From positions 1-64,000 of the forward strand of contig CAUJHH010000037.1 in assembly GCA_963204725.1 (NCBI GenBank): DNA of 64,000 nucleotides. The letters run 5' to 3'. The translations under genes were made by a program, and so were the position numbers. Position 1 is the first letter of the stretch, and each line of letters opens with the position of its first letter. The stretch is from Planctomycetota bacterium (GTDB lineage: Bacteria; Planctomycetota; Phycisphaerae; Phycisphaerales; UBA1924). Below, piece after piece: positions 1 to 64,000 of the stretch. A model generated the notes under the pieces. It made no database searches, had not been told where the DNA came from, and worked only from the letters and a program-made list of their open reading frames with translations.

Positions 1-109
1 TGAGGTCACAGCAACCATGCAGCGACGATACAGGGCGATCGGCGCGATGCAAGGGGTGTGCGCGGAGTGGGGTGATTTGGGCGCACAAACAGGCCCACTC
101 TCGGCGAAG

Positions 110-133
110 TCACTGACATACGTCTGTCAGTGA
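110..133. repeat. Perfect hairpin TCACTGACA / TGTCAGTGA
   Basis: Nine-base arms, perfectly complementary, flank the six-base loop TACGTC. No T-run follows on either strand, so it is not a typical intrinsic terminator. It could be a stem-loop at the end of a transcript from outside the window, or a protein-binding palindrome. Confidence 0.6.
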
Positions 134-151
134 GGGGCGGATCGGAAAAGA

Positions 152-187
152 ACGCGGAGAACGCGGAGGACGCGGAGGAACGCGGAG
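152..187. repeat. Short tandem repeat of ACGCGGAG
   Basis: Four copies of ACGCGGAG start at 152, 161, 170 and 180, a period of 9 to 10 bases. Purine-rich CAGAGG/GAGAGG text follows to about 240. The block is not coding. Confidence 0.75.
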
Positions 188-284
188 AAGACGAAGAAGA
201 GGATTCACCACAGAGGACAGAGGGCACAGAGAGGAAGAGGCGGAGTGGGAAATGGGGAAGAGGCGATCGGGAGGAGGATGCTGG

Positions 285-331
285 CACCAGTTCCGGTTCG
301 GCACGCAGCGCGTCTGAACCGGGAACTGGTG
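285..331. repeat. Imperfect inverted repeat, 15-bp arms
   Basis: The arm CACCAGTTCCGGTTC (285-299) pairs with 316-331 with a single bulged G; the loop is 16 bases. The G-quadruplex motif starts 7 bases after the right arm. No gene is adjacent. Confidence 0.6.
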
Positions 332-337
332 GCATCC

Positions 338-361
338 GGGTGGTGGGTGGTGGGTGGTGGG
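338..361 (+). other. G-quadruplex motif
   Basis: Four GGG runs (338-340, 345-347, 352-354, 359-361) are separated by three identical TGGT loops, which meets the usual intramolecular G4 rule. It lies in non-coding DNA, so no role can be assigned. Confidence 0.6.
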
Positions 362-988
362 TGATCCGATCGCTGCTGTTCTGCGTGATCTGTTGCGCCG
401 GCTTCGGGGTTGCGACGGGCATCGCTTGATGTATCCCGACGACTGCTTGCGAGATTTCTGGGTGCGCGAACGCCGCGTCCTGAGGAGTACGCCTCGATTC
501 GGGATCGATTGGATCCCTCGTGTTCAGCAATGTTGACGCTACGGTTCCGAACGCCACAGCCCAAAGGCACATCGAGGCAAGCGGCGCTCGCCTCGGGCAT
601 CGAATGGGCATTGGGGGCGTAGGAACGCGACAGGCCTGGTCTCGCGTCGATTACGCGGCGAGCACCGGAGATGATGCGTTCCAAAAAGGAAACCCGGCAA
701 CGAGTGCTTCCGCCCGCTGCCGAGTCATAGGAGGAGAGAGAGACAAGACACCGTAAAGATGCCACAGATTCCCCGGCTTGCCAGCGTTTCGGGTGAGAAA
801 AAGTGGCTTTTTGCGGACGCAGTCGCAAGTCATTGCCAGAGCATGTCTTAGAGGAGTTTGCCGAATCTCCCGTGGAAGGCGAGCGCGAGCCGAGCCATGC
901 ACAACCGTGAGGCATCGGTTCACGATACAGCCTTAACATATACCGACTATTGAGAGGGGCGGAAGCGCCTGATCCGACTGTGGCGGCT

Positions 989-1753
989 CTACGCGTTCCG
1001 AGCGGAGGCGAAGTTCTCCGCGACGCGCTTCCAATTGATGACGTTCATGAATGCCTTCACGTAGTCGGCTCGGCGGTTCTGGTAGCGGAGGTAGTACGCG
1101 TGCTCCCAGACATCTACGCCGAGGAGCGGCGTCACGCCCGTGAGCATCAGGTCCTGCTGCTTTTCACCCTGAATAACCATGAGCTGGTCGGCAGTGGGTT
1201 CGTGAACGAGCCAGGCCCAGCCGGAGCCCTCGACCGCGTTGGCGGCGGCGTTGAAGTGTGTCACGAACGCGGCGAAGGAGCCGAAGTCACGGGCGATCGC
1301 CGTCGCGAGCGGGCCGCCTGGCTCGCCCCCAGCGCCTTGGGCTGTCGGGGCCATCACCGTCCAGAAGAGGGAGTGGTTCACGTGGCCGGATCCGTGGAAG
1401 GAGAGCTCACGAGACCAGTGCTTGATGAGCGAGGCGTCGCCGGCACCGGCTCGGATCTCGGCGAGCTTTGCGAGGGCGTTGTTCAGGCCCTTCACATACC
1501 CCGCGTGGTGCTTGGAGTGATGGATCTCCATCGTTGCGGCGTCGAGGTGGGGCTCGAGCGCGTCGTAGGCGTAGGGGAGCAGAGGAAGGGTGTATTCTCG
1601 CTTGGCGGCATCCCAGCCGAGTTCGGCGGGAGAGAGGATGGGGTGGTGTGCGGGGCGATCGGGTTGGCCGGCGTGGGCGAATGACGCAATGCCGCCAAGG
1701 ACGGCGGCGGATGTGATGGCGTCGCGGCGTGAGATGAGTTCGCTGGTGTCCAT
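989..1753 (-). CDS. Exported Mn/Fe-type superoxide dismutase
   Basis: Converts superoxide to oxygen and hydrogen peroxide. The 254-residue protein starts with a probable Tat signal (ISRRDAITSAA then a hydrophobic stretch ending FAHA), so it is expected outside the cytoplasm. Metal ligands of the Fe/Mn family are visible: His in MEIHHSKHHAGY, His in GHVNHSLFW, and Asp and His in DVWEHAYYLRYQ. GHVNHS resembles manganese enzymes more than iron ones. I chose the ATG at 1753 because it places the twin arginines near the N-terminus; the frame is open further upstream but that part has no signal-like sequence and covers the tsf terminator. Exported SODs are less common than cytoplasmic ones. The metal is inferred only. 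Confidence 0.93.
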   Translation of the reverse strand: MDTSELISRRDAITSAAVLGGIASFAHAGQPDRPAHHPILSPAELGWDAAKREYTLPLLPYAYDALEPHLDAATMEIHHSKHHAGYVKGLNNALAKLAEIRAGAGDASLIKHWSRELSFHGSGHVNHSLFWTVMAPTAQGAGGEPGGPLATAIARDFGSFAAFVTHFNAAANAVEGSGWAWLVHEPTADQLMVIQGEKQQDLMLTGVTPLLGVDVWEHAYYLRYQNRRADYVKAFMNVINWKRVAENFASARNA

Positions 1754-1796
1754 GTAGAAGGGTACCGGCTCGACGTGGTTCGGGTTGGGGCAAAGA

Positions 1797-1824
1797 AAGA
1801 AGCCCGGGAATGTCCGGGCTTCTT
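1797..1824 (-). terminator. Intrinsic terminator after tsf
   Basis: Eleven-base perfect arms (AAGAAGCCCGG / CCGGGCTTCTT) with a six-base loop. On the minus strand the stem is followed by TTTCTTTG. It lies between tsf and the superoxide dismutase gene and should end the rpsB-tsf transcript. Confidence 0.85.
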
Positions 1825-1852
1825 GTGAGAACTCATTCATGTGATGCAGGGG

Positions 1853-2668
1853 TCAGATCTGCTCACCGACCTGCCAGCGGATGAACTGGAGGACCTTGCC
1901 GCCGGAGCCGACGATTTCCTTGACGGTCTTGGTGGGGTCGACGACGAAGGGCTGCTCCATGAGGGCGATCTCTGCGAAGAACTTCTTCATGCCGCCCTCG
2001 ACCATTTTTTCGGCGATTTCCTTGGGCTTGCCGGATTCCATGGCCTGGTCGATGCGGAACTTCCGCTCCTTTTCGACGATGGCGGCGGGGATGTCGTTGG
2101 CGGTGATGCCCTGCGGGCGGGGGACGGCGGCGGTGACGTGCATGCCGATCTGCTTGAGCGTCTCGGCGGGGATCGAACCGGAGGCCTTGATGAGGACGCC
2201 GATCTTGCCATCGTGGTGGATGTAGAGGCCGAAGGACTCGCCGGGGCCGGCGGCGAGCCGAGTGCCGCGGGCGTAGGAGCAGTTCTCGCTGGTGGAGATC
2301 TTGATGTCCTCGACGAGCGTGTTGACGGCGGGGGTCGCGGCGACGGGCCCGACGGTAGAGGACTTGACGATGTCGTCGGCCATTTTCTGGGCGGCGGCGA
2401 CGAACGACTCGTTCTTGGCGGTGAAGTCGGTTTCCGCGCGGAACTCGACGATGGACGCGGCGTCCTTGGTGATGGTGATCGCGATGCGGCCTTCGCCGGC
2501 GGCGCGATCCATGCGGCTTTCCATCTTGCCTTTGAGCTGCTTGCGGAGGCCGTCCTCGGCCTTCTCAAGGTCGCCGGTGGCTTCGATCAGTGCGGCCTTG
2601 CAGGCCATCATGGGGAGTCCGGTCTTGTTCCGGAGCATCATCACGTCTTTTGCGCTGGGCTCGTACAT
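1853..2668 (-). CDS. tsf: Translation elongation factor Ts
   Basis: Nucleotide exchange factor that releases GDP from EF-Tu. The 271-residue protein has the N-terminal UBA-like region (MMLRNKTGLPMMACKAAL) and the EF-Tu contact motif TDFTAKNESF. The ATG at 2668 follows AAGGAG by about 8 bases. The frame is open further upstream into the rpsB end, but that part is low-complexity and has no EF-Ts similarity. It lies just downstream of rpsB, the usual rpsB-tsf order, and ends before a strong terminator. Confidence 0.97.
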   Translation of the reverse strand: MYEPSAKDVMMLRNKTGLPMMACKAALIEATGDLEKAEDGLRKQLKGKMESRMDRAAGEGRIAITITKDAASIVEFRAETDFTAKNESFVAAAQKMADDIVKSSTVGPVAATPAVNTLVEDIKISTSENCSYARGTRLAAGPGESFGLYIHHDGKIGVLIKASGSIPAETLKQIGMHVTAAVPRPQGITANDIPAAIVEKERKFRIDQAMESGKPKEIAEKMVEGGMKKFFAEIALMEQPFVVDPTKTVKEIVGSGGKVLQFIRWQVGEQI

Positions 2669-2804
2669 CGCTCCGTCTCCTTGGACGCCGACTGGGCGGC
2701 GGTGGGGCGGGTGTGGTCGTTGGGATGACTCTTGCCGGCCGCGGGCCGGGTTTCTGGTGACTGGCTTGAGCTGGGGCGTGGCGACGGGTGCGCCACGCGG
2801 GAGA

Positions 2805-3641
2805 TCACTGGGCCTGTGCGGGGGCGGGGTCCGTCGCGGGGCGGCGCTCGTCTTCGGCGCCGTCGCTGCGGAACTGGGCTCGGCGGCTGCGACGCTGGGC
2901 CGCGTCGCCGGATCCGCCGTCGGCGGCACCGGAGGACGTCTGGCGCATCTCTCGCATCTGCTTGCCCTCGGCGACGGCCATGCAGAGCTCGCGGATGATC
3001 ACGTCGATCGCGCGCATGGAGTCGTCGTTTCCGGGGATCGCGATGTCCGCCATATCGGGATCGCCGTCGGTGTCGAGGAGGCAGATGGTCTTGATGCCGA
3101 GCTTTCGGGCCTCGTTGATCGCGGTGACTTCCTTGCGGACGTCGACGATCACGATGGCGCCGGGCATATCGGTCATGTTGCGGATGCCATCGAGGTTGCG
3201 CTTGATCTTGGCCTGCTCGCGCCGGAGCTGGCTCTCCATCTTCTTGGAGTAGCTGGCGTAGTTGGAGTCGCGCTCGACGGTCTCGAGCTCCTCGAGACGC
3301 TTGAGGCGCGAGCGGATGGTGCGGAAGTTGGTGAGCGTGCCGCCGAGCCAGCGCTCGGTGACGTAGTGCATCTTGACATCGGGGACGCGGGTTTCGAGGA
3401 CGCCCTTGGCCTGTCGCTTGGTGCCGACGAAGCAGATGTCCTTGCCATCGGCAACGGTCTTGGCGATGTATCGCTTCGCGAGGAGGAGGCCTTTGACGGT
3501 CTCCTTGATGTCGATGATGTGGATGCCGTTGCGCTTGCCGTAGATGTAGGGACCCATCTTCGGGTTCCAGTTCGCGGTGCGCTGGCCGAAGTGGATGCCT
3601 GACTCAATCAGGTCTTTGACGATGGAGTTCGCGTCAGCCAT
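2805..3641 (-). CDS. rpsB: 30S ribosomal protein S2
   Basis: Structural protein of the small subunit. The 278-residue product matches S2 across its length: IHFGQRTANWNPKM near the N-terminus, CFVGTKRQAK, RWLGGTLTNFRTI and the C-terminal TDGDPDMADIAIPGNDDS. The last 40 or so residues are a charged, alanine-rich tail that is probably disordered. The start ATG has AGGAAAGGGG about 8 bases upstream. It is the first gene of rpsB-tsf, with a 136-bp gap to tsf. Confidence 0.97.
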   Translation of the reverse strand: MADANSIVKDLIESGIHFGQRTANWNPKMGPYIYGKRNGIHIIDIKETVKGLLLAKRYIAKTVADGKDICFVGTKRQAKGVLETRVPDVKMHYVTERWLGGTLTNFRTIRSRLKRLEELETVERDSNYASYSKKMESQLRREQAKIKRNLDGIRNMTDMPGAIVIVDVRKEVTAINEARKLGIKTICLLDTDGDPDMADIAIPGNDDSMRAIDVIIRELCMAVAEGKQMREMRQTSSGAADGGSGDAAQRRSRRAQFRSDGAEDERRPATDPAPAQAQ

Positions 3642-3974
3642 GGATCAACCCCTTTCCTGGGGCAGCGACACCGGCGGGCAGATCGGCGATCGGGCGTGAG
3701 GCCCGACCGTGCTCCGCGCAAGGGCGCTTGTTTGATTCTTGGAGCGCGCGGCTGATGACGACGCGTCCCAATCCAGAACTCCGCCGGCACATGCCGAACG
3801 GATACCAACCCCGATCGAGCTGGAAGATGAATAGTACGCGTGGTGGTTCACGAGACAAGGTTCTCTCGAACCGGGGATCTCCCCAGAAGGTTGAGATTCT
3901 TTCCTCAACCCGCTCCGCTAGCGGTCCGACATCCGAGTTGGCATGTCTGCTGCGAACTCAAGGGAATAACGGAC
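3642..3974. other. rpsB leader and divergent intergenic region
   Basis: This holds the rpsB 5' leader and the space in front of the PilZ gene. A hairpin TCGGGC/GCCCGA (3690-3706) lies in the leader. Further out are a promoter-like pair, the palindrome GGGGATCTCCCC and an inverted repeat TTGAG/CTCAA (3892-3909). S2 autoregulation through the leader is known in other bacteria, but I cannot show it here. Confidence 0.5.
3831..3858 (-). promoter_or_regulatory. Candidate sigma-70 promoter for rpsB-tsf
   Basis: Read on the minus strand, TTGTCT and TACTAT are separated by 16 bases. It lies about 190 bp upstream of the rpsB start, which would give a long leader containing the hairpin at 3690-3706. 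Confidence 0.4.
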
Positions 3975-4400
3975 TTGGCAAGCCACACCGGACTCATATT
4001 CAGGAAATCGGCTCGCTTTGATCTGTCGCTGACTGCCCGGATTCGGGTCGCCGAGGCGCACGCGAAGGCGGTGCATCTGACGGCGGCCTCCGGGATTCGC
4101 CAGGGGTGGTTGCCGGTTGATCTTGTGGATTTCAGTGCGGGTGGGATCGGGCTTCTGAGCGGCGTATTTGTGCCGCGTCGGAGCCTGATTCATGTTGAGG
4201 TTTTCGGGCTTGAGGGTGAGAAAGCGGGGCCGTCGATCGCGGGGGTGGCGCGGACCAAGCGAGTGGTGATGACGGATCGTCGTCCTGCGTATCTGATCGG
4301 GGCGTCGTTCGAGGATCCTCCCCAGGAGTTGCAGGCGCAGCTGGAGCGGATGCTGCTGCTGCTCGGTGGCGAGCCCGAGGGGGAGACGCACCATGCTTGA
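3975..4400 (+). CDS. PilZ-domain protein (c-di-GMP receptor-like)
   Basis: The 141-residue protein has the two PilZ signatures: RKSARFDL (RxxxR) near the N-terminus and DFSAGGIG (DxSxxG) about 40 residues later, so it probably binds cyclic di-GMP. I prefer the TTG at 3975 (after AAGGGAATAACGGAC) because the domain starts right there; an ATG at 3840 in the same frame gives a longer N-terminus without features. It overlaps the downstream ATPase gene by 8 bases (ATGCTTGA), so translation is probably coupled. This suggests that c-di-GMP controls the secretion/pilus machine that follows, but that link is inference. Confidence 0.75.
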   Translation: MASHTGLIFRKSARFDLSLTARIRVAEAHAKAVHLTAASGIRQGWLPVDLVDFSAGGIGLLSGVFVPRRSLIHVEVFGLEGEKAGPSIAGVARTKRVVMTDRRPAYLIGASFEDPPQELQAQLERMLLLLGGEPEGETHHA

Positions 4401-6078
4401 CTCAAACAGCTTCCTCATCAGATCGCTGCTGCAGGATGGCTTTCTGTCACAGGCCGACGTCGAGCGAGCGGCGGAGCTTGCGAGGTCGTCGGGCAAGGAT
4501 CTCGCCGAGACGATCGTGTCCATGGGGGTGCTTTCCTCGCGGGTGTTGGCGATCGCACGGGCGAAGATCACCGAGTATCCGTTTGTTGATCTGGCGGCGT
4601 ATTCGGTGGACATCACGAACGCGACGATGCTGCCGCGCGGGATTGCGGAGCGGCACGGCGCGTTCCCTCTGTTTGTGCTGGATGGCCTCGCGACCGTGGC
4701 GATGCTCGATCCCTTGAATCTGCAGGCGCTGGACCAGGTGCGCAACGCGATGGCGTGCGACATCGATCCGGTGATCTGCGATCCGGAGCCGTTGCATGGC
4801 CTGATCGCGCGGGCGTATTCGATGTCCTCTGCGATGCAGGAGGCCGATGCGGCACCGGCCGCGGAGGCGGAGTTGACGACGGGCGAGGAGCCGATCGTTG
4901 CGGCGGTGAATCAGATTCTGGCCTCCGCGATGGAGGCGGGATCCTCGGATATTCACATTGGGCCGGACGAGCACGACCTGCATCTTCGGTATCGGGTGGA
5001 CGGCGTGCTTCTGGAGCAGCAGGGCCCTGCAAGGGCTGCGCATCAGGGAATCGTGCAGCGTCTCAAGGTGATGGCGAAGCTGGATCTGACGCAGGCGCGG
5101 AAGCCGCAGGATGGCAAGTTTCGGTTCACGCATCGCGGGCAGTATGTGGACGTGCGGCTGTCGCTTGTGCCGACGATCCATGGCGAGAACGTGGTGATGC
5201 GTCTGCTGCGATCGGCGTCGGCGATCGGGCCGATCTCTTCGCTCGGGATGGCTCCGGATGTGGAGCAGCCGTACGAAGAGTTCGTGCGCCGTCCGCACGG
5301 GATGATCCTGGTGACGGGGCCGACCGGCTCGGGCAAGACGACCACGCTGTACACCGCGCTCAACGCGATCAACACATCGGATCGGAACATCCTCACGATC
5401 GAGGATCCGGTTGAGATTCGGTTGCCTCTGGTGCGCCAGGTGCAGGTGAATCCGGAGGTGGGGCTGACGTTCGCGTCGGCGCTGCGTTCGTTCCTTCGCC
5501 AGGATCCGGACGTGATTCTGGTGGGCGAGATCCGCGACGCGGAGACGGCACGGATCGCGGTGCAGGCCTCGCTGACGGGGCACCTGGTATTCTCGACGCT
5601 CCATACGAACGACGCTGTCGGCGCGATTCCGCGTCTGCGCGACTTCGAGCTTCCGCTGTTCGCGATCAACGCGGCGTTGCTGTGCACGATTGCGCAGCGG
5701 CTGGTTCGGCGTGCGTGCGAGCAGTGCGCCGTGCCGGAGCGTGCCGGAACAGCACCTCCGGGTGGTCTTGGGCTGTCGGTCGATGACATGCCGGGCTTCG
5801 TGTGTGGCACGGGGTGCGCGTCGTGCAGGAGCACGGGGTATCGCGGTCGGCTGGGTGTGTATGAGATGCTGCGGATGACGCCGCGCGTGCAGCAACTGGT
5901 GGAGACCATGGCGACGGCTGCGGAGATCCGGGCGGCGGCGGAGTCTGAGGGGATGCGACCGATGTGGCGGGACGGCCTTGAGAAGGCGCGTCGTCGGCTC
6001 ACGACGGTGTGGGAGCTCGGGAAGCTTCGTCCCATCTTCGAAGAAGAGAAGCGTGCTTCGCTCAGGAGCGCCGCATGA
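4393..6078 (+). CDS. gspE: GspE/PilB-family assembly ATPase
   Basis: Cytoplasmic ATPase that powers pseudopilus or pilus assembly. The 561-residue protein has an N-terminal MshEN/GspE-N-like domain, then Walker A GPTGSGKTTTLYTAL, the Asp and His boxes around ILVGEIRDAETA and SLTGHLVFSTLHTND, and a tetracysteine zinc site (CEQC...CASC) followed by GYRGRLGVYEML, as in classical GspE/PilB. I chose the ATG at 4393, which overlaps the PilZ stop and follows GGGGGAG. The next gene overlaps by ATGA. The family cannot be split between type II secretion and type IV pili from this gene alone. Confidence 0.93.
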   Translation: MLDSNSFLIRSLLQDGFLSQADVERAAELARSSGKDLAETIVSMGVLSSRVLAIARAKITEYPFVDLAAYSVDITNATMLPRGIAERHGAFPLFVLDGLATVAMLDPLNLQALDQVRNAMACDIDPVICDPEPLHGLIARAYSMSSAMQEADAAPAAEAELTTGEEPIVAAVNQILASAMEAGSSDIHIGPDEHDLHLRYRVDGVLLEQQGPARAAHQGIVQRLKVMAKLDLTQARKPQDGKFRFTHRGQYVDVRLSLVPTIHGENVVMRLLRSASAIGPISSLGMAPDVEQPYEEFVRRPHGMILVTGPTGSGKTTTLYTALNAINTSDRNILTIEDPVEIRLPLVRQVQVNPEVGLTFASALRSFLRQDPDVILVGEIRDAETARIAVQASLTGHLVFSTLHTNDAVGAIPRLRDFELPLFAINAALLCTIAQRLVRRACEQCAVPERAGTAPPGGLGLSVDDMPGFVCGTGCASCRSTGYRGRLGVYEMLRMTPRVQQLVETMATAAEIRAAAESEGMRPMWRDGLEKARRRLTTVWELGKLRPIFEEEKRASLRSAA

Positions 6079-7283
6079 CGGGAGTGACGTACAAGTATGT
6101 TGCGCTGCGCGCGGACGGCGGCCGGGTGACCGGCGTGGTTCGCGGCGATTCTGAGCCTGACGCGAGCCGGCGCCTGCGGGGCGAGGGCCTCACGCCGGTC
6201 CGGTTGACCGAGGCTCGCGTTTCCGGCGGCGGCGTGTTCTCGTTTCAGCGTGTGACGACTCGGGACGTGGTGGATCTGACGCAGCAGCTCTCGGTGCTTG
6301 TGCAATCGAAGATCCCGTTGGCTCGCGGGCTGGCGAGCATCGCCGAGCAGGAGCCGAAGCCCGCCTTGCGGGAGATGCTGCGATCGATCGCCTCCGCGAT
6401 CGAGGCCGGTGCATCGATCTCGAGCGCGTTCGAGCCGTACCGGGGCGTGCTTGGGGATGTCTACATCGAGACGATGGCTGCTGCGCAGCGTTCTGGAAAC
6501 CTCTCGGAGGTGCTGGAGCACCTCTCGGACCTGCTGATGAAGCAGGCCGAGACGAGGCGTCAGCTTCGCAAGGCGTTGTCGTACCCGACCGTTGTGCTCG
6601 GCGTGGTCGCGCTCGCGGTCACTGTGATCGTCGTGTTTGTCGTGCCGCGGTTTGCTGCGACCTTTCAGTCGCAGAATGTGCAGATGCCTCTGGTGACGAG
6701 GGCGATCCAGGCCTTCGGCGTGCACGTGAGGGAGGTCTGGTGGGCGTACGCGTTCCTGATCGCGGGGGCGTTTGCTGGTGGAGGTCTGGCGTGGCGTTCG
6801 CCGACGGGTCGGGCGCTCTACGAGCGGCTCTTTCTTGTGCTGCCCCTTGTCCGCCGGATCGTGATCGCGGACACCACCTCTCGCTTTGCGCGCGTGATGG
6901 GCCTCGGGATGGGGTCGGGGCTGGGGATGATCGAGTCGATCCGGATGGCCGGACGGGCGACGGGGAGGCCGCTGTTCGTGCGAGAGTGCGAGTCGGCGGC
7001 GGAGCGTCTGGGCCTGGGTGACCAGTTGGCTTCGTCGATCTCGGAGAGCCGGTACCTCCCCGGATTCGCGAGGAGGATGCTGACCGCCGGCGAGGACTCG
7101 GAAGAGATGTCGCGGGCTTGCCACGTGGTGGCCAAGCAGTATGACCGCGAGGTCGGGCACTTGACTGGACAGATCGGAACGCTGATTGAGCCGCTGCTGA
7201 CGTTGGCGCTTGCCGTGGTGGTGCTTGTGGTTGCGTTGTCGGTGTTTCTGCCGATGTGGCAGATGATGCAGGTCGGGAAGTGA
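6075..7283 (+). CDS. gspF: GspF/PilC-family inner-membrane platform protein
   Basis: Polytopic inner-membrane protein that links the ATPase to pilin assembly. The 402-residue protein begins YKYVALRADGGRVTGVVRG, typical of GspF, and holds two T2SSF domains with hydrophobic segments around VVLGVVALAVTVIVVFVV, AYAFLIAGAFAGGGLA and the C-terminal LALAVVVLVVALSVFLPMW. The ATG overlaps the ATPase stop (ATGA). An in-frame upstream extension lies wholly within the ATPase gene and is rejected. Confidence 0.92.
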   Translation: MTGVTYKYVALRADGGRVTGVVRGDSEPDASRRLRGEGLTPVRLTEARVSGGGVFSFQRVTTRDVVDLTQQLSVLVQSKIPLARGLASIAEQEPKPALREMLRSIASAIEAGASISSAFEPYRGVLGDVYIETMAAAQRSGNLSEVLEHLSDLLMKQAETRRQLRKALSYPTVVLGVVALAVTVIVVFVVPRFAATFQSQNVQMPLVTRAIQAFGVHVREVWWAYAFLIAGAFAGGGLAWRSPTGRALYERLFLVLPLVRRIVIADTTSRFARVMGLGMGSGLGMIESIRMAGRATGRPLFVRECESAAERLGLGDQLASSISESRYLPGFARRMLTAGEDSEEMSRACHVVAKQYDREVGHLTGQIGTLIEPLLTLALAVVVLVVALSVFLPMWQMMQVGK

Positions 7284-7291
7284 GGTGCGGT

Positions 7292-7762
7292 ATGGCGGCG
7301 ATTCGGCGTGCATTCACGATGCTTGAGGTGATGGTCGTCGTCACGATCATCGCGATTCTTGCGGCAATCGTCGTTCCGCGATTCGGCGGCTTGACCGATG
7401 AGGCGAGGTCGTCGGCGGCACTCACGGTGGTGGGGGGCGTTCGGACATCGATCGCGGCGTATCGGACACGGATGGTGCTGGCGGGGGAGGATCCGTTTCC
7501 GTTGCTCGAGGATCTTGTTGCCGAGGGTGCGGTGATGCAGAGAGGGATGCCGGCGAATCCCTATAGCGGCCTGGCAACGGTGCGTGCCGTGTCGGAGGCG
7601 CAGGCGGATGCACGCGAGGTCTCTGCACCGGAGACCTACGGCTGGTGCTACTTCGTGGACAACGAGAGCGAGCCGGCTCGAGCCGTGATCTATCTGAACT
7701 CTGAGGATGAGTCGGGTGTGCCGGATCCTGCCGGCGGCCTGAAGGGTGCGAACGAGCTTTGA
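7292..7762 (+). CDS. gspG: Major pseudopilin, GspG-like
   Basis: Type IV pilin-like protein of 156 residues. The prepilin signal is short: MAAIRRA then FTMLEVMVVVTIIAILAAI, with the conserved Glu at position +5 of the mature protein. The cleavage-site residue before Phe is Ala rather than the more common Gly. A globular domain follows with NPYSGL and a C-terminal stretch rich in Asp and Glu, as in GspG. The start lies 8 bases after the platform gene. Processing needs a prepilin peptidase, which is not in this window. Confidence 0.85.
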   Translation: MAAIRRAFTMLEVMVVVTIIAILAAIVVPRFGGLTDEARSSAALTVVGGVRTSIAAYRTRMVLAGEDPFPLLEDLVAEGAVMQRGMPANPYSGLATVRAVSEAQADAREVSAPETYGWCYFVDNESEPARAVIYLNSEDESGVPDPAGGLKGANEL

Positions 7763-7771
7763 GGCGGAAGC

Positions 7772-8296
7772 ATGGGTGAGCGTTCACACAGTTCGTGCGC
7801 GGCGTTCTCGCTCGTCGAGGCGATGGTGGTTGTCATCATTGCCGGGATTCTCGCGGGCGCTGCGGCGCCGCTGATCGGAAGCCAGGGTGCGTTGCGGGAG
7901 CGGGCGGGCGCGGCAGAGGTGTCGGCATACCTGCAGACGGCCAGGGCGTTCGCGATGGCGACGGGAGAGGCGCACGGCGTGCGCATTGGAAGGCTTGAGG
8001 GCGAGGTGGCGATCGTGCGGATCTCGGAGGGCGCAGTGGTCGCGATGTCGGATCTATTCGGCGAGGAGCACGCGGCGATGCGGTTCGACAGCGTCCTGCC
8101 GGGCGTCGAGATCGTGCGTGCGACGGACGGAGCGGGGGTGGCGGATCCGGTGACCATCTGGTTCGGGCACGACGGAGGGCCGCAGGTGCGAACCAACGCG
8201 GGCGTGCTCGTCGAGTCGCCGACGCGCGACTGCGAGGTCGAGTTTGCGAGCGGACTGATTGTGCGGGTTCGGGCCGTGAGCGGAGCGATCGAGTGA
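7772..8296 (+). CDS. Minor pseudopilin, GspH-like
   Basis: This 174-residue protein has a prepilin-type N-terminus (CAAFSLVEAMVVVIIAGIL, Glu at +5) and a GspH/FimT-like mature part with AEVSAYLQTARAFAMATGE. The residue before the cleavage-site Phe is Ala. It starts 9 bases after gspG and its stop overlaps the next start. Assignment to GspH is by position and by the AxxxLxxARxxA pattern. A soluble role is unlikely. Confidence 0.75.
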   Translation: MGERSHSSCAAFSLVEAMVVVIIAGILAGAAAPLIGSQGALRERAGAAEVSAYLQTARAFAMATGEAHGVRIGRLEGEVAIVRISEGAVVAMSDLFGEEHAAMRFDSVLPGVEIVRATDGAGVADPVTIWFGHDGGPQVRTNAGVLVESPTRDCEVEFASGLIVRVRAVSGAIE

Positions 8297-8784
8297 TGAG
8301 CGGGCACCGAGGGACATCACGGCGCGCGGTGACGCTGATCGAGGCGACGATCGTCGTGGTCGTGCTCGCGCTGGCTGTTCCCCCGATGCTGAGCGTCACA
8401 ACGGAGGTGGTGGATGCGCAGGCCGAGTCTGTGCAGATCTCCTGCGCGACATCTCTGGCGCAGGGGATCGTGGAGCATGTGCTCGCGGACGTTCACTCCG
8501 GCGAAGGGGCACCCGGGCTCGCGGCACTTGCGGATGCGGACGTGTATCTGGAGCATCCGAGCACGGGGCTCCGGACGAGATTGGCGTGGCTCGCAGAGCC
8601 GTACGAGGCGAGGGGGATGAGTTGGGACGTCGAGATCGGCCCGCTCGTGAATGCGACGGGGAGCGAGAGCGGCGACGGTGCGGCGGATATCTACCGGCAT
8701 GTCGATGTGGAGGTGACGTTCGGCGGGTCACGCGGCCAGATGTCTGTGTCGCTGGGCCTGGTCGTGGGAGGGACGCCCCCATGA
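8296..8784 (+). CDS. Minor pseudopilin, GspI-like
   Basis: This 162-residue protein has an N-terminal prepilin segment (RRAVTLIEATIVVVVLALAV, Glu at +5). The rest is a globular domain without clear motifs. I use the ATG at 8296, which overlaps the previous stop by one base; a GTG three bases earlier is also possible. The position after the GspH-like gene and before a GspJ-like one suggests GspI. Confidence 0.7.
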   Translation: MSGHRGTSRRAVTLIEATIVVVVLALAVPPMLSVTTEVVDAQAESVQISCATSLAQGIVEHVLADVHSGEGAPGLAALADADVYLEHPSTGLRTRLAWLAEPYEARGMSWDVEIGPLVNATGSESGDGAADIYRHVDVEVTFGGSRGQMSVSLGLVVGGTPP

Positions 8785-9284
8785 GCACCGCTCGCATGCA
8801 CAGGAGAGGGCTGACGCTGATCGAGATGATCGCCACCATCACGGTGCTTGCGATCGTTGCTGCGTCGGTGCTGCCTGTGGTGGAATCGGCGGGTGCGCAT
8901 TACGTGGAGTCGGTTACAACTCGACGGGTGGCGGACCGAGCGGCGTTTGCCATGGATCGAGTCTCGCGGGTGCTTCGGGAGACTCCGGGTGTGCCGGGGA
9001 GCGCCGGGCTCGCGATCGATTCGATCGCGGCGGACGCGATTGTGCTCACCAACGGAACGGCGATCCGGCTCGTTGGGGATGAGCTGGTCCTGACAATCGA
9101 CGGCCGATCTGGTGTCGTGTGTGGCGGTGTCGAGGCGATCGAATTCGTCGCGACAGGCGCTGATGGCGTGGCCTCAACGCTCGAGACCCCGGCGGAGACA
9201 CGGCGCCTCGGGATCGGGATGCGTGTGAACGGTCTGACGGTCAGGACGGCGATCTTTCCGCGTGCCGCATTGGGGAGCGAATGA
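8781..9284 (+). CDS. Minor pseudopilin, GspJ-like
   Basis: This 167-residue protein begins MSTARMHRRGLTLIEMIA and has a hydrophobic segment TITVLAIVAASVLPVV. Gly precedes the Leu at the cleavage site and Glu is at +5, a standard prepilin signal. It overlaps the previous gene by ATGA and the next by ATGA. The frame is open upstream inside the previous gene, but the ATG at 8781 gives the short leader expected for pseudopilins. Confidence 0.75.
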   Translation: MSTARMHRRGLTLIEMIATITVLAIVAASVLPVVESAGAHYVESVTTRRVADRAAFAMDRVSRVLRETPGVPGSAGLAIDSIAADAIVLTNGTAIRLVGDELVLTIDGRSGVVCGGVEAIEFVATGADGVASTLETPAETRRLGIGMRVNGLTVRTAIFPRAALGSE

Positions 9285-9688
9285 ACGAGCCGCGCGATGA
9301 CATCTCGGGAAGGCCGTGTCGCTTGAGCGCGGTTCGCGTTCGGGCTGGGCGGCGCGGATTCGCGGTGGCCACCGTGGTGATCCTGCTGCTGATGATGAAC
9401 ATCCTGGCGTTCGGCGCGATACGCGGCGGTGGCGACGAGTCTTCGATCGCTTCGCTGCGGGTTGAGACGCTGCGGGCGTTGTACGCGTGCGATGCGGGCC
9501 TGATTGTCGCGATCGGCGAGCTTGGGCGCGGTACTGATGCGTCGGCGCTGCCCGCCTCTCTCTCGCTGCCCGGGGCGTCGGTCGCGATGGAGGCCGGTGC
9601 GGCAAGTGAGGGGATTGAGGTGGTGATTGAGGGGCGATCGGGGTTCGGAAGGCGTCGGGTTCTGGTGGAGGTGGAGGGATCGGACTGA
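9281..9688 (+). CDS. Pilus-assembly-like membrane protein (PilX/GspK N-terminus-like)
   Basis: Small protein of 135 residues with an N-terminal basic region, RRGF, and one membrane segment (AVATVVILLLMMNILAFGA) followed by a region rich in Ala and Glu. The RRGF-A pattern with a long hydrophobic helix and ALYACDAGL resembles PilX/GspK N-termini, but the protein is far shorter than GspK and lacks its body. It overlaps the previous gene by ATGA. Function is inferred from position. Confidence 0.6.
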   Translation: MNEPRDDISGRPCRLSAVRVRAGRRGFAVATVVILLLMMNILAFGAIRGGGDESSIASLRVETLRALYACDAGLIVAIGELGRGTDASALPASLSLPGASVAMEAGAASEGIEVVIEGRSGFGRRRVLVEVEGSD

Positions 9689-9745
9689 ATCAACCCGTTG
9701 GGGTGTCCGATGTGACTCGGTGGTTTCCCTAAGCGTGGAGGCTTT

Positions 9746-11377
9746 GTGTCGAGAGAGAAACTCATCCTGATCATTGGGGAAGGCCGGGTCGACGGAGCGC
9801 GCGTCAGGGGCCAGACGGTTCTGGGGTCGCATCGCGTCGAGACACCGGACATCCCGTTTGAGAGTGTGTGGGAAACGGATCTTGCGCCGTTCGAGGAGCC
9901 GATCTCACAGGTGATGCGATCGCTCGGCGTGTCACCGGGTACGTCGGTGATCGTGTCGTACGCATCGCCGCACTCGGTGGTGGAGGCGATCTCCGTGCCG
10001 GCGTGCGGATCGCAGGCGCAGCGTTCGATGCGTCTGGCGCTCGCCGAGTCGGTCGGAACTGCGCTGACGCACCATGCGATCGGATCCTCGCCGCTCTGGA
10101 CGACGCGGAAGGGCCGGGCCCAATCGCTGGCGCTGTGGGCGGCGGACTCCGACGGCTCGATTGGTCACCTCTGCGGGATGCTTGCGCGGATGGGTCTTCG
10201 CGTGGAGCGGGTGGTGCCGTCGAGGGCGATCGCGATGTATGCCTGCTGGCGGAGCGCCAGTGCGCTCAACGAATCGAACGTGGTGATGGTCGATCTCGAC
10301 GAGCATGTGATGACCTTGTGCGGCATCGTGGACGGCTCGCCCCGGCTCGTTCGTCAGTTGTCTCTGGGTACCGAGTTGCTTGTTGACGCGTACACGCGGG
10401 CGATGCGCACGGCGCGCGGGCCGGACTCGGCTCCGCCATCGCGTGACGAGGCGGCGCGAGGTGTGTGGACGCTGGGCGTTCCTTCGCGAGAGCAGGCCGT
10501 GGATCGGCAGGGTGTGACGCGCGGGCACCATGTGCTTCCGCTCCTCCAGAGCGTTGTGCAGCGTGTGGCGATCGAGATCAAACAAACGATTCGTTTCGGA
10601 CTGGATGCCGAGAATCGCCGGGTGCAGGTGCGACTGAGCGGACCGGGTGCGTCGGTGCCCTCGCTGGCGTCGGTGCTGAGCGATCACGCGGACGCAGTTG
10701 TTGAGGCGTTGCGCGAGGGCGAGGAAGCGGGATCGGTCTGGAGCACGGAATCGAATGTGAAGCGACTGCTCGCGTCGCTGCCTCCTGGGATCAATCTTCT
10801 GCCGACGAAGGTCGTGCGTTCTGCGAGCTCGCGGGCGACGCGTCGGGCGGCCTTGATCGGCACAGCGATCGCGTTGCTGGCGATCGGGGCCGATGTCGGG
10901 GTCAAGGGCCGGCGCCTGGCGAGTATCGAATCGGCAATGGCCATGTTGAAGCCGGAGGTGACACATCACACCGAGCAGGTCGAGCTTCGGGAGGAGGCCG
11001 CGCGGCTGTCGGGCGTGATGTCGGAAACCGAGCAGCGGCTTCGCGTTGCGATGGGTGAGCGTGCGGCGTGGTACGAGGCGCTCGATGCGATTCGCTCGGT
11101 CGACGAGATTGGCGTTCGGCTCTCGGATATTTCCTGCGGGTACGAGAGCGGGCGTGCGGTTCTCGTGCTTCGGGGGCTTGCGACGGTCGGTGGCGTGCAC
11201 GGCGATGCGCTGCGGGGACTCATGCAGATGCTCGCGGCACGGCCGGAGTTTGAGAATGTCACACTGGGCTCCACACGCTTGCAGCAGTCCGGCGGAGAGT
11301 CGGTGAGATCATTCACGATCTCGGTGGGGGTCCGTGGAGAGCAGGCGATCGCGGCACAGACTGGAGAGCAAGAATGA
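9746..11377 (+). CDS. PilM-PilN / GspL-like assembly protein
   Basis: A 543-residue protein. Residues 1 to about 350 look like an actin-like PilM/GspL cytoplasmic domain (for example VVMVDLDEHVMTLCGI, VQVRLSGPG). A membrane helix follows (AALIGTAIALLAIGADVGV), then a coiled-coil and a PilN-like periplasmic domain ending near residue 543. In type IV pili PilM and PilN are separate, while GspL combines both, so this matches the type II layout. It starts at a GTG after GTGGAGG; a 57-bp gap separates it from the pseudopilins, so it may open a second translational unit. It overlaps the next gene by ATGA. Confidence 0.75.
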   Translation: MSREKLILIIGEGRVDGARVRGQTVLGSHRVETPDIPFESVWETDLAPFEEPISQVMRSLGVSPGTSVIVSYASPHSVVEAISVPACGSQAQRSMRLALAESVGTALTHHAIGSSPLWTTRKGRAQSLALWAADSDGSIGHLCGMLARMGLRVERVVPSRAIAMYACWRSASALNESNVVMVDLDEHVMTLCGIVDGSPRLVRQLSLGTELLVDAYTRAMRTARGPDSAPPSRDEAARGVWTLGVPSREQAVDRQGVTRGHHVLPLLQSVVQRVAIEIKQTIRFGLDAENRRVQVRLSGPGASVPSLASVLSDHADAVVEALREGEEAGSVWSTESNVKRLLASLPPGINLLPTKVVRSASSRATRRAALIGTAIALLAIGADVGVKGRRLASIESAMAMLKPEVTHHTEQVELREEAARLSGVMSETEQRLRVAMGERAAWYEALDAIRSVDEIGVRLSDISCGYESGRAVLVLRGLATVGGVHGDALRGLMQMLAARPEFENVTLGSTRLQQSGGESVRSFTISVGVRGEQAIAAQTGEQE

Positions 11378-12012
11378 AGCGAGGATCAGTTTCCTCATCT
11401 GTTGTAGCGGAGGTGCTCTGTCTTTCGCTGGCTGTGGCCGGGGCCTGGGTTCTGCTGGCGCGGCCGCTGCATGGCAGGCTCGAGCGGTTGACGTACGAGG
11501 CATCGAGCGCGAGATCGGGGCTCAAACGGATGACGGAGGTCCTGGCTTCGGATCCGATTGCACCGAAGGAGGCGACACGCCGGATCACGGCTCACGCGAG
11601 CGAGATCCAGAATCGGTGTGAGCTGGCGGGTGACCCGTCGGCGCTCTACGAGGCGATCGGTGAGATCGCACGGGCGGAGAGCGTCGGGATCGAGCGGATG
11701 GATCCGAAGCGGATCAGTGTCGTCACCGGCGAGACCACCAAGGGACGCGGAAAGAAGTCGGACAAGAAGTCGAGCGAGGCTCCGACGGTTGGGGCGTTGG
11801 GGTACTCCATCGAAGTGACGGGTACGTACGGCGCTATCGCGTCGTTCATCGATGCGATCGAACGGCGAGCCGGCATGTCCAAGGTCGTTTCGTTCAGGCT
11901 TCTCCCGGGAAGGGATGCGAGCAATCCGGACGCGCTGCGCGGCACCATCGAGACGGCGCACTACCGACTGTCGAAAAAGGTTCTCGCGGCAACGAGCGAG
12001 GAGGCCGACTGA
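11374..12012 (+). CDS. PilO/GspM-like membrane protein
   Basis: Bitopic inner-membrane protein of 212 residues. One N-terminal helix (VVAEVLCLSLAVAGAWVLLA) is followed by a coiled-coil and a ferredoxin-like periplasmic region, with YSIEVTGTYGAIASFIDAIE typical of PilO. A lysine-rich linker (residues about 125-135) separates the halves. It overlaps the PilM/PilN-like gene by ATGA and the next gene by one base. It should pair with the upstream protein in the membrane. Confidence 0.75.
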   Translation: MKRGSVSSSVVAEVLCLSLAVAGAWVLLARPLHGRLERLTYEASSARSGLKRMTEVLASDPIAPKEATRRITAHASEIQNRCELAGDPSALYEAIGEIARAESVGIERMDPKRISVVTGETTKGRGKKSDKKSSEAPTVGALGYSIEVTGTYGAIASFIDAIERRAGMSKVVSFRLLPGRDASNPDALRGTIETAHYRLSKKVLAATSEEAD

Positions 12013-12536
12013 TGGACTTTACGAGCAATCTGGCGAAGTCGCGGCTCCTCGGCGTTGGTGCGATCCTGCTCCCGGCGGTCGCGCTGATTCTTGCAAAGTC
12101 CCTGCTGCCTGCGCCGGCATCTGCGAGCGCGGCTCAGGTGGCAAAGAAGGACTCGAACCTCTCGGCGCTCGTGATCCCGGACGACGCGTGGTTGCGTTCG
12201 TTGCGGGGTCGGGGTGAGAGGGCGCCGATCGAGGGTTCTCCGTTCCCGAGGATGCAACTGCTCGACCCTGACGTTCCCGATGCCTACGCGGCGATGCCCG
12301 AGCCCGATGAGCCCGAAGCTATCGAGCCCGAGCCGGAAGTCAGGCTGACAACAATCATGCGGAGCGCGAGCGGCGACGTTGCGCTGATCGATGGCAAGGC
12401 CCGACGGGTCGGCAGCCAGGTGTCGGGGGGGTGGGTCGTCGGCGAGATCCATCCGGAGACCCGCACAGTCACCATTCGTCACGAGGTCGATGGGCGGGAG
12501 TTTGTGGTGCAGTTGAAGGGACATCTGCCGGGCTGA
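12012..12536 (+). CDS. PilP/GspC-like protein
   Basis: This 174-residue protein has an N-terminal membrane helix (LLGVGAILLPAVALILAKS), a Pro/Glu-rich linker (EPDEPEAIEPEPE) and a small C-terminal domain with LTTIMRSASGDVALIDGKARRVG, which resembles the homology region of GspC/PilP. That region normally contacts the outer-membrane secretin, but no secretin gene is visible. It is the last gene of the operon. The hairpin GTCCG/CGGAC right after the stop has no T-run. Confidence 0.7.
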   Translation: MDFTSNLAKSRLLGVGAILLPAVALILAKSLLPAPASASAAQVAKKDSNLSALVIPDDAWLRSLRGRGERAPIEGSPFPRMQLLDPDVPDAYAAMPEPDEPEAIEPEPEVRLTTIMRSASGDVALIDGKARRVGSQVSGGWVVGEIHPETRTVTIRHEVDGREFVVQLKGHLPG

Positions 12537-12565
12537 GGTCCGCTTCCGGACGGGGTGCCGGGGCG

Positions 12566-12594
12566 GTGACAGAATGCGCATCGGGGCCTATGCT
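12566..12594 (+). promoter_or_regulatory. Promoter of the tRNA-Val gene
   Basis: GTGACA and TATGCT are separated by exactly 17 bases, a good sigma-70-type match. The TATGCT ends 26 bases before the tRNA 5' end. Confidence 0.6.
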
Positions 12595-12620
12595 CAAGCC
12601 CGAGCCATGGGGCTCGGAAC

Positions 12621-12694
12621 GGGCGCATAGCTCAGTTGGCTAGAGCGCGGCTGTCACATAGCCGAGGTCACAGGTTCGAGTCCTGTTGCGCCCA
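12621..12694 (+). tRNA. tRNA-Val (anticodon CAC)
   Basis: The cloverleaf closes fully. The acceptor arm is GGGCGCA/TGCGCCC, the D arm GCTC/GAGC, the anticodon arm CGGCT/AGCCG with loop GTCACAT, and the T arm ACAGG/CCTGT with loop TTCGAGT. U33 precedes CAC and A37 follows it, so the anticodon reads GUG valine codons. The 3' CCA is not encoded. The 3' half is read on the other strand as the C-terminus of an integrase, which marks it as the probable attachment site of the element that follows. Confidence 0.93.
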
Positions 12695-13960
12695 TTGGTT
12701 CGATTCGCAGTGATTCGCGAGCACTCGCAGGATCACGCGCAACGTTCCCGACACGCGAGACTTCCGAGCGTTTCTTCGATTCCTTGCGAATCGGAGCCGT
12801 TGGGTGCTGCGCCGCGTTTTGCGCCGCGGGTGCGCCCGATTCTGCGCCACTTGTGGGGCGTCCGGCCGCGAGGTCGAAGTGAGCATCGCGCGTTTGCAAA
12901 TAATGCTGAGCGGCGATCAGCGGGGAGTGGCCGAGCCACTTCGCGACGGCGTGGGCGGGGAACCGCTCCACCCAGTCGGTAGCGCACGAGGCGCGGAGGT
13001 TGTGGAAGGGGCGGGGCCAAGTGCTTTCGCCAGCGCGGGCGATGATCTTCGCGAAGGTCGTGCGCAGATTCACGCCCGGCTCGCGCAGGCGCGGGAGCAT
13101 GGCGTCGATGCCGGGCTCGGCGTGGTTGAAGAGCGCGGTCAGGATGCCAAAGAGTTCGGGTGCGATCGGCACCACGCGCTGGGCGTGTCCCTCGTGCGCC
13201 GCGGTCTTGGGGCTTCGCACGGTCAAGCGAGCCCGCTCCCAGTTCACGTCCGACCACTTCAACCCGAGCAACTCGGAGGGGCAGCGGAGCCCGGCGAAGC
13301 GGCAGAGAGCGATGATCGCGCGCCATTGGTTGTCCGGGCACGCTTCAAGAATGGCGTTGACCGTCGCGAGGGGGATGTAGTGCGCCCGCTCTGGGTTGCA
13401 CTGCGAGCCGGATCGGAGGTCGGCGAAGGGGCTGGAGTCGATGATCCCCCATCGCACGGCCTTGCGGAAGACGCCCTTCGCCACGTTCACGCGCTTTGCG
13501 ACGGTTGCGGGCGCGAGCCCCTCGTCGGCGATCGCCTTGCGCCAGCGGTCAGCGTCGGCGGGTGTCAATGCATTGACGGGCGTGTCCGCGCCGAGATGCT
13601 CGCGCAGACTCCCGGTTGCCTGTCGGTATGCCGCACGAGTGGTTTCCTTGACGACGCCCGCGTTCTCGAAGCGATCGAGCAGAGTGCCGAGCGTAGTGCG
13701 GGCTTCGGATGCTCTTGGATCGGCGAGCCCGGCGCGGACGAGTCGCTCGTGCATGGTGCCGGAGAGACCGGCGAGCCAATCAGCAAGGGATGCGTCGGGG
13801 CTTGGTTGAAGGCGCGAGCCGAGATGAGCGCATCGACCCGGATGCGAAACTTCTCGGCGTAGTCCATAGCGCACTTCCCGAGCCGGATCGTGCGGCGTGC
13901 ATCGACGGGGCCGAACGTGATTCGCTTGCGGGCGTCGGGATCGCGGATGATGCTGGACAT
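12654..13960 (-). pseudogene. Tyrosine recombinase (integrase), apparent frameshift
   Basis: Site-specific integrase of the tyrosine family. The catalytic set is present in the C-terminal part: Arg in GLRCPSELLGLKW, Lys in SPKT, HNLR, WLGHS and the nucleophile in HYLQT. The N-terminal arm-binding part lies in another frame: an ATG at 13960, after GAAGGAAGGTG, reads MSSIIRDPDARKRITFGP and continues to about FNQA. The other frame resumes with PDASLADWLAGLSG. The frames meet at a C4 run (13797-13800 on the plus strand); one extra base would restore one protein of about 435 residues. This is either a real frameshift mutation or a homopolymer error. The C-terminal MGATGLEPVTSAM is the antisense reading of the tRNA-Val 3' half. 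Confidence 0.85.
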
Positions 13961-14054
13961 GGGGTTCACCTTCCTTCGATGGGTGCATTATGCGAGACTG
14001 TGCGAGAAAGCGCAAGGGGGTGCGAGGGATTGCTTTGCAGATTGTGCCGCTTTC

Positions 14055-14071
14055 GGCGGAATCGAACCGCC
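14055..14071 (-). other. tRNA T-arm-like stem-loop
   Basis: On the minus strand GGCGG-TTCGATT-CCGCC forms a perfect 5-bp stem with a 7-base T-loop-like sequence. I could not build a full cloverleaf around it, because no 5' acceptor partner is present. It may be a tRNA 3'-end remnant left by an earlier integration, or chance. Confidence 0.3.
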
Positions 14072-14072
14072 C

Positions 14073-14146
14073 TAGACCGCCAAGACCGCCAACGTCTGCC
14101 CTTTAGGGAATCTCGGCGGTCTATGGGGTGGGTGGCGGTCTATGGG
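14073..14146. repeat. Iteron-like GGCGGTCT repeats, direct and inverted
   Basis: Two identical copies of GGCGGTCTATGGG lie at 14115-14127 and 14134-14146, 19 bases apart. Two inverted copies of the core lie at 14073-14081 (TAGACCGCC) and 14083-14090 (AGACCGCC). The set sits between the integrase and the replication gene and overlaps the 3' end of the latter. The arrangement could be a replication origin, arm sites for the integrase, or a terminator region. Confidence 0.6.
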
Positions 14147-15815
14147 CCGGAAGTGCCCACACCCAACGCCCGGAATCTCCGAACCCCTCGCGGTCCGGAA
14201 CGATGCCGAGCGCGGCCTTCGCGCGTTCGAGGGTGCGCCACTTGATCCCGTCCGCATCGGCTCGCTCGCGCAGTTCGGTTGCGGGGACGGGACCATCGGC
14301 GAGACCGAAACGGAGCCACTCGGTCGCCTCACCTTCGCGCGATTCACGCCCCGACCCTTCGGGCTCCGAGCGCACGAGATCATCGGCGGAGAGGTTTACC
14401 GGGCCGGAAAGCCACTCCACGCGGGGAACGTCGCCCACGATGCGGAACGCGAGTCCGCTCGGATCGCGGGCGAGATTGCCTCCAACGGGCAAGACCACGC
14501 GCCGCTCGGGATCGGCAGGATCCGATCCGACGATGAAGATTGCACGCGCCGCCGCGTTCCACGCGAGAGAGCCGGTCGCGCGATAAATCGCTTTTCCACC
14601 CGAGCCGCCTTTATTGAGGTGAGTCACGAGGATGATCGCGACACGGTGCTTTGCCGCCAGAGCGGCGAGTGGGCCGAGCAGTCCGCGCACTTCTCCGTTC
14701 CGGTGTCCGTCGATTTTTCCTTCGAAGGCCGAAGCCGGATCGAGAATCACCACGCGGCAATCGGGAGTCGCGAGGATCGCTTCCTCCAGCGGGCCGATGT
14801 CCGCGAGCGTGAACCATCCCGATCCGCCGCGCGCCTTGCTCCGCTCCACTCCCGAGAGAGCAGTCACGCGCGACACGTCCGCGCCCGCCGCGTCCAGCCG
14901 GGGCCGAACTGTGTCGGCGAGGTCGTCTTCGGCATTGAGCAGGACCACGCCACCCGGCTCGTGCCGAGCGTCCGATTCCTCTGGGAAGGGGCGTCCGGTG
15001 GAAACTCGCGCGGCAATGTCGATCGTGAGCAGCGACTTCCCTTGCTTCGGGTCGCCCTGAATCACGGTGAGTTTCCCGAGCGGGATGCGATCGTGCCAAA
15101 GCCATTCGACGGCCTGTGGCTCCACGTCGGCGAGCCGCACGAGGATTGCGCGATCCGAGCCCGGAGGGAGTGACGCGTCGGACGGGTTCGGCGTGTGCGG
15201 CTTCGCACTTCGCGCCGCTTCGATCACGTCGTCGCGCGTCGCGCCAGCCGCAACCCACGCCCGGAGGTCTTTACGTTCCTTCGGTGGGAAGATGATTCGG
15301 ACCGATGCGCAGACTCCGACCAATGCATCGGCGATTGCCTGCGCGCCTGCGCGTCCCGCGCCCTTGTCATTCTCGGCGATGATGCAAACGTGAAGTCCCC
15401 GGAGCAACTTGGCGAGCAAGGGCTTTCCACCGTGCGCGCTCGGGCGTCCGACGATTTCGAGTAAGAGCCCCACGCCCGCCGCCGTATCGGATGCGCCTTC
15501 GACGATGAAGACCGGATCCTCTGGGGTGGAGCCCGCATAGGGCGGGAGCGGCCACTTCAACGTGAGCCCGCGAGTCCCTCGCGCCTTCGTCTTCCCTTCG
15601 TCGGGCCGTCTTGCGTATCCCGTGACTTCTCCCTCGGCGTTACGCTCGGGCGTCGTCCATGCGTCTCCCTCCCGAGTGGAGCCGAGAGCGAGCCACGCCC
15701 AAGAAACTGTCCCCTCGGGCGTCGGGAGGTCACTAGAATCTGCCGCACGGTTTGTGACTTTGACGCCTGCCCCGGTTGCCGCCGGGGCCGCGTCGTCAAT
15801 AGGGGGCTCCCTCAT
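14121..15815 (-). CDS. TOPRIM plus RecA-like (RepA/primase-type) replication protein
   Basis: A 564-residue protein of plasmid/satellite replication type. Residues about 100-190 form a TOPRIM domain (FIVEGASDTAAG with Glu106; ENDKGAGRAG). Residues about 235-480 form a RecA-like AAA_25 ATPase with Walker A GDPKQGKS (254-261), Walker B CRVVILDPAS and ILVTHLNKGG. The TOPRIM plus helicase pairing is typical of phage and satellite primase-helicases; the usual N-terminal zinc finger is missing. The ATG at 15815 follows GAAGGGAGG and overlaps the stop of the HTH gene. No essential motif is missing. Confidence 0.8.
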   Translation of the reverse strand: MREPPIDDAAPAATGAGVKVTNRAADSSDLPTPEGTVSWAWLALGSTREGDAWTTPERNAEGEVTGYARRPDEGKTKARGTRGLTLKWPLPPYAGSTPEDPVFIVEGASDTAAGVGLLLEIVGRPSAHGGKPLLAKLLRGLHVCIIAENDKGAGRAGAQAIADALVGVCASVRIIFPPKERKDLRAWVAAGATRDDVIEAARSAKPHTPNPSDASLPPGSDRAILVRLADVEPQAVEWLWHDRIPLGKLTVIQGDPKQGKSLLTIDIAARVSTGRPFPEESDARHEPGGVVLLNAEDDLADTVRPRLDAAGADVSRVTALSGVERSKARGGSGWFTLADIGPLEEAILATPDCRVVILDPASAFEGKIDGHRNGEVRGLLGPLAALAAKHRVAIILVTHLNKGGSGGKAIYRATGSLAWNAAARAIFIVGSDPADPERRVVLPVGGNLARDPSGLAFRIVGDVPRVEWLSGPVNLSADDLVRSEPEGSGRESREGEATEWLRFGLADGPVPATELRERADADGIKWRTLERAKAALGIVPDREGFGDSGRWVWALPAHRPPPTP

Positions 15816-16036
15816 GCCGCACCTCCCTTCGTGCGGGAGTCCACCCACTCGCGAAGCGCAGCGACGTTGAGCAGGACGCGCCGCCCGATGCGCGTGTGGG
15901 GAATCTCATTGGCGTTCGTGAGCGTCCAGAGCGTGCGCGTTGAGATGCCGAGCATCTTCGCGCCCTCGTGCATCCCGATCAGGATTGCCGAGTCGGGTGT
16001 CCGTTCCGTCGTGTGTGTCTTCGATCCGTCGTGCAT
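15812..16036 (-). CDS. Excisionase-type helix-turn-helix protein
   Basis: A 74-residue DNA-binding protein. GMHEGAKMLGISTRTLWTL followed by HTRIGRRVLLNVAALREWV is the MerR-like winged HTH of the DNA-binding excisionase family. The ATG at 16036 has GGAG 6 bases upstream; the frame is open for 7 more codons. It overlaps the replication gene by 4 bases, so the two are one transcription unit. It may act as a directionality factor or as a repressor/activator of the replication gene. Confidence 0.8.
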   Translation of the reverse strand: MHDGSKTHTTERTPDSAILIGMHEGAKMLGISTRTLWTLTNANEIPHTRIGRRVLLNVAALREWVDSRTKGGAA

Positions 16037-16129
16037 GGGCTGTCTCCATCGCGCCACCGTCGGCGCGTGATGGAGTCAAGCCGTATCGGATCGCATTGTG
16101 AAGCGCGGAGCGTGGGCTGTCACGCCTTG

Positions 16130-16654
16130 TCACGCTCGCTCGAATTTGTAGAGTCTCAACACGTCGGCCTTGCAGTAGTGATTCTGCCGATCAATCTTCA
16201 CGGCGCGAATCTTTCCGCGATGGAGTGCCTGCCGAAGTCGCTCGGCACTTATGCTCAACGAATCGAAGTAGATCGCGGGATACCACTCATTCTCCGCTAG
16301 CGTTCGGGTGAGCAGTTCATCGACAACCAGTGCGATGAGTACGCGAAACTCAACTTCGTGAAGTAGACCGGGAAACGCTCGCTCGGCTTCGAGAATGGTG
16401 GAGAAGTCATCTACGAAATCTGCAAAGGCCGGTGTCATGGACGCGGAGAGTCGAGAAGGGTCTTGAGTCGGATGCACGCGATTCAGAATTGCGTTATAGC
16501 GACGGGCGATTCGGAGGCGAGGGCCCGACAGTCCCTTCGTCGATGCTGCAAAGAGATCAGGGATTGCTTCGCGTATGTTCTCGCGTGCAAGTGCCTCGCG
16601 TTCCTCGTGCGAAGTGGTCACGCGTTTACGCGTTGTATCCTTGCGACTCGCCAT
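16130..16654 (-). CDS. Element-borne protein with HTH-like C-terminus, unknown
   Basis: I do not recognise this 174-residue protein. The N-terminus is basic and helical (KRVTTSHEEREALARENI). The C-terminus, SISAERLRQALHRGKIRAVK followed by QNHYCKADVLRL, resembles the wing and recognition helix of an HTH domain, so DNA binding is possible. It lies about 90 bp upstream of the excisionase gene on the same strand and diverges from the next gene across 35 bp. A role as element regulator or cargo is a guess. No signal or membrane segments. Confidence 0.6.
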   Translation of the reverse strand: MASRKDTTRKRVTTSHEEREALARENIREAIPDLFAASTKGLSGPRLRIARRYNAILNRVHPTQDPSRLSASMTPAFADFVDDFSTILEAERAFPGLLHEVEFRVLIALVVDELLTRTLAENEWYPAIYFDSLSISAERLRQALHRGKIRAVKIDRQNHYCKADVLRLYKFERA

Positions 16655-16689
16655 TGCTGCGAGTGTACCGCTTCGCATATGCTTGCGTC

Positions 16690-17481
16690 ATGCCGCACTA
16701 TCTCGTCAAGGGTGCCCGCAAGTCTGATGCCACGAGCAAGACCATCGTGGTACACGCTCCGTCGAAGCGTGAAGCGATCGAGTTAGCCAACGGACACGGG
16801 CTCTTCGTTGCGAGCGTTGAAGCACTGGACGCGGGCGAACCCGAACGGCACGATGCGGGTCACTCGTCGGCGATCCGTCCCCTTTGCACAATGCTTCGAG
16901 ACGCGGGGCGCGTCCAAGATGGAATCGAGGTCTTGCTGTGGACCTACGAGATGGATGCCGCTTCGGGTGGCCAGTCGCCTATGGAGGCATATCTGCGAGT
17001 GCCCAAGTACCTCGCTCATGCCAAGCGATTCGATGAGGCAATCCAGTACCTTCACCGGATGAAACGCGGGGGGGTTGTCGGATGGCCGATCGAAGAGATG
17101 GGACCGCACGGACTCGCCGAGGTGTATTGGTGTCTAGAAGAGCAGTATGGTCAGCAAGACGACGAAAGCAGATCGTCGCTTTACGGCTGTCTCGGCGGCG
17201 TTGGCCAACTTGCCAATCTCTACTACAGGACAAGCGAGTCGGTACGATCGGGCGGTTCACCACGCGAGAACGATCCCATTCAGTCATTGGCGGAGGTACT
17301 GGAGTCGGCCATCGGAATGCTGACCGAAGTTGCTGACGATGCTGCCAACTGCGAGCGTGTGGCCCGCTCTCTCTTCAAGTGCGACGGCTGGATCGACTAC
17401 CAAACCGCCACGAGCATCGCGGTTCGGGCGGAAGTCGAAGTCGCCGGGTTGCTTCGGTGCCCGATCCCCAGTCGAGTGTGA
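16690..17481 (+). CDS. Hypothetical protein, possible cargo of the element
   Basis: I do not recognise this 263-residue protein. The first 45 residues (YLVKGARKSDATSKTIVVHA ... LFVASVEAL) look like a small alpha/beta domain seen at the N-terminus of some planctomycete proteins. The rest is helical and partly TPR-like (YLAHAKRFDEAIQYLHRM), with several Trp and Cys residues. I start at the ATG at 16690; the open frame before it overlaps the divergent gene. It is the only rightward gene of the element, so it is a candidate accessory function. No catalytic motif was seen. Confidence 0.6.
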   Translation: MPHYLVKGARKSDATSKTIVVHAPSKREAIELANGHGLFVASVEALDAGEPERHDAGHSSAIRPLCTMLRDAGRVQDGIEVLLWTYEMDAASGGQSPMEAYLRVPKYLAHAKRFDEAIQYLHRMKRGGVVGWPIEEMGPHGLAEVYWCLEEQYGQQDDESRSSLYGCLGGVGQLANLYYRTSESVRSGGSPRENDPIQSLAEVLESAIGMLTEVADDAANCERVARSLFKCDGWIDYQTATSIAVRAEVEVAGLLRCPIPSRV

Positions 17482-17524
17482 TGCGGAGGGGAAGAGAGGT
17501 CAGTGGCGCGAAGGACTCACGCGA

Positions 17525-18859
17525 TCAGCAGCCAAGCGAGTACGAATCGAGAAAATCGAGAAAATCGAGGATGTCAACGATCCCATCGGAGTTGACGTCG
17601 GCATTGCCGAGGGAGCCGCACGGTGAGATTGCTTGTTCGCATACCGAGAAATCGTCGAGGAAGTCAAGGAAGTCGATAATGTCGATGAGCCCGTCGCAGT
17701 TGTAGTTCGAGAGGCACGCGAGAGGTTCACCCCACCGAGCAAGGCCCTTGAAAGCGATCCCCTGCGCGGACGGAATGCTGCCACCGGCGAACACGTCTCC
17801 ATTGGGCATTTCAACAAGTGCGAATACGCCCGCAACCGTTCCGACGCCCGAAATCCCGGAGCCGAAGGGAAGCCACGCGGAACCATCCCAGCGGGCTATG
17901 TAGTGCGCAGCCGAGCCGTTTGCGGTCTGAAAGTGTCCACCCGCGATCAAGTGTCCACCCGAAACAGAAATCACGGAATCGACGCGCCGATTGGTACCGG
18001 AGCCAAGCGAAGTCCATGAAGTACCGTCCCAGACGGCAATGTTGGGGGTTGCAACTCCACCGGCTTCGGAGAACGCGCCAGCCGCCACAAGCGAGCCATT
18101 CTCCATCTCTGTGATTGAATACACGATCCCGTTCGGTCCCGAGCCCAACGACGTCCATTCGTCCTCAGACCAAAGAGCAATTCTGTCGGCGGAATGACCA
18201 CCCGCCGCGTCAAAGTTGCCACCCGCAACTAGTGTGCCGTTGCTCGTCACCAGCAATGACGTAACCCACGAGTTCATTTGGCTATCAATCGAATGCCATT
18301 CGGTACCATCCCACCTCGCGATGAATCTGGCCTCAGTTCCATCGGCGAGCGGCAGGTAGAAGTTCCCACCAGCCACGAGGTCTCCGTTTGGAAGCACTGC
18401 CAGCGCATAGACCAGTTCGGCCCCTTCCCCGATGCCCGTGCCGAGCGGATTCCACGTCGCTCCATCCCATCGCGCGACGTTGCTTACAGGGACACCTCCC
18501 GCATCCCAAAACCGCCCCCCCGCAACGAGATCGCCATTGGGCATCGCCACGATGGAATGAACGTGTCCAGTGATTTGCCCGTTGAAACCTCTCCATGTTC
18601 CGGTAACGGGATTCCAAGCCGCAATCTGTCCGAACACTTCTGACCCCTCAACCACGCCGAAGTCACCTCCGACTACTAGGTGGGTCGGCTCCGGTCCGGC
18701 TCCATCGGGATCCCACGTCGTGAGGGCATCGACAACCCCTCCTCCAATCCACGGGATCCCGACTCCATTGAGCCAGCGGGGCGTGCATTGGGCAAACGTC
18801 GGCAGGGAGCCGCATGCCAAAGCGATGAGGGCAACGCGCCTTAGAGCATTCTCACTCAT
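17525..18859 (-). CDS. Secreted propeller-like protein with GC-type dockerin
   Basis: This 444-residue protein has a signal peptide (MSENALRRVALIALACGSL...FAQC). The body repeats a unit of about 45 residues with the pattern W-x-x-LGSG...V-x-x-L...NGxLVAGGxF (for example SLGSGPNGIVYSI, SLGSGTNRRVDSV, PLGTGIGEGAELVYAL), consistent with a beta-propeller. The C-terminus carries two dockerin-like calcium loops (NCDGLIDIIDFLDFLDDF and DVNSDGIVDILDFLDFLDSY), the GC-type dockerin typical of Phycisphaerae. The start overlaps the IS630 transposase end by 8 bases and has no Shine-Dalgarno, so its native control region was probably displaced by the insertion. Function unknown; surface-associated is likely. 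Confidence 0.85.
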   Translation of the reverse strand: MSENALRRVALIALACGSLPTFAQCTPRWLNGVGIPWIGGGVVDALTTWDPDGAGPEPTHLVVGGDFGVVEGSEVFGQIAAWNPVTGTWRGFNGQITGHVHSIVAMPNGDLVAGGRFWDAGGVPVSNVARWDGATWNPLGTGIGEGAELVYALAVLPNGDLVAGGNFYLPLADGTEARFIARWDGTEWHSIDSQMNSWVTSLLVTSNGTLVAGGNFDAAGGHSADRIALWSEDEWTSLGSGPNGIVYSITEMENGSLVAAGAFSEAGGVATPNIAVWDGTSWTSLGSGTNRRVDSVISVSGGHLIAGGHFQTANGSAAHYIARWDGSAWLPFGSGISGVGTVAGVFALVEMPNGDVFAGGSIPSAQGIAFKGLARWGEPLACLSNYNCDGLIDIIDFLDFLDDFSVCEQAISPCGSLGNADVNSDGIVDILDFLDFLDSYSLGC

Positions 18860-19786
18860 CGCGTAGCGTGTATCCGCAGTGTTTGAAGCAGTGAGCGGCG
18901 TCCTGGGAGGTGACCTGATCCAGAACGGTCTGCATGGCGGCCCAGAGGGCGTCACGGGTCCTGCACGCCATCGACCGCAGCAGCTGCTTGATCTTGGAGA
19001 AGACCATCTCGATGGGGTTGAGATCGGGCGAGTAGGGCGGAAGGAACGCCAGGGTCGCGCCGCGTGACTCGATGAGCCGTCGTGCACGCTCGCTCTTGTG
19101 GCTGGAGAGGTTGTCCAGCACGACGATGTCCCCGGGCCGCAGCTCGTGCACGAGGATGTCCTGGACGAACGCGTCGAAGAACTGGCGGTCGATGGCCCCG
19201 TCCACCACCATCGAGCAGCGCACCCCTTCCACGCCCAGGGCCGCGATGAGCGTCGTGGTCTTCCAGTGCCCGTGCGGGACTCTGGCGACCAGCCGCTCGC
19301 CGCGCGGGGCCCGCCCCCGCAGCCGTGTCATGTTGGTCTTGGCCCAGGTCTCGTCGATGAAGATCAGCCGCCCGGCGTTGAGACTGCTCTGCTCGCCCTT
19401 CCACTCCTGACGCCGCTGCGCGACATCGGCCCGCTCCTGCTCGGCCGCATGGATCGTCTTTTTTTGAAGGACAGCCCGAGCGTGCGGAGGGTCTTGGAGA
19501 TCGCCGATTCGCCGCAGACGTTCCCCAGCAATCCACGCAGCTCCCTGAGCGTCGCGTCGGGCCGCTGGCGGACCAGTTCGGCCAGGTGCTCGCGGTCGAT
19601 CTTGCGAACGCCGGGAGAGCCCGTCTTCCGCGGCGAAGACTCGCCGCGTTCCTGCAGCCGCTGCTTGACGCGTCGTGCCCAGGCGGGACTGACCTCGAAC
19701 AGACGTGCGATCTGCGACGTGGTCATGCCGCGCTGGTAGGCGCGGATGACCCGATCGCGAAGGTCCTGGGAGTACGCCGCGCCCAT
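18852..19786 (-). CDS. IS630-family transposase, made by -1 frameshifting
   Basis: DDE transposase of about 310 residues encoded in two overlapping frames. Frame one has the N-terminal HTH (MGAAYSQDLRDRVIRAYQRG, TTSQIARLFEVSPAWARRV) up to LGLSFKK. Frame two continues KTIHAAEQ and has the catalytic region: FIDETWAK, IVVLDNLSSHKS and PPYSPDLNPIE. The frames join at a run of seven A (19459-19465), where a slip of -1 gives SFKKKTIHAAEQ, the sequence expected for the family. Such A-rich slippery runs are a known way to make full-length transposase in IS elements. The last codons may lie in flanking DNA. Confidence 0.88.
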
Positions 19787-19881
19787 CCGTGAAGCTCCTG
19801 TCTTGCACATCCCTCGTGCAACACACAAGCTACACCGCACATCCGCCTGGCGCAATACCAACCACGCGCCGTACCGCGCTA
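18864..19881 (-). mobile_element. IS630-family insertion sequence
   Basis: About 1.0 kb. A TA at 18864-18865 is followed inward by GCGTGTATCC. At the other end a TA at 19880-19881 reads inward (minus strand) GCGCGGTACG. Both outer flanks are CGCG, so the target may have been CGCGTACGCG, with TA duplicated as usual for IS630. A second possible upstream end is the TA at 19831-19832, with inward sequence GCTTGTGTGT, which pairs slightly better with the left end. The terminal repeats are weak in both models, so the upstream boundary is uncertain. Confidence 0.7.
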
Positions 19882-20177
19882 CGCGTTCGGTGGAAACGCT
19901 CTATTGGGTATGTGTGGCAGTCGAAAACCTCTTGATCGATCATCGCCTGATCGTACATCTCTCGCGCGCGATCGCTCACGCATTCAGGTCTTGTGATTTG
20001 CACGGCGTGCTCGACGCTGTCGGGTCGCCACCCGAAACTCTGCACATCGTGCCGCGCACGTTCGGTCGCCTCTTCGAGCGAGCCCGCGACGATCCAGCAG
20101 TTGATGTACGCGCCCCCGATACGGCCGTGGTCTGGCGACTCGCGCGATGGACTCGCGTGCAGGCGGATGAGAAACAT
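19830..20177 (-). CDS. Conserved hypothetical protein, possibly truncated by the IS
   Basis: This 115-residue protein has the look of a real small cytoplasmic protein: GGAYINCWIVAGSLEEATER, a helix, GWRPDSVEHAV and MIDQEVFDCHTYP near the end. I chose the ATG at 20177. The part after CHTYPIERFHRT is arginine-rich and may be insertion-sequence DNA, because one model places the IS630 end inside this codon range. Without the insertion the frame would end IERFHRTRTR at a TGA overlapping the dockerin ATG. Function unknown. Confidence 0.55.
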   Translation of the reverse strand: MFLIRLHASPSRESPDHGRIGGAYINCWIVAGSLEEATERARHDVQSFGWRPDSVEHAVQITRPECVSDRAREMYDQAMIDQEVFDCHTYPIERFHRTRSAVRRVVGIAPGGCAV

Positions 20178-20250
20178 GACGCGCGTGCCGCCCTGTCGTG
20201 CAGTGCGGCGTGGTGAGTTGCGACGTCTCTTCATCGTCGGATTGACCTCA

Positions 20251-20270
20251 CCCCGTGTTCGCGCACGGGG
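20251..20270. terminator. Hairpin after the oxidoreductase gene
   Basis: CCCCGTG (20251-20257) pairs with CACGGGG (20264-20270) around the loop TTCGCG. A second short hairpin (CCGCT/AGCGG) lies at about 20284-20299. Neither is followed by a T-run, so termination is only possible, not shown. Confidence 0.35.
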
Positions 20271-20317
20271 CCGCCTTCAGACACCGCTCTGGAGAGCGGT
20301 GCCACCAAAGGCCTGGA

Positions 20318-21667
20318 CTACACCAGCGGCGTCTTCCCCGGCATGGGCACCTCGGGCGTCGGCAGCGGGCCCATCTCGTAGCTCGGCGGCGTGAGATCCA
20401 GCTTGGAGTTGATCGCCTGCTCCCACGTTACGGTCTTGCCGGTGTACGCGGCCATGCGCCCCATGATCGCGGTGAGTGTTGACTCGGCCACCTGCTTCGC
20501 CTCGTTGACGCGGTTGCCGGACTTGATCGCCTCGATGAGGTCCACATGCTCCTGCACGTAGGGGTTGTTGTTCTCGCCCGTGAACTTCCACGGGGCGTCG
20601 GCTCCCCCGCCGCTCGCGCCGCCGCCACTGCCGGGCGCGGTGCGGAAGTCCGCGGCTCCCGGCCGAAGCGTGCACGAGCCGCGTGAGCCCCGGATGACCT
20701 CTTCGACGCGCGAGGTGGTTCCGTCCTGCTGGCGGCACATGGACGTGCACGTTGCGCCGGACTCGTACTCATACAGCACGCCGAAGTGATCGAAGATCTG
20801 GCCATAGGCGGGATCGGTGCGGACCTGTCGGCCCCCGACGGCGGTGGCGGAGTTTGGGTGTGTCTCGCCGCTCGTCACGCTCATCGCCCAGTTGACGACA
20901 TCGAGGTTATGAACGTGCTGCTCGACGATGTGGTCGCCGGAGAGCCACGTGAAGTAGAGCCAGTTCCTGATCTGCCACTCCATGTCGGACCACTCGGGGC
21001 GGCGCGGGTGCATCCACAGGCCGCCCTGGTTCCAGTAGGCCTCGCTGGTGACGATGCGCCCGATCGCGCCGTCCTTGATCCGCTTCATCGCCTCGCGGTA
21101 CGAGGTTTCGTGCCTTCGCTGCGTACCGGCGACGATCGAGAGTCCCTTGGTGTCGGCCATCGCGGCGGATTCAAGCACCGAGCGGATGCCCGCGGGATCA
21201 ACGGCGACCGGCTTCTCGATGAAGATGTTGCATCCCTTCTCGACGGCGGCACGCAGGTGCATCGGCCGGAAGTGGGGCGTGGTCGCGAGGATCACCGTGT
21301 CGATGTCGCCGGCGAGGAGCTCCTTGTAGCTGTCGAAGCCGGTGAGCACACGATCGTCGGGGAGGTCGACGCGATCGCGCCACGGGTTGTCGGATGAGGT
21401 GAGGTAGCCGCGTGCGCCGCCGATGCGATCGGTGAAGAGATCGGCCATGCCGACGACGCGGATGTCTGGCGAGGCCTCGAGCGCGTTCATGACGGCGCCG
21501 GTGCCGCGCCCGCCGCAGCCGATGACGCCGAGGCGGATCGAATCCATCGAGCGTCCCGAACTGGCGAAGGCCATGTTCGTGCCGGAGAGGGACATGAGGC
21601 CGAGTGCGGACGCGCCGGCGACCGAGGATTTGACGAATTCGCGGCGGTTCAGGGTGCTGTCGGACAT
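20318..21667 (-). CDS. Tat-exported Gfo/Idh/MocA-family oxidoreductase
   Basis: A 449-residue NAD(P)-dependent dehydrogenase of sugars or cyclitols. The N-terminus NRREFVKSSVAG with a hydrophobic stretch is a Tat signal, so the folded protein with its cofactor is exported. The Rossmann motif is VIGCGGRGTG, and the catalytic EKP motif is IEKPVAVD. The C-terminal domain contains WHxTW-like aromatic stretches (NWLYFTWLSGDHIVEQHVHN). The ATG follows TAGGAG. It lies 48 bp downstream of a paralogue on the same strand and the two share about the same layout. Substrate unknown; a role in carbohydrate breakdown outside the cytoplasm is inferred. Confidence 0.9.
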   Translation of the reverse strand: MSDSTLNRREFVKSSVAGASALGLMSLSGTNMAFASSGRSMDSIRLGVIGCGGRGTGAVMNALEASPDIRVVGMADLFTDRIGGARGYLTSSDNPWRDRVDLPDDRVLTGFDSYKELLAGDIDTVILATTPHFRPMHLRAAVEKGCNIFIEKPVAVDPAGIRSVLESAAMADTKGLSIVAGTQRRHETSYREAMKRIKDGAIGRIVTSEAYWNQGGLWMHPRRPEWSDMEWQIRNWLYFTWLSGDHIVEQHVHNLDVVNWAMSVTSGETHPNSATAVGGRQVRTDPAYGQIFDHFGVLYEYESGATCTSMCRQQDGTTSRVEEVIRGSRGSCTLRPGAADFRTAPGSGGGASGGGADAPWKFTGENNNPYVQEHVDLIEAIKSGNRVNEAKQVAESTLTAIMGRMAAYTGKTVTWEQAINSKLDLTPPSYEMGPLPTPEVPMPGKTPLV

Positions 21668-21715
21668 TGGATGCTCCTACGGGAAGGCCGAGAGAACGCA
21701 GGGTGATTGCAATGG

Positions 21716-23074
21716 TTACGCGAGTCTGGACTGGCCGGGAACCGCGAGCGGCGGGTAGGGCATCGGTCCGAACTCGAGCGTCTCGGGGACGAGCGATTCC
21801 TTGGAGTTCATCGCCTGGTCCCATGAGACGGCCTGGCCGGTGTACGCGCTCATGCGGGCCATGATCGCCATGAGCGAGCTGTGCGCGCCCCGGGCGGCGT
21901 CGTTGATCGGTGCGCCGTCGCGGATCGATTTGAAGAGTTCGTCGTGCTCGGTCTGGTACATGTCGCGATCGTCGCGCCCCGAGTACTGCCACGTCCGCTT
22001 GTTGTCGAGGTCGCGCGTCTCGAACGTCGGGATCCAGCCGTTGACCGTCGCCGACCCCTTGGTGCCGTAGATGTAGTCGGTGTTGTCCGCGGGGCAGCCG
22101 TCGATCTGGCGGCACGTGTGGTGGGATCGGAGCCCGCCCTCGTACTCATAGATCGCTGCGAAGTGGTCGAAGGAGTTGCCCGACTCGGCGCCGGTGCGTG
22201 CGGCCCTTCCTCCGAGACAGTTGACCAGGAGCGGGGTTCGGTCGCCGGTGGCCCACGAGCCGCGGTCGATGGAGTGGCACGCCTGCTCGACGATGTGGTC
22301 GCCGGAGATCCAGGTGAAGTGCCACCAGTTGCGCATCTGGAACTCCAGATCGCTCCATTCGGGCTTCCTCGGTCGCTTGCTGAGCGTGCCGGTGTGGTAG
22401 GTGGTGTGAAGCGACATGATCTGGCCGATAGCGCCGGAGTTGATCTTGTCGAAGGTCGCGACCATGCCGTCGTGGTGGCGCCAGCAGTAGCCGATCATCG
22501 ACGCGAGATTCTTGCTCTTTGCGAGCTTGGCGGTCTCGATCACGCTCCGCACGCCCGCGCTGTCAACGGCGACCGGCTTCTCGGCGAAGACGTGCTTGTT
22601 CTTCTCGATCGCGTAGCGATAGTGCGTGGGGCGGAAGGCGGGGTAGCCGGTGATGAGCACGACGTCGACGCCAGCGTCGATCGCGGGCTTGTAGGAGTCG
22701 AAGCCCGTGAACTGGCGGCTTGCCGGGACCTGGACCCGAGCCGTCGCCTGATCACCCATCGTCTCGCTGATGCCCTTGAGACTGGACTCCAGGCGCTCGG
22801 CGAATACATCGCCCATCGACCAGAGGACGACGCCGGGGTCGGCGTTCAGGGCCTGGATGCACGCGCCCGTGCCGCGCCCGCCGCAGCCGACGAGGGCGAT
22901 CTTGATCTGGTCCGAGCCGCGGATGTTGGCGGCACGCGCGACGGAAGGCCCGGCAAGCCCCGAGAGGCCGACGCCTGCGAGCCCCGCGGTCGCGACGGAG
23001 GTCTTTACGAAGTCGCGCCTTGTGAGAGCGTCTCTGGCGGCGGGGGCAATGGTCTGTGGGTTGGCATCGTGCAT
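21716..23074 (-). CDS. Tat-exported Gfo/Idh/MocA-family oxidoreductase (paralogue)
   Basis: A 452-residue protein with Tat signal TRRDFVKTSVATAGLAGVG, Rossmann motif LVGCGGRGTG, EKP motif AEKPVAVD and the conserved WWHFTWISGDHIVEQACHS. It is the first of two tandem paralogues, which clearly descend from a duplication but have diverged in the N-terminal half. The SPxxRE-type residues of individual subfamilies are not decisive here. Likely binds NAD(P) and oxidises a sugar derivative. The start is the ATG at 23074. Confidence 0.9.
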   Translation of the reverse strand: MHDANPQTIAPAARDALTRRDFVKTSVATAGLAGVGLSGLAGPSVARAANIRGSDQIKIALVGCGGRGTGACIQALNADPGVVLWSMGDVFAERLESSLKGISETMGDQATARVQVPASRQFTGFDSYKPAIDAGVDVVLITGYPAFRPTHYRYAIEKNKHVFAEKPVAVDSAGVRSVIETAKLAKSKNLASMIGYCWRHHDGMVATFDKINSGAIGQIMSLHTTYHTGTLSKRPRKPEWSDLEFQMRNWWHFTWISGDHIVEQACHSIDRGSWATGDRTPLLVNCLGGRAARTGAESGNSFDHFAAIYEYEGGLRSHHTCRQIDGCPADNTDYIYGTKGSATVNGWIPTFETRDLDNKRTWQYSGRDDRDMYQTEHDELFKSIRDGAPINDAARGAHSSLMAIMARMSAYTGQAVSWDQAMNSKESLVPETLEFGPMPYPPLAVPGQSRLA

Positions 23075-23204
23075 GGAACGACTCCGTTTGGGGCTCGGGC
23101 GCGCGGCGGCATGTCTGGGGCGACCAATGTACCAGATTCGCGGCGCATTCCAACACGACCGATCCGCCTCGTCGGGCTGCGTCTCGGCTTATGATGGGCC
23201 GCAC

Positions 23205-24596
23205 GTGGCCACGCCCTCGATCACCGGTTCTGAGTCCTTTCGGCTCCGAATCCAACGGAGCGAGGGGTATCGCGCCGGGCTGATGCTGGCGGTGTACGCA
23301 TCGCTGGCTCTGATGCTCATCGCCCGCCGAATCGAGGGCGGCACCTACATCGCCCAGGCCAAGGTGCTCTTTCCGACCCTCGGCGTGGTGCTCGCGGCCA
23401 TGGTCTACGAGGCCCTCTACCTCCGCGCCCTCATGGCATCGATGCGAAAGGGTGCGTTGCTCCCGCAGTGGCGCCTTGACGCCACGGCGCTCGTCGAGCT
23501 CGCGGGTCCTGCCGCGGTGATGGCCATCCTCCACTATTGGTCCGAGCGCGGAGACTTCTTCGCGCTCTCTGCGCCGGCGATCATGGTCTTTCCGATCACG
23601 ATCCTGCTGTCGGTGCTGCGCCTCCGCCCGTCGACGACGCTCTGGCTCGGCGTCGGAGCCGGCGTGTTCCACATCATCCTCGTCCTGGACGCGATGCGGC
23701 ACGATCAATTCCGCTCGAACCAGTCGACCGCGCTCTTCTCCTTTGGCGTGCTGCTCGCCATGACGGGCGTGGCCGGGATGGTGGTGACCCGCGCCGTGCG
23801 GCGCTACGTCGCGGAGGCCGTCGAGGAAGCGCAAGCGCATGAGCGTGCCGGACTGAAGCTCATGGCGATTGAGCGTGACCTGGAGGTCGCCAGACAGATC
23901 CAGCTTGGGCTGTTGCCGGCGCAGTCGCCAAGGTTCGATGGCTTCGACATCGCGGGCATGAACCTGCCGGCGGATCAGACGGGCGGCGACTATTACGATT
24001 GGCAGGAGCTTCCCAACGGGCGCCTGCTGGTGGCGATCGCGGATGTGACGGGCCACGGCATCGGACCGGCGCTCGTGATGGCTGTCTGCCGCGCATACTC
24101 GCGCGCGACCGCACCGCTGGACTCAGATCCTCCGTCGCTGATGGCGCGTCTCAACGCGCTGCTCTGCGCGGATATCACTGGCGGGCGGTTCATCACGCTC
24201 GCGATGGCCGCGCTGCAGAAGGATGGGCAGGTCGAGTTCCTGTCGGCGGGGCACGGTCCGTCGCTCCTCTATCGCGCGGCCGATCGGAGCCTGGAGCAGT
24301 TTGGGGGCGATGGGCTTCCCCTCGCCATCATGGCCGGCGAGGTGTACAGCCCATCGCGCACTTTCACGATGGAACGGGGCGATGTGCTGGTGATGCTGAC
24401 CGACGGTGTGATTGAGTGGCAGAACGCGGGTGGCGTGCAGTTCGGGATCGAGCCGGTGGCGAGCGCGCTCGGCGCGTGCGCTTCGGAGCCTGCGGCCGAG
24501 ATCGTGGATCGGCTGCACAAGGCGGTTCTCGCGCACGCCTCTGGCTCGACGCAGAACGACGATGTGACGATCGTGGTCGTCAAACGCAGTGTCTGA
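23205..24596 (+). CDS. Membrane PP2C/RsbU-type phosphatase
   Basis: A 463-residue protein with an N-terminal membrane domain of about six helices (for example GLMLAVYASLALMLIA, VLFPTLGVVLAAMVYEALYL, IMVFPITILLSVLRL) and a coiled-coil linker. The C-terminal SpoIIE/PP2C domain has the metal aspartates in GGDYYDW, DVTGHGIG, TDGVIEW and NDDVTIVV. Such phosphatases act on phosphorylated anti-anti-sigma factors in partner-switching systems; no partner is encoded next door. The GTG at 23205 is the shortest start that keeps all helices; an ATG at 23127 in the same frame is possible. No clear ribosome-binding site for either. Confidence 0.82.
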   Translation: MATPSITGSESFRLRIQRSEGYRAGLMLAVYASLALMLIARRIEGGTYIAQAKVLFPTLGVVLAAMVYEALYLRALMASMRKGALLPQWRLDATALVELAGPAAVMAILHYWSERGDFFALSAPAIMVFPITILLSVLRLRPSTTLWLGVGAGVFHIILVLDAMRHDQFRSNQSTALFSFGVLLAMTGVAGMVVTRAVRRYVAEAVEEAQAHERAGLKLMAIERDLEVARQIQLGLLPAQSPRFDGFDIAGMNLPADQTGGDYYDWQELPNGRLLVAIADVTGHGIGPALVMAVCRAYSRATAPLDSDPPSLMARLNALLCADITGGRFITLAMAALQKDGQVEFLSAGHGPSLLYRAADRSLEQFGGDGLPLAIMAGEVYSPSRTFTMERGDVLVMLTDGVIEWQNAGGVQFGIEPVASALGACASEPAAEIVDRLHKAVLAHASGSTQNDDVTIVVVKRSV

Positions 24597-24891
24597 TTGT
24601 GCCCAGTGGGCGTTCAGGTCGTGTCCGGCTCCGAGCCCCCTGTGGCCGCGCGGCGACCGTCGATCTGTCCGCGATCTCTGGCGGCCCCAGCAACCGCTCC
24701 GGCCGAACTTGCAGGGCGCGCTCGATCGGGGCACACACACGCCGCACATCTCCAAGGATTTCCACGCACCAATCGGGGCTCACCGCTGTACGACACTTGG
24801 CTGCCACCCTGCCTCCCTTGGCAACGGAGTTGCGGCGCACAGGTGCAACATCGCGGCACGCTTGGGCATCCGATATTGTGGAGGAGTGCCT

Positions 24892-25830
24892 GTGAGGAAG
24901 TTGCGCGGGTCAGATCGGCAGGCTCATCGGATCGGCGGGGTGGCACGGAGAGTCCGCATGGGAATTGCACTCGGCGCTGTTGCGATGGTTGGCGTAGCGC
25001 TCCTTCTCCCAAACATGGTCGGCTGCATGGTCCCCGGACCCGCCGCAACACAGGAGCAGATCGGCGCACTCCGGCGGCAGACGACCGATTCGATCGAACA
25101 CCCTGTCTCATACCTTGTGGCGGGTGATCCCGCGCGACCGCGAGTCATCTATGTGCATGGCACTCCGGGTGATGCTGGTGCGTGGGCTGATTTCCTCGTT
25201 GATCCAGTTGTGGGACCAGCCGCGAGCCTCGCGGGGCTCGAAGGCGAGCGGGCAGAGCCGCTCGAATCGATCGCGATCGACCGACCCGGCTTTGGAATGT
25301 CCGAGAAACGGGCCACGGTATCGTTCGAAGAACAGGCCATGGCGATCGCACCCCTGCTGGTCGAGCGGGATGGCGAGTGGCCGATCCTTGTCGGGCACTC
25401 GCTGGGCGGCCCGATCGTCGCACGGGTCGCGGCGGATCATCCTGACCGCGTTCGTGCGCTCGTCATCGTTGGCGGCTCGCTCGATCCGGTGCTGGAGAGG
25501 CCCGGCCTCATGCAGCGCATCGCCCAGGGAGGAGTCGTGCGGGCCTTTCTGCCTCGCGCGCTGGACAACTCGCTCCAGGAACTCAAGGTTTCCAAGCGGG
25601 AGACGCTGGCGCTCGCCGAGCAGCTCGGTCACGTCCGCTGCCCGGTGATCATCATCCACGGCACAAAGGATTCTCTGGTCCCCTATGCCAATGTGGAGTA
25701 CATGGAGCGGATGCTCGCGAACGCGCCGCTGGTTGAGGTCGTCACCCTCGAGAACCAGGGGCACTTCGTGCCGTGGGAACATCCCGATGTCATCCGCGCC
25801 GCGATTGAGCGTCTCGCGGCGATGCCCTGA
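24892..25830 (+). CDS. Membrane-anchored alpha/beta hydrolase
   Basis: A 312-residue protein with an N-terminal hydrophobic anchor (IALGAVAMVGVALLLPNMVGC), whose Cys might make it a lipoprotein. The hydrolase domain has HGTPGDAGAW (oxyanion region), the nucleophile elbow GHSLGG, the Asp in GTKDSLVPYANVEYM and the His in NQGHFVPWE. The GTG at 24892 has GGAGGAG 5 bases upstream. Substrate unknown: esterase or lipase-like. It lies about 300 bp downstream of the phosphatase gene and converges on the sulfotransferase gene one base beyond its stop. Confidence 0.85.
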   Translation: MRKLRGSDRQAHRIGGVARRVRMGIALGAVAMVGVALLLPNMVGCMVPGPAATQEQIGALRRQTTDSIEHPVSYLVAGDPARPRVIYVHGTPGDAGAWADFLVDPVVGPAASLAGLEGERAEPLESIAIDRPGFGMSEKRATVSFEEQAMAIAPLLVERDGEWPILVGHSLGGPIVARVAADHPDRVRALVIVGGSLDPVLERPGLMQRIAQGGVVRAFLPRALDNSLQELKVSKRETLALAEQLGHVRCPVIIIHGTKDSLVPYANVEYMERMLANAPLVEVVTLENQGHFVPWEHPDVIRAAIERLAAMP

Positions 25831-25831
25831 A

Positions 25832-26809
25832 TCACGCGCTCGTCGCTCGCCCTTCAAAGCCGAATCGCTCCTGCAACGCGTTGAATCGCGCCGCCATCCC
25901 CGGCGGCAGCGCGAGCGCGGGGCCCTTGTTGCGACGCTCGGACTGGATGGGCGCGATGGCGCGCTCGAGCCATTCGGGCTCGCAAGAGATGCCGAGGTGC
26001 TGGCAGACATCGGCGACGATGTCGCGGGGACGCGACGTGAGGTCGGGGTACCGGATCTCGATCATGCGCGAACCGAGGCGATCCCGCCAGACGTCGGCCT
26101 CTCCGATGCTGCAGAGCCACTCGTACGCGCCACGCTGCGCGTCGCTCGTGAGTGCACCGATCTCTTGGGGAAAGTAACCGTGTGCCGCGCCGTCGCGTGC
26201 GAGCGACTTCCACTTGCACCGACCTCTCCCCCACCACTGGTTGTAATCGGGCTTGCCTGCGATACGGTACGTGCCCGTCGTGGCGAGACGGTCAATCGAT
26301 CGGGCGATGTCCACGCCGTCACGCACGATGTGGACATATTTCGTACGCGACGGATCCGGCACGAGCGCTTCGATGAAGCCGATGCGGCAGACGTTGTGCG
26401 GCGTCTTCTCGACCAGCAGCCTTCGTCTCGCGTTCGACACGGGCGCGAGCATCGTGCGCACAAACCTCGTGCGCGCATCGGCCGTTGCGAGAGATGCGTC
26501 CATGAAGAACTGGCCGTCGGACTTCACATGGAAGTTGGTGACATCACTCCGGGGCTCGATCGCGGCCCACGCGTGGTACGGCTCGAAGAGGTACCGCACC
26601 TCGGGGTGATGCTCAAAGAGCCGCCCGAGCAGTGTGGTGCCCGAGCGCCCGCTGCCCATCAGGAACGCCGACCCCGGCTGATCCGCATGGCTCTCCCCGG
26701 GCGCCGGCGTTCTTGCCGCTCGCAGGGCCTGACGTCGCAGCCGCTCGTAGCGGATCGCACGCAGATAGGGAAGCAGTGCCTGAACGGGCGCAGAGCGCTT
26801 GATGGACAT
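25832..26809 (-). CDS. Sulfotransferase family protein
   Basis: Transfers sulfate from PAPS, probably to a sugar of a surface polysaccharide. The 325-residue protein has the 5'-phosphosulfate loop GSGRSGTTLLGRLFEHHP and the 3'-phosphate motif VHIVRDGVDIARS, the two PAPS-binding signatures. The cluster of glycosyltransferases and acyltransferases upstream supports a polysaccharide role. It lies 31 bp downstream of the GT2 gene on the same strand and is probably co-transcribed. The acceptor is unknown. Confidence 0.88.
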   Translation of the reverse strand: MSIKRSAPVQALLPYLRAIRYERLRRQALRAARTPAPGESHADQPGSAFLMGSGRSGTTLLGRLFEHHPEVRYLFEPYHAWAAIEPRSDVTNFHVKSDGQFFMDASLATADARTRFVRTMLAPVSNARRRLLVEKTPHNVCRIGFIEALVPDPSRTKYVHIVRDGVDIARSIDRLATTGTYRIAGKPDYNQWWGRGRCKWKSLARDGAAHGYFPQEIGALTSDAQRGAYEWLCSIGEADVWRDRLGSRMIEIRYPDLTSRPRDIVADVCQHLGISCEPEWLERAIAPIQSERRNKGPALALPPGMAARFNALQERFGFEGRATSA

Positions 26810-26840
26810 GGTGGGACGGCACTCCGAAAGGCGGATGGAC

Positions 26841-27683
26841 TCAACTCGGCGTCAGACCCCGCTCGACGCGCTTGAGCTCGCGCACCTTCAGGCAGATCTG
26901 GTACTCGTAGATCGCCTGAAGGGTGCAATACGTCAGCCCGGCTCGACCGTCGAGGAAGCCGCGTCCGAGCAGGTACATGTACAGAAACTTCAGCACGGGG
27001 CGTAGCGGCATGCGGAACGAGATGTTCTTGAGCTCCAGCCGGCGCGTGTTCCGATCGGACGAGAAGAGATTGCCGAGTCGGAGCGGCTGCTCGCGCAGCG
27101 CCCGCATCGTCTCCGCCGCCTCGTATGTCGAGTAGCGGTTGTGACGCTCCAGCCACTCCGTGAGCCCCTTGCTGAAGTTGTAGTGAATGAAATGATTCTT
27201 CAGGTATCCGTGGGTGCCGTCGATCGTCGGCGCCGGGTTGGCGAGCCGGGCAAAGCGGATCTTCGGCGGCTGGAAGAATCGCATGATGTTGCCGGGCGGC
27301 ATCGCGTGCTTCAGCCATGAACCCATGAAAAAGTTGCGCCGACCGCAGTAGAACGCGACACGCTGCTCGGACTCGTCGGCCGCGATCCGCTCGATCTCCT
27401 GGCGGAGCTCCGGTGTCATGTGCTCGTCGGCATCGAGATAGAAGACCCACTTGTTCGGCCAGGGGATGTTCTCCATCGCCCAGTTCTGGTGCGGACCACG
27501 ACCATCGAACTTCCGTGCGTACCAGCGGCAGCCGAACTCCTTCGCGACGCGCTCTGTGCCATCTGTCGAGAGCGAATCCAGAACCACGATGTCCTTCGCC
27601 CAGCGAACCGATTCCAGACACGCCGGGAGGTTCTTCTCCTCGTTCAGGGTCTGGATGAAAATGGTGACGCGGGGCTCGCTCAT
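26841..27683 (-). CDS. GT2-family glycosyltransferase (WaaE-like)
   Basis: A 280-residue GT-A fold enzyme. The N-terminus VTIFIQTLNEEKNLPACLES is the GT2 start, the DxD motif is in YLDADEHMTPELR, and NWAMENIPWPNKWVF resembles WaaE/KdtX-type enzymes that glucosylate core sugars. No transmembrane segment except a weak hydrophobic region near the C-terminus (FLYMYLLGRGFLDGR). It overlaps the upstream gene by 4 bases (ATGA), so the two are coupled. Donor and acceptor cannot be read from the sequence. Confidence 0.88.
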   Translation of the reverse strand: MSEPRVTIFIQTLNEEKNLPACLESVRWAKDIVVLDSLSTDGTERVAKEFGCRWYARKFDGRGPHQNWAMENIPWPNKWVFYLDADEHMTPELRQEIERIAADESEQRVAFYCGRRNFFMGSWLKHAMPPGNIMRFFQPPKIRFARLANPAPTIDGTHGYLKNHFIHYNFSKGLTEWLERHNRYSTYEAAETMRALREQPLRLGNLFSSDRNTRRLELKNISFRMPLRPVLKFLYMYLLGRGFLDGRAGLTYCTLQAIYEYQICLKVRELKRVERGLTPS

Positions 27684-29032
27684 GTCGCGCTCCCGAGGGG
27701 TGCGGGGCCGCGCACCAGCCGGTCCATGGCGACGCGCGCCTCATCGAGCAGGCCGATGTCCTGGCCGCGCCGCTGCGAGGCCTCGTGCCGGTCGCGTCGC
27801 TGCTCAGGAATCGCGATCGGAGGGATGCCACAGAGCCCGCTGATGTCGATCGTTGCGATGGCCGACACGCCGTCGTGGCGTGTATCCACGCAGACGCGTG
27901 AGCACGCTGGGTCGATTGTTGCTCGCAGGTCCATCATGTCCGTGCGGTCCTCTGTGTCCGCGTGCAGCACATCTCCCTCGTCGGACGGCGGCTGGTGCCG
28001 GCCGAGTTCTATCACGGAGTGATTCGCCGGCCCCGCGCTGGCAAGTCGCACGAGGAAGAGCGGCGTGGGCTCGCCCTGCTCCGGCCGCCCCTCCACGGCA
28101 AGAATCGCGGAATCGGCCGCGACGGCGCGCGTGCTCACCGGCCCGCCCGCTCGCACGCCCGGCAACATCACTGCGACGGGGACGTCGCGCTCGCGGTCTC
28201 GGACGCGCTCGAGCACGTCTCGCCCGGTGTGCACCAAGAGTGTCTGCTCATCGATCCATGCGTGACGTGTGATGCGTCCCTCGAGGAGCAGCCGGGGGTT
28301 TGATGCGCCGCTCGCGTCGAGCGTGATCAGGCGCGCGTGCGAGATCCCGTCTGCTCGCTCGAATCGGTGGACGATCGCGACGCGCGAGCCCTCCGGCGAG
28401 TACGACAGGTCGTCCACAAAGTGTGTCCGACCCTCTCCAAGCGGCGACTCGTGGCAGTGCGCCAGTTCGGCGAGCGTGATGAGACTCTCACGTGTGCCCC
28501 TGCGCAGATTGATGGTGCAGACACCACAGTGCTTCGGTGCCGGGTTCGAGATGTGGGTGTCGACCAGCCCCGCGATCGCGAGCGCGGGACGGTTCGCGCC
28601 GAACCGCTCGAACCCGAGCGTCAGGGCCCGGGTCGCACAGGGCGAGACCGTGTGAACGGGGTGATCGAGGACCACGCTGTCCAGCGCGTGGCCCCGATCA
28701 TCGAGCGTTGTGATCGTGGCGTGCAGCCGATCGTCGTTGTCACGCGTGTTGTAGATGATGCGACCTGCATCGAGCCATTGGAGGCGTGCGCCGTCCGCGA
28801 GGCTCCATGCCGTTGTGCGTCCGGCGGTGACGAATCGCCGCTCCTCCGGCTCGATCAAGCCGACCTCGCAGACCGCGTCCGAGTCGTCGATGGTTGAGGC
28901 GCGGTGGGCGAGGATCATCGAGCCGCACGCGCTCCACGCACAACGCGGGCCACGAGAGCGAAAGTACTGCCACAAACCCAGTGCTTCGGCACTGTTGGGA
29001 GGGCTGACAACGCTGATCGCGGGAGTGGCCAT
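27680..29032 (-). CDS. TolB-like propeller protein, unknown function
   Basis: I do not recognise this 450-residue protein beyond its fold pattern. Repeated motifs such as LSYSPEGSRVAIVHRF, HARLITLDASGASN and RLQWLDAGRIIYNTR suggest a beta-propeller of the TolB/WD40 kind. There is no signal peptide, so it may be cytoplasmic. It sits between the WcaF-like genes and the GT2 gene in the polysaccharide cluster; its start overlaps the upstream stop by one base and its end overlaps the GT2 start. A role in handling or sensing the polymer machinery is inference from position only. Confidence 0.7.
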   Translation of the reverse strand: MATPAISVVSPPNSAEALGLWQYFRSRGPRCAWSACGSMILAHRASTIDDSDAVCEVGLIEPEERRFVTAGRTTAWSLADGARLQWLDAGRIIYNTRDNDDRLHATITTLDDRGHALDSVVLDHPVHTVSPCATRALTLGFERFGANRPALAIAGLVDTHISNPAPKHCGVCTINLRRGTRESLITLAELAHCHESPLGEGRTHFVDDLSYSPEGSRVAIVHRFERADGISHARLITLDASGASNPRLLLEGRITRHAWIDEQTLLVHTGRDVLERVRDRERDVPVAVMLPGVRAGGPVSTRAVAADSAILAVEGRPEQGEPTPLFLVRLASAGPANHSVIELGRHQPPSDEGDVLHADTEDRTDMMDLRATIDPACSRVCVDTRHDGVSAIATIDISGLCGIPPIAIPEQRRDRHEASQRRGQDIGLLDEARVAMDRLVRGPAPLGSAT

Positions 29033-29616
29033 CACACCGCACCGCCCGCATCGCCAGAGGGGCTGTCGCTGATGGTCCGGGCGCGGATCGCCTTGGCCGG
29101 CGAGCCGACACAGACGCTCCACGCGGGCAGATCGCTGAAAACGCTCGATCTCGCGCCGACGACCGTGCCCTGCCCGATCGATGTGCCGGGTCCGACAAAG
29201 ACATCCGCCGCGATCCAACACTGGTCCGCGATCACAATGGGCAGCGGCACGAGCGGTCGCTTGGACTTCTCAAAGTCGTGGGTCGCGCCGCAGAGATAGC
29301 TGTACTGGCTCACCGTTGTGTGGGCCCCGATGCAGATCCGCTCGACGCAGTAGCAATCGACATCGTCCGCCAGCGTCGCAAAGTCCGCCATCTCGAGGTT
29401 CCACGGCGCCCACACGCGGCACCGCGGATACGGCCGCGCTCGCCACGAGACCCGCGCGCCAAACGCACGCAGCAGCAGCACCCGCCAGCGATGGAATGGC
29501 CTGGGCGACAGGCGGAAGAGGGTGGCTTGAACGAGGCCCCACAGCACGCGCGCGGCCCGATTCGACCGTGAGTGCGGGCTCGGCGCGCTCGAGATATCCA
29601 CGCGAGCGCCGCTCAT
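29032..29616 (-). CDS. WcaF-like hexapeptide acyltransferase (third of three)
   Basis: A 194-residue left-handed beta-helix acetyltransferase of the WcaF kind. Features are PRCRVWAPWNLEMADFATLADDVDCYC, SQYSYLCGATHDFE (active-site His region) and the hexapeptide run ITIGQGTVVGARSSVF-like near IGQGTVVGARSSV. The ATG at 29616 overlaps the previous stop (ATGA). It should acetylate a sugar hydroxyl. It is one of three related genes in a row. Confidence 0.85.
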   Translation of the reverse strand: MSGARVDISSAPSPHSRSNRAARVLWGLVQATLFRLSPRPFHRWRVLLLRAFGARVSWRARPYPRCRVWAPWNLEMADFATLADDVDCYCVERICIGAHTTVSQYSYLCGATHDFEKSKRPLVPLPIVIADQCWIAADVFVGPGTSIGQGTVVGARSSVFSDLPAWSVCVGSPAKAIRARTISDSPSGDAGGAV

Positions 29617-30173
29617 CCGCCGCCCCCAACGGGCACGAACGCGCGGGCCTTGATCGGACGCGCCGGCTGCCCGACCGCCACCGTCCAGCCCGGCAACTCG
29701 CCCTCGACAAGGGAACGAGCGCCCACCACGGTGCCGGCTCGGATCACCGAACCCGGCAAGACGAGAGAATCGGCGGCGACCCAGCAGTCGTCCTCGATCG
29801 TGATCGGCGCGTCGATCGATTGCGAAGGATCGATGGGGTCCAGCATCTCGGTCGTCACGATCGCGAGCTGGCTCACAACGCATCGCTCCCCAATGGTGAG
29901 AGCCCGAGAAAGCCGGAGCACGGCGTCGTCACCAAAGACAGTGAGATGCCCCGCAGCAAGATTCCACGGCCGATCGATGCGAACGCTTCGACGGATCTTG
30001 ACGTTGCCCCGGAGTGTTGCGCCCGCGAAGCGGAGCAAGCGGCGCCGCGGCCCGTGAGCGATGTGGGGCGTCCACCGAAAGAGATGTCGTCCGACCAGCG
30101 TCCACGCGGCTCGCCGCCACGGTGCGATGCGTGGCTCGCCAGACTCCCCGAGCTGTCCGGAACCCACGGTCAT
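29613..30173 (-). CDS. WcaF-like hexapeptide acyltransferase (second of three)
   Basis: A 186-residue protein with hexapeptide-type repeats: ITIEDDCWVAADSLVLPGSVI and AGTVVGARSLVEG, and an upstream segment SVRIDRPWNLAAGHLTVFGDD. The usual THD around the active site is replaced: the aligned stretch reads TTEMLDPIDPSQS, without the conserved His. If the alignment is right, activity may be altered or lost. It overlaps the next gene by ATGA and starts 4 bases after the first gene of the trio ends. Confidence 0.8.
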   Translation of the reverse strand: MTVGSGQLGESGEPRIAPWRRAAWTLVGRHLFRWTPHIAHGPRRRLLRFAGATLRGNVKIRRSVRIDRPWNLAAGHLTVFGDDAVLRLSRALTIGERCVVSQLAIVTTEMLDPIDPSQSIDAPITIEDDCWVAADSLVLPGSVIRAGTVVGARSLVEGELPGWTVAVGQPARPIKARAFVPVGGGG

Positions 30174-30177
30174 CGAG

Positions 30178-30774
30178 TCACGCTCCCGCTTCCGCGATCG
30201 GCTTGGCAGGATTGCCCCGCAGGTTCGACCCCGGGGGAAACGACCTGTAGACGCTGGCCCGTGGCCACACGCGGCTGTCGTCGCCCAGCTCCACGTCCGG
30301 CCCGATGTACGCGTCGATCCCGATGAAGCACCGCGCCCCGATCGTGATCGGAGGCTTGATGAGCGGGAATCTCGAGTCGGTCATGTCGTGCGTGCCTGCA
30401 CAAACGTGCGCGCGATAGTCCAGGACGCTGCCGTCGCCGATGGTGATGGGGCCGAGTCCATAGAGGATCACGCGCTCTCCGATCCGCACGTTCGCACCGA
30501 GGCGAACATTCCAGGGAATCGCAATCTGAACGGAACTTGCAAGTCTGCAGTTCGCGCCGGCGCTGCCGCCGAAAAGACGGATCAGCGCGGGACGAGCACC
30601 CGGCGCGGCGATCCAGCAGATGCGGCCGAGCGTTCCCCACAGAACTCGAACAGCCTTCTCCCGAGTCGTCCAGACCGATCGGCGCGCGGGAGGAGGATGG
30701 GCGACCGAAGCGGGGCCCGGCGCGTGCGGCGCGGGTGACTCTGTCGCGTCGGGTTCGGGAGCAACCGTGGTCAT
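30178..30774 (-). CDS. WcaF-like hexapeptide acyltransferase (first of three)
   Basis: This roughly 198-residue protein has an N-terminal Pro-rich stretch, then SVQIAIPWNVRLGANVRIGE, AHVCAGTHDMTDSRFPLIK (intact active-site His) and ITIGARCFIGIDAYIGPDVE. The ATG at 30774 follows ATGAGGAACACG; an ATG at 30786 is an alternative. It is the first gene of the minus-strand polysaccharide operon and diverges from the GT4 gene across about 200 bp, which should hold both promoters. Confidence 0.85.
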   Translation of the reverse strand: MTTVAPEPDATESPAPHAPGPASVAHPPPARRSVWTTREKAVRVLWGTLGRICWIAAPGARPALIRLFGGSAGANCRLASSVQIAIPWNVRLGANVRIGERVILYGLGPITIGDGSVLDYRAHVCAGTHDMTDSRFPLIKPPITIGARCFIGIDAYIGPDVELGDDSRVWPRASVYRSFPPGSNLRGNPAKPIAEAGA

Positions 30775-30975
30775 CGTGTTCCTCATGGCCCCATAACGTC
30801 GGGGAACCCGCGACAAGCCCTATGGTACGACACGGATCTGGCCGATTGGGGGTGGCCCTTGGGCCACAACCATTCCATCGGCAGAATCCGTGGCCATCGC
30901 CACATCGTGAGTGCCTGTCGGGCTGCAGAGGATCCTTCGACTGCGGAATCGGATTGAAGAGAGGAATCGGAGCAG

Positions 30976-32340
30976 GTGACACCGACGATGCAAGCGACCG
31001 AATCAGCGACGAGCCACTCGACGCCCTTGGACGACATGTCCCCCGCCGAGCGGGCGGCACACACGTCGGCACCGCAGCCGAATATCGTGATCCTGAACCA
31101 GTACTACGTGCCGGATGTCGCCTCCACCGGACACCTCCTCCATGAGCTGGCGGTCACGCTGGCCCGCGAGGGTGTCAACGTCTCGGTGCTTACGGCCCGC
31201 CCCTCCTACGGCCCGCCGGAGACCTGGCAGCCCTGCCCCTATCGCGAGACCATCAACGGGGTCCGGATCCGGCGCATGTGGACCACCCGTCTCAACAAGG
31301 ACCGGCTCAGCGGGCGGGCCCTGAACTACCTGACCTTCATCGGGCAGCTCGCGATGCGCGTCCTCTTCGCGTCCGATCCCAAGAAGGTCTATCTGTACAC
31401 AACCAATCCCCCGTTCCTCGGTGTGATCGGCGGCGTCGTCTCGCTCTTCCGGCGCCACACATACGTGATGCTTCTGCACGACTCGTACCCGCACCTGGCC
31501 GTGTGGGTGGGAACGATCCGCAAGGGCGGGCTGATCGAGAGGGTGTGGCATCGGGCCAACAAGCTCGCGTACCGACGCGCCAGCCAGACGATCGTGCTCT
31601 GCCAGGCCGCCAAGAAGCTCGTGTGCGATGAGTACGGCATCGATCCGGAGCGCGTCCACGTCATCCCGAACTGGGCCGACAAGTCCAAGCTCCACCCCGT
31701 TCCAAAGCAGGAGACCGAGTTCGCCAAGAGCAACGGCGTGATGGAGAACTTCACGGCACTCTACTCGGGCAACCTCGGACTCTATTACGAGTTCGAGACG
31801 ATCGTCCGCGCGTGCGAATTGCTTCGCGACGACAAGTTCCGGATGCTCTTTGTCGGCTCGGGCGGACGCAAGCAGTGGATCGCGGACCAGATCAAGTCCA
31901 AGGGTCTCACCAACGCGGCGATGCTCCCCTATCAGCCGTTCGAGAAACTGAATGACTCGCTGAACGCGTGTGATGTGAATTTCGTGACAATCGCCGCGGG
32001 GATCGAGGGGATCAGCTTTCCTTCCAAGCTCTACTCCACGCTCGCCGTGGGCAAGCCGATCCTCGCGCTCTCCGAGGACAATTCCGAGCTCAAGAAGATC
32101 GTCGAGTCAAACGGCGTGGGCATGTGGTTCAAGCTCGGGGACGCCGAGGGGCTCGTCGCCGGGATCCGACGGCTGGTGAACGAGCCATCGCTCGGCCAGG
32201 AGATGGGCCGCCGGGCCCGCGAGCTCTTCGAGCGCGAGTACACGCGCAAGGCCGCGGGCCAGCGCTACGCCGATGTTTTCCGGCTCGCGGATCCCTCCGC
32301 AAGCCGCGCCGAATCACCCAAGGGGTCGGCCGCACCATGA
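30976..32340 (+). CDS. GT4-family glycosyltransferase (WcaI-like)
   Basis: A 454-residue GT-B enzyme. The N-terminal domain has ILNQYYVPDVASTGHLLHEL and LTARPSYGPPETWQ, as in WcaI-type enzymes of colanic-acid-like pathways. The C-terminal domain has FTALYSGNLGLYYEFET, IEGISFPSKLYSTLAVGKPILAL and the donor-binding Glu region. The start is a GTG at 30976 or, less likely, the ATG at 30988. It overlaps the formyltransferase gene by ATGA. Confidence 0.88.
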   Translation: MTPTMQATESATSHSTPLDDMSPAERAAHTSAPQPNIVILNQYYVPDVASTGHLLHELAVTLAREGVNVSVLTARPSYGPPETWQPCPYRETINGVRIRRMWTTRLNKDRLSGRALNYLTFIGQLAMRVLFASDPKKVYLYTTNPPFLGVIGGVVSLFRRHTYVMLLHDSYPHLAVWVGTIRKGGLIERVWHRANKLAYRRASQTIVLCQAAKKLVCDEYGIDPERVHVIPNWADKSKLHPVPKQETEFAKSNGVMENFTALYSGNLGLYYEFETIVRACELLRDDKFRMLFVGSGGRKQWIADQIKSKGLTNAAMLPYQPFEKLNDSLNACDVNFVTIAAGIEGISFPSKLYSTLAVGKPILALSEDNSELKKIVESNGVGMWFKLGDAEGLVAGIRRLVNEPSLGQEMGRRARELFEREYTRKAAGQRYADVFRLADPSASRAESPKGSAAP

Positions 32341-33188
32341 CCGCAACACAGCATCCAGCCGACGCGCGTGTGATCGATCACGGCCCGCTTCCGGGCGCGG
32401 TACGCCCGGGCGGCATCGAGCCGGGGCGCGCCCTCCGTGTGCTGGTCGTCACCGAGGACGACCCGCTCTATGTCATCCGCTTCTTCGAGGTGTTCTTTGC
32501 CGAATGCCCGCGCGAAGAGATCGAGATTGTCGGCATCACGGTGGACAAGGCGTTCCACGAGCCGCTGCCCAAGACCTTCAAGCGCATGTGGAGTTTCTTC
32601 GGTCCGGTCGACTTCCCCCTGCTCTGCTCGCGTTACGCGATGGTGAAGCTCGGGGGAAGGAACATCGCCTCCCTCGCACGCGATGCCGGCATCCCACTGG
32701 TCGAGACCACGAGCGTGAACGACGAGGCATACATCCGGCGCGTGCGCGAGGAGATCAAGCCCGATGTGATCGTCTCCGTCGCCGCTCCCGAGATCTTCAA
32801 GAAGGACATCCTGAACTCCGCCCAGATCGGCTGTGTCAACATCCACTCTGGACGCCTGCCGATCTACCGAGGCATGATGCCCAACTTCTGGCAGATGCTG
32901 CACGGCGAGAAGCACGCGACCGTCACCGTCCACGAGATGGCGCCGAAGCTCGATGCTGGCAGGATCCTCGACACGCTCGAGTACCCGATCAAGGAACGCG
33001 ACTCACTCCATCGGGTCATCACGGAGACCAAGCGCGAGGGGGCCCGCCTCATGCTCCGCGTGCTGCGGACGCTCAAGGACGGCACCGCCGAGCCCAAGCC
33101 GATCGACATGAGCGAGGCCAAGTACTTCTCCTTCCCGAAGCCCGCCGATGTCAAGCAGTTCCGCAAGCGCGGCCACAGGATGCTGTAG
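32337..33188 (+). CDS. Formyltransferase-family protein
   Basis: A 283-residue protein related to the catalytic domain of methionyl-tRNA formyltransferase and to sugar N-formyltransferases. The family motif is CVNIHSGRLPIYRG, with catalytic Asn and His; the Asp of the N-H-D triad is in LDAGRILDTLEYP. A C-terminal OB fold as in Fmt is missing, and the neighbours are polysaccharide genes, so an amino-sugar formyltransferase is more likely than Fmt. The ATG overlaps the GT4 stop. Confidence 0.82.
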   Translation: MTATQHPADARVIDHGPLPGAVRPGGIEPGRALRVLVVTEDDPLYVIRFFEVFFAECPREEIEIVGITVDKAFHEPLPKTFKRMWSFFGPVDFPLLCSRYAMVKLGGRNIASLARDAGIPLVETTSVNDEAYIRRVREEIKPDVIVSVAAPEIFKKDILNSAQIGCVNIHSGRLPIYRGMMPNFWQMLHGEKHATVTVHEMAPKLDAGRILDTLEYPIKERDSLHRVITETKREGARLMLRVLRTLKDGTAEPKPIDMSEAKYFSFPKPADVKQFRKRGHRML

Positions 33189-33239
33189 GGCAGAGTCACG
33201 AAGCCATCAGGCCACGAAGTCACAGAGCATCGGAGAGTG

Positions 33240-34124
33240 ATGGACACAAGCGCAACGACAACCACAAGGCCCCTCGCCGCGATGTCCATCGATGTCGAGG
33301 ACTGGTTCCAGGTCGAGAATCTGAAGTCGGCGATCGCGCGCGACACGTGGGACTCACGCGATCTGCGCGTGGAGCGCAACACCGATCGGATGCTCGAGCT
33401 GATGGGCGAGCGCAAAATCAAGGGAACCTGCTTCATCCTCGGCTGGGTGGCCGAGAAGTGCCCCGCGCTGGTCCGGCGCATCACCGAGCAGGGGCACGAG
33501 ATCGCCAGCCACGGCTACGGCCACGACCTGATCTACTCCCTCACGCACGAGCAGTTCGCCCAGGACATCGATCGCTCCAAGAAGCTGATCGAGGATCTCT
33601 CTGGCAAGCGTGTGACGGGGTATCGAGCCCCCTCATTCTCCATCACCGACTGGGCCATCGACATCCTGAAGGACAAGGGCTTCGAGTACGACTCCTCCGC
33701 GTTCCCAACCGTCGCGCACGATCGCTACGGCAAGCTCGAGGGCATGGACGCCGGACACCCAATAACCGAGATCCGCCCCGGCTTCTACGAGGTCTGTGTC
33801 TCCGTGCTCAAGCTCGGCAAGAAAGGCGTCCCTTGGGCGGGGGGCGGCTACTTCCGTCTCTTCCCATACCCGCTCTTCCGCTGGGGTGTGAAGCGCATCC
33901 TCAACTCCGGCACGCCCTACGTTTTCTACATCCATCCGTGGGAGATCGATCCGGGACAGCCCAAGATCGACGGGCTGAAGCGCTCGCACCGTTTCCGCCA
34001 CTACAACAACCTGCACCGCTGCGACGCCCGTTACGCCGCGCTGCTCAGGCACTTTGAGTGGACGAGCATGCGCGAGTTGTTGGATCGCCACAAGCCCCGC
34101 GCCTCCGGTTCCGCTGCGGCGTAG
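33240..34124 (+). CDS. XrtA-type polysaccharide deacetylase
   Basis: A 294-residue NodB-fold deacetylase. Motifs are SIDVEDWFQVENL (Asp of motif 1), HEIASHGYGHD (metal His pair), VTGYRAPSFS and YVFYIHPWEIDPGQP near the C-terminus. This pattern, including WFQVE and HPWEID, is that of the deacetylases found in XrtA/PEP-CTERM exopolysaccharide loci. It removes acetyl groups from N-acetyl sugars. The ATG at 33240 follows GGAG. No exosortase or PEP-CTERM protein is seen in this window. The 50-bp gap in front contains CACGAAG-type repeated words. Confidence 0.88.
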   Translation: MDTSATTTTRPLAAMSIDVEDWFQVENLKSAIARDTWDSRDLRVERNTDRMLELMGERKIKGTCFILGWVAEKCPALVRRITEQGHEIASHGYGHDLIYSLTHEQFAQDIDRSKKLIEDLSGKRVTGYRAPSFSITDWAIDILKDKGFEYDSSAFPTVAHDRYGKLEGMDAGHPITEIRPGFYEVCVSVLKLGKKGVPWAGGGYFRLFPYPLFRWGVKRILNSGTPYVFYIHPWEIDPGQPKIDGLKRSHRFRHYNNLHRCDARYAALLRHFEWTSMRELLDRHKPRASGSAAA

Positions 34125-34133
34125 GGTCTCCCG

Positions 34134-34454
34134 ATGGCAAAGCCTCGCCGCATCCAACCATCACGCGTCACTCCGGGCCCTCTTGTCCCTGCTAACGATG
34201 CCGAGCCGGATCGCCGGGCGCTCGACGAAGAACCGAGCGACGCGGATGTGATCCGCTTCGACGACGACTCGACCCGCTGCCGGCGCTGCAAGACGCTGCT
34301 GTACGACGATCTCGATGTCTGTCCGCGCTGCGGCGAGCCGGTCCAGAGCGGCTCCGGGCCGAAGATGCCGATCTGGATCCTTGTTGCGCTTGGTCTGGTG
34401 ATCGCCGCGTTTCTCGCGCCGGCAATCCTGCCCGTGCTCGCCGGACTCTTCTGA
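34134..34454 (+). CDS. Small zinc-ribbon membrane protein
   Basis: A 106-residue protein: a disordered N-terminal half, a zinc ribbon CRRCKTLLYDD...CPRCGEPV (residues about 48-70) and one C-terminal membrane helix (IWILVALGLVIAAFLAPAIL). It starts 9 bases after the deacetylase gene. Function unknown; such small ribbon proteins are frequent in planctomycetes. Confidence 0.75.
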   Translation: MAKPRRIQPSRVTPGPLVPANDAEPDRRALDEEPSDADVIRFDDDSTRCRRCKTLLYDDLDVCPRCGEPVQSGSGPKMPIWILVALGLVIAAFLAPAILPVLAGLF

Positions 34455-34487
34455 CCGCGCTCCGCAATGCCGACGGTCGCGGGTCGC

Positions 34488-35306
34488 TCACTTCAGTTGC
34501 CGCTCTACCGCCTGCGACAGCAGGTGGCGCGCGAGGGACTCGAACCCGCCCTCGAGCGCATGCCAGACCTGCCACGGGTCCTGTTCCCGCTCGAACTCAA
34601 CGGTGAGGATCGGGATGCCCCGATCCTGCCCGAAGTAGCTGCCGAGCGAGCCGGGCGTGGCGTATCCCATCTCTGGGACGATGCGCCAGCGCGGGTCGGT
34701 TGTTCCCGCTCCCTCGGCGAACGCGACCGCGTCGGCCGACCCGGGCCCGTCGAAGTTCACGAACGGGCCGCTCGCCGTGGAGTGGAACGCGATGATCAGG
34801 TCGGGCCGATCGAAGCGGACGACCTTCGCGAGCAGGTTGGACTCGGGCTCGGAGAAGGGCTTGTCGCCGTGGCGCGTGCGCTTCTCGAAGTTCCGCGCGG
34901 GGAAGTTGCGGTTCAGATCGATCCGATTCGCGTTGGCGCGACGCCCGATCGCGGTGCCGTCTGGGTTCAGGTCCCTGATCACGCGCCACGTCGCGGCGGA
35001 CGCTCCGGGCTCGCGCCCGAGCAGCTCGACCAGCCGCCCGATGCTCGGCTGCGCCTCGGTCTCGTCGCCGTGGATGCCGCCGACGACGAGCACGCGCGCC
35101 GGGCCCCGCCCGACCGTGATCGCCTCGATCGCGCGCCCGCTCACGGAGAACCCAACAGGCTTCCACGTGTCGGAGTCCGAGAGGTCCGCCGAGGTGATGT
35201 TGTCGGATTCGCGCTTGTTCGAGGCGCATCCCGGCAGCGACGCGAGCTGCGCGCCCAGCATCGCGACAATGGTGACAAATCGGATCATTCGAGCGGATGG
35301 TGTCAT
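34488..35306 (-). CDS. M14-like carboxypeptidase lipoprotein
   Basis: Zinc-dependent peptidase of the M14/MpaA-like group, about 272 residues. The signal peptide ends in LASLPGC, a lipobox, so it should be a lipoprotein. Zinc ligands are visible as GGIHGDETE (His and Glu) and IIAFHSTASG (His); NRNFP and the catalytic Glu in LTVEFEREQ are as in the family. It may trim peptidoglycan peptides. The start is the ATG at 35306, with another at 35288; both keep the lipobox. It lies 28 bp downstream of pyrE on the same strand. Confidence 0.82.
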   Translation of the reverse strand: MTPSARMIRFVTIVAMLGAQLASLPGCASNKRESDNITSADLSDSDTWKPVGFSVSGRAIEAITVGRGPARVLVVGGIHGDETEAQPSIGRLVELLGREPGASAATWRVIRDLNPDGTAIGRRANANRIDLNRNFPARNFEKRTRHGDKPFSEPESNLLAKVVRFDRPDLIIAFHSTASGPFVNFDGPGSADAVAFAEGAGTTDPRWRIVPEMGYATPGSLGSYFGQDRGIPILTVEFEREQDPWQVWHALEGGFESLARHLLSQAVERQLK

Positions 35307-35334
35307 GCGTTGGCTTTCGGTCGGGATGGCGAGG

Positions 35335-35886
35335 TCATGTGGCCCGCGGCTCGTCGACGATACCCAGGTCGGCCTTGGTAAACAGAGCATCGAACCGGAT
35401 GCCGGCACCCTCGACATTCTCGCGGGCACCTTCCTGGCGATCGATGGTTGCGATGATGCCAACCACGTCGGCGCCCGCCTCACGGAGCACGGCAACGGCC
35501 TCCAGGGCCTGGCCCCCCGTCGTCGCGACGTCCTCCAGCAGCACGACCCTGTCGCCGCGCTCCAGCCGACCCTCAAGCTGCTTGGCGGTTCCGTACCCCT
35601 TCTTGGCGTTTCGCACGAAGAGGCACGGCAGCCCTGTCCGCAGCGAGGTCGCGGTCACCAGCGGGATGCCGCCGAGTTCCGCACCGGCAAGACGAGCGAC
35701 CGGTGCTCCGGAATACGAGGCCACCCGCTCGGCGAAGAGTGCCGCCAGATGGATCAGGACCTCGGGACGGGTCGAGAAGAGGTACTTGTCAAGGTAGTAC
35801 GAGGATGTGCGCCCGGAACGCAGGGTAAACGTCCCGCGGAGCAGGGCGCAATCGGCGATCGCTCGGGCGAGCTGGTCTCTGGTCAT
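35335..35886 (-). CDS. pyrE: Orotate phosphoribosyltransferase
   Basis: Joins orotate to PRPP to give OMP in pyrimidine synthesis. The 183-residue protein has FTLRSGRTSSYYLDKYLFS, AGAELGGIPLVTA, LFVRNAKKGYGT and the PRPP-binding VVLLEDVATTGGQALEAV. The ATG at 35886 follows AGGA by about 8 bases. The frame stays open upstream but has no similarity. Cytoplasmic; the lipoprotein peptidase gene follows it. Confidence 0.95.
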   Translation of the reverse strand: MTRDQLARAIADCALLRGTFTLRSGRTSSYYLDKYLFSTRPEVLIHLAALFAERVASYSGAPVARLAGAELGGIPLVTATSLRTGLPCLFVRNAKKGYGTAKQLEGRLERGDRVVLLEDVATTGGQALEAVAVLREAGADVVGIIATIDRQEGARENVEGAGIRFDALFTKADLGIVDEPRAT

Positions 35887-36239
35887 GGGCGATTCCTGCA
35901 GGTCTAAACCCCAGGCAATGGTGACCTGGGTGGGGGCGTTGGACGGTACGTTCCCCAAGGGCGTTCGTCGCCCCACGTCCGACAGGTTCCCGGTCGGCGT
36001 GGGGTGGCGGACTTTGCGCGAAATCCCCGTTCCAGCCTCGCTGTGGCCAGCGCCGCGCGCTGTGACGCCCTTGTGACCGACTTCATGGGCGGTTTCGCGT
36101 AGGTTGGTGCATCCGCTCGCCAAAGGGGACCATAGATCTTTCCGATGGGGTGTATCACCTATCGTTTCAAGCGATCTGTCGCTGTTTGGGAGTTTGCCGG
36201 GACGCGACACCAGCCTGTGCCCGGAATTGAGGTTTTGCC
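35887..36239. other. Divergent region between pyrE and the next gene
   Basis: No gene is seen. The region holds GC-rich hairpin-forming stretches (for example around 35975-36007, GTCCGACAGG...CGGTCGGCGTGG) in the pyrE leader and the ribosome-binding site GAGG for the plus-strand gene. Promoters for both genes should be here, but I see no confident match. Confidence 0.4.
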
Positions 36240-37550
36240 ATGAGAACGAATCGGAAGCTCCTGTTGCTTGCCTGCCTGACCGCCTCACCCACGATGCTGC
36301 CCGCCTACGCGCAGGTCGCCCCGCCGCCCCCCAAGGCGCCGGAGAAGACCCCCGAGTACGTCCCGCCGGCACCGACCGTGCCACCGGCACCCCCGCCCGC
36401 CGCCCGCCGCGCCAACCCCAGGGCCGCTGCGAATCCGAATGAACCACGGACGCTGAGTTCCGCGGATCCGCTCCCAGACATCCCCTACGAGAGCCTGGTG
36501 AAGCGCGGCGAGGACGGCAAGATCATCCGCCTGACCAAGCCGACCGACTACGCCGCGACCGAGGTCAACCCCGTCACCAAGGGACCGATCTCCTCGGCCG
36601 AGCTCATCCACTTCATGCATGAGCGCCAGATGCAGTTCGAGGAGATCGTGATCGAGAACCTCGATCTGGTGATCGAGATCGAGGGCGGCTTCTTCACGGA
36701 CATCGACTGGTCCGATCGCGCCAACTACGCGCAGGTCACCCAGCGCATCCGCCCGCTCGCGCCCGTCGTGCCCTTCAACAAGGAGGCCGAGGCCCGCCAG
36801 ATCATGACCCGCATCCAGTCGGGCTTCAACTCGAAGATCTCGCGCGAGTACGACATGGCCCTCACCCGCGAGGCCCGCTCCTCCATGACGGGCCAGTCCG
36901 CGAGCGATGCTGGCGAGGTCATGAACACGATCATGCGACTCAGCATCGCCGAGTCGCTCTACGCCTATGACATGCTCGCCGACGCCGTCGCACAGAACCT
37001 CGATGGCGTGCACCAGAAGCTGACGCTCAATTCCGAGGAAGAGGCAGCGTTCGCAAAGGCCGCCACCGCCCTCGCCGCGGCCGACGGCGACGGGCCCCGG
37101 CGCGCCGAGGCAAAGTCGCTCATCGCCTCGCTCACGCTCGACAATGGTCGCGCCGCGCTGCGTGCCGCCCGAGAGATCCGGCCCGAGGCCGTACTCCCTG
37201 TCATCCCGCCCTTTGAGGACGCTGGCGTCGAGATCATGTCGGATCCCGAGGTCATCAAGGCGGTGCAGGCCAAGCGCATGGAACTCGTCCGCGAGCTCCA
37301 GGCGGAGATGGATGCCGGACACCTCCTTGTCACCGGGCCCGACAACAAGCAGTACATCCGGAACGCGGACGGAACCCTGCGCGAGCCGACTCCGGAGGAG
37401 TTTGCCGCCGCCACCGCTCGTTCCAAGGAGCGTGACAAGGCTAATGTGAGCGTGCTCCGAAAGACCGCCCAGGAAGCCAAGGCCAAGGTCGATGCAGAGA
37501 AGCTGCAGAAGAAAGCGGACGACGCCAAGGCCGCCGAAGAACCGAAGTAA
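36240..37550 (+). CDS. Secreted protein of unknown function
   Basis: I do not recognise this 436-residue protein. It has a signal peptide (MRTNRKLLLLACLTASPTML...AYAQ), a Pro/Ala-rich segment to about residue 65, then an acidic, largely helical body (MHERQMQFEEIVIENLDLVI; ELVRELQAEMDAG) and a Lys/Ala-rich coiled-coil C-terminus. It is likely periplasmic. The ATG follows TTGAGGTTTTGCC. A strong terminator follows. It stands alone between divergent pyrE and convergent lysS. Confidence 0.8.
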   Translation: MRTNRKLLLLACLTASPTMLPAYAQVAPPPPKAPEKTPEYVPPAPTVPPAPPPAARRANPRAAANPNEPRTLSSADPLPDIPYESLVKRGEDGKIIRLTKPTDYAATEVNPVTKGPISSAELIHFMHERQMQFEEIVIENLDLVIEIEGGFFTDIDWSDRANYAQVTQRIRPLAPVVPFNKEAEARQIMTRIQSGFNSKISREYDMALTREARSSMTGQSASDAGEVMNTIMRLSIAESLYAYDMLADAVAQNLDGVHQKLTLNSEEEAAFAKAATALAAADGDGPRRAEAKSLIASLTLDNGRAALRAAREIRPEAVLPVIPPFEDAGVEIMSDPEVIKAVQAKRMELVRELQAEMDAGHLLVTGPDNKQYIRNADGTLREPTPEEFAAATARSKERDKANVSVLRKTAQEAKAKVDAEKLQKKADDAKAAEEPK

Positions 37551-37577
37551 ACCGCCGGACCCGATCGACCAATCAAT

Positions 37578-37611
37578 GAGGGCCGACCCACGCGGGCCGG
37601 CCCTCTTTCAT
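37578..37611 (+). terminator. Intrinsic terminator after the secreted protein gene
   Basis: GAGGGCCG (37578-37585) pairs with CGGCCCTC (37598-37605) around a 12-base loop, followed by TTTCATT. It lies 28 bp after the stop codon. Confidence 0.8.
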
Positions 37612-37639
37612 TCTGTCCACGCGGCGATGTCCGCTCGCC

Positions 37640-39253
37640 TCACGCGTCGGTGGGCGCGTCTTGCTGCGACTCCAGCGGCCGCATCAACGGGAAGAGCACC
37701 ACATCCCGAATCGTCCGCTGATTCGTCAAGAGCATCACCAGCCGATCAATCCCCAGCCCCATCCCGCCCGCAGGGGGCATGCCGACCTTCAGCGCATTGA
37801 CGAAGTCCTCGTCAAAGTTCCGGAACGTCGACTCTTCATCGTCCAGCCCGGCGAGCTGCTCCTTGAACTTGGATGCCTGCACATCCGGATCGTTCAGCTC
37901 CGTGTAGTGCGGCGCGATCTCCATCCCGCCGATGAAGAGATCCGCCCGGTCCGCCACCGTCGGATCCTCTCGATTCGGCCTCGTCAGTGGCGAGATCGCA
38001 CTCGGATAGTGCGTGATGAACGTCGGCCTCGCGTGATCGAGTGTCGGCTCCGCAAGCTCCTCGAAGAGGTTGTTCACGATCAACCAGTGGTCGAGCGCGA
38101 TGCCCTTCTCGTCCTTGGCCTTGACCCGCTTCTCTGCGGCGAGGCGCGCGACCGCGCCGCGATCGGACATCTTTACGCCCAGCACCCGCTCAAAGAGGTC
38201 GCCATATCTCACGCGCATGAACGGCGATCCGTAGTCAATCGCCAGCTCCCCGAACGGCAGCGTGAACGCGCCGCTGTGTGGCAACCCCTGCTCCTTCGCG
38301 ACCGCCGCCGCCGCCTCGCGCGTCAGCGACTCGGTCACGCCCATCACCGTCTCCATGTCGCCGAAGGCGTGGTAGAGCTCGAGCATCGTGAACTCGGGGT
38401 TGTGGCGCGCGTCGAGCCCCTCGTTCCGGAAGTTCCGATTGATCTCGTACACGCGCGGCAGACCGCCCACCAGTAGCCGCTTCAGATACAGCTCCGGCGC
38501 GATCCGCATGAAGAGCGAGATATCGAGCGCGTTCATGTGTGTCTTGAAGGGCCTCGCCGCCGCGCCGCCCGCGAGCGTCTGCAGCATCGGCGTCTCCACC
38601 TCCATGTACCCGAGCCCATCCAGCAGCCGGCGCAGAAGCGACACGATCCGCGAGCGCAACTGGAAGACCCTCGTCGTCTCCGGGTTGGCCCACATGTCGA
38701 CGTACCGCATGCGATAGCGCAGCTCGTGGTCCGACAAGCCCGCGTGCTTCTCCGGAGGGGGCACAAGGCACTTGGCCCCCGGCACGATCGAAGTGGCCCA
38801 CACCGTCACCTCGCCCGTCTTGGTCTTCGTCAGCGGCCCCTCGGCAACAACAATGTCCCCCATATCGATCGACTTGGCGATCGCGAATCCGGGCTCCGCG
38901 CAGTCGCGCTGGCTCACCGCGACCTGCAGGTCGCCCGAGGCGTCCCGAAGGTTGATCCAGAGCAGCTTGCCGTTGTCGCGGAGCAGCATCACCCGCCCGG
39001 CGACCTTCACCACCGGCCGCCTGTCGGCAAACCCCTCCGCTTTCCCATTGGCCTTCTGATCCTGGTCCGCGCCCTCGTCGTAGCGGCTTCCAGCCTCCGC
39101 GAGCGTGACCAGCCCATCCACGCGCACGCCGTAGGGATTCAGCCCCGCGCTGACCGCCGCCTCGCGATTGGCGCGCCGCTGCGCCTCCAGGGGATGCATG
39201 GTCTGGTCGTGGGGTGTTTCGGGAGTGGGAGGCGTGTGGGGGGATTCGGTCAC
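37640..39253 (-). CDS. lysS: Lysyl-tRNA synthetase, class II
   Basis: Charges tRNA-Lys. The 537-residue protein has the N-terminal OB fold (VAGRVMLLRDNGKLLWINLR) and the class II motifs: motif 2 NRNFRNEGLDARHNPEFTM and motif 3 GGMGLGIDRLVMLL. I chose the GTG at 39253 because AAGGAAG lies 7 bases upstream; the residues before the OB fold form a Pro-rich extension. Frames further upstream cover the next gene's promoter. It converges on the secreted-protein gene and diverges from the next gene. Confidence 0.94.
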   Translation of the reverse strand: MTESPHTPPTPETPHDQTMHPLEAQRRANREAAVSAGLNPYGVRVDGLVTLAEAGSRYDEGADQDQKANGKAEGFADRRPVVKVAGRVMLLRDNGKLLWINLRDASGDLQVAVSQRDCAEPGFAIAKSIDMGDIVVAEGPLTKTKTGEVTVWATSIVPGAKCLVPPPEKHAGLSDHELRYRMRYVDMWANPETTRVFQLRSRIVSLLRRLLDGLGYMEVETPMLQTLAGGAAARPFKTHMNALDISLFMRIAPELYLKRLLVGGLPRVYEINRNFRNEGLDARHNPEFTMLELYHAFGDMETVMGVTESLTREAAAAVAKEQGLPHSGAFTLPFGELAIDYGSPFMRVRYGDLFERVLGVKMSDRGAVARLAAEKRVKAKDEKGIALDHWLIVNNLFEELAEPTLDHARPTFITHYPSAISPLTRPNREDPTVADRADLFIGGMEIAPHYTELNDPDVQASKFKEQLAGLDDEESTFRNFDEDFVNALKVGMPPAGGMGLGIDRLVMLLTNQRTIRDVVLFPLMRPLESQQDAPTDA

Positions 39254-39425
39254 GTGCGGCTTCCTTTTGTGCGGAGTATTGGTAGGAGGGCCGCGCCCGC
39301 CGAATCGCTCCGGACCGAGGCATTCGCCCCAACGTGTCCGCGTGTCGCCACTCGTCGCGATCGATCCGCGGTATTCTGCGTACATGCTGGGGGCGCGCAA
39401 ACCGCGCCCCGTCTGGGAGGTGCGC

Positions 39426-40940
39426 GTGACCATCCTTGCGATCCTTCAGCACGTCATTGTGTGGCTGCCGCTCGTCGGCGGCGGCGCGCTGCTGATGCGG
39501 CTCGGATTCCGAGGCCGACGCATCAACGATCATCCCATCTGCCGCGCCTGCCGCTTCGACCTCGTCGGACTCTCCCCCGATAGCCAACATCCCGACCTCT
39601 GCCCCGAGTGCGGCACGTCCCTCACCGGTCCCTCTCGCTCTCGATTCACTCGCCGTGCCCGCCGCGCTGTCATCGACGGTGAGCGGCGGAAGCGATGGCG
39701 TGTATTCGCACTCGGCGTTGCCCTTCTCCTCTCCGGCCTCGGCACCGGCTTCTGGCTGACGTACAAGCCCCTCGCCAAGTTCCCGTGGACGACATGGATG
39801 CCGGATTGGGTGCTGGTGGAGTTGGTGGATAGCCCTTCTCCGCAGCAACCTGGCCCCGTGATCAAAGAACTGCTCGGTCGCCTGAACAATCGAAGCCTTT
39901 CGACACATGCGATCGGCCGTGCCGTGCAGCAAATCCTCGTCGTGCAGGCAGATGAGAATCGGCCGTGGGATAGCACGCTTGGATACTTCGTGCAGCGCGC
40001 CAGAGCGCTTGAAGCGTTGAGCGACGACCTTTGGCGGCAGTACGTCACGCAGTCCGTGCGTCCAGTGCTGCTTGTCCGGCCCGGAGAAGGCGGGGACTTG
40101 TTCCTTGAGGTCTTGGTCACACGACGGGCGTGTTTGCGCGGGGGTGGTACGAATGAGCGAAGCGTCGGGGTCCCGTTCTGCGGCATCACACAACTGGACG
40201 TTCCCTCAATCGATTCTTTCGAGCTTGGTATTCCATCTGACCTTCGCGCAGGAGTTGTGTCCATCAATGGAAACCGCCCGTTCACGATGTACTCGCGGAA
40301 AGTCACCGACCACCTGTCCGCTGGCTCCCACACGGTTCGGAATAAGTTCCTTCTCCAGTTTGGTGATGATCCTCCAGGAGGGAAGACTGGCGGATTCTCT
40401 GGCTTGGGGTATGCATCGCACGAGTCCTATTCGCCATCCATCGGATCTGTCGAGGTCGTGCTCGAAACGACGCTCGTCGTTCCCGAAGGGTCGCCAATCA
40501 CAACGCCGGTTGTGAGCAGCGAGAACCGATTGCCGATTCGTGAGGCATCGCTCCGCATCATCCACGACGGAGGAACTGATCTACCTGTATATGAAATGAT
40601 TCTTGATGTGCTCGTGAGCGACACTGCGGCCGAAGAAGCGGTTCAGGTATCTGTGCGCATAGAGGATCGTGGTGTTCGCGAGGAGGTTCTTATGCAACTC
40701 TCCTTCACGACTGAATCGCGCGGCAAGGCTCTGTCGCTGCGCCTTCCGACCGTTCTGGGTCCGTTTCATCCGCGACGCCCATGCGCGACTCGCCTCTGGC
40801 GTGCCAAGCCGGACTCTGTGAAGCTGATTCTCAACCCAATCAAGAATACCGGACTGCGTATCGCCGACATCCCATTCGTCGAGATTTCGACGGAGAGGAT
40901 GATTCTCGATAACGTGCCGGTTAAATACGAACAGCGCTGA
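39426..40940 (+). CDS. Membrane protein with zinc ribbon, unknown
   Basis: A 504-residue protein with an N-terminal membrane helix (ILQHVIVWLPLVGGGALLM), a zinc ribbon (CRACRFDLVGLS...CPECGTSL), a second helix (FALGVALLLSGLGTGFWL) and a long, probably extracytoplasmic domain without known motifs. The GTG at 39426 follows GGGAGG and starts near the helix; an ATG at 39384 is also in frame. The ribbon matches a pattern repeated in the 234-residue protein near 60.6 kb. Its 5' region faces lysS. Confidence 0.7.
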   Translation: MTILAILQHVIVWLPLVGGGALLMRLGFRGRRINDHPICRACRFDLVGLSPDSQHPDLCPECGTSLTGPSRSRFTRRARRAVIDGERRKRWRVFALGVALLLSGLGTGFWLTYKPLAKFPWTTWMPDWVLVELVDSPSPQQPGPVIKELLGRLNNRSLSTHAIGRAVQQILVVQADENRPWDSTLGYFVQRARALEALSDDLWRQYVTQSVRPVLLVRPGEGGDLFLEVLVTRRACLRGGGTNERSVGVPFCGITQLDVPSIDSFELGIPSDLRAGVVSINGNRPFTMYSRKVTDHLSAGSHTVRNKFLLQFGDDPPGGKTGGFSGLGYASHESYSPSIGSVEVVLETTLVVPEGSPITTPVVSSENRLPIREASLRIIHDGGTDLPVYEMILDVLVSDTAAEEAVQVSVRIEDRGVREEVLMQLSFTTESRGKALSLRLPTVLGPFHPRRPCATRLWRAKPDSVKLILNPIKNTGLRIADIPFVEISTERMILDNVPVKYEQR

Positions 40941-40943
40941 TGG

Positions 40944-41405
40944 TCACTTCTTCGAGACCGACACTGTCAGCTTCGCCGCCTTCGCCTTGTCGCACAGCGG
41001 CTTCGACCCGTCTCGCTGGTTGATCAGGTCCGCCAGCGACACGCCGTCGAACAGGTCGATCATCTGCTTCGCGGCGTTGTCCATCCGCCGATGCAGCGGA
41101 CACAGGTTCGGACCGTGATCCGTCAACCCGAGCGGGCATGTCTTTATGCGCTTGATCGGTGTCACCGCGTTGATGACATCCAGCAGCTTGATCTCCGATG
41201 CGGGCTTGGTGAGCTTGTACCCGCCGCCCACGCCGCGCCGGCCGCTGATCAACTCCGCCCCGGCCAGTTGCTGCAGCACCTTCGCCAGATACGTCGGCGG
41301 GACCTTGGTCTCCTCGGCGAGGTTCGGGGTCGGCACCAGTTGATCGGGGTAATAGGCCAGCAGCGCCATCGCCCGGAGCGCGTACTCGGTGGTCTGTGAG
41401 AACAT
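40944..41405 (-). CDS. Rrf2-family transcriptional regulator
   Basis: A 153-residue regulator. The N-terminus MFSQTTEYALRAMALLAYY and GVGGGYKLTKPASEI are the Rrf2 winged-helix signatures. Three Cys (KTCPLG, NLCPLH and KPLCDK) could bind an iron-sulfur cluster as in IscR or NsrR, but the spacing differs from those. It lies 108 bp downstream of the metal ATPase gene on the same strand, so it may control metal or redox stress genes. A direct link to the ATPase is inference. The ATG at 41405 is chosen over a longer frame. Confidence 0.9.
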   Translation of the reverse strand: MFSQTTEYALRAMALLAYYPDQLVPTPNLAEETKVPPTYLAKVLQQLAGAELISGRRGVGGGYKLTKPASEIKLLDVINAVTPIKRIKTCPLGLTDHGPNLCPLHRRMDNAAKQMIDLFDGVSLADLINQRDGSKPLCDKAKAAKLTVSVSKK

Positions 41406-41513
41406 GGCTGCCCTTTTCAGTGTCGGATCAAGCGGACTGCCGCTCGCGCCCGCCCGGCTCAAGCATAACCGACCGAGGAGTCCTCTTCTCGCCAATCCAC
41501 AGGTTCGCTGGGC

Positions 41514-43595
41514 TCAGGCACTCACCGCTGGCGAGGGATTGAGCGTCCCCGCCTCGCCCGCCATCTCGCGCTCGGCCCGATCCGCACGGAACGCCGGCCC
41601 CAGCAGCAGACGCAGCGAGTTCGCCACCACCAGCAGCGTTCCCCCCTCATGAGCGAGCACGCCCACCCCGAGCGGCACGCGCCGACCGATCACCGAGCCG
41701 ACCAGCGTCGCCACCCCCATGATCGCGATCACACCAAGCGCAAAGGAAAGATTCATTGTCACGGTCCGCCGCGCCCGACGCGCAAGATCCATCGCCCATC
41801 CCACCGCCGAGAGATCGTCGTTGAGCAGCACAATGTCCGCCGACTCCAGCGCGGCGTCCGACCCGATCGAGCCGATCGCGATCGCCACGTCCGCCGCCGC
41901 GAGCGCGGGCGCGTCGTTCACGCCGTCACCGATCACCGCGACCCCGCCAACCCGGCCGCCCGCGCGCTCTTTCGCCAGCCGGTCCTTGATCTCCTGCACC
42001 AGGCGGAGTTTGTCCGCGGGCATGAGCTCGGCCTCGAACTCATCGAGCCCCAGTTCCTTGGCGACGAACGCCGCGGTCGTTCGGTTGTCGCCCGTCAGCA
42101 TCTTGACCGGGCGGATGCCAAGTGTGTGGAGATGGTCGACCAGAGCCCTTGCGCCCGGGCGGACCGTGTCGCGCAGCACAAGCACCGCCGCGCCGCCGGC
42201 GTGCTCCGGCGCACTCGTCCGTTCCACGCCCTCTGCGCCCTCGCCCGCGACGACGATGCCGATCCGTCCGTGGCTGCGGATCTGCTCCAGCGTCTGGCGT
42301 GTGAACGACCGGAGGCAGACAGGAATCAGCTCCTCGGTGTGCGGGTAGCTCCCGAGCCGAACGCGCACGCCCTGGGAGACGCCCGCCATCCCGCGCCCCG
42401 CCTCGTGCGTCACCGACTCCAATTGGGCGGGCTCGATCCTGCGCGCCGACGCCCCGTCACGCACCGCCGTTGCGATCGGATGTGTGCTCTCCTGCTCGAG
42501 CGCGCTCGCAACGGCAAGCAGCGCGTCGGGATCCGACCAGCCGACCGGCATCACGGCCTCCAGCCGCGGACGCCCGACCGTGAGTGTCCCCGTCTTGTCG
42601 AAGCAGACGGCGCGAACCCGCGCGAGCCGCTCGATCGACTGTCCTCCCTTGAAGAGCACGCCGCTCTTGGCCCCGCGCGCGATCGCCGCGAGTGTCGCCG
42701 TTGGTGTCGCGATCACCAGCGCACACGGCGAGCAGACGATCAGGAACGTGATCGCCGTGTACGTCGCGTCGCGCCACTCGCGCCCCAGCACCAGCATCCA
42801 CGCGAGCGCGACGAGCACCGACACGATCGTCACGCAGATCGCGTAGGGCTGGCTGATCCGGTCGATCACGCGCTGCACCGGCTCACGCTGCTCCCGCGCC
42901 GAGAGCACCAGCCGCAGGATCTTCTGCACGCTCGACTCCGACGCCGGACGCACCACCTCCGCCTCGATCGGATTCTCGACGTTGATCGTCCCGGCATAAA
43001 TCTGTTCGCCGACCGCCACCTCGCGCGGCATGCTCTCGCCGGTCAGCGTCGCCTGGTCCATGCTCGTCGCGCCGATCACCACCCGCGCATCCGCCGGCAC
43101 GCGCTCCCCCGGGCGAATCTTCACCCGCTCGCCGACCTCGAGCGACTCCGGCTCGACCTCGATCCACGCGCCCCCGCGCTGCACGATCGCCTGCGTCGGC
43201 ATGAGCGCGTGCAGAGCCCGGACCTCACGCTCCGTCCGCTGCATCGCGAGCTCTTCGAGCGCGCCCGCGAACACAAAGAGGAACAGCAGCAACGCCCCCT
43301 CGTCCGGGTGCCCAACCGCCGCTGCGAAGACCGCGCCGAGGATCATGAGCACGTCGATGTTGAACGCGCCGGATCGAAGCGCGCCCAACGCCGCACGCCC
43401 GCCATACAGCAACCCGATCGCCAGCGACGCGTACACCGGCACGGTCGCCCATGCCGCCTCGGTCGCGAACCCGAGCAGCCAGCCGGCTCCGAGCAGCGCG
43501 CCGGCAGCGATCGCCCCACGCAGCTCCGCGCGGGGCGAGAATGGACCGGATGGTGGTGGGGCCTCGAGCGATGCGGTGGTCACGGCAGAGATCAT
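41514..43595 (-). CDS. P1B-type metal-transporting ATPase (P1B-4-like)
   Basis: A 693-residue heavy-metal exporter. It has TGES (actuator), DKTGTLT (phosphorylation Asp) and GDGVNDAPAL (hinge). The metal-site motif in helix 6 is SPC (VCSPCALVIATP) and helix 8 has HEGGT, the signature of P1B-4 ATPases (CzcP/CtpD-like, moving Co, Zn, Ni or Fe). There is no N-terminal HMA domain. The start is the ATG at 43595; the open frame before it is arginine-rich noise. It diverges from the hydrolase gene by about 110 bp. Metal preference cannot be settled from the sequence. Confidence 0.9.
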   Translation of the reverse strand: MISAVTTASLEAPPPSGPFSPRAELRGAIAAGALLGAGWLLGFATEAAWATVPVYASLAIGLLYGGRAALGALRSGAFNIDVLMILGAVFAAAVGHPDEGALLLFLFVFAGALEELAMQRTEREVRALHALMPTQAIVQRGGAWIEVEPESLEVGERVKIRPGERVPADARVVIGATSMDQATLTGESMPREVAVGEQIYAGTINVENPIEAEVVRPASESSVQKILRLVLSAREQREPVQRVIDRISQPYAICVTIVSVLVALAWMLVLGREWRDATYTAITFLIVCSPCALVIATPTATLAAIARGAKSGVLFKGGQSIERLARVRAVCFDKTGTLTVGRPRLEAVMPVGWSDPDALLAVASALEQESTHPIATAVRDGASARRIEPAQLESVTHEAGRGMAGVSQGVRVRLGSYPHTEELIPVCLRSFTRQTLEQIRSHGRIGIVVAGEGAEGVERTSAPEHAGGAAVLVLRDTVRPGARALVDHLHTLGIRPVKMLTGDNRTTAAFVAKELGLDEFEAELMPADKLRLVQEIKDRLAKERAGGRVGGVAVIGDGVNDAPALAAADVAIAIGSIGSDAALESADIVLLNDDLSAVGWAMDLARRARRTVTMNLSFALGVIAIMGVATLVGSVIGRRVPLGVGVLAHEGGTLLVVANSLRLLLGPAFRADRAEREMAGEAGTLNPSPAVSA

Positions 43596-43705
43596 GGACC
43601 GTGAACCGTTGCATGTCGAATGAGATCCCGTCTCAACCCGCGCCATACGATGGCGTGTCAAGAAGTCCTGGCCGGGCGAACAGCCCTGCCAATGGAGGTT
43701 CATCG

Positions 43706-44620
43706 ATGCTCCCCAAGCCCCCTCCCCGAGAGGGTTCACTCGGCTTCCTGTACCTGCCTCCGTTCCGCGTGCAGGGAGTCTCCGTCGCCGGCGAAACGAC
43801 GACCGTCGGCATCCCCGAGCTCGACGTCGTCTTCGATCTGGGCGAGTGCCCCCGCGCGATGCTGCCGGCCAAGTTCGCCGCGATCTCGCACGGGCACATG
43901 GACCACATCGGCGGGCTCGCATACTTCTGCTCGCAGCGCCGCTTCCAGGGCATGGGCGATGCGACCATCGTCTGCGACGCGCGGATCGAGGGCGCCGTCC
44001 GCCAGATGATGGCCGGGTTCGTTGAGCTGGAGCGCCAGGAAACACCCTACAAGGTCATCCCGCTCGATCACGACCAGCAGATCGAGATCAAGAACAACAC
44101 CTTCCTCCGCGCGTTCCACACCGAGCACACCTGCCCCTCGGTCGGTTACACGATCGTGGAACGACGCAGCAAGCTCAAGACCGAGTTCCTCGAACTCCCC
44201 CAGGAGAAGCTCCGGGAACTCAAGGATCGCGGCGTGGAGATCACCCGAACGCTGGAGATCCCCATCATCGCGTATCTCGGCGACACCGCGCCCGGCCCCT
44301 ACCTGATCCGCGACGACGTACGCAAGGCCCAGATCGTCATCAGCGAGTGCACCTTCTTCGAGCCCGATCATCGCGAGCGGGCCAAGATCGGCATGCACAT
44401 GCACGTCGCCGATGTCGCCGAGTGGGTCCGCGTCCTCGAGTGCCAGTCTCTCGTGCTGATCCACGTCTCCAGGCGCACCAATCTGCAATACGCACGCAAG
44501 CGGCTCATCGAGTCCGTCGGGGCCGAGCGAGCCGAAAGCATCCACTTCCTGATGGACCATCGAAACAACCGCGAGCGGTACGACAACCAGGCCCGCGTCG
44601 CCGAGGGCGCGGCACACTGA
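43706..44620 (+). CDS. RNase Z-like metallo-beta-lactamase-fold hydrolase
   Basis: A 304-residue hydrolase with the metal motif SHGHMDHIGG (HxHxDH) and later ligands His in AFHTEHTCPS and Asp in AYLGDTAPG. The layout, including AYLGDT and FHTEH, resembles RNase Z, but the flexible arm is not clearly present, so tRNA processing is plausible rather than certain. GGAGG lies 8 bases before the ATG. It diverges from the metal ATPase gene. Confidence 0.82.
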   Translation: MLPKPPPREGSLGFLYLPPFRVQGVSVAGETTTVGIPELDVVFDLGECPRAMLPAKFAAISHGHMDHIGGLAYFCSQRRFQGMGDATIVCDARIEGAVRQMMAGFVELERQETPYKVIPLDHDQQIEIKNNTFLRAFHTEHTCPSVGYTIVERRSKLKTEFLELPQEKLRELKDRGVEITRTLEIPIIAYLGDTAPGPYLIRDDVRKAQIVISECTFFEPDHRERAKIGMHMHVADVAEWVRVLECQSLVLIHVSRRTNLQYARKRLIESVGAERAESIHFLMDHRNNRERYDNQARVAEGAAH

Positions 44621-44702
44621 GTGCCCCGCGATTTCGGGCTCTCACAACTGGTTGATGCGGCGCGGGTTGACACCGAAGTTGAGCGACATGCGATCATCAG
44701 TG

Positions 44703-44731
44703 TTGACTCGCAGCCCCGCTCCGATTACGTT
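44703..44731 (+). promoter_or_regulatory. Weak promoter candidate for dnaA
   Basis: TTGACT and TACGTT are 17 bases apart, about 110 bp upstream of the dnaA start. A hairpin GCGTGG/CCACGC (44753-44768) follows. No DnaA boxes were seen in this gap. Confidence 0.3.
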
Positions 44732-44838
44732 TGGCGACGCGAGGAGCGTGGTGCGTGGTGCGCCACGCGACGGACAGGTGGGTTGCTTGGCGTGCTTGCC
44801 GTGGAGGGCGGGGCGCGCAGGAAAGGGTGGGTTCGCCG

Positions 44839-46275
44839 TTGGCTGACCCCGATCGCAAGATCTGGGAGGGAATGCTCTCGCACCTGCGAGCGCAGAATCC
44901 CGCCATCTGTCGCCAGTGGTTCGAGGAACTCGAGCCGCTCGGCGTCTCCGGTGGTGTCATGTCCGTGCGCACCCTTACCGCCGTTCATCGCGACTACCTC
45001 AAGAAGCAGTGCCTCGATCACTTCAACGACGCCATCCGTAGTGTGTCAGGACAGCTCCTCGCGATCAGATTCCTCGGACCCGACGAGGTTGTCGCTTCCC
45101 CCTCGCGCCAGAACCGGCCAGCGGGCGCGCCCGATGCGGTCGTCGAACCCAAACCCAGCTCGCTCTCCAACGCCGGTGTCTCGATGGGTGGCACGGGTAA
45201 CACCGCTTTCGCCGGTTCCGGCACCGACTCGGCGCTCGCCACCCTCCACGACTCGCTCGTCATCAATCCCGACTACACCTTTGACAACTTCGTCATCGGA
45301 CCCGGCAACCGCCTCGCGCACGCCGCAGCGATCGCCGTCGCCGAGATGCCGGGCAGGGCGTACAACCCGGTCTTCGTGCACGGTGGCGTCGGACTCGGCA
45401 AGAGCCACCTTCTCCAGGCGATCTGCCTGCGAATCGTGGACACCAACCCCGGCGCGACCATGTACTACACCTCGTGCGAAGGGTTCATGACCCAGTTCAT
45501 CGAGGCGGTGCAGCAGGGCCTGATGTCCGAATTCCGCCATCGCTTCCGCGACGTCGATGTCCTGGTTGTCGATGACATCCACTTCCTGGCCAAGCGCGAT
45601 CGGACGCAGGAAGAATTCTTCCACACCTTCAACGCCCTCTATCAGGCCCACAAACAGATCATTCTCTCCTCCGACGCGCCCCCGGAAGAGATCCCGGATC
45701 TCGAAGAACGCCTCGTCTCCCGCTTCAAGTGGGGGCTGGTCACCAAGGTCGAGCCGCCCGACTACGAGACCCGCGTCGAGATCCTGAAGGCCAAGGCGCG
45801 CATCCGCGGCCTGGACCTCTCCAACGAGGTCGCCGGCTATATCGCCGAACGCATCAAGGCCAACATCCGCGAGCTCGAGGGCGCAGTCACCAAGCTCCAG
45901 ATCCAGTCAAAGGTCGAGGGCCGCCCCATCGATCTCTCGCTTGCCGCCGCTTCCCTCGGCGACGCGATCATCGCGGCCGTTCCCTCCATCCAATCCATCG
46001 TCACCGCTGTGACCAGCTACTACGGCGTCCGCCTCGCCGACCTCCAGTCCCAACGCCGCCAACAGTCCATCGTCTTGCCACGCCAAATCTGCATGTTCCT
46101 CGCTCGAAACCTCACCCGCCACTCCCTTGAAGAGATAGGCGGCTTCTTCGGGGGACGAGACCACACAACGGTCATGCACGCCATCAAGGCAATCGAGACC
46201 CGCCGCTCGCAGGACGAGAAACTCGACATGACGGTCCGCGCCATGGAAGAACGCCTCTCCACGGGGCGTCTCTGA
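44839..46275 (+). CDS. dnaA: Chromosomal replication initiator DnaA
   Basis: The initiator that melts the origin and loads the helicase. The roughly 478-residue protein has an N-terminal domain I, an AAA+ domain with Walker A HGGVGLGKSHLLQ and Walker B VLVVDDIHFL, and a C-terminal DNA-binding domain with GGRDHTTVMHAIK, the DnaA signature. The start is uncertain: TTG at 44839 after GGAAAGGGTGG, or GTG at 44827. dnaN and gyrase are not neighbours, which fits scattered gene order in planctomycetes. The gap after the stop is a candidate origin. Confidence 0.95.
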   Translation: MADPDRKIWEGMLSHLRAQNPAICRQWFEELEPLGVSGGVMSVRTLTAVHRDYLKKQCLDHFNDAIRSVSGQLLAIRFLGPDEVVASPSRQNRPAGAPDAVVEPKPSSLSNAGVSMGGTGNTAFAGSGTDSALATLHDSLVINPDYTFDNFVIGPGNRLAHAAAIAVAEMPGRAYNPVFVHGGVGLGKSHLLQAICLRIVDTNPGATMYYTSCEGFMTQFIEAVQQGLMSEFRHRFRDVDVLVVDDIHFLAKRDRTQEEFFHTFNALYQAHKQIILSSDAPPEEIPDLEERLVSRFKWGLVTKVEPPDYETRVEILKAKARIRGLDLSNEVAGYIAERIKANIRELEGAVTKLQIQSKVEGRPIDLSLAAASLGDAIIAAVPSIQSIVTAVTSYYGVRLADLQSQRRQQSIVLPRQICMFLARNLTRHSLEEIGGFFGGRDHTTVMHAIKAIETRRSQDEKLDMTVRAMEERLSTGRL

Positions 46276-46715
46276 GTGGCGGCTTCGCTCCCCACAACCA
46301 GGTCTCGCCCTCGCCCTCTCTTCTCCCCGCGCCTTGGCGCTTGCGCGTGTGGACGGTTGGTGCAGAACCGGGCAATCCGAGTCGATCGCTGCTGGCAAAC
46401 CTGAACCAGATCCACGCGTGTTGGTCGGGTGTGGCGGACAAGCCGTAAGTGACACTCCACGATTGACTGTCAAATGACAGCTTGTTCTGTGCCGGATCGG
46501 TGCCATAAGTCGTGATTGTCTTTGTCTTTGCGTGGTGGGCACCCGACACAATCCACAAAGCGCCAGCCCTTCCTACAACCTCCATCAAAGATCTCTCTTT
46601 ATGATGGGTAGAAGCGCCCGCGTGTTCGGGAATCCCTCCACTCGACCGCGCCGAATCGGTGATATGTGGGTATCGATGTGGATAGGTACGAAATCCCGAC
46701 CAATTGGAGAATCGA
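46276..46715. other. Convergent gap between dnaA and mutM, candidate oriC
   Basis: No gene is seen in 440 bp, long for convergent genes here. It contains near-matches to the DnaA box: CAATCCACA at 46549-46557 (7 of 9), TGTGGGTAT at 46665-46673 (7 of 9) and TGTGGATAG at 46677-46685 (8 of 9), plus the palindrome CTGTCA-AA-TGACAG (46467-46480). Box matching is weak, so origin function is a hypothesis. Confidence 0.35.
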
Positions 46716-47546
46716 CTATCGCTGGCAGGAGTGGCACCAGACGGTCGTCCGCTGGGCCAGTGACATCGAGCGGAGCGGTCGTCCACAAGTCAGACACGGC
46801 TCGCCGCCTCGCCCATAGACCGCGTGCGCTCTCTGGGCCGCACCCGGGCGTCCGGTCCCTCCAACGTAGTCCCGAACGGTCGAACCGCCCGCTCGGATCG
46901 CGCTCCCCAGAACCCCCACAATCGAAGCCGCCAGAGACTCCCATTCCGCACCCCTGATCCGGCGGCACAACCTGGTAGGCCTGATGCCCGCCCGATGCAG
47001 CGACTCGTCGGCATAGATGTTCCCGATGCCGGCGACAACACCCTGATCCAGAAGCGCTGCCTTCACCGCGCGCCCCGACTCGCCCGCTCGCTCGCGCAGC
47101 ATCGCTCCCGTGACATCCAGCCCGTCCGGTCCCAGCAACGACCAGCGTGCCCGGAGTTCCGTCGCATCGGCGAGCGTCCACAACCCCCCGAAGCGGCGCG
47201 GATCGCGGAAGCTCAGCACGCCACCCCCATCAAAGCTCCACAGCGCATGCACATGGGTGCTCGCCGAGAGATCACGAGCCGAGGGGTGATGCACAAGCTG
47301 CCCCGTCATGCCCAGGTGCACGACAAGCACCCGACCCGGCCGCCGCCCTTCCGCTCCCGCGATCAGCGCAAGCTGCTTCCCGCGCCGTGCGATCGACGCA
47401 ACCGAAGCACCCTCCAGAAGAGCGGCTGCCGAGCGATCCCCCGCGACAATGTCATCCCGTCGGAGTTCGACATGTGAAATCCTCGCCCCGACGAGCAAGG
47501 GTTCGAGCGAGCGGCGCACAGTCTCTACCTCGGGGAGCTCGGGCAT
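46716..47546 (-). CDS. mutM: Formamidopyrimidine-DNA glycosylase (Fpg)
   Basis: Base-excision repair enzyme for 8-oxoguanine. The 276-residue protein starts MPELPEVETV, with the catalytic Pro2 and Glu3. Lys in RRGKQLAL, the H2TH motif around GIGNIYADESLHRAGI, and a C-terminal zinc finger (CLTCGRPL...CHSC) complete the set. The start overlaps the tadA stop by one base. It ends the tatC-tadA-mutM operon. Confidence 0.95.
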   Translation of the reverse strand: MPELPEVETVRRSLEPLLVGARISHVELRRDDIVAGDRSAAALLEGASVASIARRGKQLALIAGAEGRRPGRVLVVHLGMTGQLVHHPSARDLSASTHVHALWSFDGGGVLSFRDPRRFGGLWTLADATELRARWSLLGPDGLDVTGAMLRERAGESGRAVKAALLDQGVVAGIGNIYADESLHRAGIRPTRLCRRIRGAEWESLAASIVGVLGSAIRAGGSTVRDYVGGTGRPGAAQRAHAVYGRGGEPCLTCGRPLRSMSLAQRTTVWCHSCQR

Positions 47547-48238
47547 CAGGATGAGCCACCCGGCGGAGCCGAGCTATCCGGCTTGCGCGGCCGATCGGAT
47601 CGGCGCAGCGACGCGAAGAAACTCTTGAGCAGCGCGGCGCACTCCTCAGCGAGCACACCATCGATCGGTTCGACACGGTGGTTCAAACGCGCGTCGTTCG
47701 TCAGCTCAATCAGCGAGCGGCACGCCCCCGCCTTCGGATCCGCTGCGCCGTACACCAGCCGCCCGACCCGCGCGTTCACTATCACCCCCGCGCACATCGG
47801 GCACGGCTCCAGCGTCACCACCACCGTGCAGTCCGTGAGCCGCCAGTCGTGCCTCACGCGGCACGCCTCACGCATCGCGATCAGCTCCGCGTGCGCCGTC
47901 GGATCTCGATCGACCTCGCGCCGGTTCGACGCCTCGGCCAGGATCTGTCCCGTCGCCGTCTCATACACCACCGCGCCGACCGGCACCTCCCCCACCGCCG
48001 CCGCCTGCCGCGCCAGCTCGATCGCCCGGCGCATCATCGCGATGTCGGTTTCCGTCGGATCGGTCGCGGACGGCGCGATGGCCGCGAGCGGCACCTCGGG
48101 CGCTGGCTCGAGCGGATCGAGAATCCGCGTCGGGCGTGGACCGGGCACCTCCGCGCCGGGCAATGGCCCGCGAGAGTACCACCCAAACACTCGCATGATC
48201 TCGTGTCCAAGTCCCACGCGTAGCTCCTCGGGCTCCAC
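47546..48238 (-). CDS. tadA: tRNA adenosine(34) deaminase TadA
   Basis: Converts A34 to inosine in tRNA-Arg. The 230-residue protein has the zinc motifs TAHAELIAM and EPCPMCAGV and the family start RAIELARQAAAVGEVPVGAV. The residues before that form a Pro-rich extension of about 67 residues, longer than usual; an internal ATG pair near 48037 would give a standard length, but the long start fits the operon spacing of 12 bp after tatC. Confidence 0.9.
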   Translation of the reverse strand: MEPEELRVGLGHEIMRVFGWYSRGPLPGAEVPGPRPTRILDPLEPAPEVPLAAIAPSATDPTETDIAMMRRAIELARQAAAVGEVPVGAVVYETATGQILAEASNRREVDRDPTAHAELIAMREACRVRHDWRLTDCTVVVTLEPCPMCAGVIVNARVGRLVYGAADPKAGACRSLIELTNDARLNHRVEPIDGVLAEECAALLKSFFASLRRSDRPRKPDSSAPPGGSS

Positions 48239-48250
48239 CCCCTGCGGAAC

Positions 48251-49258
48251 TCACACCTCGTCGTCGGGGTCGCCATCCATCTCGGATTCGGTCTTGAAGA
48301 GTTTCTTGGCGGGCAGCACCTTCAGCAGCAACAACCCCAGTTCATAGAGAAGATAGATCGGGATCGAGAGCAAGGGCTGCGAGATCGGATCCGGGGGCGT
48401 CAGCACCGCGCCGATGATGAACGCGCCCAGGATCGCGTGCTTGCGATACTTCGCGATCGTCTTCGGATCGATCGCCCCCGACCACCCGAGAAGCAGCACG
48501 ACAACCGGCGTCTGGAACGCCAGCGCGAATCCCGCACCCAGCACCGTCAGCCATTTGAAATAGTCGGTGAGGCGCGGCTGGATCAGGATCCCCGAGTCCT
48601 TCGTCAGCGGCATCCCGTAGATCTCGGGCGGCTTCCCCGCCGGGGCGAGGTTCACACGCAACTGGCGGAGGTCCGAGTTGATCCACATCGAGCCCGGCGT
48701 GGGATCCACAGGATCACCCTTCAGCACCGGTGCCTCGGAGAGCGCGATCGCGCTCGCATCGATCTGGTGCGCGCGGTGCGTCGTGATCCCCGTGCCGAAG
48801 CGCATGAAGAACGACAGGATGACCGGCAGCAGCACGTAGTACATGAAGAACGCGCTGGCAATGGTCAGCGCCGTGCTCAGCGGCAGCAGAACATGGATGA
48901 ACTTCCGCTCGTGCTTGTAGAGCCCGGGCGCGACGAAGAGCCACAACTGGTAGAGCAGCCACGGGCTCCCCACAATGATCGTGGCCAGCAGCGACACCTT
49001 CATGTATTGACCGAACGACTCGGCGGGCGACGTGGAAAGAAAGGTCTCCGGAAGCCCCTGCTTGTGCAACTCCGCAAATGCCGGCTGCATCAGCATGTTC
49101 ATCAGCGGGCCGCCGAACGCGAGCGCCAGGAGCAGCACCGGCACAAGCCCAAGGAGCGCGACAATCAATCGCGACCGCAACTCCTCCAGGTGATCGCCAA
49201 ACGACATGGCACCACCATCGCTGTTCTTCGTGCGCAGGATGGGAAGGCGTATCGGCAT
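48251..49258 (-). CDS. tatC: Sec-independent translocase TatC, with a long loop
   Basis: Receptor and core of the Tat export system. The 335-residue protein has the TatC start FGDHLEELRSRLIVALL and GSPWLLYQLWLFVAPGLYKHERK, followed by helices up to residue 153, then PVVVLLLGWSGAIDPK and AVLTPPDPISQPLLSIPIYLLYELG. The loop between helices 3 and 4 is about 78 residues (154-231) instead of roughly 15 to 20, with sequence IDASAIALSE ... MPLTKDSG. This extra periplasmic loop is unusual. TatA/B are not nearby. The window's Tat substrates would use it. Confidence 0.93.
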   Translation of the reverse strand: MPIRLPILRTKNSDGGAMSFGDHLEELRSRLIVALLGLVPVLLLALAFGGPLMNMLMQPAFAELHKQGLPETFLSTSPAESFGQYMKVSLLATIIVGSPWLLYQLWLFVAPGLYKHERKFIHVLLPLSTALTIASAFFMYYVLLPVILSFFMRFGTGITTHRAHQIDASAIALSEAPVLKGDPVDPTPGSMWINSDLRQLRVNLAPAGKPPEIYGMPLTKDSGILIQPRLTDYFKWLTVLGAGFALAFQTPVVVLLLGWSGAIDPKTIAKYRKHAILGAFIIGAVLTPPDPISQPLLSIPIYLLYELGLLLLKVLPAKKLFKTESEMDGDPDDEV

Positions 49259-49455
49259 GGAGTTTGTTCGGGATTCGAGACCGATCTGAGCGTAGGAACG
49301 ATTGGGCGAGCACGAACGCTATCGGACATCGACACGTTGGATCAATCGTGGGCCTTGTCGGTACCAGTCTGAACTGGCGCACGAGCCAATCTCGGATTCA
49401 TCTGACGGATCGGCAAGGGATTGCGCATCCAGTATCACAGCGTTGCGGGAGCCGA

Positions 49456-50202
49456 ATGGTGAGACTAGTCGGGCTCGAAGACCGGGCGGCGTACGAAGGT
49501 GCCAGCGGCGCTGCGCACGTTCTGGCCGCCATACGGGGAGAGCGTGACGCGCAGCGTCAGGTCTGGGAAGACCACAGGCGATGGGTCGCCGCGGTCCTGA
49601 TGGCGCACAAGCCTCGCCAGACCGATCTTGAGGACTTGCTCCAGGACGTGGCCATGCAGTTCGTTCGACGCATCCATGAACTCCGCGACCCGACCGCTCT
49701 GCGGCCGTGGCTGCGAACCGTCGCGATGAACGCAGCCCACGCCTCCGGCCGAACACTCGCCCGACGCAAGCGTGACGGGTTGGAACGCAGGCCCGCCGCG
49801 ACCTCGGGCGGACTGGGCGCATCAGGCGCCGCTCCCGGATCGCCCGACGCCAAGCCCGACCTGCTCACGGGTCGACGCGAGGAGGCCCGCCGGCTGATGG
49901 AACTCTCCGAGCGCCTCCCCGACGGATACCGAGAGCCCCTCCTGCTCCGCTGCCTCCAAGGGCTGAGCTACCGATTGATCGGCGAGATGATGGGCATCCC
50001 CGACACCACGGTCGAGACACGCATCGCGCGTGGCCGGCGCATGCTCCGCGAACTCGCGGAGAAGGAAACATCCTCCGGCGCGCCCGCCACCCCGCGGCGC
50101 GCGGGCCAGATCGAGAACAAGTCAGCGGGCGGCAAGGAAGCCGCGCACACCCCGGCACAGGAGCCCAGAACGCACGATGGGAGCGCGGAGCAATCACCAT
50201 GA
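49456..50202 (+). CDS. ECF-type sigma factor
   Basis: A 248-residue sigma-70-family factor. Region 2 is DLEDLLQDVAMQFVRRIHEL, region 4 is LPDGYREPLLLRCLQGLSYR followed by IGEMMGIPDTTVETRIARGR. A linker rich in Gly and Ala separates them. The C-terminal 40 residues are a low-complexity tail. The ATG follows GGGAG by 6 bases. It overlaps the next gene by ATGA, and that product looks like its anti-sigma factor. Confidence 0.88.
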   Translation: MVRLVGLEDRAAYEGASGAAHVLAAIRGERDAQRQVWEDHRRWVAAVLMAHKPRQTDLEDLLQDVAMQFVRRIHELRDPTALRPWLRTVAMNAAHASGRTLARRKRDGLERRPAATSGGLGASGAAPGSPDAKPDLLTGRREEARRLMELSERLPDGYREPLLLRCLQGLSYRLIGEMMGIPDTTVETRIARGRRMLRELAEKETSSGAPATPRRAGQIENKSAGGKEAAHTPAQEPRTHDGSAEQSP

Positions 50203-50834
50203 CCGGCACAGATCGTGACATCCTCATCTCGCGCGTCATCGATGGCGAGGCCTCGCCCGAAGACTGGTCTGCGCTCAAGGCGCTCGCCGAACGCGAGCCC
50301 TCCGTGTGGAGAGATCTCGCCGGGCTCCAGCAGGATCACGCCGAACTCTCGGGCGCCATGACAGAGGTCGTCGCCATCGCCGATGGTGTCGACGCGCCCG
50401 TCGAGCTCGTCGGCGGCATCGCCGATCGCGGGCGCTCCCTCCGCATGTGGGGCGGCTGGGCCGCCGCCGCGGCGCTCGCGCTCGCCTGGATCGTTCGCGG
50501 CCCCGGCGCCGCGGAGCCGCTCGTCTCACCCGCTTCCGGCCAGCACGCCGGACTCGGACCCTTCGGCCTCTCACAGAATTCCGGCACCGATGACTACTTC
50601 AACGCGTATCTCCGCGCCGGCCAGCAGGACGGGCGCGTGCTCGGCGAGGTCGGCGAGCCTGTGCTGGTGCAGACCATCCCGCACGAAGACGGCGGCTACG
50701 AGGTCCGCTACGTGCGGCAGGTGATGGAGCGCCGCGTCGTGCCACAGCTCTTTGGCGTCGGCGTCGGATACGACGAGCAGGGCCAGACCAAGCCCGTGCT
50801 CGTGCCCGTGAAATCGAGCTCCGGACGGATGTAA
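50199..50834 (+). CDS. Membrane anti-sigma-like protein
   Basis: A 211-residue protein. The first 50 residues (RDILISRVIDGEASPEDWSA, then AEREPSVWRDLAGLQQDH) resemble anti-sigma N-terminal domains, followed by one membrane helix (WGGWAAAAALALAWIV) and a periplasmic domain. It starts inside the sigma gene stop (ATGA), the usual sigma/anti-sigma pairing. The zinc-binding motif of ZAS-type anti-sigmas is missing, so the assignment rests on position and layout. Confidence 0.75.
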   Translation: MTGTDRDILISRVIDGEASPEDWSALKALAEREPSVWRDLAGLQQDHAELSGAMTEVVAIADGVDAPVELVGGIADRGRSLRMWGGWAAAAALALAWIVRGPGAAEPLVSPASGQHAGLGPFGLSQNSGTDDYFNAYLRAGQQDGRVLGEVGEPVLVQTIPHEDGGYEVRYVRQVMERRVVPQLFGVGVGYDEQGQTKPVLVPVKSSSGRM

Positions 50835-50998
50835 CGCCGACACCCGTCGGGTGACGGAAAGCGCTGCCAAGCGCATCGGAGTGGAGTGTGAGCGGGCACG
50901 GCCCATTGCACCGGGCCCGACGTTCGAGACTCGGTGTGGTCATCGTGATCGAAATCGATTCGGCGCGTCCGGATCCCAACGAGCAACGGAGCATCATC

Positions 50999-52300
50999 AT
51001 GAAGCGTTCAATCAATCGCAACCAGTGGCTCGGTGCCGTCCTCGGCCTCGTCGCCGCCTCCGGGCTGGCGCATTCCGCCCTCGCCCAGGTCACATGGTCA
51101 GAGACGCCCGGCGCCAGCGTGACCACCCGCGCCCCCGCCACATCGCGCACCATCGTTCGCTCCAACGACGATCGCACGATGATGATGAGCGGCACGACCG
51201 AGAACGGGGATCGCTACGAGATCAGGGTCAAGAACGACGACGTCAAGGCCACGCTGAATGGCAAGCCCGTTCCCGATGATCGGATCCGCATCGGCGACTC
51301 CAGCATCGAACTCCTCGATGCCGACGGGCACACCGTCGCGTCGATGAACACCAACCCGCGCGTCACCTCCCCCTCGCTCCCGCGCATCCCCGGCCGTCTC
51401 CGGACCACCGTCGATGATGATGACGTCGTCTTCGGCAACACCATCACCGTCGCGTCCGAGCCTCCCAAGGTCATGGTCGGCATCAACATGTCCGATGTCG
51501 GTCCCACGCTCCGCGAGCACTTCGGGCTCGACGAAGACGCGGGCTTCGTGGTCGACTCCGTCGTCGACGGCCTCCCCGCTTCCAAGGCCGGAATCAAGGA
51601 TCGCGACATCGTTGTGTCGATCGACGGCAAGAACGTGACCAACGCGACACTCCGCGACACGCTCAACGAGAAGGAGCCGGGCCAGACCATCAAGGTCCGC
51701 ATCCTCCGCAAGGGCGAGCGAAAGGACCTGAACCTCGTTCTTGAGGCCTATGACGCCTCAAAGCTCGGGCTTTCATCGTCCGCCCCCGGTCTGGCCATGC
51801 TCGGCGACATCCCGCTCCAGCGGTTCTACTTCGAGAACGGAGCGCAGGAGGAGCACACCGAAGAAGCCCAGCGCGCGATGGAAGAGGCAAGCCGCGCGAT
51901 GGAACAAGCCATGGCGCAACTCAACGGCGCGAACAAAGACTCGATGCGAGAGGCATCGGAGCAGATGCGACAGGCCCTCGAGGAGATGCGACGCTCACAA
52001 GAGCAGAACAGCCAGTTCCTCCGTCGCGGGAGCGGCACCAACCGATTCTTCGTCGTTCCCCCCACGCCCCCGTCGCCCACCTCTCCCGATGAGCGGGCCG
52101 TGCCCGGCATGCGGACGCCGAGCACCCCGGCCCCGCGCAGCTACCAGCTCCTTCGCGACCCCCTCGCAGGGTCCGGCAACGCCGCCGATGCCGAGCGAAT
52201 GGCCCAACTGGAAGAGCGCCTCAACCAGCTCAACGGCCGCCTCGATCACCTCGACGACCGCATCGGAAAGCTGCTGGACCGTCTCGAGCGCGGCAACTGA
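50999..52300 (+). CDS. Secreted PDZ-domain protein with coiled coils
   Basis: This roughly 433-residue protein has a signal peptide (NQWLGAVLGLVAASGLAHSALAQ). Residues about 155-250 form a PDZ domain (VVDSVVDGLPASKAGIKDRD, then VVSIDGKNVTN). C-terminal of it are coiled coils (EEAQRAMEEASRAMEQAMAQ; ERMAQLEERLNQLNGRLDHL). No protease domain is visible, so it is a scaffold or sensor rather than a DegP. It follows the anti-sigma gene by about 160 bp and may be its envelope partner. A good terminator follows. Confidence 0.8.
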   Translation: MKRSINRNQWLGAVLGLVAASGLAHSALAQVTWSETPGASVTTRAPATSRTIVRSNDDRTMMMSGTTENGDRYEIRVKNDDVKATLNGKPVPDDRIRIGDSSIELLDADGHTVASMNTNPRVTSPSLPRIPGRLRTTVDDDDVVFGNTITVASEPPKVMVGINMSDVGPTLREHFGLDEDAGFVVDSVVDGLPASKAGIKDRDIVVSIDGKNVTNATLRDTLNEKEPGQTIKVRILRKGERKDLNLVLEAYDASKLGLSSSAPGLAMLGDIPLQRFYFENGAQEEHTEEAQRAMEEASRAMEQAMAQLNGANKDSMREASEQMRQALEEMRRSQEQNSQFLRRGSGTNRFFVVPPTPPSPTSPDERAVPGMRTPSTPAPRSYQLLRDPLAGSGNAADAERMAQLEERLNQLNGRLDHLDDRIGKLLDRLERGN

Positions 52301-52396
52301 GCAAACCGGGGAATTCACCCCGTGAAACGGCACGAAACCCTCCGCCAATCACACCGGTAGAAACGCTGCCCGAAACCACAATCTGCCTCCGCAATG

Positions 52397-52436
52397 CGCG
52401 GGTGCGTGCGATGTAGCACGTGCCCGCGTTCTTTCT
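52397..52436 (+). terminator. Intrinsic terminator after the PDZ gene
   Basis: A 13-bp stem (52397-52409 with 52416-52428, two G-U pairs) with loop GATGTA is followed by TTCTTTCT. A smaller hairpin CGGGG/CCCCG (52307-52322) precedes it. Confidence 0.75.
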
Positions 52437-52568
52437 GATCCCGCAGACTCCGGCACAATCTCCTGGAAACCCGTCCGAATCGACCGATGAACCGTGCGGC
52501 CGGGGCATCGGTACGATGTCTGGCGAGTCACACGCGCCAACGGGCATTCGTCACGGAGGACCTGGCAC

Positions 52569-53666
<1,098 letters not shown>

Positions 53667-53670
53667 GCGC

Positions 53671-54042
53671 GTGACCGACTCCCCTCAGCGCACAAACCAG
53701 TGCATCCCCGTCCGCGCCGCCTTCAAACGCCGCGCCGTCGACACATGGGTCGAGGGCACGGGGCGCGTGCACAAGGTCCTCTCCGACGACAACGAGGGGA
53801 GCCGCCACCAGCGCTTCATCCTGAACATCAAGGGCGGTGCCTTCCTCCGCCCCTTCACAGTCCTCGTCGCGCACAACATCGATCTCGCCAGGCGCGTGCC
53901 GCTCAAAGAGGGAGACAAGATTCACTTCAAGGGCGAGTACAAGTGGTCCGAGCAGGGGGGCACGCTCCACTGGACCCACAAAGACCCCGGCAACTGGCAC
54001 GACGGCGGCTGGATCAAGCGAGGATTGAAGCGATACGCGTAA
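53671..54042 (+). CDS. DUF3465 protein
   Basis: A 123-residue protein matching the DUF3465 pattern: VEGTGRVHKVLSDDNEGSRH, QRFILNIKGG, LVAHNIDLARRVPL, GDKIHFKGEYKW and LHWTHKDPGNWHDGGWI. The strongly conserved HNIDLA and HWTH suggest a beta-rich, OB-like fold. Function unknown. The GTG starts 5 bases after the MoxR stop. Soluble. Confidence 0.88.
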   Translation: MTDSPQRTNQCIPVRAAFKRRAVDTWVEGTGRVHKVLSDDNEGSRHQRFILNIKGGAFLRPFTVLVAHNIDLARRVPLKEGDKIHFKGEYKWSEQGGTLHWTHKDPGNWHDGGWIKRGLKRYA

Positions 54043-54144
54043 CCGAAGCCCCGCCTCACTGTGCCACTGGCTGCTTGTCAGCCAGCGCCCCTGCGATCGC
54101 TCCATACTCACCCCAAAGTCCCGCGCCCTACGCTGCCCCCTGAC

Positions 54145-54939
54145 ATGAGCGATACCACCGAGCCTTCACACACCGAGCCCGTGCAGGAAGCGATCGATCG
54201 CACGATCGTTCCCGCACAAGAGACCATGGGCTCGCTCTTCAAGCGGTCGGGAGCCGCAGGCCCCCTCGCCATCGTCGCATCTGTCATGCCTGCGCTCGGC
54301 GGCTTCGCGCTCCTCGGCACACTCAACATCGTCGGACCTTGGCTACAAGCCCAGGGCATCGGAGGAGTCGTCCTCTACGCCTGCGCGTTCGCAATCCTCG
54401 CCGGGCTCGCCCTGCTCCCCACCTATGCGCAGGCCGTCCTCGGCGGCTGGGCCTTCGGCTTTGCCGCAGGATTCCCCGCCGCCCTCGCCGGCTTCTTCGC
54501 CGGCTCGCTCATCGGATACGGCGTCGCATGGGGCGCGACCGGCGACAAGGTCAAGACGATCATCGATGAGCACCCCAAGTGGCGTGCCGTCCGCGAGGCC
54601 CTCGTCGGTTCCGGGTTCTGGAAAACGCTCGGCATCGTCACACTCCTGCGCCTGCCCCCGAACTCGCCGTTCGCGCTCACGAACCTCGCGATGGCGGCGG
54701 CCAAGGTCCCGCGGCTCCCGTACCTCCTCGGCACACTCATCGGCATGGCCCCGCGCACGGGCGTCGCCGTCTACATCGCCTCGCAGGTGCAGGACCTCGC
54801 AACCGCGACCGAGCAGAAACCCAAGTGGATCCTCTTCGTCGGGATCGGCATCACGATCGTCGTCATCATCGTGATCGGCCAGATCGCCAAGAAGGCGCTC
54901 GCGCGCGTCACCGGACAGACCCAGCCCTCGCCCACGTGA
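54145..54939 (+). CDS. VTT/DedA-like membrane protein
   Basis: A 264-residue protein with hydrophobic helices around ALGGFALLGTLNIVGPWLQA, VVLYACAFAILAGLALLP and GGWAFGFAAGFPAALAGFFA. The VTT signature shows as GYGVAWGATGD, LLRLPPNSPFALTNLAMAA and GTLIGMAPRTGVAVYIASQ. Family members are flippases or transporters of lipids in other systems. The ATG at 54145 skips a Pro-rich leader. Confidence 0.85.
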   Translation: MSDTTEPSHTEPVQEAIDRTIVPAQETMGSLFKRSGAAGPLAIVASVMPALGGFALLGTLNIVGPWLQAQGIGGVVLYACAFAILAGLALLPTYAQAVLGGWAFGFAAGFPAALAGFFAGSLIGYGVAWGATGDKVKTIIDEHPKWRAVREALVGSGFWKTLGIVTLLRLPPNSPFALTNLAMAAAKVPRLPYLLGTLIGMAPRTGVAVYIASQVQDLATATEQKPKWILFVGIGITIVVIIVIGQIAKKALARVTGQTQPSPT

Positions 54940-54987
54940 GCGACAGTCGACGCCCGCTCCGCACTCTCTTCGAGGTATCCTCAGGCG

Positions 54988-55572
54988 ATGCCCGACGACC
55001 CTCCGCCATTGACGATCCTGCTGAACAACACACTCTCCCCCGACGACCGCATCAACCAACTCCTTCCCCTCGTCTACGCCCAGCTCCGGGCCGCCGCGGC
55101 TGTTGCCCTCGCGCACGAATCCCCCGGCCACACCCTCCAGCCCACCGCCCTCGTCCACGACGCATACCTGAGACTCCTTGGCCCGCGCGAGATCCCCTGG
55201 CAGAATCGCGCACACTTCTATGCCGCCGCCGCACAGGCCATGCGACGGATCCTCATCGACCACGCCCGCGCTAAGCAAGCCCGTGGCGGGAGAGGCGGCC
55301 ATGGCATTCGCCCCACAACCGACCTCCCCGATGTCGCCGCCCTCGCTTCCGCAGATCCCGAGAAAACCCTGGCAGTCGAACGCGCCCTCGTCCGCTTGGA
55401 GGTCGAGGACCCGGAAGCCGCCGCAATCGTCAAGCTGCGGTTCTTCGCCGGCCTCAGCGTGGAGCACGCCGCGGAAGCCATGGGAATCTCCCCACGTTCC
55501 GCGGCACGCCAATGGACCTTCGCCCGGGCGAAGCTCCACCGCTTGATGACCGAGGGCGACGGAGACGCATGA
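54988..55572 (+). CDS. ECF sigma factor (planctomycete kinase-linked type)
   Basis: A 194-residue ECF sigma. HTLQPTALVHDAYLRLLGPR and WQNRAHFYAAAAQAMRRILI are the typical start of the family. Region 4 is VKLRFFAGLSVEHAAEAMGI. The next gene starts one base beyond its stop and encodes a giant kinase, a pairing seen in many planctomycetes. Kinase control of the sigma factor is a general proposal for such pairs, not shown here. Confidence 0.9.
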   Translation: MPDDPPPLTILLNNTLSPDDRINQLLPLVYAQLRAAAAVALAHESPGHTLQPTALVHDAYLRLLGPREIPWQNRAHFYAAAAQAMRRILIDHARAKQARGGRGGHGIRPTTDLPDVAALASADPEKTLAVERALVRLEVEDPEAAAIVKLRFFAGLSVEHAAEAMGISPRSAARQWTFARAKLHRLMTEGDGDA

Positions 55573-55573
55573 C

Positions 55574-58500
55574 ATGTCCGACAACATGAGCCATTCCGAG
55601 CGAGTCCGTTCCATCTTCGATCAGGTCGTTGACCTTCCGCCGACCGAGCGTGCTGCTGCGCTCGGTCGGCTTTGCATGACCAACAACCAGCCCGACGCCG
55701 CCCTCCGCGCCGAGGTCGAGGCCCTCCTTGCGTCGCTCGATGCCGCGCACCAGGCCGGGTTCATGTCCAGCCCGACCGCCGCGACCACCATCCGCAACGC
55801 CGCCATCACCGAAACCCCGGGCACGCGCATCGGCCCCTACAAGCTGCTGCAGGTCATCGGCGAGGGCGGCTTCGGCACCGTCTTCCTCGCGGAACAGTCC
55901 GAGCCGGTCCGCCGGCGCGTCGCCCTCAAGATCATCAAGCTCGGCATGGACACCAAGCAGGTGATCGCCCGCTTCGAGGCCGAGCGACAGGCCCTCGCCC
56001 TCATGGACCACCCGCACATCGCCCGCGTCCTGGATGCCGGCGCAACCCCCATCACCGAGCACGGTGGCGGCCGCCCGTACTTCGTCATGGAGTACGTCGT
56101 CGGCGACGCCATCACGCAGTTCGCCGCGAACAACAACCTCGACATCCGTGCCCGGCTCGAACTCTTCGCCCAGGTCTGCTCCGCCGTCCAGCACGCCCAC
56201 ACCAAGGGCATCATCCACCGCGACATCAAGCCCGGCAACGTCCTCGTCACCATGACCGACGGCAAGCCCTTCGCCCGCGTCATCGACTTCGGCATCGCCA
56301 AGGCCACCGCATCCGCCGGCGGCCTCACCGACAAGACCCTCTTCACCGAGCACCGCCAACTCATCGGCACGCCCGAGTACATGAGCCCCGAACAGGCCCA
56401 GGGCTCACCCGACATCGACACCCGCACGGATGTCTACGCCCTCGGCGTCCTCCTCTATGAACTCCTCGCTGGCGACACGCCCTTTGATGGCAAGCGCCTG
56501 CGCTCCGCAGCGTGGGACGAGATGCGCCGAATCATCAAAGAGGAAGACCCGCCCACACCGAGCGCCCGCGTCACGCAACGCATGAAGTCCGGCGGCTCTG
56601 CATCCTCTCCCTCTGCCCCTTTGACCCTTCGTCCCTCTGCCCCTTCCGACCTCCGCGGCGAACTCGACTGGATCGTCATGAAGTCCCTCGACAAGGACCG
56701 CGCCCGCCGCTACGAAACCCCGAGTGCCCTCGCCGCCGATGTCGAACGCCACCTGAAGGGCGAGGCCGTGCAAGCCGCGCCACCCTCCGCGGCATACCGG
56801 CTGCGCAAGTTCGTCCGCCGCAACAAGGGACCCGTCATCGCCGGCTCGGCCGTGGCTGCCGCGCTGCTCGTAGGAATCGCGGGGACGACGTGGGGGATGT
56901 GGCGCGCCGAGCAGGCAACAGAGACTGTGCGTCGAGGCGCGGTTGCGGATGCCAACGCCATGCTGGATGCGCTCAAGGTTCTCACGCCCAATGGAAACGT
57001 GGTCCTGGAAAGAGACCGAATCTCGTGGACGAATGCGGATGGCACGCCTGGCTTCCTGATACTCAACACAGAGGGCGATTGGGAGCAAGGGATCACGACG
57101 ATCCGTCCCGGCGCCTGGCTCGCATCCCGAGTGGCCACCCTCGCAGAGGATCTCAGGATCGAGACGAAGAATCTCGAGGACGCAAACTCCGTGCTCGCTC
57201 ACCAGATTAGCACCGCGAAGGAGGCACTGCGAAACATCATCATCGAGACCGCGGAGCTTGATTCCGAAGAGCGCAACGCGGTCATGCAGTCGGAGAGTGT
57301 CTCAGAAGAAGAAGCCAGGAAGTTGCAGGCCGACGCGTACGCAGAGGGCATCCGCGAAGCCCGGCAGTTCTTGGCGAACGAAAGGGGAGAAGCAGTCGGC
57401 GATCAGTCGGAGATCGACATCCTCGCATTGGTGTCGTGGTGGAAGGCCAGAGAGTTGAAGGAGAGCCGCGAGCATCTCCGCCAACAAACCGACGCCGCCG
57501 AATGGTCCGCCTACACCGCCAACCTCGCGCTCGCCCAGGCCGCCCTCCAGAGCGGCAACCGACTCGAAGCCGCCCTCCGCCTCGAACAATGCCCCGAATC
57601 CAGGCGTGGCTGGGAATGGAACGTCCTCCGAGCGAGCGCGGACACAAGCGCCTACACCTACCAGGCGCACGGGCCTCTCGCCTTCCTTGATGGCGGTGAT
57701 CGCTTCCTCACCCGTTCTCTGAATAACGGCCTCGAGTTCCGCGAAACATCGTCTGGCCGATTGATCAAGACGATCGTCGGTTCGTTCGGCGTCAACGATG
57801 TTCAGGTCTCGCCCGATGGAGAGCACCTCCTTCTCGCGGGCGTCGACCGCACGCGGAACGAGTACGCCGCGGCGATCTGCGACGTCGACGGCGGCTCAGT
57901 CTTTCAGACAGCGGAGCACGACGAATCGCCGCTCACCAGCTTCGTCGCGAATGGAGCCGCCTTCATCACCGTCGAACGATTCTTCAGAGAGAACTCGCGC
58001 CTGCGCGTATGGGACACCAAGACCGGAGACATGCTTGCCTCGCTCGAACAGGCATGGCCCGGCTACCAATGGGGCGCAGCCAGCCCGCACAGCCCCCATG
58101 TGGTCATGTGCACCAACGAGTTTGTCGAGCTACGAGACATCATCCGCAACACGCGAACGGCGATCCTGAAGGGGCTGAACCCCGCGGATCTCATCGCCGT
58201 TGAGTTCTCGCCAGATGGAAAGACCATTCTCACGGTCTCACGCGCGACCGGAGTAGAGCTCTGGTCCGGCGAGTCCGGCGATCACGTCGCAACAATCGCT
58301 CTTGAGTCCATCAATCCCGAAGAGGTCGACTGCGTCTCATTCGCATCCAACGGCTCAAGAGCCGTCATCAGCGCGTACGGGGACGTCGCCGAAGTGATCG
58401 ACATCGAATCGGGCGCCCATCTCTCCACCGTGCTCTGCCAGCCGCACGACGTGTCATTCATCTCGCGCCTCACGCCCGACGGCTCTGGTCTTCTGACCAC

Positions 58501-59986
58501 CGGGGGCCCCACGCCCCGCCTGTGGGACGCGTCAACTGGCCGTTTCATCACCGAGTTTGCCGGGCACGTCCGCGATGCCCGTTTCATCTCCTGCACCCCG
58601 GACGGGTCGGTCGTGATCGCCGCCGCATACGACGGCGTTTCAAGAGCGTGGCCAATCTCCACCACGCCCAGCCCGCTCGTCCTCAGGGTGCCGCAAGACG
58701 CCGGCGATTCCGCGCGTCGCGGCGAGTTCGATCCAACCGTCCTGACAGCGCCAACCTGCCTCGCCGCGGTGCCCATCGGCGAGGGCGACGACCGCGTGGA
58801 ATGGCGCGGACCAGGCGGCGAAGCCCCCGTTGGCACCGAACGCGACGGATGCACATCGGTCGCGTTCTCGAAAGACGGATCTCGCCTGTTCTATACGGCA
58901 CACGCGAGCATCTTCGAGCGGAACCTCAATGATGCCTCCGACTCGCGAGAACACTGCCATCTCGATCTCTACGGGAATTACGTCTACATGGGTCCGAAGC
59001 TCATCGGTCCGGACGACACCGGCGCGTTCTGGTCTTGGCGCCAGAGCGTTCAGCAGTGGAGGCCGGGCCATGACAAAGAGTCATGGCGCATCACACTCCC
59101 ATCAATCGCTGCATACGACCGCAAGGCGCAGACCGAAGAGTCCATTCGGCATCTTTCCTTCGCAGACGTGAGTGCCGACGGCTCGCGCCTGCTCACTGTC
59201 TTCGACCACGGAGCTCGATGGCCCAAGGCAACGCCGGGGCGCGCTACGAGCATGCCAGGGGCGACAATCTGGGTCAGCGATGCCCGGACGGGCGAACGCA
59301 TCTTCGAGCGAGAAATCATGTGCGAGGCCTACTACGCCTCGGCCGCAGGAATCAACGCAGACGGCACGCTCCTCGCCTACATGGAACAATCCGGCGATCG
59401 AGACATCAGCCGAATGCTCAACATCGCCACCGGCGAGACACACTCACTCATCACGGAAGACCGCTGGAAGATTCGGCGCCACACATTCTCCCCGGATGGC
59501 TCCCGTCTTGTCGCCGTCGGCGACTACGGCGCGTCGCTCTGGAACACCCAGACCGGAGCGAAGCTGGCATCATTCACACAGCGTCGCTTCGAAGCCCATA
59601 ACTCCCACGTCTCGTTCAACAGCGATGCCTCGCGAGCGGTTGTGGTGATGGGAGGCACGGCCATCCTCATCGACACCGCGAGCGGCGAGGAGATCGCCGA
59701 GCTCCTCGGCCACACCAACACGATCACGAGCGCGGCGTTCTCCCCCGACGACTCTCGCATCGCGACAGCCAGCTACGACCAGTCACTGAGAATCTGGGAT
59801 GGCGCGACAGGCCGCCCCCTCACCGTTTACACAGAACAGGCACCCACTGGCGGCGCGGATGGAGAAGGCTTCCCGCCAGCGGGGTTCAACTGCCTAGCAT
59901 TCAGCCCCGACGGGCGACGCCTCGCCGTCGGAGCCGTCGATGGGCGGGTGCTCGTCTTCGACTCGGCTCAGGACGGCGCAAAGTGA
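55574..59986 (+). CDS. Ser/Thr kinase with WD40-like repeats
   Basis: A 1470-residue protein. Kinase domain, residues about 88-395: GEGGFG loop (96-101), VALK Lys119, HRDIKPGN (Asp217), DFG (238-240), GTPEYMSPEQ. A single membrane helix follows at about 420-440, then a coiled-coil and, from about residue 690, WD40-like repeats with motifs such as VEFSPDGKTILTVSRATGVE, AAFSPDDSRIATASYDQSL and RIWDGATGRPL. Residues 337-358 (GSASSPSAPLTLRPSAPS) are a low-complexity insert within the kinase domain between the C-lobe helices. It follows the ECF sigma gene directly. Confidence 0.93.
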   Translation: MSDNMSHSERVRSIFDQVVDLPPTERAAALGRLCMTNNQPDAALRAEVEALLASLDAAHQAGFMSSPTAATTIRNAAITETPGTRIGPYKLLQVIGEGGFGTVFLAEQSEPVRRRVALKIIKLGMDTKQVIARFEAERQALALMDHPHIARVLDAGATPITEHGGGRPYFVMEYVVGDAITQFAANNNLDIRARLELFAQVCSAVQHAHTKGIIHRDIKPGNVLVTMTDGKPFARVIDFGIAKATASAGGLTDKTLFTEHRQLIGTPEYMSPEQAQGSPDIDTRTDVYALGVLLYELLAGDTPFDGKRLRSAAWDEMRRIIKEEDPPTPSARVTQRMKSGGSASSPSAPLTLRPSAPSDLRGELDWIVMKSLDKDRARRYETPSALAADVERHLKGEAVQAAPPSAAYRLRKFVRRNKGPVIAGSAVAAALLVGIAGTTWGMWRAEQATETVRRGAVADANAMLDALKVLTPNGNVVLERDRISWTNADGTPGFLILNTEGDWEQGITTIRPGAWLASRVATLAEDLRIETKNLEDANSVLAHQISTAKEALRNIIIETAELDSEERNAVMQSESVSEEEARKLQADAYAEGIREARQFLANERGEAVGDQSEIDILALVSWWKARELKESREHLRQQTDAAEWSAYTANLALAQAALQSGNRLEAALRLEQCPESRRGWEWNVLRASADTSAYTYQAHGPLAFLDGGDRFLTRSLNNGLEFRETSSGRLIKTIVGSFGVNDVQVSPDGEHLLLAGVDRTRNEYAAAICDVDGGSVFQTAEHDESPLTSFVANGAAFITVERFFRENSRLRVWDTKTGDMLASLEQAWPGYQWGAASPHSPHVVMCTNEFVELRDIIRNTRTAILKGLNPADLIAVEFSPDGKTILTVSRATGVELWSGESGDHVATIALESINPEEVDCVSFASNGSRAVISAYGDVAEVIDIESGAHLSTVLCQPHDVSFISRLTPDGSGLLTTGGPTPRLWDASTGRFITEFAGHVRDARFISCTPDGSVVIAAAYDGVSRAWPISTTPSPLVLRVPQDAGDSARRGEFDPTVLTAPTCLAAVPIGEGDDRVEWRGPGGEAPVGTERDGCTSVAFSKDGSRLFYTAHASIFERNLNDASDSREHCHLDLYGNYVYMGPKLIGPDDTGAFWSWRQSVQQWRPGHDKESWRITLPSIAAYDRKAQTEESIRHLSFADVSADGSRLLTVFDHGARWPKATPGRATSMPGATIWVSDARTGERIFEREIMCEAYYASAAGINADGTLLAYMEQSGDRDISRMLNIATGETHSLITEDRWKIRRHTFSPDGSRLVAVGDYGASLWNTQTGAKLASFTQRRFEAHNSHVSFNSDASRAVVVMGGTAILIDTASGEEIAELLGHTNTITSAAFSPDDSRIATASYDQSLRIWDGATGRPLTVYTEQAPTGGADGEGFPPAGFNCLAFSPDGRRLAVGAVDGRVLVFDSAQDGAK
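56609..56645 (+). repeat. 13-bp direct repeat in the kinase gene
   Basis: CCCTCTGCCCCTT is repeated at 56609-56621 and 56633-56645. It encodes the low-complexity insert of the kinase domain. The reverse complement, AAGGGGCAGAGGG, resembles the purine-rich text of the non-coding region near 200-260. Confidence 0.7.
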
Positions 59987-59988
59987 GT

Positions 59989-60648
59989 TCACTCCACCCG
60001 TTCCCCGCACTCCGGGCACACCGGCGTCGGCAACCCCGCAATCGCGTAGCGGCACTTGGGGCACTCGCCCGCGAGCAACCGGCGCGTCCGTCGATCCATC
60101 GTCTTCACAAAGCACCGCCTCGCCGACCCCACAAACGCGCATAGCACAAAGAGCGAAGCCGCGTTGATGACATGCCCGGCCCAGTTCACGCCCGTCCGAT
60201 TGATGTCACGCGTGCGGAGCAATGGATCCAGGCGCCACCCATCCGCGAGCATGTGATCAAACAGAGCCGCACGCGCCGCGGCCATATCCACGGAGCCCCG
60301 CGGATAGCCCCCAATCTCTTCGACATGTCGTGTCCATGTAGGCCCCCACAACCCCGCCGTGCCGCCGCGGCTTCCGTACCACATCGTGGCGAACGCCCGC
60401 CCCTCGCTCTCCAAGCGAAAGAACTCGTCGTCGCCGTTCTCCGTGATGACCCATGTCCCATCAACATCGAACACACCGAACGACACGGGGATGTAGCACC
60501 CCCGCACCCGGATCATCACCATCCCTGCGATCACAGCCAGCGCAATTCCCCACACAAGGACCAGGCCGGGCATCGTCACACCGCGCCAGAACCCTCGCCA
60601 GAAGGCGTACCAGCGATCCATCAGCATCCGCCGCTGCTCAGAATCCAT
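59989..60648 (-). CDS. Membrane protein with C-terminal zinc ribbon
   Basis: A 219-residue protein with one N-terminal membrane helix (GLVLVWGIALAVIAGMVMI), a second (GHVINAASLFVLCAFVGSA) and a C-terminal zinc ribbon CPKCRYAIAGLPTPVCPECGE. I use the ATG at 60648, which leaves room for the gatC promoter; an ATG at 60693 is possible. The ribbon is like that of the 504-residue protein near 39.5 kb, so both belong to a planctomycete family of unknown function. It converges on the kinase gene. Confidence 0.75.
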   Translation of the reverse strand: MDSEQRRMLMDRWYAFWRGFWRGVTMPGLVLVWGIALAVIAGMVMIRVRGCYIPVSFGVFDVDGTWVITENGDDEFFRLESEGRAFATMWYGSRGGTAGLWGPTWTRHVEEIGGYPRGSVDMAAARAALFDHMLADGWRLDPLLRTRDINRTGVNWAGHVINAASLFVLCAFVGSARRCFVKTMDRRTRRLLAGECPKCRYAIAGLPTPVCPECGERVE

Positions 60649-60703
60649 GTCGCCGGTCCCCGCACTCGCCGATTCGTTCCAAACTACGCCCATACCCTAA
60701 CCC

Positions 60704-61048
60704 ATGCCCGCCGATCCGAATCCGACATCTCCACCGCATCTTCCTCCACCTCTGTCCGAAGCGACCGTCCGCAAGGTTGCATCCCTCTCGCGGCTGGCGA
60801 TCACCGATGAGCAGGTCGCGCTCTACCAGCACCAACTCTCGGACGTTCTGAATTACATCGAGCGGATCCGCTCGCTGGACCTTGAGGGGGTAGAGCCGCT
60901 GACGCACGCGGGCGATACGACCAACCGCACGCGTGAGGACGAGATTGGTCCGATGCTCTCGACCGACGCCGCGATGAAGCTCGCGCCGGAGTCCGTCGAC
61001 AGGTTCATCAAGGTGCCGAAGGTGATCGGTGACGGGGGCGGCGCGTGA
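60704..61048 (+). CDS. gatC: Asp/Glu-tRNA amidotransferase subunit C
   Basis: Small subunit that stabilises GatA and GatB. The 114-residue protein has the family stretch VRKVASLSRLAITDEQVALY, DVLNYIERIRSLDLEGVEPL and an N-terminal Pro-rich tail. Its stop overlaps the gatA GTG. Confidence 0.92.
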   Translation: MPADPNPTSPPHLPPPLSEATVRKVASLSRLAITDEQVALYQHQLSDVLNYIERIRSLDLEGVEPLTHAGDTTNRTREDEIGPMLSTDAAMKLAPESVDRFIKVPKVIGDGGGA

Positions 61049-62541
61049 GCGGCCCCGCTCCCGCAGTGCCGGTCTCTGCCGCCGCGATCGCCGAGGGTGT
61101 GCGCTCGGGCGCTCTCAGCGCGGTCGATGTCACGCGCCGGGCCCTTGACGCGATAGACGCCCAGAACCCAGCGCTCAACGCCTTCATCGACATCTTCCAC
61201 GACGAGGCGATTGCGCAGGCAAGGGTCGTTGACCACGTGCGGGCCTCCGGGCGCGAGGTTGGGCCGCTTGCCGGCGTGCCGATCGCGCTCAAGGACAACA
61301 TGTGCCTGAGCTGGGGGCGCACGACGTGCGGAAGCAGGATGCTCGCCGCGTACCGCTCGCCCTACACGCTCACCGCCGGGCAGAAGCTCATCGACGCGGG
61401 CGCGATCATCGTCGGCAAGACGAACATGGACGAGTTCGCGATGGGCTCGAGCGGCGAGTCCTCCTTCTTCGGCCCGACGAAGAACCCGCACGACCACACG
61501 CGAGTTCCCGGTGGCAGCTCCGCCGGGTCCGCGGCGTCCGTCGCCGCCGGCATCGTTCCGGTCGCGCTCGGCAGCGACACGGGAGGATCGATCCGCCAGC
61601 CCGCGGGTCTCTGTGGCGTCGTCGGCATGAAGCCGACCTATGGACGGGTGAGCCGCTACGGGCTGGTTGCCTACGCCTCTTCGCTGGATCAGATCGGGCC
61701 CTTTGCGCGGACGGTCGAGGACTGCGCCCTCGCGCTCGAAACGATTTCGGGCGTCGACCCGAACGACGGCACGAGCGCGGACATGCCCGTGCCATCTCTC
61801 CTCGCCGCGCTCAACACACCCATCGACCGCGCCGTCATCGGCGTGCCGAAGCAGGCGCACGACCCGCACAACCACCCCGGCGTCGTGAACGCCCTCGGCG
61901 ACGCCATCGACGCGTTCGTGAAGGCGGGCGCCCGGATCGTCGAGGTCGATCTCGCCCACGTCGCCCACGGCATCGCGGCCTACTACCTCGTCGCCACAGC
62001 GGAGGCGAGCTCCAACCTCGCCCGCTTCGACGGCATTCGCTACGGCCATCGCGCCACGCTTGCGCCGACGGACGAGTTGCTGGATCTCTATTGCAAGTCC
62101 CGCTCCGAGGGATTCGGCCCAGAGGTCCAGCGCCGCATCATGCTCGGCACCTTCGCGCTCTCCGCCGGGTACGCCGATGCCTACTACAACACCGCGCTCA
62201 AGGTCCGGCGGCGGATCAAGGAAGACTACGACCGGGCCTTCGCACCGAACGACAGGATGGGGACGCCCGCGTGCCATGCGATCCTCATGCCCTCCAGCCC
62301 GAGCCCCGCCTTCAAGCTCGGCGAGAAAGCGAGCGATCCGCTCGCGATGTACCTCGAGGATGTCTACACCGTCACCGTGAACCTCGCGGGACTTCCCGCC
62401 ATCACACTCCCCGGCACGCCGACGATGGTCGAGGGCGTCTCGCTGCCCGTGGGCGTGCAGTTGATCGGACAGGCTTTCGATGAGGCGCGCCTGCTTCGCA
62501 TCGCGCGGATGCTGGAAGGGGCAATGAGCCAAGAGCGATAG
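61045..62541 (+). CDS. gatA: Asp/Glu-tRNA amidotransferase subunit A
   Basis: Glutaminase and amidase subunit that makes Gln-tRNA or Asn-tRNA by transamidation. The 498-residue protein has the amidase signature with Lys in PIALKDNMCL, the cis-Ser in PGGSSAGSAAS, and the nucleophile Ser in GSDTGGSIRQPAG. The GTG start overlaps the gatC stop (GTGA). gatB is not in this window. Confidence 0.95.
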   Translation: MSGPAPAVPVSAAAIAEGVRSGALSAVDVTRRALDAIDAQNPALNAFIDIFHDEAIAQARVVDHVRASGREVGPLAGVPIALKDNMCLSWGRTTCGSRMLAAYRSPYTLTAGQKLIDAGAIIVGKTNMDEFAMGSSGESSFFGPTKNPHDHTRVPGGSSAGSAASVAAGIVPVALGSDTGGSIRQPAGLCGVVGMKPTYGRVSRYGLVAYASSLDQIGPFARTVEDCALALETISGVDPNDGTSADMPVPSLLAALNTPIDRAVIGVPKQAHDPHNHPGVVNALGDAIDAFVKAGARIVEVDLAHVAHGIAAYYLVATAEASSNLARFDGIRYGHRATLAPTDELLDLYCKSRSEGFGPEVQRRIMLGTFALSAGYADAYYNTALKVRRRIKEDYDRAFAPNDRMGTPACHAILMPSSPSPAFKLGEKASDPLAMYLEDVYTVTVNLAGLPAITLPGTPTMVEGVSLPVGVQLIGQAFDEARLLRIARMLEGAMSQER

Positions 62542-62551
62542 CCCGTTTGCG

Positions 62552-63502
62552 TCAGTCGCGGTGTGACTTGTGACAATCCTTGCAGTCCTGCGTGAGGGCC
62601 TTGAAGGCCTCGCTTGCTTTCGCCTTGTCGATCGCGGCACCTTCGAGGATTGATTCGAGGACCCTGGCTTCCGCGGCGGCCTTGTCCATCAGCTTCGGCA
62701 GTTCGGCGTGGCGGGTCTTGACAGTGTCGAGCTCGGCGAGGGCGCGGTAGATATCGACCAGGCGGGCGGCTTCGGCGACGGGCACAAGGTCGGGATGGTC
62801 TGCGGGCACGGTCCACGCGGCCTTCTCGATGAGTTTCAGGTTGTCAGTGCGCTCGTCGATCTCGACCATCGCGGTGACCAGATCGCCGACGGGCGCGACC
62901 TCGGGGAAGTCGGCGGGCGCGCCTTCCAGCTCCTGCAACTCGGCCACAGTCGCCTCACGCGCGCACTGCCAGAGCCCGGTGTACGAGGGCGCGGTCTGTG
63001 CGACGGACATAAAGGCGAGGGCCTGCTCGGTGTTGATCCGTCCGAGCGCGATCGCGGCGGTGGCGGCGGCGGTCGGGCCGCGGTGCTTGCCGTGGTGGCA
63101 GTGCACATAGACAGGCCCCGGGAGGTCGCGGATGGCGCGGGCGATGGCGAGGGTCTGTTCGCGGGTGACGCCGTCGTAGCCGATGGGGATGTGGACGTAG
63201 CGCAGGCCGCCCGCGTGCGCCAGTTCGATCTCGGGGCGTGCGCCGTCGACCGAGATGATGGTCTTCACACCGAGCGACTTGAGTTCATCGAAGTCGTGCG
63301 TCTCGACGGGCGAGGGGCCGGAGTAGATGCCGGGCGCAGCGAAGAGAACGGGGACATGGTGGACTTCTGCGGCGGCTTTGGTGCCGGGCTGGGTTTCGAT
63401 CTGGGTTTCGATCTGGGGTTGGCGTGCGAGAGCGAGCATGGAGCCCGCGACAATCGCGAGGCAGAGGAGCCGGGCGGCGGCGTGCGGCGTGCGAGGCTTC
63501 AT
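62552..63502 (-). CDS. Exported phosphatase-like protein with C-terminal haem motif
   Basis: A 316-residue protein with a signal peptide (ARLLCLAIVAGSMLALA). Residues 55-165 resemble dual-specificity phosphatases: APGIYSGPSPVETHDFDELK, SLGVKTIISVDGARPE and the active-site loop HCHHGKHRG (Cys135, Arg141, CX5R). The C-terminal part is helical and ends with CKDCHKSHRD, a CXXCH haem c site at residues 307-311, as in c'-type cytochromes. Both halves are in one frame. Export fits haem attachment outside the cytoplasm. Whether the phosphatase is active there is unknown. Confidence 0.8.
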   Translation of the reverse strand: MKPRTPHAAARLLCLAIVAGSMLALARQPQIETQIETQPGTKAAAEVHHVPVLFAAPGIYSGPSPVETHDFDELKSLGVKTIISVDGARPEIELAHAGGLRYVHIPIGYDGVTREQTLAIARAIRDLPGPVYVHCHHGKHRGPTAAATAAIALGRINTEQALAFMSVAQTAPSYTGLWQCAREATVAELQELEGAPADFPEVAPVGDLVTAMVEIDERTDNLKLIEKAAWTVPADHPDLVPVAEAARLVDIYRALAELDTVKTRHAELPKLMDKAAAEARVLESILEGAAIDKAKASEAFKALTQDCKDCHKSHRD

Positions 63503-63555
63503 GGCAGAGGAGCGTATCGCGATGTACAGCGCGCTCGCAAGGAGTCGCTGGGGTG

Positions 63556-64000
63556 TCAGCCGATCTGCGAGAGGACCAGGAGGAGCAGCGTCATGATCGT
63601 GCCGTTGTGCAGGGCGTGTGCGGTGATCGGCGCGATCAGCGAGCCGCGCCACTCGCGCATCAGGGCGAAGTTGAAGCCCAGTGTGATCACCGGGAGCATG
63701 AGCGCGGGCGAGTAGGGATGGATGAGGCCGAAGAAGAGCGCGGAGACGGCGGCGGAGAGGAGGAGGCCCCGGCGCGAGCGGAGGTGGCGGAAGAGCGAGC
63801 CACGGAAGATAGTCTCTTCGGTGAAGGGTGCCCAGATGGCGGCGAGGGCGAAGAGGAGGAAGGGCGTGATCCCTCCGGAGGTTGCGACGTCGAGGATGGG
63901 GTTGTTCGGGGGTGTGGGCGTGCGTCCCGCGGCGTGCTCGATGGCGGACTGGATGATGATGACGAGCATGGTGAGCGCGAACGCGGCGAAGAGGAGGGGG
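63556..64000 (-). CDS. CPBP-family intramembrane protease, C-terminal part
   Basis: The gene runs off the window end. The visible 148 or so residues contain the CPBP motifs: FTEETIFRGSLFRHL (Glu-Glu pair and Arg), FFGLIHPYSP (His) and ITLGFNFALMREWRGSL, ITAHALHN. It is a membrane glutamic-type protease of the Rce1/CAAX family. The N-terminal helices and start lie outside. Substrate unknown. Confidence 0.88.
   Translation of the reverse strand, partial: PLLFAAFALTMLVIIIQSAIEHAAGRTPTPPNNPILDVATSGGITPFLLFALAAIWAPFTEETIFRGSLFRHLRSRRGLLLSAAVSALFFGLIHPYSPALMLPVITLGFNFALMREWRGSLIAPITAHALHNGTIMTLLLLVLSQIG

Follow-up and report, generated by a model that had tools for sequence, protein, structure and literature searches.

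A small integrative element at a planctomycete tRNA-Val gene and its phage-satellite-like relatives across Planctomycetota

The window element carries an integrase, a replication gene and an excisionase-type gene at tRNA-Val

We analysed a window of 64,000 nt from a Planctomycetota bacterium (GCA_963204725.1 CAUJHH010000037.1:1-64000) and found an integrative element that is likely to belong to a family, spread across Planctomycetota, of small elements that integrate at tRNA genes and resemble phage satellites. An earlier note on this DNA had proposed a small, satellite-like element at tRNA-Val with an integrase, a replication gene, an HTH gene and varying cargo, and that proposal is strongly supported by the analyses below. 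The integration target is a tRNA-Val (CAC) gene at 12621-12694 on the (+) strand (ARAGORN, Rfam). Its 3′ half doubles as the 3′ end of int (12654-13960, − strand), as the earlier note had recognised, and int encodes a tyrosine integrase of the Phage_integrase type (PF00589, 1.2e-13). The attL core spans 35 bp (12673-12707, + strand) and is the same as positions 884-918 of C23, another contig of this genome; its tRNA-derived part also occurs in the attR of G001 and in the empty site of G002, two genomes of the same genus. Four copies of TGCGCC, at 12808, 12820, 12831 and 12843 (12808-12848), lie within the int 3′ coding region and are putative left arm sites of the integrase. The N-terminal part of int (start codon 13960-13958) and its catalytic part sit in different frames. 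As both parts share a single frame in G001 and other relatives, so that intact copies exist, the window int appears to be frameshifted near 13795, or else misread; the same relatives rule out a programmed frameshift. A recurrent one-codon gap between int and the gene upstream of it was also considered and discarded: several elements have a small regulator-like gene ending beside int.

Between int and the replication gene are iteron-like repeats, three copies of TAGACCGCC at 14066-14146. The motif occurs nowhere else in the 64 kb window (0.26 expected window-wide), its three copies are packed into 70 bp, and they are a candidate replication origin or operator. The replication gene, rep (14121-15848, − strand), encodes an AAA_25 RecA-like helicase with a primase-like N-terminal part (Pfam PF13481, 4.2e-35) and matches the PHROG primase/helicase profile phrog_239 (1.5e-23). 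It had been described as a TOPRIM plus RecA-like protein; the RecA-like assignment held in Pfam, and TOPRIM appeared only through PHROG primase profiles and not in Pfam. A PDB sequence search with the window rep as query returned no match. Next is xis (15812-16057, − strand), an HTH_17 excisionase/AlpA-type regulator gene (Pfam PF12728, 4e-11; phrog_66), in agreement with the excisionase-type HTH protein read earlier, followed by the two further divergent genes that had been noted, at 16130-16678 (− strand) and 16690-17481 (+ strand). A cargo gene for a dockerin/beta-propeller secreted protein (17525-18841, − strand) has lost its 5′ end to an IS630-family insertion with TA ends and HTH and DDE_3 transposase ORFs (18842-19903). 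Pfam and PHROG scans recognised no capsid or conjugation gene in the window element, as had been claimed, and the PHROG scan recognised no TerS or other packaging-hijack gene in it.

The right end of the element lies on another contig

The earlier note placed the end of the element at about 17.5 kb and looked to a direct repeat of the tRNA 3′ end on that side. A repeat search found no second copy to the right within the window, and the sole other exact copy genome-wide is on contig C23, which starts inside the same IS630. Its position outside the window is explained by a misjoin of the window contig at the IS630 (18842-19903), a repeat whose ends close ten other contig ends of the genome. Of the available flanks, C23 alone supplies the beta-propeller gene with a start codon that is in frame and correctly placed, and by eye a GGAG stretch can be seen ahead of this restored start codon. 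In G001, the oxidoreductase gene found beyond the IS in the window is 1.58 Mb from the tRNA-Val locus, and in G001 and G002 alike the contig that continues this gene across the IS is C22. The sequence right of the IS thus belongs elsewhere in the genome, with C22 as its syntenic continuation. Further, C23:589-911 and the right end of the G001 element are 69% identical in an alignment that takes in the arm sites and runs through the core, and C23 has two TGCGCC copies, at 823 and 835. It is very improbable that the contig is instead correctly assembled, with the right boundary inside the window, at about 17.5 kb, beyond which the oxidoreductase genes and the IS630 would be native neighbours: the contig is continuous through the IS, as such an arrangement would require, but that arrangement is at odds with the ten contig ends that stop at IS630 ends, with the distant oxidoreductase gene and its continuation on C22, and with a split dockerin gene that gains its start codon at the right place only from C23.

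Given the misjoin, the element reaches past 17500, through the IS-broken dockerin/beta-propeller gene, and its true right end is at C23:883; the end at 17.5 kb is accordingly abandoned. From the start codon, the synteny with G001 and G002 and the C23 homology, we put the element at ~8.0 kb including the IS, comprising 12673-19903 and C23:139-883. A piece of a further integrase end, ~108 bp long, lies to the right of the C23 core; counted with the core, 142 bp match the window at 93% identity, and the piece is probably the remnant of a second, older element in tandem. Farther along C23 (locus L010, 884-17100), the truncated integrase end is followed by a cluster of RND metal-efflux, mechanosensitive channel and copper-ATPase genes, perhaps cargo of the older element.

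Filled and empty sites in the genus

Comparison with related genomes bore out the mobility of the locus, as two relatives within the genus lack the block at this position, and one of them has a clean empty site. G001 carries a different element, of 15.3 kb and with a 20-bp repeat at its ends, in the same tRNA-Val; when its flanks are joined they reproduce the native empty site of G002, with VCA0040-like neighbour genes that are 90% identical. The integrase is likewise absent from the tRNA-Val site of G003. A search of the window's own genome yielded no VCA0040-like native neighbour. That genome holds a second element, of 5.57 kb, in a tRNA-Met gene with a perfect 47-bp repeat, around 10046-15618 of C52 (locus L011). 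Replication genes and integrases have different affinities here: in the integrase tree the window int is the sister of the G001 int, yet the G001 replication gene is of the HTH_36 type, and within the genus the window rep is closest to the rep of the C52 element (54% identical), whose int differs.

Related integrases occupy tRNA genes across Planctomycetota

Of 150 genomes in the taxonomic family, 117 have an integrase match, in many cases a distant one. Scanning GTDB genomes gave 80 loci, nearly all from Planctomycetota as judged by record title, and in 68 of these a tRNA lies at the int 3′ end. Two loci are titled as a gammaproteobacterium and Leptolyngbya (L148 and L152), with integrases of the planctomycete type; these are probably misnamed or contaminated MAGs. 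Among 22 screened loci, 17 have a repeat of the tRNA 3′ end, 14-47 bp long, at a distance of 4.6-15.3 kb. The type of tRNA requires 17 changes on the integrase tree, where the minimum would be 6. Many genomes carry sets of int, rep and HTH genes lodged at other tRNAs, so that neither of the two observations named as refuting in the earlier note was made, and the replication genes are swapped between elements, being DUF3987, AAA_25, Prim-Pol or HTH_36 (DUF3987 was seen in eight proteins of related elements, among the families listed).

Cargo across the elements includes type I R-M, GmrSD, a PD-T4-6-type kinase, DNA methylases and a UmuC-like polymerase, and several elements carry defence cargo. 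The pooled scan of element proteins also gave cbb3 oxidase matches (FixH, FixP, COX1), perhaps from the 15.0 kb stretch of L085; the cargo may be metabolic, or the L085 boundary may be set too far out. One of the 17 bounded elements, L069, has a TerS match (a small terminase homologue). L082 was suspected of carrying TerS as well, and TerS is not present in it. Among the families listed, the Pfam and PHROG scans of element proteins contained no relaxase or conjugation family.

Clustered repeats mark the ends of most elements

Most elements have paired or clustered 12-bp repeats (GTGCGCCGGATTCTGCGCCGC or TGTTGCCGGATTTGTTGCCGCC) near both ends, ~110-145 bp inside the int end and ~50-65 bp inside the opposite end, and we read them as putative integrase arm sites. 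No such repeats were found in L085, and only weak ones in L082, L084 and L086. Searching 163 genomes for a degenerate 19-bp paired form gave 39 occurrences, in 28 of the genomes, against 0 in a reversed control. The TTGCC type groups in one integrase clade on the tree. The position of the left arm sites inside the int coding region fits the recurrent AQN-AQ tail of the Int protein. Separately, a GGTTTTCC-like motif recurs ~25-30 bp ahead of the right core in L010, L021 and L185.

Circular relatives and the case for phage satellites

Two contigs from a virus-labelled collection, L185 and L186, begin and end in direct repeats, of 69 and 123 bp respectively, giving circles of 7286 and 7314 bp. 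Their integrases are 47-49% identical to the family query. By ORFs and matches among the loci, from which the gene names are taken, both encode int, xis, a DnaB-type helicase, an HTH_36-like protein, a prohead-protease-like protein and a small terminase homologue, with an additional HNH gene in L185; on the same basis no capsid, portal or large terminase was recognised in either. L185 has a 23-bp core without a tRNA, corresponding to attP. Its integrated relative is L137, from a planctomycete MAG, which is 6970 bp long, sits in tRNA-Val(TAC), has the identical 23-bp core and encodes an integrase 78% identical to that of L185; both flanks of the L185 attP align with the ends of the L137 element (80% and 72%). 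The terminase and protease genes of the circular contigs are not shared by L137 and L136. From their gene content, L185 and L186 are possible minimal satellites.

These circles bear on two other accounts of the family. The first is that the window element is a decayed prophage, what remains at this site of a complete phage whose structural genes have gone. A phage-type int, an excisionase, a primase/helicase and a frameshifted int would all fit such decay. We nevertheless regard this as improbable, since many tRNAs carry elements of 4.6-15 kb that are bounded on either side by exact repeats, the tRNA target switches repeatedly along the integrase tree, and relatives exist as 7.3 kb circles; so compact a family does not look like random decay. 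The second is that of an integrative plasmid or a genomic island, replicating in its excised state and moved by transformation, vesicles or mobilisation by conjugative plasmids, with no phage helper. This is a weightier alternative, although we hold it to be unlikely. Relatives of the AAA_25 rep are found on plasmids as well as phages, no TerS or capsid gene was recognised in the window copy, many members have no recognised packaging gene, and the same integration anatomy would be expected of an integrative plasmid or conjugation-independent island. It fits poorly with the scans, in which no relaxase or conjugation family was seen among those listed, with the TerS and prohead-protease-like genes of the circular relatives and the TerS of one bounded element, and with defence cargo, which is typical of satellites.

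The satellite reading is favoured for the window element by an own replication gene in the company of no complete virion gene set, and site-specific integration and excision in the family by the filled and empty pair of its sister element (G001 and G002) and the circular attP of a relative. We put at about even the chances of a broader proposal, namely that these elements form an undescribed, phylum-wide Planctomycetota phage-satellite family in which one integrase lineage moves between tRNA genes, replication modules are freely exchanged, and 7.3 kb circles have only a small terminase and a prohead protease (HNH in one), and would hence use the capsid, portal and large terminase of a helper.

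A proposed life cycle

The sequences of the element ends show that the integrase recombines a core of ~20-25 bp that runs from the T-arm to the tRNA 3′ end. Upon integration, the element's own 3′ copy restores the tRNA, and the displaced copy is left at the far end as attR. Excision would be carried out by Int bound at both the core and the arm sites and assisted by the HTH_17 protein as its excision factor, after which rep may replicate the circle from the repeats between rep and int. Spread would take place by packaging into helper-phage particles; we infer this step, and with it the helper dependence of the window element, because some members have TerS and a prohead-protease-like gene with no recognised capsid, and because the cargo is often anti-phage. 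The window copy probably cannot move by itself, given its frameshifted int and a cargo gene interrupted by IS630; this would not hold if an assembly error had produced the frameshift.

Relation to known mobile elements

The best-known satellites are those of proteobacterial and Gram-positive hosts, and the phages of Planctomycetota are little known. Our literature search found no satellites described for Planctomycetota, and the family is apparently new. The PICI and cfPICI phage satellites combine Int, AlpA/xis and a primase-type replication gene; the planctomycete family resembles them in the TerS of some relatives and in the prohead-protease-like gene (with HNH in one) of the circular ones, but differs in host phylum, gene order and arm sites, and no capsid, portal or large terminase is recognised in it. 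PICMI, the phage-inducible chromosomal minimalist islands of Vibrionaceae, have a type element of 6.1 kb next to fis (PMC10803314). They share with the planctomycete elements a small island format, an integrase (PF00589), an AlpA-type HTH (PF12728), a slot for defence cargo, the lack of a capsid gene and a primase, DUF3987 being present in many members of the planctomycete family. The window element itself has the PF00589 integrase (1.2e-13), though frameshifted, and the AlpA-type regulator (PF05930/PF12728; PF12728 at 4e-11), but its rep matches AAA_25 only and not the DUF3987/DUF5906 primase, and it is integrated at the tRNA-Val of a planctomycete and not at fis. As these two defining features differ, we do not count it as a PICMI.

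Tycheposons are tRNA-flanked tyrosine recombinase islands of 4-200 kb with variable, largely metabolic cargo in Prochlorococcus and other taxa (PMC10872708). Together with VEIMEs they are marine satellites (PMC10803314), and particle transfer is suspected for both (PMC10803314, PMC10872708). In these described features the window element agrees with tycheposons, being an island with a tyrosine recombinase that sits at a tRNA and has variable cargo. With integrative plasmids and mobilizable islands it shares the integrase, a plasmid-like rep gene and iteron-like repeats, but no relaxase or conjugation gene was recognised; nor were the relaxase and T4SS genes of ICEs and IMEs recognised among the window genes or the listed families of the relatives. 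With its precise ends (core and arm sites), its filled and empty sites, its circles and a 19-bp end signature that can be searched for, the family makes excision, helper dependence and defence cargo directly testable in Planctomycetota.

The two genes between xis and the dockerin gene

The genes at 16130-16678 and 16690-17481 had been singled out as the most promising novelty of the window. This emphasis has shifted to the family and its ends, as the first gene proved to be an orphan and the second a rare gene with a TPR-like product; neither matches a known defence family. No homologue of the 182 aa protein encoded at 16130-16678 turned up among 163 genomes of the taxonomic family, its sole profile signal is a weak C-terminal HTH_17-like match, and its structure model (mean pLDDT 49) is too uncertain for a structure search. 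The adjoining xis suggests that it is perhaps a regulator. Homologues of the 263 aa protein of 16690-17481 were found in two other genomes (G011 and G117), along with one weak match. The structure model of this protein (mean pLDDT 73) combines a small alpha-beta domain at the N-terminus with TPR-like helices, and Foldseek and VIA gave generic TPR matches only (E > 0.02, best Z 9.6). On the strength of sequence and model, this would be a rare TPR-like cargo protein.

A related protein of 272-682 aa, of unknown function, adjoins xis in nine elements, for example at L068:2835-4883, L081:6164-7252 and L085:12442-13518. These proteins have no Pfam match above the cut-off, and one member has a weak C-terminal winged-helix match.

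Follow-up and report, generated by a model that had tools for sequence, protein, structure and literature searches.

Results

A single gene joins a phosphatase fold to a class II cytochrome

In the window (the whole 64,000-nucleotide stretch of planctomycete DNA that was analysed), an open reading frame on the minus strand was translated without an internal stop into a protein of 316 amino acids. The earlier note had placed a CX5R loop (Cys135 and Arg141), a CKDCH haem site and a signal peptide in this one protein, and translation, Pfam searches and conservation confirmed the observation. The features of the locus are listed below, each with the evidence on which it rests.

62552..63502, minus strand: gene for an exported PTP-fold/class II cytochrome fusion, 316 aa (ORF translation and homologues)
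63422..63502, minus strand: signal peptide, about residues 1-27, with n-region KPR and h-region LLCLAIVAGSMLALA (sequence reading)
62921..63376, minus strand: PTP/DSP-fold domain, residues 43-194 (Pfam, AlphaFold2 model, structure matches)
63245..63247, minus strand: Asp86, which swaps jointly with residue 140 (comparison with R86/D140 relatives)
63080..63103, minus strand: P-loop HCHHGKHR, residues 134-141, with nucleophile C135, H140 and R141 (conservation)
62555..62896, minus strand: class II cytochrome (four-helix) domain, residues 203-316 (profile and structure matches)
62867..62869, minus strand: Met212, predicted distal axial haem ligand (present in 179/179; b562 structural register; split cytochromes)
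62786..62815, minus strand: family motif WxxPxxHPDL, residues 230-239, in the helix A-B loop (conservation)
62570..62584, minus strand: haem attachment site CKDCH, residues 307-311 (178/179 homologues)

An AlphaFold2 model of the whole protein, built on 54 sequences, had a mean pLDDT of 90.5 and a pTM of 0.81, and residues 195-316 modelled alone reached 93.4 and 0.83. Residues 1-40 were of low pLDDT, alongside the signal peptide reading, and a crude pattern found a lipobox-like Cys upstream in 107 of 178 homologues. The C-terminal end of the protein reads CKDCHKSHRD. The anatomy of the protein and its family are secure.

The fusion is conserved across the planctomycetes

The homologue search returned 218 matches, which were reduced to 197 distinct and then to 179 near-full sequences; the 18 left out were 13 PTP-only relatives (L200-L212), the weak matches L028-L030, L026, which holds the cytochrome half only in a frame without a P-loop, and L214, in which both motifs are present with many gaps. 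Both the P-loop and the CXXCH motif were found in 178 of the 179 near-full homologues, and the one exception, L022, is truncated where its contig ends. The earlier reading of a phosphatase fold with a c-type haem would have been undone by loss of conservation at either site; C135 and R141 were each present in 179/179 and C307, C310 and H311 in 178/179, and the domain searches and structure matches described below also support that reading. One member (L199) was divergent at the loop (T134, T137, D140) and kept the Cys, the Arg and the CXXCH. These sequences were selected for their resemblance to the fused profile, a choice biased towards fused members; in an independent search with the cytochrome domain only, an HCX5R motif lay in the same frame in 30/30 fetched loci (L221-L250) among the strong matches, and the weaker matches of that search were mostly short frames of about 160-260 aa.

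At E<=1e-5 the profile matched 200 of 392 sampled Planctomycetota genomes, PTP-only relatives counted in, and most of the listed matches stronger than 1e-45 spanned the two-domain profile from near its start to its end. Among close relatives 32 of 61 genomes matched, the last few weakly and in the PTP half only, and of three other congeneric genomes two had no match. This patchy occurrence, even within a genus, indicates that the gene is not essential to the lineage. The titles of the best 80 of 504 relatives kept from a contig scan named planctomycetes, uncultured bacteria and two apparently mis-binned MAG labels; the latter are Chitinophaga pinensis and Limnohabitans contigs (L060 and L108) that carry the gene at 45-46% identity and look like planctomycete DNA. 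A plasmid search returned two records, both planctomycete, namely complete plasmids (NZ_CP011274.1 and NZ_CP042998.1) of Planctomyces sp. SH-PL62 and Aquisphaera giovannonii, the Aquisphaera product being WP_148599161.1, and a phage search gave no match to the family. On the SH-PL62 plasmid, genes for cytochrome c oxidase and for a DUF3365 protein lie close by.

That the gene is an artefact of a frame error, a chimeric assembly or chance motifs is barely conceivable: it is conserved over its full length across the phylum and is annotated on two complete plasmids of named strains, and the conservation of both motifs in 178 of 179 homologues excludes chance. Nothing at the window itself points to an artefact, and one relative, L202, at a contig end, does look chimeric.

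Existing annotations elsewhere read 'dual specificity protein phosphatase' or 'hypothetical protein', neither Pfam nor NCBIfam has a dedicated name for the family, and literature searches at the level of titles and abstract openings found no account of a phosphatase-cytochrome fusion. The earlier note knew of no common family with this domain order; among planctomycetes the order is not rare, the family being phylum-wide. Matches to Glyco_trans_4_4 in 33 of 54 members were judged spurious.

The phosphatase domain lacks a conserved general acid

Pfam placed Tc-R-P (PF22785) above its cut-off in the window protein (1.2e-6, 29.4 against 27 bits), with PTP-SAK just below (24.7 against 27) and PF03162 further below (14.0 against 27 bits). 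Both Tc-R-P and PTP-SAK are bacterial DSP-like families, and neither model has a cytochrome. Structural matches of the PTP half included VHZ (Z 16.3), the periplasmic tyrosine phosphatase TpbA of Pseudomonas aeruginosa (4r0s, Z 15.9) and Siw14 (Z 14.8), along with SsoPTP and PFA-DSP1 (Z about 14-16), and the family profile also found TpbA among its best solved structures (1.6e-7; 2m3v, aligned over the same residues, 2.7e-8). A PTP fold with an HCX5R loop places the domain in the Cys-based PTP superfamily.

Conservation around the loop was near complete among the near-full homologues: H134 and H140 were each found in 178/179, H137 in 176/179, D86 in 177/179, and Y174 and L177 each in 178/179, while position 139 was K in 142/179 and R in 24/179. 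The P-loop Arg of such enzymes is often followed by Ser or Thr; here that position was S in 89, G in 87 (as in the window protein) and A in 3 of 179, so that the Ser/Thr of canonical PTPs and DSPs is not a rule of this family. A conserved WPD-type general-acid Asp about 25 residues before the Cys was not found in the 179 near-full homologues. TpbA, which is exported and uses Asp D105 as general acid, shares the HCX5R loop and the fold with the family but differs in its P-loop (CKHGNNR), in its general-acid Asp and in having no cytochrome; position 110, aligned to D105, was D in 87, N in 43 and S in 18 of 179.

A P-loop ending in GKHR, the mark of the PFA-DSP/Siw14 group, was found in the family. 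The inositol pyrophosphate phosphatases PFA-DSP1 and Siw14 resemble it in this loop and in having no WPD acid; they differ in being eukaryotic, in having no haem, in placing the His partner, Asp191, elsewhere and in matching only weakly in Pfam. In PMC9038691, AtPFA-DSP1 (CKRGKHR) is described as working without a general acid; the His after the P-loop Lys is catalytic, and this residue, His155, is put forward as the base, with 95-98% of activity lost when it is mutated.

Residues 86 and 140 were D and H in 177 of 179 fused members (the exceptions being N/H and E/D), and the three split PTPs described below likewise combined an acidic residue (D or E) at 86 with H140, whereas relatives with a DRTG-type loop had R86 and D140 in 10/10. 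The coordinated swap suggests that the two residues interact, which would place D86 and H140 in contact, and H140, with D86 tuning it, could play a part analogous to that of His155 in AtPFA-DSP1. The metal-dependent phosphatase that the earlier note had considered found no support besides the His-rich P-loop, and a metal site there was set aside: most DRTG-type relatives have H137 as well, and position 136 is F rather than H in 20/179.

The cytochrome domain is predicted to hold a six-coordinate haem

Cytochrom_C_2 (PF01322) matched residues 264-315 of the window protein below its cut-off (1.4e-4, 23.2 against 26.5 bits) and was matched at E<=0.1 in 50 of 54 family members. Against solved chains, a profile of the C-terminal region found cytochrome c' (7e-6) and c-556 (0.012). 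Foldseek alone gave no match below 0.001 for the cytochrome domain, its best being a flagellar chaperone (0.077), so the class II assignment rests on the CXXCH, the profile matches and a second-look structural alignment. That alignment returned b562/cb562, Kusta0087/Kusta0088 and cytochrome c' at Z 12-13, a modest score for a helical bundle. A four-helix bundle with a C-terminal CXXCH, the definition of a class II cytochrome c, was thus found. The domain is like cytochromes c', c-556 and b562 in its bundle and its C-terminal CXXCHxx[YFH]R, and unlike them in being fused to a phosphatase, in its sub-cut-off PF01322 match and in its conserved WxxPxxHPDL loop, in which W230 was present in 167, P237 in 166 and D238 in 170 of 179.

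Met212 was invariant (179/179 near-full homologues). Residues 12..121 of the domain model match 1..106 of b562 (256b, Z 12.4), which puts Met212 on Met7 and His311 on His102 if the alignment is ungapped near both ends; Met7 and His102 are the haem ligands of b562. In the planctomycete cytochrome pair Kusta0087/Kusta0088 of Kuenenia (6r6m), which is among the top structural matches (Z 13.0), domain residues 12..122 fall on 26..129 and the range ends put Met212 on C32. That pair, whose C32 is named in the PDB entry titles, differs in being a cytochrome heterodimer without a phosphatase and in having a Cys rather than a Met as haem ligand. Met212, C307, C310 and H311 are common to the three split cytochromes too. 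A low-spin His/Met haem is therefore predicted, because Met212 is in register with the b562 ligand, invariant and present in the split cytochromes, and the haem is probably ligated by His311 and Met212 and would serve redox chemistry rather than gas sensing. Cytochromes c' are nearest by sequence profile, and a five-coordinate haem of that type could bind NO, CO or another gas and thereby switch the phosphatase; an invariant distal Met, such as six-coordinate haems of the b562 type have, argues against this, which is considered very unlikely. The genome encodes a cytochrome c assembly protein (PF01578, 1.2e-31), and a search of it for a separate ResB gene gave no match.

Split genes keep the phosphatase and the cytochrome together

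Ten of the 13 fetched PTP-only relatives carried an HCxxGxDRTG loop and three (L200, L201 and L202) a GxHR loop. In all three GxHR cases, which come from three lineages, a cytochrome gene lay directly downstream on the same strand, and the C-terminal part of its product scored as a class II cytochrome (E 2.4e-5, 2.7e-5 and 5.4e-4 by profile); Pfam named two of the three, both below cut-off (5.7e-5 and 0.0012), and left the third unnamed. In one locus (L251) the PTP gene closes with its stop at 5566 and the cytochrome probably begins with an ATG at 5650; in the second (L252) a non-ATG start would make the genes overlap by a few bases; in the third (L253) about 58 bases separate them. A cytochrome neighbour was found in 0 of 11 DRTG-type loci, three of which were shorter stretches than the others. 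These data indicate that the GxHR loop class and the cytochrome go together, fused or split, and in a tree built from the PTP domains of 40 fused and 13 solo proteins the two sets were separate (support 0.963). The L202 protein (locus L253, G200:C171) has two PTP-like repeats, the second without a loop, and a tRNA_bind-like start at the contig end; it is a possible chimera.

The linkage of phosphatase and cytochrome, as one protein or as adjacent genes, suggests that electron flow may be tied to extracytoplasmic dephosphorylation. The two domains might instead share no more than their place in the envelope, with the cytochrome serving something else and its haem without influence on the phosphatase. 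Direct evidence of coupling is absent and the cytochrome domain alone folds with high confidence, as such a reading would have it; near-absolute co-conservation of the two motifs and the adjacency of the split genes speak against it, and it is considered rather improbable. Inter-domain covariation (pairs 136-216, 88-216 and 136-233, at ranks 28, 44 and 50) was set aside as evidence: residue 136 is F in 20/179 and the signal may be clade-specific, and phylogeny may explain it equally.

Additional fusions and gene surroundings

In four members (L009, L010, L011 and L014, in G055, G043, G047 and G039), a glutathione peroxidase domain (PF00255, 9e-38 to 8e-41) precedes the PTP in frame, giving triple fusions of GPx, PTP and class II cytochrome. 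All four come from one genus (g37) and so probably reflect one event; the fusion fits a thiol or peroxide context. A single further member (L024, G058:C186) has concentrative nucleoside transporter domains (PF01773, PF07670 and PF07662) in frame before the PTP-cytochrome, and in one genome a second class II cytochrome (G223:C1:26840-27187) lies just downstream of the fused gene (25670-26482).

The PTP fold might have been reused for thiol or sulfur redox chemistry, in which Cys135 would form a sulfenyl, persulfide or thiosulfate adduct kept in place by the oxyanion loop, the haem would trade electrons with it and the protein would be an oxidoreductase. The GPx fusions, the predicted His/Met redox haem and the lack of a conserved general-acid Asp would all suit such an enzyme, as would the best NCBIfam match, the Blh domain of a sulfur transferase/dioxygenase (3.3e-6), which is far under its cut-off. 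Against it, the P-loop is of the phosphatase type (HCX2GKHR), the best structural matches are phosphatases or 'putative phosphatase' entries (DUF442, 3gxg/3gxh), and the Blh/DUF442/TIGR01244 models stayed under their cut-offs (19.6 against 85.85 for TIGR01244; 26.2 against 625). On balance this reading is unlikely, if one to be taken seriously.

Gene surroundings differ between loci and were rejected as evidence for a pathway. Neighbour clustering of 80 loci plus the window end, and of 20 loci of wider lineages, found no conserved partner or operon; the commonest clusters, one sequence of each being read, were histidine-kinase-like and ABC-ATPase-like, each in 8 loci, and one larger cluster proved to be a shadow frame on the opposite strand. 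In the window, an Rce1-like (CAAX protease type) membrane protein is encoded directly upstream (63556-63999, minus strand; PF02517, 5e-20), and a protein of 1470 aa (55574-59986, plus strand) looks by eye like a Ser/Thr kinase (HRDIKPGN) that continues into WD-type repeats.

Discussion

The reading preferred here as the most economical, at a probability of roughly 45%, is that the family comprises exported, often lipid-anchored cysteine phosphatases coupled to a c-type class II cytochrome with probable His311/Met212 ligation; the coupling, the substrate and the direction of the effect are what we infer. With the phosphate bound by the P-loop and Arg141, Cys135 would carry out the attack. Since the family does not conserve the usual general acid, an Asp, D86 and H140 are proposed as a pair that would activate water much like His155 in AtPFA-DSP1, a chemistry that would favour substrates whose leaving group is good. 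Electrons would pass between the haem and a redox partner in the periplasm, and either the redox state of the haem or a transfer of electrons to the thiol of the active site would set the phosphatase on or off. The redox-gated phosphatase raised in the earlier note gains from this work its link between phosphatase and redox functions, through the fusion, the adjacent split genes and the GPx fusions; the gating itself is a further step that we infer. More specifically, a six-coordinate haem might directly switch an acid-less (D86-H140) periplasmic phosphatase throughout the phylum, with GPx adding a peroxide input in one genus, a proposal that is tentative and somewhat doubtful.

Dephosphorylation and electron transfer are tasks that are normally kept apart, and the envelope biology of planctomycetes is poorly understood. 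If coupling is true, one protein or a split operon would link redox state directly to the removal of phosphate outside the cytoplasm, and a haem switch would write the respiratory redox state into the phosphorylation of an envelope molecule. The members on the complete plasmids of Planctomyces sp. SH-PL62 and Aquisphaera giovannonii make the idea testable, and the family offers a bacterial model for phosphatases without a classical general acid.
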